From the IMG/VR virus record IMGVR_UViG_3300047326_000020, positions 1 to 24,745 of that record: 24,745 nucleotides of DNA; one strand, written 5' to 3'. Positions 1-24,745 of the stretch are shown piece by piece. Position 1 is the stretch's first letter; every line of letters begins with the position of its first letter. The DNA is from a virus. The position numbers were made by a program, and so were the translations under genes. The notes below the pieces were generated by a model. It saw only the letters and a list, made by a program, of their open reading frames with translations. It ran no database searches and was not told the DNA's origin.

Positions 1-151
1 CGCGTAGGAGATACGGGATCTCGATACCGGTGGCCTTTGAGAGCTTCCGGATCGTGTTCGCGTCCAGGTTCTCGAGGCGCACCTGAGGGCTGCGCTTCAC
101 GCGGTTCGGCGTCGGGAGCGGGGTCACTCTGCTGGTCTCGTTCGGGTCCAT
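1..151 (-). CDS. Unidentified phage protein, N-terminal part only
   Basis: This is the beginning of a gene that leaves the window at its left edge; about 50 residues are visible. The ATG at 151-149 has a strong Shine-Dalgarno (GGAGG, six bases upstream). Third codon positions are strongly G/C, as in the real genes nearby, so this frame looks genuinely coding. The visible N-terminus is basic and proline-containing, followed by a helical stretch (RLENLDANTIRKLSK). I do not recognise a family. Its start lies inside the open frame of the preceding kinase, a much longer overlap than the 4-base overlaps usual in this operon. Confidence 0.6.
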   Translation of the reverse strand, partial: MDPNETSRVTPLPTPNRVKRSPQVRLENLDANTIRKLSKATGIEIPYLLR

Positions 152-1010
152 GATCATCCTCCATCACTGCTTGTAAAAGTTCTTCGTTGCTCACCGTCGA
201 CGTCCCCACCTTCGCCACCACGAGGCCCGCGGCGACGTTAGCGAGATGCACCGCCGAGATAAGCGTGTATTGCGGATTCCAGGTCGCGGCCGCAAAGGCG
301 GCGATCACCGTGTCGCCGGCGCCGGTCACATCGAACACCTGGCGAGCGCGCGCGGGGTAGGTCATGAACTTCTCGTCCTGGACGCGAAGCTCCATCCCCT
401 CGGCACCGCGCTTGTGCACGATGTACGGGAACACCGGCCGCGTGGGGTTTGGGTGTGTCAGGTGCGCCGTCCACTCCGCCTCGTTCGGGAACACCACCGT
501 CGCGCCGGCGTACTTGTCCCAGTTCGCGCCGCGCGGGTCGACGAGCGTGTGCTTATCGCGCTTGCGCATCGCCTCGATCAGCTCCTGGCAGAACGCGTGC
601 GAGAGCGTGCCCTTGCCGTAGTCGGCGAGAATCACGTTGTGGCACCAGTCGAGGTGCTCCTCGAGGCCCTCCATGGTGAGCGCCAGGTGCGCAACGTCGT
701 CATCGGCGCGGAAGATCTGGTGGTGGCCCACCATGAAGCGGTGCTTCTCCGTGACCGGGTCGCCCGGCATCGCGGCGCCCGAGGGCCAGATGTAGCGCGC
801 CTTCGCGCCCAAGGTCTTCAGGTTCGCCCAGACGTTCAACGCCCCGCCGTTTCGCTGCTCGTGCTTGTCCGCAACGAACACAGGGACCGGCGCCTCCTGG
901 CTGATGCGCTCGACGCGGCCCCAGTGGTAGACGTCGTAGATCGGATCGCCCAAGACCAGCACACGCGCCTCGCCGAACGATCGGACGATGTCGGTGAGCG
1001 TGCGCGTCAT
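1..1010 (-). CDS. HldE/RfaE-type sugar kinase (PfkB family), frame open to the window edge
   Basis: This is a PfkB/ribokinase-family kinase closest in pattern to the kinase domain of HldE/RfaE, which phosphorylates D-glycero-D-manno-heptose 7-phosphate at C1 for ADP-heptose synthesis. Visible features are the N-terminal LVLGDPIYDVYHWG followed by ERISQEAPVPV (HldE has GDxxLDxY...RISPEAPVPV), the NGGALNVWANLKTLGA segment, ADYGKG, DPRG, and the PfkB signature DVTGAGDT at residues 227-234, with D233 the expected catalytic base. The kinase fold ends near VAKVGTSTVSNEELL. Beyond that the frame stays open to position 3 with a shadow-like composition. The ATG at 1010 overlaps the cupin stop (ATGA). 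No nucleotidyltransferase half is visible. Specificity for heptose rather than another sugar is inference. Confidence 0.85.
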   Translation of the reverse strand, partial: MTRTLTDIVRSFGEARVLVLGDPIYDVYHWGRVERISQEAPVPVFVADKHEQRNGGALNVWANLKTLGAKARYIWPSGAAMPGDPVTEKHRFMVGHHQIFRADDDVAHLALTMEGLEEHLDWCHNVILADYGKGTLSHAFCQELIEAMRKRDKHTLVDPRGANWDKYAGATVVFPNEAEWTAHLTHPNPTRPVFPYIVHKRGAEGMELRVQDEKFMTYPARARQVFDVTGAGDTVIAAFAAATWNPQYTLISAVHLANVAAGLVVAKVGTSTVSNEELLQAVMEDDHGPERDQQSDPAPDAEPREAQPSGAPREPGREHDPEALKGHRYRDPVSPT

Positions 1011-1351
1011 GTCTCGCTCGTGATCAGGCGCACGCAGTCCTCGGGGTCATCGTGGCTCGAGGCCTCGACCACGGTGCCAGGTGCCAAGCAGCGCAGGCGA
1101 TGGATGGTGAGCGGCGGCAGCACCAGGTGATCGCCGGGCTTGAGCACGCGGATCTCGTAGGCGCGCACGCCCGCCTCGAGCTGCCGGCCCAACTCGAGCT
1201 TGAAGGCACCGCTCGCGACGTAGAAGGTCTCGTGCTTGCGCTCGTGGTAGTGCAGCGAGCTTGCGATGGTGCGCGTGTAGACCAGCAGCTTCATGCAGTA
1301 GGCGCCGTTCGCGAGGATCTCCTCGTGCCCCCAGGACTTCTCGACGATCAT
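1007..1351 (-). CDS. Cupin, mannose-6-phosphate isomerase-like
   Basis: A 114-aa single-domain cupin. It opens with the EKSWGHEE pattern seen in type II mannose-6-phosphate isomerase and sugar-phosphate cupins. The metal site is intact: H34 and H36 in SLHYHERKHE, E41, and H84 in LTIHRL. GDHLVLPP forms the second cupin motif. The start at 1351 is preferred over an upstream start because it begins exactly at the conserved WG motif and follows the previous gene's stop at 1348. It overlaps the kinase by 4 bases, so the two are probably translated together and may act on the same sugar phosphate. The exact reaction is unknown; many such phage cupins are only sugar-binding or epimerase-like. Confidence 0.8.
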   Translation of the reverse strand: MIVEKSWGHEEILANGAYCMKLLVYTRTIASSLHYHERKHETFYVASGAFKLELGRQLEAGVRAYEIRVLKPGDHLVLPPLTIHRLRCLAPGTVVEASSHDDPEDCVRLITSET

Positions 1352-1566
1352 GCGAGGGCCTTCACGATGTTCCACAGCAAGCGCGCCAGGAGCCCGACGC
1401 CGTAGCCGATCCACGCGAAGAGCGCGAGGCCCAAGCCACAGAGGATCGAGAGCACGAGCATTTCTTTGCGGGTCACGCGTTGCGGGCGCTCGCCGCGGCG
1501 GTGCTGCAAGTAATCCTCTTCGCCGTTCGGGTACGGGGTCGGATCATCGTCAATCGACAAGTTCAT
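1348..1566 (-). CDS. Small single-pass membrane protein
   Basis: A 72-aa protein with an acidic, hydrophilic N-terminal 30 residues (IDDDPTPYPNGEEDYLQ), a short basic stretch (RRGERPQRVTRKE) and one hydrophobic segment at about residues 36-64 rich in Leu, Gly and Ala. The basic stretch before the helix predicts the N-terminus stays in the cytoplasm. The ATG at 1566 overlaps the VRR-NUC stop (ATGA). The gene sits between the nuclease and the cupin/kinase pair. I do not recognise a family; an inner-membrane role is the only safe statement. Confidence 0.65.
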   Translation of the reverse strand: MNLSIDDDPTPYPNGEEDYLQHRRGERPQRVTRKEMLVLSILCGLGLALFAWIGYGVGLLARLLWNIVKALA

Positions 1567-2024
1567 CGCTCTTCCCCCCGGGTAGACAGTTGCAGGTGTT
1601 GCAAGATCATCTCGGACGCCTGCGCCCAGCCCTTCGCCACCGAACAGCGCCAGCCGAACTCCTGCATCCGCTTTTGAAATTTCTCCTGATCCTCGGAGAC
1701 GCGCCCGTCCCGGGTGCGCTTCATCTCGAGCCAGAAGCCAGGACGGCCGAGCGACAAGATCGGCACCGGCACGATGTAGTCGAAGACGCCCGCCTGCAGG
1801 CCTTGCTGGCGAAGCTTCCGGCCAATCACCGCCGCGGCCTCGCGGTCCTTTCCGTAGAAGCCACCGTTTGGTACGTGGATCAAGACCTCCGCGATCGGGC
1901 GGCCGCGCCAGCGCGCCGTCCTCGCCCACTCGGTGAGCCAGCAGCACTCCTCGAACTCGGTGGGCACATTCGCCGCGCCCTTCCGATATTCATCGGCGCT
2001 CATGCGATCCGGGTGCACGCTCAT
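1563..2024 (-). CDS. VRR-NUC domain endonuclease
   Basis: A 153-aa standalone VRR-NUC nuclease, the domain found in FAN1 and in many phage Holliday-junction-type or structure-specific nucleases. Expected residues are visible: E23 in the first helix, the HVPNGG turn at 50-55, an Arg/Lys-rich helix (REAAAVIGRKLRQQG), D82 in GVFDYIV, then E100 and K102 in WLEMKR, followed by Q113 in VSEDQEKF. This matches the PD-(D/E)xK core of the family. It likely cuts branched or flap DNA during phage replication or recombination. It overlaps the genes on both sides by 4 bases and belongs to the replication operon. Confidence 0.88.
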   Translation of the reverse strand: MSVHPDRMSADEYRKGAANVPTEFEECCWLTEWARTARWRGRPIAEVLIHVPNGGFYGKDREAAAVIGRKLRQQGLQAGVFDYIVPVPILSLGRPGFWLEMKRTRDGRVSEDQEKFQKRMQEFGWRCSVAKGWAQASEMILQHLQLSTRGEER

Positions 2025-2626
2025 TTTCGCTTGCGGCTCGCCCGGCCGATCTTGCGGCCGATCGCGCTGGTGGTCGCCTCTTCCTCCTCACGCTCCGCCG
2101 CGGCGAGCTCCTCGGGGCTGTGCTCGGAGTGTTGCAGCGGGAGCTCCGGCTCGTCCTCGCGCTTGGCGTCGAGCTCGGCCGAGCGGATCGCGATCTGCAC
2201 CGGCTGATTCAAAAGCCCGGGCACGTCGAGGTGCTCCTTCTCGCTTGTCACCTGGAGCTTGAAGCCGATCTCGGTGTGGCCGCCGGTCTTGAGCTCGAGC
2301 GTGATGTCCTTGAGCGATGCACCCGAGAACTTGTGGTCGGCGGCCGGGCCCCAGAGCTGTACCGCGGCGCCGATGAATTTGTGCAGCAGTACGAGCGGCG
2401 AGAAGCAAATGAAGCGCGGCACGACGAGGCCTGTCTCGTCGGTCATGTAGAGCGCGTCGTACGCGGTCGGGCACCCGGTGAGCGCGATCAGCTCCTGGCC
2501 GTCGATGATGAGCTTGCCGATCTTGATGTCATGCGCCGGCACCTTCTCCTTGCCGTGCATCTCGGTGCGCGTGTTGATCGATCCGCCGGTCTCGGCTGGT
2601 CGTTTTGTTAGTGAGAATTTCTGCAT
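2021..2626 (-). CDS. Hypothetical phage protein, 201 aa
   Basis: There are three consecutive ATG codons (2632, 2629, 2626). The Shine-Dalgarno GAGAGGGG ends at 2633, so the third ATG is spaced best and is chosen. The middle of the protein is a beta-rich domain (about residues 25-155) with segments such as IKIGKLIIDGQELIALTG and HTEIGFKLQVTSEKEHLD. The tail is strongly charged (EELAAAEREEEEATTSAI) and ends in a basic cluster, RKIGRASRKRK. No enzyme motif is visible. It overlaps the nuclease start by 4 bases, which suggests a DNA-metabolism partner such as a DNA-binding or recombination accessory protein. That role is inference from context. Confidence 0.7.
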   Translation of the reverse strand: MQKFSLTKRPAETGGSINTRTEMHGKEKVPAHDIKIGKLIIDGQELIALTGCPTAYDALYMTDETGLVVPRFICFSPLVLLHKFIGAAVQLWGPAADHKFSGASLKDITLELKTGGHTEIGFKLQVTSEKEHLDVPGLLNQPVQIAIRSAELDAKREDEPELPLQHSEHSPEELAAAEREEEEATTSAIGRKIGRASRKRK

Positions 2627-2652
2627 CATCATCCCCTCTCGTTGTCTGGTTG

Positions 2653-2919
2653 TTAGCTCGTCATCCCGGGAAACCAGTACCCGTCCCCGTCCCCGTACCC
2701 GGACCCGTCCCCGTCCCCGTCCCCGTACCCGGACCCGTCCCCGTACCCGGACCCGTCCCCGGACCCGTCCCCGGACCCGGACCCGTCCCCGTCCCCGTCC
2801 CCGTACCCGGACCCGTCCCCGGACCCGTCCCCGGACCCGGACCCGGACCCGGACCCGGACCCGGACCCGGACCCGGACCCGGACCCGTTTTTAGGTACCT
2901 GGCTTACCGGCCCGGCCAC
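2653..2919 (-). CDS. Low-complexity Gly-X dipeptide repeat protein
   Basis: An 88-aa reading frame: 11 residues of leader (MAGPVSQVPKN), 35 Gly-X dipeptides where X is only Ser, Asp or Tyr, and a short tail ending WFPGMTS. The GTG start at 2919 has GGAGG four bases upstream and overlaps the preceding gene by 16 bases, so translation is plausible. The repeat is read in frame because each unit is six bases. If made, the protein would be disordered, acidic and flexible. The opposite strand is also open (Pro-Val/Pro-Gly repeat), an automatic result of the repeat. The DNA array, not the protein, could be the functional element. Confidence 0.45.
   Translation of the reverse strand: MAGPVSQVPKNGSGSGSGSGSGSGSGSGSGDGSGDGSGYGDGDGDGSGSGDGSGDGSGYGDGSGYGDGDGDGSGYGDGDGYWFPGMTS
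2677..2886. repeat. 35-copy hexanucleotide array with regularly spaced G-tracts
   Basis: Thirty-five contiguous 6-bp units. On the minus strand each is GGGTCC, GGGGAC or GGGTAC, so a run of at least three G recurs every six bases. The upstream nine units are identical GGGTCC; the rest is a mixture with repeated blocks, as expected from slippage. The pattern satisfies the G3N3 intramolecular G-quadruplex rule many times over on the coding strand and its mRNA. The units resemble telomeric repeats in spacing. Confidence 0.95.
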
Positions 2920-3173
2920 TTCGCCTCCACCGCATCGATCAAAGCGATGATGGCGGTGCGTGGTACGGTCACGGTGCCGGCTTCATCGATCTTGGTTTCT
3001 CGCTGCGGTCCCTCGAGCGCGAGCTGGCCAATGCCTTTCGTCGTTCCCCAATAACGGATGCACGCAGCGTTGGTGAGATTGAGCGCGCTCGGCGACTCGG
3101 CCGCGCGAGCGATGAACACCCAGCCGCGATCCAGAATTGCGATCACGAGCTTTGGTTTTTCTGCTTTTGCCAT
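2904..3173 (-). CDS. Small phage protein, possibly DUF6948-like
   Basis: An 89-aa protein with a beta-strand-rich pattern: VIAILDRGWVFIARAAE, then LTNAACIRYWGTTKGIGQLALEG, then a C-terminal half ending IDAVEAKWPGR. The RYW-x-GxxQLA-x-G block resembles a small phage family (the DUF6948 type) in which a residue pair YW is followed by a SLSQLA-like helix. I recall that family only in outline, so the assignment is tentative. It starts at ATG 3173, adjacent to the preceding stop, with a purine-rich GGGGAAAG upstream. The function is unknown. Confidence 0.65.
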   Translation of the reverse strand: MAKAEKPKLVIAILDRGWVFIARAAESPSALNLTNAACIRYWGTTKGIGQLALEGPQRETKIDEAGTVTVPRTAIIALIDAVEAKWPGR

Positions 3174-3395
3174 CTACTTTCCCCTTCTGTGTTGGTCCGC
3201 ATTCGGACAGGTTGCAAAGTGACTCTTGTGGCGGGATGGATCGAAGATCTCGTCTTCGGGCTCGACCGTGTCGGCGTCGGTCGGCATGTTCTTGCCGGCC
3301 TCGGTCTTCAGCCAGATGATGCGAGCGCGGCAGGAGGAGCAGCGGACGATGCGTCGCTCGTGCGCTTCGGTGGTGTCGGTGTCGTCGAAGCTCAT
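3174..3395 (-). CDS. Small zinc-ribbon-like phage protein
   Basis: A 73-aa protein with CSSC near residue 19, followed by RARIIWLKTEAGKNMPTDAD and a second ligand pair in RHKSHFATCPNA. This Cys-x2-Cys...His-x-His/Cys spacing and the IIW-x-KT-x-GKNMP-x-D core recur in small phage proteins and indicate one zinc-binding knuckle. The ATG at 3395 overlaps the upstream stop (ATGA), so it is chosen over a longer upstream extension. A nucleic-acid or protein adaptor role is likely but unproven. Confidence 0.75.
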   Translation of the reverse strand: MSFDDTDTTEAHERRIVRCSSCRARIIWLKTEAGKNMPTDADTVEPEDEIFDPSRHKSHFATCPNADQHRRGK

Positions 3396-3853
3396 CTGAA
3401 AGCGCGTAGCCCGAAGCGACGCTCGATCTTGAGTTGGGGTGGTGGCTTTCCGCACACGGGACTAACAGATCCGCTTGAGTTCAACCGGGTTGTTTTCTTA
3501 CCAGCAAGTGGATCTGTCGCCGCCGGCCCTCGAACGAGCGTCCCTCTGGATCTGAGGACGTGCGCATTGGTGAGCTTCACTGTGAACGGCTCAGGTTTGA
3601 CTCCCTGGTCGAAATTGATCAGGGCCATGCCCGCGAGCCTAGGCGTCGGATAGATGTACCTGATGCCCTTTTTGGGGTCCGTAAAGCGAATCGTTTGGAT
3701 GTCGACGGACACGCTGCGCACGTCTGGCAGCTGCTCCTTGATCGCCTCGGCGATCATGCACGTTTTACTATTGGCAGCGATGCCTCGGTCTATCGACTCT
3801 TGTGTGATACCGACCGTGATGCGCGGCGATCGTGATTTTTTGCCTATAGCCAT
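3392..3853 (-). CDS. Hypothetical phage protein, 153 aa
   Basis: The start at 3853 has a clear Shine-Dalgarno (GGAGGA, about 7 bases upstream). The first 105 residues look conserved in style: SPRITVGITQESIDRG, then CMIAEAIKEQLPD, then SVDIQTIRFTD, then YIYPTPRLAGMALINFDQG and KPEPFTVKL. I have a sense of this segment order as a recurrent uncharacterised phage family, but cannot name it. The last 45 residues are low-complexity and basic. It sits in the leftward operon behind a 34-base gap. No catalytic motif is visible. Confidence 0.7.
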   Translation of the reverse strand: MAIGKKSRSPRITVGITQESIDRGIAANSKTCMIAEAIKEQLPDVRSVSVDIQTIRFTDPKKGIRYIYPTPRLAGMALINFDQGVKPEPFTVKLTNAHVLRSRGTLVRGPAATDPLAGKKTTRLNSSGSVSPVCGKPPPQLKIERRFGLRAFR

Positions 3854-3887
3854 GGGTCATTCCTCCATCAGTTGTTTGAAAAAAAGG

Positions 3888-4112
3888 TCACAGCTGCGCC
3901 CCGCACCCGAGGCACGTGCCCTCGCCGTCATCCTCGTGGTCGCAGTCGGGATCGCCGCCGGTCTGGCGCATGCGCGTGCGCTGGTCGAGGAGCGCCTGGC
4001 GCATCGCCATGATCATCTCGATGTCAGCCGGGCTCGGCTTCCAGCCGCGCTTCGCCGCGCGCACGATCGCCTTCGAGCCATCAGGCAGCGTGATCACCGC
4101 GCAGCGGCTCAA
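3888..4112 (-). CDS. Small Cys-cluster protein with TTG start
   Basis: A 74-aa protein. The chosen start is TTG at 4112, overlapping the preceding stop as TTGA and preceded by GGGGAG at good spacing; a GTG five codons later is the alternative. The body is basic (SKAIVRAAKRGWKPSPADIE) and helical. The C-terminus has a compact metal-binding pattern CDHEDDGEGTCLGC. The family is not recognised. It is one of several very small Cys/His proteins in this operon. Confidence 0.6.
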   Translation of the reverse strand: MSRCAVITLPDGSKAIVRAAKRGWKPSPADIEMIMAMRQALLDQRTRMRQTGGDPDCDHEDDGEGTCLGCGAQL

Positions 4113-4321
4113 TTGCTGCTCCCCGGAATCTGCGCTCGTGCGTGTCCGTCGATTAAATCGACCGCGATGCCGACCGCCTCCACCAGGTTGTCCGCCTGGG
4201 CGACCATGCGCAGGCCCTCGAGCAGGTAGTCGATCTGGCCCTGCAGGTTGAGGCCGACCTCCTCGGTCACGAACTTGCCGCTGTGGCCCTCGAGTGCGCC
4301 GGTGAAGATGCGGGCGTTCAT
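4109..4321 (-). CDS. Small hypothetical phage protein, 70 aa
   Basis: ATG at 4321 overlaps the upstream stop (ATGA), which fixes the start against a longer frame extension. The protein is mostly helical (LNLQGQIDYLLEGLRMVAQADNL reads as one amphipathic helix) with an N-terminal FTGALEGHSGKFVTEEVG segment. No Cys cluster, membrane segment or motif is visible. Its position in a chain of 4-base overlaps supports it being real. The function is unknown. Confidence 0.6.
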   Translation of the reverse strand: MNARIFTGALEGHSGKFVTEEVGLNLQGQIDYLLEGLRMVAQADNLVEAVGIAVDLIDGHARAQIPGSSN

Positions 4322-4512
4322 GGGCGACAAGTCCGAAATGACGCCACACGTCGACTGACGCCCTGCAGGTACTCGCGCCAGTCGTAATGACCCGGGTGAA
4401 AGCATCCGTATCCGCCGCATGTCCCGATGTGCTCGGGCACGCGATCACCGACGATCCTTTTGGTCGTGATGACACTTCGATCGCACAGATCCTGCCAGTA
4501 CGCGTCCCTCAC
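4318..4512 (-). CDS. Small Cys/His-rich phage protein, 64 aa
   Basis: A GTG start at 4512 overlaps the upstream stop (GTGA). The centre has the pattern HIGTCGGYGCFHPGHYDWREYL, split here as HIGTCGGYGC and FHPGHYDWREYL, with two Cys and three His that could hold one metal ion. Trp and Tyr content is high for its size. I do not recognise the family. It is probably co-translated with its neighbours. Confidence 0.55.
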   Translation of the reverse strand: MRDAYWQDLCDRSVITTKRIVGDRVPEHIGTCGGYGCFHPGHYDWREYLQGVSRRVASFRTCRP

Positions 4513-4814
4513 GCGAGGTCCGCCTGGATGGGCTCACCGCGCGCGTGCATCTGCGCCGCCTCGCGCGCAGCCTCGGGTCTGATGTACGGGCCGGAGAGAT
4601 GGCGCGGCGGATCGGTGAGCGCGACGAACCAGCCTTCCGTTCCCACCTCCTCGACGTGGCGCCTGATAAGGCGATAGCGACCGCAGTCACTCACGAGAGT
4701 GTTGATCGTTTCGCGATCCCACTTCAGAGGCCTTCGTGGGTCACGCTGTCCGGTCTTGCCATTTGCGTTGCGCTTGCAGATCGCATGCGCTTCCTCGAGC
4801 GTGCGCACTGTCAT
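4509..4814 (-). CDS. Hypothetical phage protein, 101 aa
   Basis: ATG at 4814 overlaps the initiator stop (ATGA). The sequence alternates a basic N-terminal half (CKRNANGKTGQRDPRRPLKW) with a beta-like segment, YRLIRRHVEEVGTEGWFVAL, and a helical tail (PEAAREAAQMHARGE). The middle resembles small single-domain phage proteins with a YxLxR...GWxxAL strand pair, but no named family is clear. As the gene directly downstream of the replication initiator it may assist replication; that is context only. Confidence 0.6.
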   Translation of the reverse strand: MTVRTLEEAHAICKRNANGKTGQRDPRRPLKWDRETINTLVSDCGRYRLIRRHVEEVGTEGWFVALTDPPRHLSGPYIRPEAAREAAQMHARGEPIQADLA

Positions 4815-5371
4815 GTTTTCCTCCGTCTTGCCGCCTCTTCGAGAAGGTAGGCAACGCTCGTCGAGGCGCTGCCTTGCTCAAACTCCTGCATCGCCCTCCG
4901 ATATTGCGCTGCGCTCTCCGTGCTCATCCGGACTCGAAAGCAGATGTCCTTCGCCCGCGCTTCGAGCTCCCGGTCTTCTGCCGAACCGCTCTTTGAGCGC
5001 TCAGAGGTTATTAGTGACGGATCTATGACGGTTCGAGGTGCACGTGGTGCACCTAAAAATGCATTCATTTGCACGTAGCTAGGTGCACGTGGTGCACCTA
5101 AAGACGGTGTTGGGTGCACCAGATGCACCTTAAACAGGTTGCTGTGGCGATGTCTGTGGATAACTTCGATGTGCCCGGCTGCCTGCAAACGTTGGAGCGC
5201 GAGCATGACGGTGCGCTTGGCGAGCTCGGTTCGAGCCATGAGCTTGGCAATGCTCGGAAAGCACCTATTGCCGTTATCGTCAGCAAAATCCGCGAGGGCC
5301 AGGAGGACCAATTTATCGGTGCTGTTGCCCACGCGCAGGTCCCACACGGCGGCGATCATCTTTATGCTCAA
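4811..5371 (-). CDS. Winged-HTH replication initiator (O-like)
   Basis: A 186-aa protein whose N-terminus is a helix-turn-helix_36-type winged helix: VWDLRVGNSTDKLVLLALAD, then NGNRCFPSIAKLMART and TVMLALQRLQAAGHIEV. This is the usual N-terminal domain of phage O/DnaD-like initiators. The TTG start at 5371 is chosen because AGAGGGGA lies just upstream and because SIK before the first helix is a typical N-terminus. An ATG at 5359 and two upstream starts (5389, 5404) are alternatives. The central linker (two LGAPRAP peptides) is encoded by palindromic repeats, as expected when the origin lies in the initiator gene. The C-terminus is helical and charged and probably recruits the host helicase machinery. 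Confidence 0.78.
   Translation of the reverse strand: MSIKMIAAVWDLRVGNSTDKLVLLALADFADDNGNRCFPSIAKLMARTELAKRTVMLALQRLQAAGHIEVIHRHRHSNLFKVHLVHPTPSLGAPRAPSYVQMNAFLGAPRAPRTVIDPSLITSERSKSGSAEDRELEARAKDICFRVRMSTESAAQYRRAMQEFEQGSASTSVAYLLEEAARRRKT
5036..5133. repeat. Iteron-like palindromes inside the initiator gene, probable replication origin
   Basis: Two identical 22-bp units start at 5036 and 5081, with the core AGGTGCAC, three bases, GTGCACCT followed by AAA. A third diverged unit occupies 5112-5133. Each is a near-palindrome with 8-bp arms. A half-site (TGCACGTA) lies between units 1 and 2 at 5070-5077. A further AGGTGCAC half-site is at 5633-5640, upstream of the initiator. The spacers are AT-richer than the surroundings. 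As in lambda ori inside O, repeats coding for the linker of the initiator are the expected binding sites of that protein. Origin function is inferred. Confidence 0.7.
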
Positions 5372-5491
5372 CGCTTCCCCTCTGAACATAAGTATTTTTT
5401 TCACGTCGAGCTCGGGCTATGCCCGGGGAGGACACCTGATCGCTTAAGCTTCGGCCGCATCTGCCGATAGAGCGCTCACGGAGGAGGCCCT

Positions 5492-5791
5492 ATGAAAATC
5501 AAAGTTTGTGCGTTGGCACTCACACTCGCCGGCTGCGTGACCACATCCGACAATCGTCCCGATGGGGAACGTAATCGGCTGATTCCCGGCCTTTTGTCGC
5601 ATCGCGCTCTTGGGGCGTATGAACTCCCGCATAGGTGCACGGTCATGCGGCCTCGGCTTTCATCTGCGTCAACCGATCGTGTAACGCTTGGATGCGATTC
5701 ACCGATGGGTCGGCGATCTTTCCAGCGCGGAATTTCTTCAGCCACTCGTGGTCGACAGAACCGCCTTCCGGCGCGATCTCGCGCAATTTGA
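5492..5791 (+). CDS. Possible short lipoprotein on the opposite strand
   Basis: An ATG at 5492 follows an excellent Shine-Dalgarno (GGAGGAGG at 5480-5487). The first residues form a lipoprotein signal: MKIKVCALALTLAGC, with the lipobox LAGC. After about residue 50 the frame runs antisense through the HTH gene and turns Arg/Ser-rich like a shadow frame, so the real protein may be truncated or the frame fortuitous. No good promoter is visible. The 5372-5642 stretch holds no other convincing gene; a minus-strand 62-codon frame (5444-5632) lacks a ribosome-binding site. If real, this could be a moron lipoprotein expressed from the prophage. Confidence 0.3.
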   Translation: MKIKVCALALTLAGCVTTSDNRPDGERNRLIPGLLSHRALGAYELPHRCTVMRPRLSSASTDRVTLGCDSPMGRRSFQRGISSATRGRQNRLPARSRAI

Positions 5792-5846
5792 CCCCGCGCT
5801 TTATCGCCGACTGAAGAAGCTTGCGCGTGGATCGGAGCAGGGTCAT
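5643..5846 (-). CDS. Small helix-turn-helix regulator (Cro/repressor-like)
   Basis: A 67-aa protein with an N-terminal helix (LLRSTRKLLQSAIKRG), a short turn, then VDHEWLKKFRAGKIADPSVN, in which EWLKKFR is the expected recognition helix. This EWLxKFxxGKIxxP pattern is typical of small phage HTH proteins. It is too short to carry a CI-type cleavage or dimerisation domain. Its ATG lies at the predicted transcription start of the leftward promoter, so the message may be leaderless. It is the first gene of the leftward early operon and faces the rightward operon across four shared operators. It is therefore the obvious candidate to bind them, as a Cro-like protein or a minimal repressor. Confidence 0.75.
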   Translation of the reverse strand: MTLLRSTRKLLQSAIKRGVKLREIAPEGGSVDHEWLKKFRAGKIADPSVNRIQALHDRLTQMKAEAA

Positions 5847-5853
5847 GACGCCT

Positions 5854-5883
5854 ATATTGGGGAAAGAGTTCCTCCGCTGTCAA
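5854..5883 (-). promoter_or_regulatory. Leftward early promoter
   Basis: On the minus strand there is a perfect -35 TTGACA (5883-5878), an 18-base spacer and a weak -10 CAATAT (5859-5854). Operator O2 abuts the -35 and operator O1 fills the spacer. The expected start of transcription falls at or next to the A of the HTH gene ATG (5846), so there is little or no 5' leader. Confidence 0.6.
5859..5872. promoter_or_regulatory. Operator O1
   Basis: GGGGAAAGAGTTCC, one of four copies of the partial palindrome GGGGAA-N4-TTCC in the divergent intergenic region. It lies within the spacer of the leftward promoter, where a bound protein would block RNA polymerase. Confidence 0.7.
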
Positions 5884-5897
5884 GGAACTCATTCCCC
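5884..5897. promoter_or_regulatory. Operator O2
   Basis: GGAACTCATTCCCC; its reverse complement GGGGAATGAGTTCC fits the GGGGAA-N4-TTCC consensus. It directly abuts the -35 box of the leftward promoter and starts 25 bp from O1. Confidence 0.7.
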
Positions 5898-5967
5898 GCG
5901 CTATGCCCTGGGTAAGCGGAAGTAAACCTCCCTTCTGTTGCGACGTCGATCACAGTGGCGTCCTTTT

Positions 5968-5981
5968 GGGGAAAGTTTTCC
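5968..5981. promoter_or_regulatory. Operator O3
   Basis: GGGGAAAGTTTTCC, the third copy of the operator. It ends immediately before the -35 box of the rightward promoter, mirroring the O2 arrangement on the other promoter. Confidence 0.7.
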
Positions 5982-6010
5982 TTGACTATGGACGGTAATG
6001 GGGAAATAAT
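5982..6010 (+). promoter_or_regulatory. Rightward early promoter
   Basis: TTGACT at 5982-5987, a 17-base spacer and AATAAT at 6005-6010 give a near-consensus sigma-70 promoter. O3 abuts the -35 and O4 covers the -10. It reads into the rightward operon starting at 6041, whose ribosome-binding site (GGGAG) is at 6027-6031. Confidence 0.8.
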
Positions 6011-6013
6011 TCC
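6000..6013. promoter_or_regulatory. Operator O4
   Basis: GGGGAAATAATTCC, the fourth operator copy, 32 bp from O3. It overlaps the -10 of the rightward promoter completely, so occupancy should repress the rightward operon. Confidence 0.7.
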
Positions 6014-6040
6014 CACGTCACGGACAGGGAGTTTTTCACC

Positions 6041-6286
6041 ATGCAGCTTCAGACCCTCGGCAACTTGATCGGCAGCTCGAGCCACCTGGGCTCCTGCCCA
6101 ACGTGCGGCGCCCAGCACATGAGCACCCACGACCGCGTGCTTCCGAACCCCTCGGCCCCCTGGCAGTTCGTCTGCGCGAGGTGTGCGCAGACGCTCAAAG
6201 CGATCATCGAGTTCGAGGCGATCATGGACCAGGCTGTGAAGAGCCACCAAGACGAGCTCGGGCGCATCGAGTGGGAGCGCACATGA
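6041..6286 (+). CDS. Small zinc-finger-like protein, first gene of the rightward operon
   Basis: An 81-aa protein with two Cys pairs, CPTC at about residues 19-22 and CARC at about 45-48, plus nearby His residues. This is the layout of a single zinc ribbon. The C-terminal third is a charged helix. The ATG at 6041 has GGGAG ten bases upstream and lies about 25 bp after the promoter -10. As the first gene under the O3/O4-controlled promoter it is likely expressed very early. I do not recognise a named family. Confidence 0.7.
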   Translation: MQLQTLGNLIGSSSHLGSCPTCGAQHMSTHDRVLPNPSAPWQFVCARCAQTLKAIIEFEAIMDQAVKSHQDELGRIEWERT

Positions 6287-6483
6287 GCGCCGAGATCATC
6301 GACTTTCGATTTTTACAGATGCAGGCCCTCGCCCGCCAGATCGCCAAGGCCCGCGCTGCGGGTGACGGCCAGGTGGTCGACGAGCTCCTCCTCGAGGCCG
6401 AGCTCGTGTTCAACGCCTTGAAGCGCGAGCGCCTGGGCGAGATCGACCTCGCCGCCCGGGCGCGTGAGGAATGGGGCACGTGA
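6283..6483 (+). CDS. Small helical phage protein, 66 aa
   Basis: The ATG at 6283 overlaps the preceding stop (ATGA). The protein is almost entirely alpha-helical and charged: MQALARQIAKARAAGDGQVV, then LLLEAELVFNALKRERLG. No Cys, membrane segment or motif is visible. It is probably co-translated with the 294-aa protein that follows at a GTGA overlap. The function is unknown. Confidence 0.65.
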   Translation: MSAEIIDFRFLQMQALARQIAKARAAGDGQVVDELLLEAELVFNALKRERLGEIDLAARAREEWGT

Positions 6484-7364
6484 GCACCGAGCTCGTCATC
6501 TCCGCCCCCCTCCCGGTGCTCGCGATCCGCGAGCGCTCGCAGCACGTCCAGGCGCTCATCAAGGACCTGATGGTCGAGGAGGTGCACTACATGACCATCC
6601 CCGGCACCTCGGGCAAGGCCTTGACCAAGCAAGGCTCGGAGATGCTGCTCGCCTCCTTCCAGATCGCGGTCGAGCCCGAGATCGAGGACAAGAGCGACGC
6701 CGATGCGGTGCGCTACACGGTGCGCATCACCGGCCGGCATATGGGCTCCGGCATCATCGTCGGTGTGGGCGTCGGGCGCTGCTCCTCGAACGAGGAGAAG
6801 TACAAGTGGCAGGAGGCGGTGTGCCGCGAGGAGTTCGACGCGACGCCCGAGACCCGCCGGCGCATCAAGTGGTACCACAAGAAGGGCGGCAACGGCGTCT
6901 ATTCGGTCTACCAGGTGCGCACCAACCCTGAGGACAAGGCGAACACCGTCCTCAAGATGGCGAAGAAGCGCGCGCAGGTGGATCTGTGCCTGACCGCCCT
7001 CGCCGCCTCGGATGCGTTCAAGCGTCAGCCGCGGCCGCCAGATCCGCGCGGCACGCCGGTCTCGAGCAAGGATAAATCGAGTCAACAGGGCCTGGGGGAT
7101 GATGCCCGCGCACCGGCAGCCACGCCGAGCGCGGGAGGAGTGAGCGCCCCCGGAGGAAGGGGACCCGTGGCTGGGTCCCCTTCCTCTCCGCGCCCCGCCA
7201 CACAAGCGCAGCTCGGGCTCATCCGCCAGAAGCTCGATCGCGCCGGCATCGCCGAGAACTACTTCTTCGCGCAGTTCGAGATCGGCCGCTTCGAGGATCT
7301 CGCCTTCGAGCGCGTGAACCAGGCGCTCGCCTGGATCGATGAGCTCGACAAGGGACCGCCGTGA
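6480..7364 (+). CDS. Phage protein of the NTVLKMAKKRA family, possible recombination function
   Basis: A 294-aa protein. The GTG start at 6480 overlaps the previous stop (GTGA) and has GAGG upstream; an ATG at 6471 is too close to that site. Residues about 20-65 carry VEEVHYMTIPGTSGKALTKQ. Next come a strand pair with GVGVGRCSSNEEKYKW at about 100-115 and the helix ANTVLKMAKKRAQVDLCLTA near 162-181. These blocks occur in order in a widespread prophage family of unproven function, often near ssDNA-annealing or recombination genes. A Pro/Ser-rich linker then leads to a C-terminal domain (QLGLIRQKLDRAGI...FFAQFE) like a small helical binding module. The DNA-recombination role is inferred from neighbourhood. 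Confidence 0.7.
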   Translation: MSTELVISAPLPVLAIRERSQHVQALIKDLMVEEVHYMTIPGTSGKALTKQGSEMLLASFQIAVEPEIEDKSDADAVRYTVRITGRHMGSGIIVGVGVGRCSSNEEKYKWQEAVCREEFDATPETRRRIKWYHKKGGNGVYSVYQVRTNPEDKANTVLKMAKKRAQVDLCLTALAASDAFKRQPRPPDPRGTPVSSKDKSSQQGLGDDARAPAATPSAGGVSAPGGRGPVAGSPSSPRPATQAQLGLIRQKLDRAGIAENYFFAQFEIGRFEDLAFERVNQALAWIDELDKGPP

Positions 7365-7621
7365 AGGGGCGCGAGCGCCCGGGCTTCACGGCCGTCAAGG
7401 CGCGCCGTTGCCTTTGGCTCGGCTGCAATTACAACCTGGAGCGCGGCTCGACGCCTGACCGGATGTACTGCTACGCGCACCAGCAGGCGCTCGGGCCCGA
7501 GCTCGCCGAGCGGCTCCGCAAGGCCTACGGCACGGATGACTGGATGGCGGCGCTCGATGCGTGCCAGGCGCACGCGAAGTCGACGCGGGAGTTCGTCAAA
7601 ACCAAGGTGCGAGGAGGCTGA
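7361..7621 (+). CDS. Small Cys/His protein, 86 aa
   Basis: The GTG start at 7361 overlaps the preceding stop (GTGA). Near the N-terminus, [14 protein letters not shown] followed by YCYAHQQAL forms a Cys-x4-Cys...Cys-x2-His arrangement that could bind one zinc ion. The rest is helical and charged. It ends just before csrA, sharing the same rightward transcript. The family is not recognised. Confidence 0.65.
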
Positions 7622-7622
7622 C

Positions 7623-7811
7623 ATGCTGATTCTGACGCGACGAGCAGGGGAAGTGATCAAGATCGGCGACCACATCGAGGTCACGGTCATGGGGGTGAAG
7701 GGCAATCAGGTGCGGATCGGCATCAAGGCACCGCCGCAGGTGGTCGTCGATCGTGAGGAGATCGCGGCCAAGCGCATCGCGAATCCCGACTGGAGAAAGG
7801 CAGGCCCGTGA
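7623..7811 (+). CDS. csrA: CsrA/RsmA-type RNA-binding regulator
   Basis: A full-length 62-aa CsrA. It starts [10 protein letters not shown], with the RNA-contacting L4, R6 and R7, continues through [10 protein letters not shown], and has V42, R44, E46 and I47 at exactly the positions of bacterial CsrA, so RNA binding should be intact. CsrA dimers bind GGA motifs in mRNA leaders, usually blocking translation. The ATG at 7623 follows GAGGAGG. The gene is under the phage rightward early promoter, so the phage may use it to redirect host post-transcriptional control or to regulate its own messages. The C-terminal tail (about residues 50-62) is short and basic. Confidence 0.95.
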
Positions 7812-7961
7812 AGATCGGCGAGGAGACGTATCTCGGCGATGGGCTCTTCGTGTCCTTCGATGGCTACCCAGATCTGCCTGCGTGCCGAAGGGAACAAGGT
7901 CTACCTCGAGCCCGCGGTGTGGTACACGCTCCTAAGCGCGCGCAGGTGGATCTGTGCCTGA
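7808..7961 (+). pseudogene. Frameshifted small phage gene
   Basis: A GTG start at 7808 overlaps the csrA stop. The first 20 residues (YLGDGLFVSFDGY) match the start of a common small phage protein, but the continuation (QICLRAEGNKVYLEPAVWYT) is in another frame. One extra C in the CCC run at 7867-7869 explains the shift. After restoring the frame the protein would end at the TGA at 7959-7961, where the sequence passes into a copy of another gene. It is either a decayed gene or a base-calling error in the assembly. Confidence 0.65.
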
Positions 7962-8211
7962 CCGCTCTGGCGGCCTCTGACGCCTTCAAGCGCCAGCCAG
8001 CGCCCCCGAAGTCCCCCCACCCCCTACCAACGGGCGTCCCCCAGCGAGCGCCGCTCCTGGGGCTTCTAATGCGGCCGTGTCGTCGGGTGGGTCTGCTGTG
8101 GATAAACCCAGTGCCCCGGTGCAGCCGAAGCTCGCCACACCCGCCCAGGTCATCAAGCGCAAGGCCGACCAGGCGGGGCTCTCGGACACCTATTTCCTGG
8201 CGCAGTTCGAG
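7934..8211 (+). pseudogene. Decayed second copy of the C-terminal half of the 294-aa gene
   Basis: The first 32 bases (7934-7965) are identical to 6966-6997. The translation KRAQVDLCLTALAASDAFKR matches the earlier gene in frame. A frame change near the C5 run at 8003-8007 then leads to a Pro/Ser linker and LATPAQVIKRKADQAGLSDT plus YFLAQFE, which aligns with the end of the 294-aa protein (QAQLGLIRQKLDRAGIAENY, FFAQFE). The divergence of the second part suggests a related but different parent gene, brought in by recombination rather than by a recent tandem duplication. The N-terminal half is absent. Confidence 0.7.
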
Positions 8212-8269
8212 GTTTTGGCTTCGGTCTCGAGGCGACCGGCACCGCGTAAGGCGGGATCCGCGGCGGCCG
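8212..8269. repeat. 58-bp imperfect direct repeat, copy 1 (copy 2 at 8707-8764)
   Basis: The segment starting GTTTTGGCTTCGG shares about 50 of 58 positions with 8707-8764, including GAGGCGACCGGCACCG and GGCGGGATCCG. Copy 2 lies inside the 71-aa gene on the minus strand; copy 1 has no intact gene. The two copies flank the att-like junction in direct orientation. Confidence 0.75.
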
Positions 8270-8298
8270 GCGCTGCCAGGGCCACACGGGCCGGCGGG

Positions 8299-8316
8299 CC
8301 GTTCCACGTGGAACGG
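8299..8316. promoter_or_regulatory. parS-like palindrome
   Basis: CCGTTCCACGTGGAACGG is a perfect 18-bp palindrome whose core GTTCCACGTGGAAC matches the ParB-binding centromere site consensus known from pseudomonads and other bacteria. It lies 21 bp from the tRNA-like segment. No parA or parB gene is in the window, so host ParB would be the candidate ligand. It is not a terminator: the hairpin is followed by A residues, not T, on the plus strand. Confidence 0.5.
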
Positions 8317-8336
8317 TAAAAAAACGTTAATATTCA

Positions 8337-8381
8337 TGGTGGTGAGAGAGCGACTCGAACCCTCGACCTCGGCATTATGAG
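8337..8381 (-). other. tRNA-Met-like 3' half, probable phage attachment site (attP core)
   Basis: Read on the minus strand, the segment runs from an anticodon loop CTCATAA (anticodon CAT) through the 3' anticodon strand TGCCG, a 5-base variable loop AGGTC, a T-arm with loop TTCGAGT, an acceptor strand TCTCACC, the discriminator A and an encoded CCA. The T-stem has one G-G mismatch. The sequence 5' of the anticodon loop does not pair (TGGGT instead of CGGCA) and no D-arm or 5' acceptor strand exists, so this is not a functional tRNA. Identity beginning at the anticodon loop and running to CCA is the hallmark of tyrosine-integrase att cores. Confidence 0.65.
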
Positions 8382-8455
8382 ACCCACCCTCTACGAAATT
8401 CCCGGTGTTTTGAGGGCCTTGCACCCACATTTTCCCACCTAAACCGGCCTGGAGG

Positions 8456-8473
8456 GGGCACAAAAAGGGCACA
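8456..8473. repeat. Paired GGGCACA direct repeats, possible integrase arm sites
   Basis: GGGCACA occurs at 8456-8462 and 8467-8473, 11 bp apart, which is one helical turn and on the same DNA face. They lie about 75 bp from the tRNA-like core. Closely spaced short direct repeats beside a core are typical arm-type integrase sites. Only two copies are seen, so chance is not excluded. Confidence 0.35.
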
Positions 8474-8553
8474 CGGATTTCGCACGTATAAGCCCCAGGA
8501 GCGGCGATCGACAATTCGCGCGTAGTCTCGGGTTCGGAGCGGCAGAGGATGGA

Positions 8554-8569
8554 GCCTGGCAAGCCAGGC
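8554..8569 (-). terminator. Hairpin downstream of the late operon, possible terminator
   Basis: GCCTGGCTTGCCAGGC (minus strand) is a perfect inverted repeat with a 6-bp stem and 4-base loop (7 bp if the loop is taken as TT), 7 bases beyond the stop of the last late gene. There is no U-tract, so it would be at most a weak or factor-dependent terminator. Confidence 0.35.
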
Positions 8570-8575
8570 GTCGAG

Positions 8576-8791
8576 CTACCGGCCTCCGGTGATCCTTTTC
8601 CAGGCCTTGTGCATGCCGGTGCGCGACTGCGCCTCGAGGAGCGCCTTCAAGGCGTCCGGGTCGGCCGCCGCGGGGTCGAGCTCCTGGACCTCGATGCCCG
8701 CTTCCTGTTTTGGCTTCGGCTTTGAGGCGACCGGCACCGAGTACGGCGGGATCCGGGGCGGCGGGGTCGGCTTCGACCAGGGCCATCTCAT
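8576..8791 (-). CDS. Small proline-rich phage protein, 71 aa
   Basis: ATG at 8791 overlaps the preceding stop (ATGA). The N-terminal 35 residues are proline- and lysine-rich (MRWPWSKPTPPPRIPPYSVP) and the C-terminal half is helical (ADPDALKALLEAQ, then MHKAWKRITGGR). It is the last gene of the leftward virion/lysis operon. Part of its coding DNA (8707-8764) is repeated at 8212-8269 beyond the operon end. The function is unknown. Confidence 0.65.
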   Translation of the reverse strand: MRWPWSKPTPPPRIPPYSVPVASKPKPKQEAGIEVQELDPAAADPDALKALLEAQSRTGMHKAWKRITGGR

Positions 8792-9117
8792 GTGAGGTCG
8801 GCGATCGCTCCGCCGCGGATCCAGAAGTGGGCATTGCATCCGCCGTGCAACTGGATGCTCGAGCTGCCGGCGACCAGAGTCAGGTCCTCGAGGCCGCTGC
8901 CCTGGTGCGTCCAGCGCCCGGGCCCCGGGGTCACCTCCGCTGGGACGCCAGGCTTCCAGCAGATGACGCTGTGCGTGCCCACCGGGCCCTGGTTCGCCTG
9001 CCAGCATTTCGGGCACAGGAACTGCAGGCCGTCGCAGTCGGCGAAGGTCGCATCGTCCTGCCAGCTGTCGATGCCCGTGCGCTTGATGAACGCGGCCTCG
9101 AGCTCGGTGAGCCTCAC
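8788..9117 (-). CDS. Conserved phage protein with CPKC motif, 109 aa
   Basis: A start at GTG 9117 gives a GTGA overlap with the spanin stop and has GGAG eight bases upstream; an upstream GTG at 9126 is the alternative. Blocks include LQFLCPKCW, GPVGTHSVICWKPGVP, GPGRW, LVAGSSSIQL and GGCNAHFWIRGG. I recognise this order from proteins common at the end of prophage lysis regions (DUF6527-type). CPKC with later Cys and His suggests a bound metal. The molecular role is unknown. Confidence 0.75.
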   Translation of the reverse strand: MRLTELEAAFIKRTGIDSWQDDATFADCDGLQFLCPKCWQANQGPVGTHSVICWKPGVPAEVTPGPGRWTHQGSGLEDLTLVAGSSSIQLHGGCNAHFWIRGGAIADLT

Positions 9118-9578
9118 TTCGGCCACTCCGCGGCGAGCTCGCGGTAGTCCGCCATCACCGCCTCGAGGTGCTTCTTCAGGGCTTCGACGTCTGGCCGGAT
9201 ATTGACTGCTCCACCCACTGGCTCACCTCCCCCTCCTTGGGGATGGGCTGCGACGGTACCGGCGGGGGCTTGGGCGCCGGACACGGCACGACTTGCAGCT
9301 GGCGCTGTGCGGAACACGAGCAGAGGAGTGCTAACAGGGGTAAGAGCGGCGAGGTCTTGCAGATCTTTCGCATGTTGGGTCTCCGCGTTGAAGTCGACGG
9401 TGGCCTGGTGCTGGGCGGAGGCGCGCTCGGCGAGCACGGCGGTGGCGGTGTTCTCGGCCTGCTTCGCCTCGAAGTCGGCAAGCGCGGTCTTCGGCCCCAG
9501 GCCACCCAGGTGGTAGCCGAACGCGAAGCAGACGAGCACCGCGGCCAGGATCCCGCCCACCTTGAGCCAGGTGATCAC
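9114..9578 (-). CDS. Rz: Inner-membrane spanin (Rz-like)
   Basis: A 154-aa protein starting at a GTG that overlaps the previous stop (GTGA). It has one N-terminal membrane anchor (about residues 4-26: WLKVGGILAAVLVCFAFGYH), then a helical periplasmic domain rich in Ala and Gln (EAKQAENTATAVLAERASAQ). A second reading frame inside it encodes the matching o-spanin. This nested arrangement is the classic Rz/Rz1 pair. With Rz1 it would span the periplasm and fuse inner and outer membranes in the last lysis step. The C-terminal helix (KKHLEAVMADYRELAAEW) is typical. Confidence 0.8.
   Translation of the reverse strand: MITWLKVGGILAAVLVCFAFGYHLGGLGPKTALADFEAKQAENTATAVLAERASAQHQATVDFNAETQHAKDLQDLAALTPVSTPLLVFRTAPAASRAVSGAQAPAGTVAAHPQGGGGEPVGGAVNIRPDVEALKKHLEAVMADYRELAAEWPK
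9176..9373 (-). CDS. Rz1: Outer-membrane lipoprotein spanin (Rz1-like), embedded in Rz
   Basis: A 65-aa frame lying wholly inside the Rz gene in a different frame. MRKICKTSPLLPLLALLCSC is a lipoprotein signal with the lipobox LLCSC/ALLC. The mature part is proline-rich (PCPAPKPPPVPSQPIP), as in Rz1 proteins, and about 45 residues long. The ATG at 9373 is chosen as the start of the signal peptide. It would sit in the inner leaflet of the outer membrane and bind the Rz C-terminus. Confidence 0.82.
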   Translation of the reverse strand: MRKICKTSPLLPLLALLCSCSAQRQLQVVPCPAPKPPPVPSQPIPKEGEVSQWVEQSISGQTSKP

Positions 9579-9829
9579 GATGTGGGTGCGCCAGGCGGCA
9601 AGGATCTGCGCATCAGGCCTTCCAGCTTGTCGAGCTCCTGGGTCAGCCACTTGACGCGCTCCCGAGAGAGGGTGTTCTGCATGCGCACCTCATCGACGAT
9701 GTTCGAGATCTGGTGGCGCGCGGCCTCGAGCGAGTTGGCGTTACGCTCGAGCGCATCAATCATCGAGTTCGTGTCCGCAATGTCGATGCCGAGCCTGCGT
9801 GCCCGCTCGAGGAGGCCGGTGTCAGTCAT
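9575..9829 (-). CDS. Coiled-coil protein of the lysis cassette, 84 aa
   Basis: ATG at 9829 overlaps the upstream stop (ATGA). The sequence is a nearly continuous coiled coil (DIADTNSMIDALERNANSLE, then AARHQISNIVDEVRMQNTLS) with no membrane segment. The motif ERVKWL near residue 61 is shared with the C-terminal region of the neighbouring 91-aa membrane protein, suggesting the two interact or derive from a common ancestor. The function is unknown; its position between holin-like and spanin genes suggests a lysis accessory. Confidence 0.6.
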   Translation of the reverse strand: MTDTGLLERARRLGIDIADTNSMIDALERNANSLEAARHQISNIVDEVRMQNTLSRERVKWLTQELDKLEGLMRRSLPPGAPTS

Positions 9830-10101
9830 TTCACTAATCCCTTCAGCAGTAGCGCGACGAAAATCGCAGCCCCGGCCTGGACCGCGAACACCACTATCAC
9901 ACCGCACACCAGCCACCGCAGCCACTTGACCCGCTCGGTCAGGACCTTCAGATCGGTGAGCCCATCCCGCTGGCGCTCGATCTGAGTGTTCATCCTATCC
10001 AAGTTCTCTGTCAGCGCGCGGCGCTTTTCCTCGTCAGCTTCCTTGCGCAGGAGCGCCTTCAAGTCGCGCACCGTGTCGGTGTATTCGTTGCGCCGGTTCA
10101 C
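9826..10101 (-). CDS. Coiled-coil protein with C-terminal membrane anchor (XhlA-like)
   Basis: A 91-aa protein with a GTG start at 10101 overlapping the previous stop (GTGA). Residues about 10-55 form a charged coiled coil. ERVKWLRWL leads into a hydrophobic helix at about 62-88 (VCGVIVVFAVQAGAAIFVAL). A cytoplasmic coiled coil plus a C-terminal anchor is the layout of XhlA/haemolysin-like holin accessories. Its place directly after the holin-like gene supports that reading. It is an inference by architecture, not by a strong sequence match. Confidence 0.6.
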   Translation of the reverse strand: MNRRNEYTDTVRDLKALLRKEADEEKRRALTENLDRMNTQIERQRDGLTDLKVLTERVKWLRWLVCGVIVVFAVQAGAAIFVALLLKGLVK

Positions 10102-10265
10102 TGCTGCGCCCTCCGCGCCTCGAGGTCGTTGTAGTGACCAATCGCTGCGACCGCCGCGCCCAGGAGCACCAGGCCGATGTGCTGTCCGCCCAGGATCCCC
10201 ATCTCCACCGAGCCGCCAATGACTCCCGCGTAGCCCGTGATCTTCGTGCGGTTGGCCCAGAGCAC
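10098..10265 (-). CDS. Holin-like small membrane protein
   Basis: A 55-aa protein. The GTG start at 10265 shares one base with the endolysin stop (TAGTG). The sequence TGYAGVIGGSVEMGILGG and GLVLLGAAVAAIGHY gives one strong and one weak membrane helix, ending in a charged tail NDLEARRAQQ. A tiny hydrophobic protein immediately after the endolysin is the usual place for a holin. No sequence family is certain. It would form the inner-membrane lesions that release the endolysin. Confidence 0.6.
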   Translation of the reverse strand: MLWANRTKITGYAGVIGGSVEMGILGGQHIGLVLLGAAVAAIGHYNDLEARRAQQ

Positions 10266-10732
10266 TACCCAAAGCGCACGAGCTCGCCCAGTCGGTGCGC
10301 ACGCGGTCCCACTTCCGTCGCCCATGGCTGCGATGACTCCAGGTTGTCGGCCGCCTGGGCGAATTGTCCCGCCTTCATTTGCGAGAGGAAGTTCGGCCAC
10401 TTGGCTTCGAAGCGCGCAGCATTGCCGAGGCCGGTGTTGAAGTAGAGGGAATAGATCACCGTCTGCCGAGCCGGCGAAAGATCTGTGATCCACGGCATGC
10501 TCGGTGCGAGCTCGGACTCGCACGCGGCGATGTCGTTTGACAGTAGCTGCTCGGCTTCTGCCTGCGTGAGACCGCGGCCGGAAAGATTTCGACCGACACC
10601 GATCGACGGGTTGCCGACGACACTCGAGCCCGGGCCAATCGGCCGGCCGGTCTTGTCGTCATAGACGCGCAGCACCTCGCCCTCATCGCCGCGCAGCTCC
10701 TGGCGCAGCTGTGCCGCAGTGGTCGGGTTCAC
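10265..10732 (-). CDS. T4-lysozyme-like endolysin (glycoside hydrolase 24)
   Basis: A 155-aa muramidase that cleaves the MurNAc-GlcNAc bond of peptidoglycan. E17 in RGDEGEVLRVYDD corresponds to the catalytic Glu11 of T4 lysozyme and D26 to Asp20. The third residue of the triad (Thr26 in T4) appears as Ser43 in NPSIGVGRNL. The helical C-lobe includes ARQTVIYSLYFNTGLGN. No signal peptide is seen, so export depends on the holin. A GTG start at 10732 follows the stop of the 44-aa gene by one base. The DE and DD spacing fits the family well. Confidence 0.9.
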   Translation of the reverse strand: MNPTTAAQLRQELRGDEGEVLRVYDDKTGRPIGPGSSVVGNPSIGVGRNLSGRGLTQAEAEQLLSNDIAACESELAPSMPWITDLSPARQTVIYSLYFNTGLGNAARFEAKWPNFLSQMKAGQFAQAADNLESSQPWATEVGPRAHRLGELVRFG

Positions 10733-10733
10733 G

Positions 10734-10868
10734 CTACTTCAGATCTTTCTCGGCGCTCGCGATCTTGGTCTCGATCGCGCCCACCTTCGGTGCGAGCTTC
10801 GTGCACGCGAACCAGCCCAGGCCGAAGCCGACGACGAGCGCGAGCGAGGCAATAACAATCGTTTCCAT
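10734..10868 (-). CDS. 44-aa single-pass membrane protein
   Basis: METIVIASLALVVGFGLGWF forms one N-terminal membrane helix, followed by a charged helix (LAPKVGAIETKIASAEKDLK). ATG at 10868 has AGGAGA five bases upstream. It is the first gene of the lysis cassette, one base before the endolysin. It may be an antiholin, a second holin or a lysis accessory; which one cannot be told. Confidence 0.6.
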   Translation of the reverse strand: METIVIASLALVVGFGLGWFACTKLAPKVGAIETKIASAEKDLK

Positions 10869-10885
10869 CTCTGTCTCCTAAAAAG

Positions 10886-13423
10886 TTACCGGGCCATCGG
10901 TATGCGGCAGGCGACCTGGATCAGATCGCCGGACGGTATGTTGGTGGTGTTGATCGCAAAATTCGCGCCGGTCGTCGCATTTTGAAAGTTCAACGTCCAG
11001 CGGTTGGCCGTTATGCCGTTGACGTTCACACTTTGCAGCGAGCAGATGACGGTGAGCGCCGTACCGCTCGAATTGTCGGTGATGACCGCGACCGGCATCG
11101 AGTCGCCCACCCGCTGCGTCGCAGAGCCGCCGCTCGCCGGCCAGCGCGGGGTATCGAAGATCACTGCGTTGGTCTCGACGGTGGAGATCTTCGCGCCCGC
11201 GGCGAAGGCCGTGCTCGCATCCGCGCCGGTGGGAGTGTTGGTGAGCGAGTTGCTCGCCGCGTTGATGCATTGGATCAGCGACGAGTTCATCGCGTTGCCG
11301 CCGGGCTCGGCAAACCGGTGTTGGAATGTGCCGGCGGTGTTGACCAGGCGGAACGTGAACGCCTGGTCGGTCTGGCCGTAGTTGTCGGAGAAGAAGTTCC
11401 CCTCGCCGCCATGCCCGTAGGGCAGCGTCGTCACCGTCCAGTAGGTGGAGTTCGGCGGTGCATTGCCGGTGGTCGCCAGGATGCAGATGTAGTTGGTGCC
11501 GCTCGAGGAGACGACGTTCCCCGGGCTGTAGGCGGTGGCCGCGTTGTAGGCCGTGACCGCGGTCGCGTTGCCGCCGAAGTACGAGCCGTCCGCGCGTAGG
11601 AAGTTGCCGTTCGATACGGTGTCGGTGCCGCTCCCCGTGCCCGCAGTGGTGAACGCGTAGTTCACCCCGATCAGCGCCCAGGTGGTGGCCGAGCCGCCGA
11701 AGGTCACCCAGTTGGAGAGCGCGCCGCCGGCGGCCGCATAGTTGGTGCTCGAGAACACCGGATTGATGACCGTGCAGTTGCCGCCTAAGTTGAGCGGCGT
11801 GCTCCCGCTCTGCGGCGCCTCGATCTCGAGGCCGTCGATGAGCGAGCCCACCGCCGAGATGTTGATGCCCGTGCCGCCGCTGCCAGGCGCGACGCAAGTC
11901 AGGTCGTAGATGCGCCCGTAACTGCCGGCGAAGAGGAGGCCGCTCTGGTTGGCCTGGCCGTTCATCGTGATCTCGAGCATGTCGATGTAGGCGACGTTCT
12001 GGTTCACGTTGACGTGATAGCCAGAGCTCGCGCAGGCGCAGTCCCGCACCGCGCAGCGGGTCATGTAGCCGGCGGTGCCCCACTGGATGGTGTAGCCGAT
12101 CTTGATGCCGTTGGTCATCCCGGGGCTCGCCGCGTAGGCGCAGTACCAGGTCAGGTCCTCGAGCATGATCTTGGCAGCGTTGCCGGTATCGCCGAACCAC
12201 ACCCCGGTAGTGCCGGTCTTCGCGAGCAGGCCCCCGACGTTGCGGCCTGAGCCCACCAGCCGCGTCGCCGGCGGCATGCTCTGCGCGCCGGTGAGGTACG
12301 TGCCCGGGCCGAACTTGATCGGAATCAGGCCCACCATCAGGCCGGATCCGCCGGCGCACGCCAGGAGCGCCGCGGCGATCGCTGCCGTGCAGTCGGTGCC
12401 GGAAGTCGTGATGGTGCCGTTCGAGCCGATCTGGCTGTCCCCTCGAGCTCCCCACCACTCCGGATACGCCTCGTTGCACGACCCGGCCGCGAACACCACG
12501 GCGCCGGCGCCCTCGAAGCACGTCTGTTTCGGCGCTTGAAAGAGGCCGTTGATGGTCAACGTCTTGCCGGAAGCGATGTTGATCGAGCCCGAGATCACCG
12601 AGAGCAGCACCGTGTTGGTGGTATCGCTCCCCGAGCTCACCGTCGCCGCCGGGATGGTCACGCTGCTCGCGATCGCCAGGAGCGAATTCACCGTCACCGG
12701 ATTGCCGATCGGCACGCCGCTCGCGAGCTGCTGCGCCTGCAGGATGGCGGCCGTGAAGCCCGCGGTCGCATCCGTCGTGCCGGGCGTCGTGTTGGTGAAG
12801 TAGCGGTCGACTTGGCCCGGGGGCAGGCTGGTGTTGGCGGGCGTGACGCCCGCCTGGATCTCGGCCGCGGTCTGGCCGTAGAAGGCCGCGGCCTGGCTGC
12901 CGATCAGCTGCCACTCGGTGCCGTCGTACTCGATGCGGTAGATGCCGTTCGCGACGATCGCGCCGGCGTTGATCGCGTTCGAGGCGGGAAAGGTGATGTT
13001 CTTCGCCGCGAGCCCGTTGTAGGCATAGGTCGACGGGCCCGTGTTGGTGTTGGCCGCTTTGAAGGAGGTCCGGAGTCCCGTGCGCAGCGCCTTCTCCATC
13101 GTCGAGTTCGAGGTCGCGTAGGCGTTCACGCTGCCCGTGTCGGCGTAGGTGATCTGCGGGGTGCCGTCGAAAATCGAGACCGGGCTCTGAGTCTTGAACA
13201 CGGTCGAGTTCTTCGACATGACCAGGTTGTAGTCCCCGTCTGCCACGAAGAACGAGAACTGACCATCGGAGCCGGTGACCACCGTCGAGGTGGCGATCGG
13301 CGTGAGCCCGTTGTCCGAGAAGATCGAGGCGTTGCCGCCGCCCAGGTAGTTCTGCACCAGCACGGTCGCGCCCACGAGCGCGTTGCCTTGGACGTCCTGC
13401 AGGGTGTCGATGTATTGCTTCAT
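10886..13423 (-). CDS. Tailspike / receptor-binding protein with beta-helix and carbohydrate-binding insert
   Basis: An 845-aa protein. Residues 1-90 resemble a carboxypeptidase-regulatory-like sandwich (VLVQNYLGGGNASIFSDNG), probably the particle anchor. EAYPEWWGARGD at 318-329 is the usual entry to a right-handed parallel beta-helix of pectate-lyase type, and Asn/Gly-rich repeats follow to about residue 600. Residues 625-664 (AYNAATAYSPGNVV and YWTV) match the AYxxxxxYxxGxxV...W pattern of chitin- or cellulose-binding modules. The last 180 residues are a separate beta domain, possibly for trimer assembly. It likely binds, and perhaps cleaves, host surface polysaccharide. No catalytic residue can be assigned. 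Confidence 0.8.
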   Translation of the reverse strand: MKQYIDTLQDVQGNALVGATVLVQNYLGGGNASIFSDNGLTPIATSTVVTGSDGQFSFFVADGDYNLVMSKNSTVFKTQSPVSIFDGTPQITYADTGSVNAYATSNSTMEKALRTGLRTSFKAANTNTGPSTYAYNGLAAKNITFPASNAINAGAIVANGIYRIEYDGTEWQLIGSQAAAFYGQTAAEIQAGVTPANTSLPPGQVDRYFTNTTPGTTDATAGFTAAILQAQQLASGVPIGNPVTVNSLLAIASSVTIPAATVSSGSDTTNTVLLSVISGSINIASGKTLTINGLFQAPKQTCFEGAGAVVFAAGSCNEAYPEWWGARGDSQIGSNGTITTSGTDCTAAIAAALLACAGGSGLMVGLIPIKFGPGTYLTGAQSMPPATRLVGSGRNVGGLLAKTGTTGVWFGDTGNAAKIMLEDLTWYCAYAASPGMTNGIKIGYTIQWGTAGYMTRCAVRDCACASSGYHVNVNQNVAYIDMLEITMNGQANQSGLLFAGSYGRIYDLTCVAPGSGGTGINISAVGSLIDGLEIEAPQSGSTPLNLGGNCTVINPVFSSTNYAAAGGALSNWVTFGGSATTWALIGVNYAFTTAGTGSGTDTVSNGNFLRADGSYFGGNATAVTAYNAATAYSPGNVVSSSGTNYICILATTGNAPPNSTYWTVTTLPYGHGGEGNFFSDNYGQTDQAFTFRLVNTAGTFQHRFAEPGGNAMNSSLIQCINAASNSLTNTPTGADASTAFAAGAKISTVETNAVIFDTPRWPASGGSATQRVGDSMPVAVITDNSSGTALTVICSLQSVNVNGITANRWTLNFQNATTGANFAINTTNIPSGDLIQVACRIPMAR

Positions 13424-13426
13424 GGG

Positions 13427-14428
13427 TTAGGCCGTCACGTAGCTGAAGGAGGCGGGGTAGAGCCGCTTGGTGCCGCTGGTGGTCCACACCCCACCCGCGT
13501 TGTTCGGGATGATCATCACGTTCGAGCCGCCGATCTGGGTCGGGATGATCAGATAGGCGCCGAGGCCGAGCGTCGAGTTGTCCTCGGCCGCCATCACCGG
13601 CGAGTAGATTTGCTGCGAGACGCCCTGGATCCCGTTGGCCCAGCCCTGCAGGTAGAACTCGTTCGAGTTCGAGGTGAGCGCGCCGGTGTCGGGGATCGAC
13701 ACGGTGACCATCGTGCCGTTCACCACATAGCGCACGGTCAGCGTCGGCTGCGTGGTCGCGCCGATCACCGTGACGACGAAGGTGCCGGAACTCCCGAAGA
13801 GGTTGGTCTGACGCAGGTACCGCCCGGGGCTACCGCTCGCGATCGAGTTCGGCTTGATGGTGGTGAGCCCATTGTCGTCGGTCGCCGTCGACGTCGCGGA
13901 CCAGTAGAACAAGCCGCCGTTGCCATCGTTGACGAGCGTGCCGCCCTCGAGGTCGATCACGAGCGTCTGGCCGGCAGCGAGTGAGGGCACCTGCGCAGCG
14001 CGCACCGTCGCGAGCACATCGTAGCTGCGCATTGCGTTCGCGACGATGTCGGCACCGCCCAGCACGCTCGGCGTCGAGACGGTCGAGAGGAGCGCGAGCA
14101 GCGTCGACGGGTCATTGATCGCGGTGAGGTTGTCGATCGACATCACGAAGTTCGAGCTCGAGTCGAGGATCACCATCTTGTGCGCGGTGCCCTGCGGCAC
14201 CCAGCAAGCGACTGGTGCGCCGCCGACGCTCTGCAGCCGCCCAGCGGGCGAGAGCGAGATCGGATTCTGGTTCTGCGTTGTGCCGGTCGAATCGGTGTAC
14301 GTGGTGACGGGCGTCGTCGTTCCCGCGAGGTAGGTTTCGACCGAGCCGCCGGCGAGTGGGATCCCGATGTTCGAGAACATCTGAATCAGGAGCGTGATCG
14401 GCGACATGTAGTACGTGGTGGTGGCCAT
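13427..14428 (-). CDS. Tail fibre / particle-anchored adaptor
   Basis: A 333-aa protein with the N-terminal block GIPLAGGSVETYLAGTTTPV and a following TYTDSTGT-x-NQNPISL. The pattern G-x-PLAGGxVxTYxAGTTTPxxTYTD recurs at the N-termini of podophage tail fibres and spikes, where it makes the particle-binding part. The rest is Ser/Thr/Asn/Gly-rich and beta-structured. It starts at ATG 14428 and ends three bases before the tailspike ATG. It may carry the tailspike or be a second receptor-binding protein. Confidence 0.75.
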   Translation of the reverse strand: MATTTYYMSPITLLIQMFSNIGIPLAGGSVETYLAGTTTPVTTYTDSTGTTQNQNPISLSPAGRLQSVGGAPVACWVPQGTAHKMVILDSSSNFVMSIDNLTAINDPSTLLALLSTVSTPSVLGGADIVANAMRSYDVLATVRAAQVPSLAAGQTLVIDLEGGTLVNDGNGGLFYWSATSTATDDNGLTTIKPNSIASGSPGRYLRQTNLFGSSGTFVVTVIGATTQPTLTVRYVVNGTMVTVSIPDTGALTSNSNEFYLQGWANGIQGVSQQIYSPVMAAEDNSTLGLGAYLIIPTQIGGSNVMIIPNNAGGVWTTSGTKRLYPASFSYVTA

Positions 14429-14431
14429 GGC

Positions 14432-15757
14432 TCACTCGTAGGTGAATTCTGTTGCGTAACCGTGCGCCTTGAGTTTCGGGAGCTCCTCCGCGAGCTTCTC
14501 CCCGATGTCATCGCGATAGATCATGTTCGGGATGTGGAGCTCTTTGAGCGTGCCGTACGCACGCTCGGTCGCGCGCTTCACCGTCGAGCCCTGGCCGGAC
14601 ACCACGCAGATGTAGTCCCCGGTCGTGCACCACATCGGCTTTTCCGCCACCTTGTTGTCGCCGTCCATCTGCGGGAGGGTCTCGATCTTGACGGCTTGCG
14701 GCGACAGGTAGCCCTCGTTCTTCGCTGTGACACCATAGATCGGGATGCCATCGAGCTCGGCCTTGGTCGCTTTCGAGTACGGGTAGTCGGGCTGCGCGAT
14801 CACCACGCCGCACGCGATCTTAGGTTTCACCTCGAGGGAGTCGATCCCATGGCAGGCGTCCAGCATCCACTCGACCGGATCGTCTTTATGGCACCCCCAC
14901 ATGATGTTCGCGGCCGGCCACCCGAGCCGCATGGTGAACTCCAAGGGCATCGCCTGGCCCTGCTCGTTCACGATGCAATTGACGTCGATGTCGCCCAGGT
15001 GCCCGAGCTCGACGAGTGCCTCCTCGAGGGGCGCGAGTACTTCTGTGCCGAGCTTCGATGTCGATACGTATTTCATGACGGTCCCGGCCTCGCCGCAATT
15101 CGGACCCGCATCGCCGGAGAGGAGCTTCTTAAACTCGAAGTTCTCGTTGTAGGGACCGACGAAGCCGTCCTTGCCCATCCAGCGCGAGACACCCATCTCC
15201 ACGCCCGGCACGAAGGTCTGCAGCATCACCGCGCCTTTCGGGTTCATCTTGAGGCGCTGCCAGCGATCGAGGCGCGCGACCATATCCGCCGCGGACTTCG
15301 CGACGTAGGAGAGACTCTTGTCGTCCTCATCGCCGAGCGTCTTGAAGACATACCGCTCGCCGGTCTTCATCACGTGCGCGCGGGCCGCTTCCAGGGTCGC
15401 AAACTCTTCGTAGGGCGGCACCTCGATCCCGTGCTTCTCGAAGAACGCCATCCCCAGGGCTCGCTTCACTTCGAGGGCTGCCGACCGTACCGACGGACCG
15501 AAGATCGGAAAGCCCATTTTCTTCAGGCTGTCGAGCTTCGCCATGAACTCGTGGTTGCCGGTCGGCACGATGAGATCCGCCCACTTGGCCTCGGCTAGCC
15601 AGTTCTCGACGCGCTCGATGTGCTTGAAGCCGAGCCCCGTCTCCTTGTGGTTCTCCTTCGACATCCAGATCTTGACCTGGTGGCCGGCCTTCGCCGCGCG
15701 CACTGCGAGACCCATGCCCTCGCCCACCGAGTCTAAGTTGATGATCAGCACCTTCAC
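14432..15757 (-). CDS. PurD-like ATP-grasp ligase
   Basis: A 441-aa protein organised like phosphoribosylamine-glycine ligase (PurD). It has an N-terminal nucleotide-fold strand MKVLIINLDSVGEG, a middle domain, and the ATP-grasp region from about residue 100. GERYVFKTL carries the ATP-binding Lys strand, GAVMLQTFVPGVEM the second lobe. DIDVNCIVNEQG plus LEFTMRLGWP is the metal-binding acidic strand, comparable to EFNxRFGDPE of PurD. A GTG start at 15757 overlaps the previous stop (GTGA). The family joins a carboxylate to an amine. Its position among virion genes argues against housekeeping purine synthesis; the real substrate is unknown. Confidence 0.8.
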   Translation of the reverse strand: MKVLIINLDSVGEGMGLAVRAAKAGHQVKIWMSKENHKETGLGFKHIERVENWLAEAKWADLIVPTGNHEFMAKLDSLKKMGFPIFGPSVRSAALEVKRALGMAFFEKHGIEVPPYEEFATLEAARAHVMKTGERYVFKTLGDEDDKSLSYVAKSAADMVARLDRWQRLKMNPKGAVMLQTFVPGVEMGVSRWMGKDGFVGPYNENFEFKKLLSGDAGPNCGEAGTVMKYVSTSKLGTEVLAPLEEALVELGHLGDIDVNCIVNEQGQAMPLEFTMRLGWPAANIMWGCHKDDPVEWMLDACHGIDSLEVKPKIACGVVIAQPDYPYSKATKAELDGIPIYGVTAKNEGYLSPQAVKIETLPQMDGDNKVAEKPMWCTTGDYICVVSGQGSTVKRATERAYGTLKELHIPNMIYRDDIGEKLAEELPKLKAHGYATEFTYE

Positions 15758-17841
15758 TGCTGCTGATCCGGAGGCGGATTGCGCAGTGCCTCACCGATCG
15801 TAGGGGCGCCGGCGGGCGCCGCGCGCTTGACCGCGGCCGCGTTCCGCCGGCGTTTCTGCGACCTGGTCGCGCCCTTCGCCTCATCGACCAACGGATCAGA
15901 GACCGCCGCACGTCCCTGGCGCGCATCCTCGCCCGCCTTGTAGAGCTTGGTGACGGCACCCGCGACGGTCTTTGCAACGCCGCCGGCGAACGGGATCTCG
16001 GCGACCTTATCGAGCATGGAGACCAGGCGCGGCACGGTGTCGGAGCCCGCGACGCGACCCGATGGCGTGGTGCGCACGTCTTGTACGAGCTGGTTGATAT
16101 CGCGCAGCCGCTTCACCTGCTCGGGGCTGAACAGCTGCTCGATCTTGCCGTCCTTGTCGAGCTCGTTGAAGAGGTTGCGAAACGAGGAGTTGAACTGCGT
16201 CGTCCCACCCTCGTTTTCGATCTCACGCTTGCCGGTCGCCGCCTCTTTCAGCTTGTCGATTACACCGCCGCGCAGATCCTTCATCGCCTGGCTGTCCTCG
16301 CCGAGCGTCGTCTTCAGGCGCCCGATATCTTCGGAGCTCGAGCGCAGCACCTTGTCGACGGTATCCTCGAGCGCGACGTGCCGGTCGATGCGAGTCGCGT
16401 CCGTGCCGAGCTTCTCATTGATGCGGGTGTCTTCAAACTCGAGCTTGTGCTTCTTGAAAGCGTCGCGCGCCGCGGTCCAGGCCTTCGCCGCCTCGGGCAC
16501 TTCCTCGAAGCTCTTGTCGATCGCCTTGATCACCTCGCCGGCGTAGTGCGCGTTGTCGCCGCCGCCCTTCGCGATCGACACCGCCTTCTTCCGGAGGTCA
16601 TCGAGCTCTTGGAGCTTGATCGGTCGCCGCGCCACGATCGGCTCGCCGCCCTGCGTGGGCGCGTTCGGATCGGGTGGCACCTCACTCTCAATGCCCGCCT
16701 TCTTCAGCCACTGATTCACCCAGCCCAGGTGCTGGATCGCCGGGTTCAACACCTCGGGGTTGCCGCGCACGAATTCGTACATCGGATCCGGGGACACCTT
16801 CGCTTCGGGCTCGGTCTCGCGCGCGGTCTTGTAGAGCGTGTCGTAGTTCTTCTTCGAGGCGCGGATCTTCGCGCGCAGGCCCTCATCCTGCACGCTTTTG
16901 CCCACACCCTCGCGAGTCTTTGCGACTGCACCGGTCGACTCGCGCACGCTGTCGACGAGTTGGTGGAGACGCGTGTCCTGATCGGCCTTGGTGTCGCGGA
17001 TCCCTTTGCCCGCGTCCGACTTGACTAGGTTTTCTTCTCGCGTGATTTGTGCGAGATCCCGGGTAACCTGGCCACGGGTCCCTTTAAGGCCCGCCGCATC
17101 CATCCGAGCCTTGCGCGCCACGGCCGCGGGGTCGAGACGATCCAGACTCGCACTGTCCTTTGCGATCGTTGTGATCGTGTCCTTGAGCCCCTGAGATAGG
17201 CCATTCCAATCCACACCAACACGATCGCGTACATAGGCTTCGGCTCTCTCGGCGGCGGAGGTTGCGCGCGCAGCGCCTGATGTTGCGCCTCCGGCAGCAC
17301 TGGTGTCACGCCCGACGACGCGCCCTACTTTGCCGGCGAGCTCGGGCGCGAGCGCCGCGGGGATAGCCTGAATCGCGGTGTTGACACCGGCACCTACGAG
17401 CGGTGAGCCCGTGAGGTCGGTCGCCTTCTTGCCCGCCCAGTCCGCACCTTGCGCGAGCTTGTTGAAGGGGAGCGCGGCGGTCTCGGTGGTCGCCTGGCCG
17501 AGCTCGGTGCGCGGTCGGTAGGTGAGCGCGTCCTGCACCTGGGTAACGCGGTCGGCCGCCGAGGTGTTGTCCTTCGAGGGCGCGACCAGGTTGTGGATCC
17601 CCTGGCCGATGCCGGCGAGCCCGCCGGCGGCGGTCGCGAGGAGGCCGGAGCCGAGCGATGCGCCCGCCTCGAGCGGAGCAGCGACCGCTTCGCCATAGGC
17701 CTTCGCACCGCGCGCGACCAGGCCGGGCTTCTGCTCGCCGCGCGTCTTGAGGTATGACCCGAGGCGCTGCACCGCCGCCGTGTCGCCGGCTTTATCGGCA
17801 TTGCGGATCGCGGTGTAGATCTGATCGTCGGTCGCTTCCAC
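15754..17841 (-). CDS. Probable DNA-ejection / internal virion protein, 695 aa
   Basis: A large, mostly helical protein. An N-terminal Gly/Ala-rich amphipathic region (LEAGASLGSGLLATAAGGLA, near residues 57-76) is followed by a long charged helical body (about 190-600) and a basic C-terminus (RSQKRRRNAAAVKRAA). The combination of membrane-active Gly-rich helices and long coiled stretches matches P22 gp16/gp20-type ejection proteins by style, and the gene is third of three in the expected cluster. A GTG start at 17841 lies one base after the preceding stop. Sequence identity to any named member is not evident by eye. Confidence 0.65.
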   Translation of the reverse strand: MEATDDQIYTAIRNADKAGDTAAVQRLGSYLKTRGEQKPGLVARGAKAYGEAVAAPLEAGASLGSGLLATAAGGLAGIGQGIHNLVAPSKDNTSAADRVTQVQDALTYRPRTELGQATTETAALPFNKLAQGADWAGKKATDLTGSPLVGAGVNTAIQAIPAALAPELAGKVGRVVGRDTSAAGGATSGAARATSAAERAEAYVRDRVGVDWNGLSQGLKDTITTIAKDSASLDRLDPAAVARKARMDAAGLKGTRGQVTRDLAQITREENLVKSDAGKGIRDTKADQDTRLHQLVDSVRESTGAVAKTREGVGKSVQDEGLRAKIRASKKNYDTLYKTARETEPEAKVSPDPMYEFVRGNPEVLNPAIQHLGWVNQWLKKAGIESEVPPDPNAPTQGGEPIVARRPIKLQELDDLRKKAVSIAKGGGDNAHYAGEVIKAIDKSFEEVPEAAKAWTAARDAFKKHKLEFEDTRINEKLGTDATRIDRHVALEDTVDKVLRSSSEDIGRLKTTLGEDSQAMKDLRGGVIDKLKEAATGKREIENEGGTTQFNSSFRNLFNELDKDGKIEQLFSPEQVKRLRDINQLVQDVRTTPSGRVAGSDTVPRLVSMLDKVAEIPFAGGVAKTVAGAVTKLYKAGEDARQGRAAVSDPLVDEAKGATRSQKRRRNAAAVKRAAPAGAPTIGEALRNPPPDQQQ

Positions 17842-17842
17842 C

Positions 17843-19330
17843 TCACTGCACCCCGTGCTTCGCCAGAATCGCCGCGATGTCGTCGGGGACTTGCTGCTTG
17901 GGTCCCGAGGCGCCCTGGCCAGGACGTCGCGCGGGCGGTGCAGCGGGCGGGGTGACGCCCGGCGTGGTGCTCGCGCCTCCGGTGCCCGGGATCGCGGCGC
18001 CTGACACCTCGCCGATGGTGCCAGCGGCCGCTTCCTTCGCGCCCGCGCCCTCCTCGTTCACCGCCTTCACCAGTGTCTGGATGTTCTGATCGGTCAAGCG
18101 CGCATCGAAGAGCTCGTGGATGTGCTCGCGCTTGTCCTTGTCGGTGCCGCCGCGCGCCGCGAGTTGATCGTAGGCGTTATTGAGCGCCTGGAGCTTGACC
18201 TTCAGGCGCAGGAGCTGCGGGTTGTTGAGCTCCTTCTCGCCCCTCTGTAACAGGCCGTTGATCGTGAGGCTCTGGCTCTCGCGCGGCAGATCCTTCGAGG
18301 CCTCGAGCACCTGGCGGCCAAAGGGCTCGATCTCGTTCACCGCGACCGACACCTTGCCGATCTGCGTGCCGGCGGTCTGCGCGGCCTTGGTCTCGGCCGT
18401 GAGCTTCAACTTCCCGGACTTGATGCCGTCCGCGATCTCGCCGGCGGTCATGTCGGGATGCGCCTTGAAGAGGCCGTCGACGGTCGCTTTGATCTGCTGC
18501 TGGGAGCGCAGACCCGCGGGCAGCGAGACGTTGCGATCGGCGAGGGCGGCCAGGAGCTCGGATTCGCGGTCATCGAATCCCTGGCTCTTCAACGCCGCGA
18601 CCTTCTCCGACGCTCGATCGTGCCGCTCCTTCTCGTCCTCCGCGCGATCGCGCGTCCCTTGGGCCGCGGCGCCGGTGTCGGCCTTCATCTGCTCGATGCG
18701 CTGTTTGATCGCCGCCTGCCCTTGCTTCGACTTGGCTTCGAACCCCTCGAGCGTCGCGAGCCCGATCGGCCCCTGCTTCGAGGCGGCCTGGATCTGCTGG
18801 ATGACCTGCGGGGAGAGTGCGCTCTCGCCGTTCGGGAGCTTCGTCCCCTGCAGCTGCTGGAGCGCCCTGGGGAGCTGCTGCGCGACGTAGGCATCCGCCG
18901 CCTGCTGTCCGCTCGTCTGCTTGATCTGACGCGCCTGGGCGACGATCGGGTCGATCGCCGAGACGATCACGCCTTGCTGGTGGTCCAAGAGCTCGTACTG
19001 ATCGAGCTGCGCCTGGATCTTGCCGGAGGAGAGCTTCGCCGCGTTCGACTGGAAGTCCATCGCCGCGCGCGGGCTCACCTTCTGGAGCTTCTCCGCGGTC
19101 TCGAGCACACCCTGCGGTGTGTCGTACTTCGCGCCCTTCAGGATCTCGTTCGCTTTGACGTCCTCGTCCTCCTTGCGATTCGCCTGGCGCATGGCGAGCT
19201 TGTTCATCTGCTCGCGATCGAGCGCGTCGCGGATGGTGAGGCCGGCCTCGGCGCCTTTGACGGCCGAGCCCGGGATGTCTATGCCTCCCAGGTTGCCGAT
19301 CTGCGAGATGCTGTTCGGGTCGATGGCCAT
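17843..19330 (-). CDS. Probable DNA-ejection / internal virion protein, 495 aa
   Basis: An almost entirely helical, Gln/Ala/Lys-rich protein (for example KIQAQLDQYELLDHQQG and ERHDRASEKVAALKSQG). A Pro/Gly-rich segment at about residues 445-480 precedes a short conserved-looking tail, PDDIAAILAKHG. The ATG at 19330 has AGGA upstream. This composition, length and place between the gp7-like and 695-aa proteins fit the middle ejection protein (P22 gp20 position) that enters the host with the DNA. The assignment rests on order and composition. Confidence 0.65.
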   Translation of the reverse strand: MAIDPNSISQIGNLGGIDIPGSAVKGAEAGLTIRDALDREQMNKLAMRQANRKEDEDVKANEILKGAKYDTPQGVLETAEKLQKVSPRAAMDFQSNAAKLSSGKIQAQLDQYELLDHQQGVIVSAIDPIVAQARQIKQTSGQQAADAYVAQQLPRALQQLQGTKLPNGESALSPQVIQQIQAASKQGPIGLATLEGFEAKSKQGQAAIKQRIEQMKADTGAAAQGTRDRAEDEKERHDRASEKVAALKSQGFDDRESELLAALADRNVSLPAGLRSQQQIKATVDGLFKAHPDMTAGEIADGIKSGKLKLTAETKAAQTAGTQIGKVSVAVNEIEPFGRQVLEASKDLPRESQSLTINGLLQRGEKELNNPQLLRLKVKLQALNNAYDQLAARGGTDKDKREHIHELFDARLTDQNIQTLVKAVNEEGAGAKEAAAGTIGEVSGAAIPGTGGASTTPGVTPPAAPPARRPGQGASGPKQQVPDDIAAILAKHGVQ

Positions 19331-19339
19331 GTCAGTTTC

Positions 19340-20050
19340 CTAATAAGGCGTGTTGATCAGGTAGCCGGCCTGGTTGCCACCGAGGGCCATGGTCCCGCCG
19401 CCACCACCGCCGCCAGCAACACCACCGCCGCCCTGATTCATGAGCGCGCCGATCGTCTGGTTCTCGACGTACTGGTTGCTCGAGTTGCCGATCGCGTTCG
19501 AGATGCCGGCGGCCTCACCTATATCAATGTTCGCGAGGTTATTGCCTTGATTGGTCGCGATGCTCGAGAGGTTGTTGCCGGTGTTCTGAATCGCGGCGCC
19601 GGTGTTGGAGGCGGCGTTCTGCCCGATCGTCACCGCATTTTGCGCATTCTGCAGCGCCTGCTCGTAGGTCTGGTCGGCGAGGCCGGTGTTGTACGAGTCG
19701 AGCGCGGTGAGCGTGTTGCCCGAGACGCCACCCGAGGCAGAGGCGGCGTTCAGGATGCCGGTCTCGCCCTGCTGCTTGGTGAACTGATAGCCGGGCGTGT
19801 TCTGCAGCGCTGTGAGCTCGCCGGCGGTCGCATTCGGACCGATGCCGAGCAGGTTCTGGTACTGAGTCATGGCCGAGGTGCCCAAGTCGGTGTAGGGCTT
19901 CTCTTGCGACTCCTGCTGCTCGAGCGCCCACTGCTGCTCGCCGGCGGCCGTGCTCGCCGCGTCCTTCGTGGCACCGGACGCCATCGAGCCCGCGACTCCC
20001 GTGCCGACTGCTGCCACCGCGCCTGCCGCTATAACTGCCGCCGCTACCAT
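19340..20050 (-). CDS. P22 gp7-like DNA transfer protein
   Basis: A 236-aa protein with a hydrophobic Ala/Val/Gly N-terminus (VAAAVIAAGAVAAVGTGVAG), then KPYTDLGTSAMTQYQNLLG and the block TAGELTALQNTPGYQFTKQQ, followed by Gln/Asn-rich helices and a Gly-rich tail. The LQNTPGYQFxxQQG block is a recurrent feature of podophage ejection proteins of the gp7 class. ATG at 20050 has GGAGG upstream. It is probably packaged inside the capsid and injected, helping DNA cross the envelope. Confidence 0.75.
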   Translation of the reverse strand: MVAAAVIAAGAVAAVGTGVAGSMASGATKDAASTAAGEQQWALEQQESQEKPYTDLGTSAMTQYQNLLGIGPNATAGELTALQNTPGYQFTKQQGETGILNAASASGGVSGNTLTALDSYNTGLADQTYEQALQNAQNAVTIGQNAASNTGAAIQNTGNNLSSIATNQGNNLANIDIGEAAGISNAIGNSSNQYVENQTIGALMNQGGGGVAGGGGGGGTMALGGNQAGYLINTPY

Positions 20051-20051
20051 G

Positions 20052-20507
20052 TCAGCCTCCGATCCATTTCGCGTAGTAGGTCTCGACCTTCGTAAAGCCG
20101 AGGCGCTCGAACATCCAGGCGGCCGAGAAGTGATCCTTCACGCCCGCGAAGATACGGTGCACGCCCCTCGCCCGCGCGAGCTTCTCGACGAGCGCGAACA
20201 TCTCGAGGCCCATGCGCGCGCCGCGTGCGTCCGGCCGCACCCAGTAGATGTCCGTGGTCAGCGTGATGCAGGTGCGGTAGTGCAGGCCCGGCGCAACAAA
20301 GTTCACGCTGTAGCCGGCGAGCGTGCCGTCCTCGCGCGCGGTTACCACCATCACCATCCCCGCCTCGTGCCGGCGCTGGTACTCGTTGTAGTCGGGATCG
20401 AGCGGCACCTGGTCCTTGTCGAGCGCGAGCTCCTTCCAGTGCGCCGGAAAGAGCGGCTTCGCCTCGAGGACAAACTCCGGGTATTGCTCCTCCTGCACGG
20501 TGATCAT
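20052..20507 (-). CDS. GNAT-family acetyltransferase
   Basis: A 151-aa GNAT protein. The acetyl-CoA pyrophosphate-binding loop is RGARMG at residues 95-100 (the family R/Q-x2-G-x-G/A site), placed after the strand TDIYWVRPDA and before the helix LEMFALVEKLARARG. HRIFAGV and AAWMFERLGF form the later motifs. ATG at 20507 overlaps the oxygenase stop (ATGA). Such GNATs appear in podophage virion operons. The acceptor, a virion or host protein or a small molecule, is unknown. Confidence 0.85.
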   Translation of the reverse strand: MITVQEEQYPEFVLEAKPLFPAHWKELALDKDQVPLDPDYNEYQRRHEAGMVMVVTAREDGTLAGYSVNFVAPGLHYRTCITLTTDIYWVRPDARGARMGLEMFALVEKLARARGVHRIFAGVKDHFSAAWMFERLGFTKVETYYAKWIGG

Positions 20508-21199
20508 GGTTCGCCCGCCTTGCCGCTCACCAGTGCGAGCGACGTGGTGAATTCGGGCTCCTCCGCGAGGATGCGCTTCGCATTCTTGATCTGCTCGGGC
20601 CCGATCACGGAGCCGAGCGGCACCGTCTGCGGCAGAAGCCCTTCGGGCGGCGCGTGGAAGGTGCGCACGTCGATGATCAGGTGGATGCGATCGAGCACGC
20701 CGTTGTTGCGCACCTCGTGCTCGAGCTCGTTCCGGAAGTGCCAGAGCGAGCCCGTCTTCATGTGGATCTCTTCATCGCCGCAGCGGATGAGAGCGCCCGG
20801 GGACGACTGCAGCACCGCGTGGTAGCGGCTCCAGTACTCGGCGTGCACCGGCGTGTCGGCGTGCGGGAAGATGCGCCCGCCCGGGCGGAGCTTGTTGATC
20901 ATGCAGCGGCCGAGGCGCTCGCCCTGCACGCGCTGCATCAGCGGGAAGATGATGTCGCGCGCCGCCGGCAGGTGCCGGTAGCCGTCCATCCACACACACT
21001 CGTGCTGGTCCTTGGTCGAGCGCTCGAGCTCGGTGACGCTCGCCGGCGGGAAGCGCAGGAAGATCGTCTCGGTGTCGCCGAACGGGCCTTGCGGATAATC
21101 GCGCAGGTACGTGTCCGCCTTCCAGAGCTCGGGCAGCAGGTGGATCTGGTGCAAGAGCGGCACCGGGTCGATGTTCCCGAGCAGCATGAAGTTCTTCAT
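20504..21199 (-). CDS. Asp/Asn beta-hydroxylase-like 2-oxoglutarate oxygenase
   Basis: A 231-aa protein with the double-stranded beta-helix signature of Fe(II)/2-oxoglutarate oxygenases: H113-A-D115 in FPHADTPVH, H161 in LEHEVRNNG and R171 in LDRIHLIIDVR. The order RPGGRIFPHAD...GSLWHFRNELEHEV is that of the aspartyl/asparaginyl beta-hydroxylase family. ATG at 21199 overlaps the previous stop (ATGA). It probably hydroxylates a side chain or small molecule. Its place between the tail-hub genes and the ejection genes, next to a GNAT, suggests a modification role during virion assembly, which is inference. Confidence 0.82.
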   Translation of the reverse strand: MKNFMLLGNIDPVPLLHQIHLLPELWKADTYLRDYPQGPFGDTETIFLRFPPASVTELERSTKDQHECVWMDGYRHLPAARDIIFPLMQRVQGERLGRCMINKLRPGGRIFPHADTPVHAEYWSRYHAVLQSSPGALIRCGDEEIHMKTGSLWHFRNELEHEVRNNGVLDRIHLIIDVRTFHAPPEGLLPQTVPLGSVIGPEQIKNAKRILAEEPEFTTSLALVSGKAGEP

Positions 21200-21453
21200 A
21201 CCGACGCTCCGGAGGCGTTGACCCACACGGGCCCGGTCGGATTCGAGAGCCAGATCGGAATGCCGAGCGTCTTGTCGAAGTAGGGCTTGCCCACGTAGAG
21301 ACCGCTGGTCGGCCGCTGCGCCGTTGTGCCGGAATTGGAGCAGTCCTGCAGGATCAGCTGCGCGGTCGAGAACCAGCCCGCCCAGGCCGGCGTGAAGTGC
21401 GTCCGGTCCTGGAACATCGGCAGCGCCGGGAGACCCCCGAGGGGCGAGCTCAT
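21196..21453 (-). CDS. Conserved small podophage protein, 85 aa
   Basis: ATG at 21453 overlaps the gp10-like stop (ATGA). The protein contains FTPAWAGWFSTAQ, then GLYVGKPYFDKTLGIPIWLS and a final VWVNASGASV. The YVGKPYFDxTLGIPIW block is one I associate with small proteins found in many podophage and siphophage tail operons, with no known function. It may be a minor virion component. A long alternative upstream frame is a shadow of the gp10-like gene. Confidence 0.7.
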   Translation of the reverse strand: MSSPLGGLPALPMFQDRTHFTPAWAGWFSTAQLILQDCSNSGTTAQRPTSGLYVGKPYFDKTLGIPIWLSNPTGPVWVNASGASV

Positions 21454-22925
21454 CGCGGCCTCCCGCTGGGCGATGAGACCATCGCGGCGCCACCGTTGAT
21501 CACGAAATTGACCGGGTCGGTGAGACGGAGCCGCGCGTAGAAGAAGCGCGCGCGGCCGCAGCGCCGGCGCGTCACCCGGGTGCGGCTCTGACCCGTCTTG
21601 CCGAGCGCGATCCACTGCTCCGGGCCCCACGCGCGGGTGTCGCGCGAGACCTGCAGCATGATCATCGGGTTGTAGCCTTGCGCGAGCGGTGAGGTGAGGC
21701 CGACGCCCGTGTCCATGTCGAAATAAATGCCGCCCACCCGGAAGTAGTTCTGATCGTTGACCGCGCAGCGCGTCACCACCTCGCGCACGATGGTGTTGCC
21801 GTTGTCGGTGTAGAGGCCGACGACGGGGTTGTAGATGTTCGGCGCGTTGTAGTCGGTGATCAGGGTATTGCCCTGATAGACGGCGCTCCAGCGGCCGATG
21901 TGTCGCGCAGCGTAACCCGATGTAACACCGGTCTGCGTCTCCGACCACATGTCGGTGGTCGCATTCCAGAGGAACGAGCGGTTCATCGTGGGGAAGGTGA
22001 ACTGCGCAAATTTCGCCTCGGCCGTCTGGTAGGCGAGCGCCTCGCAATCGTTGTAGGTGCTGAAGCTCTGGATGATCTTGTCGATGTCGGGCGTCGAGAT
22101 CGGCTTCGCCTGATAGCCCTGGATGCGCGCGAACTGCAGCCCGCCCTCGAGGGTCTGCGCCAGGAACACGATCGAGTCGGCGACGTGCACCCTCGAGAAG
22201 ACCGCGGCCAGGCCGTACTCGGTCGCGGTGTTTTGGATGTACGTGAAGGGCTCGGTGGTGAGGCCCGAGTTCTGCCAAAACTCCAAGTGCGTCGTCGAGA
22301 AGGGGATCAACAGGCCGCCCAGCTGGTCGACGGCGAGGATCGTGTCGTTGTACTGCGAGGCCTCGCCGAACGAGAGCGCGTTCCAGGTCGAGAGGTCGTT
22401 GAAGCTCGACACGAAGAACTGGTTGGTGCCGGGGAGCTCGGCGATCGCGAAGCCGTTGAGCACAGTGAGCGTCTGCGCACCGTTCGGCACGCCGGCGCTC
22501 GTGCACACGGAGAACTGCCCGGTCGAGGGCACGTAGAAGTACAGGTTCTTGCCGTCGACCATGCCGATCTGCGTCGGGTTCGCGGCGAAGGTCATCGGCC
22601 CACTCTGGCTGTTCAAGTTGCCCGTCGCGAGCACGCTCGCCGCGCCGCCGGCGGTGTCCGGTGCTGCCAGCGAGAGGAACTGGCTCCCGATCGCGGTGTA
22701 GAGCGCGTTCGGGTTCGCGAGGATCCCGCGCGGCGTCTGGCTCACCGCCGCCGGCACGGTCATCGCGAGACTCATTCCGGGCGTCGGCAGCACCGTCACC
22801 GAGGTGCGGTCCTGGTCTTTGCGCACCTGGTAGTAGCAGTTCAGGCGCCGCTGGCGCGTCACCACCTTGAGGCCTGCGTAGATGCCATCGCCGAAGAACG
22901 GCACCTTTTTCCATTTGACGGTCAT
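21450..22925 (-). CDS. P22 gp10-like packaged-DNA stabilisation / tail-hub protein
   Basis: A 491-aa protein starting ATG at 22925 with an ATGA overlap to the gp4-like gene. It is a repetitive beta-rich protein; about eight blade-like segments of 45-60 residues can be traced, for example LPGTNQFFVSSFNDLSTWNA, DQLGGLLIPFSTTHLEFWQN and VADSIVFLAQTLEGG. The style and place immediately after the gp4-like protein fit P22 gp10, the hexameric head-closure tail hub. RTRVTRRRCGRARFFYARLR near the C-terminus resembles the usual end of that family. It would seal the capsid after packaging. Confidence 0.8.
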   Translation of the reverse strand: MTVKWKKVPFFGDGIYAGLKVVTRQRRLNCYYQVRKDQDRTSVTVLPTPGMSLAMTVPAAVSQTPRGILANPNALYTAIGSQFLSLAAPDTAGGAASVLATGNLNSQSGPMTFAANPTQIGMVDGKNLYFYVPSTGQFSVCTSAGVPNGAQTLTVLNGFAIAELPGTNQFFVSSFNDLSTWNALSFGEASQYNDTILAVDQLGGLLIPFSTTHLEFWQNSGLTTEPFTYIQNTATEYGLAAVFSRVHVADSIVFLAQTLEGGLQFARIQGYQAKPISTPDIDKIIQSFSTYNDCEALAYQTAEAKFAQFTFPTMNRSFLWNATTDMWSETQTGVTSGYAARHIGRWSAVYQGNTLITDYNAPNIYNPVVGLYTDNGNTIVREVVTRCAVNDQNYFRVGGIYFDMDTGVGLTSPLAQGYNPMIMLQVSRDTRAWGPEQWIALGKTGQSRTRVTRRRCGRARFFYARLRLTDPVNFVINGGAAMVSSPSGRPR

Positions 22926-23980
22926 GGGCCGTACGGATCCGCGCTGTCGACCTCGAAGTAGGCGCGCGACTCTTCCGGATCACCTTCCTGGGCGATCGCG
23001 AGCGCGCTCTGCCGGCTCTGCTCGAGCGTGGTGGTCCATTCGCAATCGAACATCGGCGCGATGAGCTTGCCGAGCTCGAGCACGAGCGGCTGGTACCAGC
23101 GCTGCGGATAGTCGGGCGCGTCGCCCGGGTTGTCGAAGTCCTGCACCGGCCGGAGCCAGGTGATGTGCAAGTACTTGGTCACGTCCTGCGCGCCGCCGCA
23201 GTCGATGTAGAGGCGCCCGTTAGGGTTTTGCACCGTGAACTTCGACTCGTAGAGGATCGCGGTCGGGTCGCTCTGGAAGGTCGGCATCGCCTTAGTCGGC
23301 AGGCTCTCGTACTGCTCGACGGTCATGAGATCGAGCGGCGTGTCGTTGTAGTAGATGTCGCGCAGCACCGCTGCGATGATCACCTCCGGACGCTGGCCCT
23401 TATTGGTGTAGCTGTACACCTGAGCGTTCACCGCTGCATTGCCCGTCAAGTTCGCGGCGAGCGTGATGGTGTTGGTCACCGTGTTGATCGCCGAGATCGT
23501 CGTCCACTGCAGATCCGAGCCCACCAGCACGCCGATGTAGTCGTTGAGATTCCAGCCCGCCACCGAGGCGATGACGATGTTCGGCTGCCCGCCGGCGGCC
23601 GCGGCCGAGAGGAGCGCGGAGTTGAACTGCTGCGGGTAGATAAGGCCGCTCGTCGACTGGCACCAATTGTCGCCGGTCACGCCGAGGTTATAGACGTACT
23701 TCGAGTAGCCGAGGAAGAGCGCGCTCCGCTCGCGCGTCCATACCTTCATGCCCGGCGCGAAGTCCTGCTTGCCCATCCATTGCTTCGCCAGCATGTTGAG
23801 CTTGAACGAGCAGTCCGAGTACTCCTCCGGCGTCGGCTGCTCGAGCGCATCGAGCGCGCCCACATCGAGCATCGACTGGCGAATGACCTGGTACTGGTTG
23901 ACGCTGAAGTTGTAGGTGCCGGAGGTCGAGCCCGCGATCGAGGTCGGCGTGCCGGTACCGGGGATGAGGAGGATTGTCAC
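22922..23980 (-). CDS. P22 gp4-like head-to-tail adaptor
   Basis: A 352-aa protein. A GTG start at 23980 overlaps the glycosyltransferase stop (GTGA) and is followed by a strand segment (VTILLIPG). The helical part has LDALEQPTPEEYSDCSFKLN, MLAKQWMGKQ, and later ALLSAAAAGG. IYYNDTPLDLMTVEQYESLP and ITWLRPVQDF fit the gp4/tail-accessory family, which binds the portal and is needed for tail attachment. It is longer than P22 gp4 (about 166 aa) and has an insertion of beta-rich sequence between about residues 125 and 200. It overlaps the gp10-like start by 4 bases. Confidence 0.78.
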   Translation of the reverse strand: MTILLIPGTGTPTSIAGSTSGTYNFSVNQYQVIRQSMLDVGALDALEQPTPEEYSDCSFKLNMLAKQWMGKQDFAPGMKVWTRERSALFLGYSKYVYNLGVTGDNWCQSTSGLIYPQQFNSALLSAAAAGGQPNIVIASVAGWNLNDYIGVLVGSDLQWTTISAINTVTNTITLAANLTGNAAVNAQVYSYTNKGQRPEVIIAAVLRDIYYNDTPLDLMTVEQYESLPTKAMPTFQSDPTAILYESKFTVQNPNGRLYIDCGGAQDVTKYLHITWLRPVQDFDNPGDAPDYPQRWYQPLVLELGKLIAPMFDCEWTTTLEQSRQSALAIAQEGDPEESRAYFEVDSADPYGP

Positions 23981-24745
23981 GCCACCAGCACCTTGCGTTG
24001 CCGCGCCTGCAGCGCCTCGCGGATCAGCGCGAAGATCGCCGCGCCGTCGAGATCGCGCTGGCATTGCGCGGTGCCGTCGTCTGCCTGCTTGCAGAAGTCC
24101 CAGCCAAAGTGCATCTGGTGGCAGGCCGGCACCGCGTTCGCTCCGCGGCCGGGACAGGTCGTCGCCACACTCGCGACCGCCCGCGTGTTCACCCAATCCC
24201 TTGTTAAGTTTTCGTGCGTCGAATGAGACAGCATCACGACCTTCGGCATCGGCTCGTGCGAGATCGCGTTCATGACACCGGTCTCCGGCCCGATGACCAA
24301 GTCCGCGATCTGCACGAAGGCGAGCGTCTCGCGGATCTTCCACTCGCCGGCGCGACGGATCACGCGCGGCTCGTGCTCCCAGCCCTGCTCGAGGATCCGC
24401 CCGTCGGGGCCGCCCACGAGCACGACGCGCGCCTGCGGGAAGTCCAAGAGGATCGAGGCGATGGTGGGGTCGAGACCGGACCAGGTCTTGTGCACCGAGG
24501 ATCCGGAGAGCGACCACACGACGATCGGATTGCCGCCTAAGCGCTTTTTCTGACTGTCGGCCCAGCGCTCCTCGTCGGGCGTCGCGTAGAACTTCACGCG
24601 CGGCTCGTGCGGCACGCCCGCGATCAGGTGCTGCATCTCGAGGTAGTTGAAGTTCAAGGCGCGGTGGCGCGCCTCCGGCGACCAGGCGTGCACCGAGCGG
24701 CCGGGCATCGAGAGGAGCGAGCCCTCGACGCTCTCGCTTAAGTTG
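23977..24745 (-). CDS. GT9 heptosyltransferase-like glycosyltransferase, 5' end outside window
   Basis: At least 255 residues of a GT9-type protein are visible; the frame is open to the right edge (NLSESVEGSLLSMPG precedes the first internal ATG). The C-terminal Rossmann domain has VVWSLSGSSVHKTW, ARVVLVGG, RETLAFVQIADLVIGPETG, and KVVMLSHSTHENLT. Together these are the donor-binding half of ADP-heptose:LPS heptosyltransferases. The tail adds a four-Cys stretch (CPGRG, CHQMHFG, CKQ, CQRD) not usual in LPS heptosyltransferases. It directly precedes the gp4-like gene. It may decorate a virion or host surface component; the acceptor is unknown. Confidence 0.8.
   Translation of the reverse strand, partial: NLSESVEGSLLSMPGRSVHAWSPEARHRALNFNYLEMQHLIAGVPHEPRVKFYATPDEERWADSQKKRLGGNPIVVWSLSGSSVHKTWSGLDPTIASILLDFPQARVVLVGGPDGRILEQGWEHEPRVIRRAGEWKIRETLAFVQIADLVIGPETGVMNAISHEPMPKVVMLSHSTHENLTRDWVNTRAVASVATTCPGRGANAVPACHQMHFGWDFCKQADDGTAQCQRDLDGAAIFALIREALQARQRKVLVA

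Follow-up and report, generated by a model that had tools for sequence, protein, structure and literature searches.

How is a pair of divergent early promoters controlled when four near-identical operators lie on them and a 67-aa protein is the only regulator encoded beside them? This question is raised by positions 5854-6013 of IMGVR_UViG_3300047326_000020, a linear fragment of 24,745 bases; the window analyzed in this work is the entire IMG/VR record. An earlier note saw in this arrangement a minimal single-protein switch. The comparative analysis leads us to another reading, which we consider likely, namely that the region, run by Cro feedback, would be the pR/OR-pL/OL early control of a lambda/P22-type podovirus that was temperate in the past and is probably lytic today.

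Judging by its genes, the contig derives from a podovirus with P22-type modules, including a head-closure protein Hc3 (P22 gp10 type), a P22 gp7 ejection protein, a lysozyme and an O-like replication protein. The genomes of its relatives have 37-41 kb and, by comparison, the contig is without a packaging/head segment of ~15 kb, the counterpart of which in G004 carries packaging, head, methyltransferase and ParB-like genes. A sister contig, G014 (L158), shows 95.8% identity to the window over 15 kb; it starts inside the integrase scar described below, right of the OR2-OL2 junction, with the immunity region lying outside it. Among other features of the window, an imperfect 12/18-nt tandem repeat (2625-2923) encodes a Ser-Gly/Asp-Gly-rich stretch of a minus-strand ORF, and the clade mostly conserves the genes of an ATP-grasp (GARS-like) protein (14432-15757), an Asp/Arg beta-hydroxylase (20504-21493), an acetyltransferase (20052-20507) and a cupin (1007-1414).

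Operators and promoters of the 5854-6013 region

The motif GGGGAA-N4-TTCC has four exact matches in the 24,745-base contig, all of them within 5859-6013: O1 (5859-5872, plus strand), O2 (5884-5897, minus strand), O3 (5968-5981, plus strand) and O4 (6000-6013, plus strand), which are equivalents of OR1, OR2, OL2 and OL1, respectively. In shuffled sequence, 0.025 exact matches are expected per contig and 0.003 within 400 bp shuffled locally. A palindromic weight matrix, constructed from 43 operators of nine relatives with the window left out, ranked the same sites as the top four of the contig, i.e., O3 (22.3 bits, the best one), O2 (19.0 bits), O1 (18.3 bits) and O4 (18.2 bits), the next site scoring 10.2 bits. 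With the matrix and the shuffling in agreement, the four operators were confirmed as genuine, non-random sites lying where the earlier note had placed them; the search for the 14-bp operator elsewhere, which it had proposed, gave no further exact match within the 24.7-kb contig. The asymmetry of this 14-bp sequence did not hold, as the operator is a palindrome, (T)GGGGAA-N4-TTCCCC(A), with weaker outer bases, and its arm on the -35 side reads TTCCTT because it overlaps TTGACA, hence the apparent asymmetry.

The leftward promoter, pR, has its -35 box (TTGACA) at 5878-5883 and its likely -10 box (CAATAT) at 5854-5859, both on the minus strand, with an 18-bp spacer and 7 nt ahead of the cro ATG; this -10 is weak, whether it is read as CAATAT at 18 bp or as CCAATA at 17 bp. 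The rightward promoter, pL, is a good one, with TTGACT (5982-5987, plus strand) and AATAAT (6005-6010, plus strand) matching the consensus at 10 of the 12 positions and separated by a 17-bp spacer. O2 abuts the -35 of pR and O3 that of pL, O1 fills the pR spacer, and O4 covers the pL -10. The proposed common design of the two promoters, with one operator ending at the -35 and another one over the spacer or the -10, is therefore retained in this part, while the strict symmetry of the two sides is not, the spacing being 23 bp between O1 and O2 and 32 bp between O3 and O4.

In ten phages (the window and nine relatives, the distances for L024 and L023 being counted from realigned starts) the cro ATG is situated 6-10 nt past the -10. 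Because this distance is all that separates the -10 from the start of cro, the mRNA of this gene is predicted to be leaderless in the window and in the relatives; the cro mRNA of PY54 was measured as leaderless (PMC4488713).

In the leftward operon of the window, cro is followed by the gene of the O-like replication-initiation protein (4811-5404, minus strand; phrog_1032, E 3e-19, HTH_36), so that cro heads the pR replication operon. A 22-bp inverted-repeat iteron, AGGTGCACGTGGTGCACCTAAA, occurs three times within the O-like gene (5036-5133, the third copy at 77%), which in this respect resembles gene O of lambda, inside which the origin lies. The first gene of the rightward (pL) operon encodes an 81-aa zinc-ribbon-like protein (6041-6286, plus strand), for which only weak Pfam Zn-ribbon matches were found. 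Further on, there is the gene of a 297-aa early protein (6471-7364, plus strand; phrog_10048) with 54-69% identity in L053-L060, the "erf-like" label of which comes from operon position only. The operon is closed by a phage CsrA homologue (7623-7811, plus strand; PF02599, E 2e-21), which is also kept at this place in L053-L056, L058, L060, G015 and G016.

The Cro protein and the CI genes of related phages

The 67-aa protein (5643-5846, minus strand) is a putative Cro-like XRE/HTH repressor, as indicated by orthology, profile and position. Its orthologue was found in L005 (67% identity; 42-67% among the relatives), with a dN/dS of 0.18 for the two genes, dS being near saturation. The profile search pointed to XRE regulators in the PDB (E 0.002-0.5). 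The AF2 model is helical (pLDDT 81), and its best Foldseek match was the DNA-binding domain of ComR (TM 0.66, E 0.14), with no match at E <= 0.001. Compared alone with Pfam, the protein matched no family, including P22_Cro (PF14549), which is matched by proteins of L054, L056, L057 and L059. We therefore regard it as the Cro orthologue on the grounds of orthology and position, the fold alone being no proof. Sixty-seven amino acids without a cleavage domain is the usual size of Cro.

The same operator code and register were identified in nine relatives (L005, L023, L024, L025, L027, L033, L040, L043 and L044); L005 was found by the orthologue of the 67-aa protein, and the other eight by an operator plus -35 search and a Cro profile. 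All nine have the arrangement OL1, OL2 / CI-type gene / (OR3) / OR2, OR1 / cro, and the CI-type gene is often accompanied by a small gene; in L005, for instance, the divergent gene upstream of cro encodes a 113-aa XRE protein and has the same operators on both its flanks. In these phages, about 23 bp separate OR1 from OR2, which abuts TTGACA, and 32-33 bp separate OL1 from OL2, which abuts TTGAC. The window follows this register: the 23 bp between O1 and O2 are found as the OR1-OR2 spacing in L005, L024, L025 and L027, the 32 bp between O3 and O4 in L005 and L043, the O2-TTGACA junction is the same as in the relatives, and the O3 region shares 21 bp of identity with OL2/-35 of L024. OR3, where present in the relatives, is located about 22 bp beyond OR2; it is absent or degenerate in L023, L033 and L044, though Cro is kept there.

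What distinguishes the window is the gap between OR2 and OL2, which has 420-880 bp and a CI-type XRE gene in all nine relatives and 86 bp in the window. The CI-type proteins of the relatives match HTH_3, HTH_31 or HTH_26 and mostly have about 113-116 aa, and the searched records yielded no S24 domain (CI was assigned by the CI profile in L023 and by inspection in L043). The CI profile matched five of the searched records and left the window unmatched; a comparison of the 129 ORFs of the window with Pfam revealed no integrase, no HTH_3 and no S24. Two statements of the earlier note are borne out by these searches, i.e., that no CI-size repressor is encoded in the window and that the 67-aa HTH protein is the sole regulator beside the operators. 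Its view that the locus is unlike the CI/Cro pair has to be abandoned, since at least nine relatives combine this Cro, these operators and this register with a CI between the promoters, and the locus thus represents half of such a pair. Nor does the missing cleavage domain indicate a minimal switch, as this is normal for Cro and the 113-116-aa CIs of the relatives lack S24 as well.

The place where the relatives have OR3, cI and the downstream small gene(s) is taken in the window by a 70-bp interval (5898-5967) with undetectable homology, and neither the spacing comparison nor the matrix scan revealed an operator at the OR3 position. The 86-bp OR2-OL2 junction is known from the window contig alone: no other contig turned up in a scan for divergent operators separated by 55-85 bp, and part of the 70-bp interval, used as an exact query, gave no match. 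The operator-plus-minus-35 pattern was also found in L010-L021, L026 and L028-L032, which were rejected as immunity loci and taken as chance matches, as they mostly have no neighbouring operator set. Furthermore, a second specificity with the same layout was observed, i.e., GGTAA-N4-TTACC operators with related Cro/CI pairs in L160 (1920-2460; G015), L041 and L047.

Remains of the integration module and CI-less relatives

The window carries further features of a temperate phage, namely an attP and an integrase gene reduced to its last 16 codons. In place of the integrase body there is a scar (7934-8270) with two partial duplicate copies, of which 7934-8007 is 85% identical to 6966-7039 (within the gene of the 297-aa protein) and 8212-8270 is 88% identical to 8707-8765. 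It is followed by the last 16 codons of the deleted tyrosine integrase (8280-8330, plus strand), reading GHTGRRAVPRGTVKKR before the stop codon, 14 of the 16 residues being identical to the integrase C-terminus of L053, GHTGRRGVPRGTSKKR, also with its stop. Judged by the 297-aa gene (69%), the nearest relative is L053; its tyrosine integrase gene stands after the CsrA gene and ends just ahead of a tRNA 3' half, and window positions 8280-8482 align to 7397-7600 of L053 with 81% DNA identity. The attP core of the window (8337-8381, minus strand) is such a tRNA 3' half, from the anticodon loop CTCATAA to CCA. It was recognized by its sequence and by the occurrence of the same core beside integrases: CTCATAA...CACCACCA directly adjoins the integrase in six phages (L148, L149, L053, L151, L152 and L154). 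There is no complete tRNA at 8337-8381, and the half was missed by Rfam and ARAGORN. A single mismatch in the T-stem sets the core of the window (GAGTCGCTC) apart from that of L053 and five further phages (GAGTCCCTC); G014 shares this mismatch, which perhaps reflects drift after integrase loss.

The scar is common to the window and G014 (100% over 382 bp, identical from 7999 onward). As G014 was assembled independently, the integrase lesion cannot be put down to faulty assembly of the window. It was also observed that the two contigs, identical over these 382 bp as far as the attP core, diverge abruptly at the core (8382), as if arms had been exchanged there.

Cro, CI, integrase and this attP occur together in the relatives L053/G001, G015 and, in part, G016. 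A different state is found in L054-L059 (five contigs of 37-41 kb and L057 of 15 kb), where a lone P22_Cro-type gene stands between the divergent operons with no CI between, and whole-record searches revealed no integrase, no S24, no CI-profile match and no HTH_3 over the cut-off. A homologue of the 67-aa protein also heads a primase operon without CI in Paracoccus phage vB_PmaS-R3, Sphingomonas phage Eidolon, Stenotrophomonas phage ply2008005c and Microcystis phage Me-ZS1. These four resemble the window in that the small HTH gene heads the replication operon and is divergent from an operon of the ATPase/nuclease type with no CI between, but they differ from it by protein identities of only ~45-55% and by intergenic regions without repeated O1-O4-like operators. 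Homologues of the L051/L052/L006/L007 type, with no CI and no repeated operators, were used for alignment depth and the CI-less comparison only. A Cro-type gene without CI is thus common, and the retention of both operator pairs is the peculiarity of the window.

A probable lambdoid control region without cI

According to the reading that we prefer, the segment between OR2 and OL2, comprising OR3, the promoter and gene of the CI-type XRE repressor and a small gene, would have been lost. On infection both early promoters would fire, leftward transcription reaching cro and then the O-like replication genes, and rightward transcription the genes of the 81-aa, 66-aa, 297-aa and 86-aa proteins and CsrA. 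Cro would then accumulate, bind O1/O2 and O3/O4 as a dimer and repress both promoters, its own included. The operators, their register and the Cro orthology can be read from the DNA; the binding of Cro to all four sites is suggested by its place in the family, and negative feedback would be its consequence. As CI and OR3 are gone, an autorepressed pair of early promoters rather than a two-state switch is expected. Likewise, the contig contains neither CI nor an integrase, with the scar in place of the latter, and an obligately lytic phage is therefore to be expected. The surviving operators are perhaps still recognized by CI proteins of related prophages (of the L024/L027 type), which may make the phage sensitive to their immunity.

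The point of greatest doubt in this reading is the absence of cI from the genome as a whole, since the OR2-OL2 junction comes from one contig. Given that this contig is a linear fragment and the relatives have 37-41 kb, the phage could still be temperate, with CI (and perhaps a second recombinase) encoded in the absent ~15 kb. We find this distinctly unlikely: the CI of the relatives always lies between OR2 and OL2 and their integrase at attP, and both places are altered in the window. Moreover, no CI was found in the counterpart segment of G004, in the whole records of G002-G007 (no HTH_3 over the cut-off, no S24 and no CI-profile match) or in the next 7.7 kb of G014, which cover part of the absent ~15 kb, and a CI displaced into that segment is unlikely. 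It is very improbable that the assembly dropped the cI segment or joined two strains, and that the real phage has cI. A junction present in one contig only would fit such an error, and the duplicated stretches near 7.9-8.8 kb might mislead an assembler, but the identical scar in the independent G014 shows at least the integrase lesion to be real, the lack of CI is the norm in L054-L059, and each of the four operators is in the correct register with its own promoter.

Other alternatives concern the role of Cro. It might be mainly OR3-specific, since OR3 is exactly the missing site and Cro of the N15 type binds OR3 only (PMC4997575, PMC4488713); the operators would then be relics read only by the CI of resident prophages, and the early promoters would not be regulated by the phage. 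This seems improbable to us, as L023, L033 and L044 keep Cro despite the absent or degenerate OR3, all four sites of the window are at the consensus level with cro intact, and many relatives as well as the named phages have kept Cro-like genes in the absence of CI. Conversely, Cro may have been re-used after the loss of cI as the sole governor of both operons, and the locus would then be no relic but a selected single-repressor timing circuit, which might also maintain a carrier-like off state; we hold this to be unlikely. We find it hardly credible that the 67-aa protein would by itself hold and release two stable states, as a self-sufficient one-protein switch of a novel type. It is true that no other regulator is encoded beside the four near-identical operators, yet autorepression of both promoters without an opposing regulator gives no obvious second state, and a lambdoid region minus cI explains the anatomy in full, the integrase being lost too. 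The switch of the earlier note is replaced here by a lambdoid early control region without cI.

Among the closest known models is the immunity region of lambda and P22 (pL/OL - cI - pR/OR - cro), with which the window shares divergent early promoters with operators on each, cro as the first gene of the replication operon and a second early operon in the opposite direction. It differs in the lack of cI, OR3 and the cI promoter, in having two operators per side, in its operator code (GGGGAAN4TTCCCC) and in a Cro without a match to the Pfam P22_Cro family. Points of resemblance to the immB regions of phiKO2, N15 and PY54 are a CB repressor without self-cleavage residues, the five operators of phiKO2 and N15 (three OR, two OL) and the leaderless cro mRNA of PY54 (PMC4997575, PMC4488713). 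These phages differ from the window by the presence of CI and by OL situated ahead of a plasmid replication gene (PMC4997575, PMC4488713). Cro of phiKO2 and PY54 binds OR3 only (PMC4997575, PMC4488713); if the same were true here, its site would be lost and the four operators idle. A small family of CI/Cro pairs, short and non-cleaving, also emerges from the comparison, with the operator codes GGGAA/TTCCC and GGTAA/TTACC (the latter in G015, L041 and L047).

As for the loss of lysogeny, the window may be compared with D29 and TM4, natural lytic deletion derivatives of temperate phages (PMC5712189, PMC3203893), of which D29 lost its repressor and TM4 the integration region and, plausibly, the repressor (PMC5712189, PMC3203893). 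Similarly, temperate relatives of the window (L053/G001, G015 and partly G016) carry a repressor and an integrase where the window has deletions. The phages and repressors are unrelated, and the window has lost cI and the integrase body but keeps cro, attP and the integrase tail. It may thus represent a lambda-type phage caught after the temperate-to-lytic step, with operators, Cro, attP and integrase tail still readable and temperate relatives at hand. Such a phage would offer a natural test of the role of Cro once CI has been lost, and it could show whether phages without CI remain under the immunity of related prophages, as is the case for D29, which keeps its operator sites and stays homoimmune with L5 (PMC3203893, PMC5712189).
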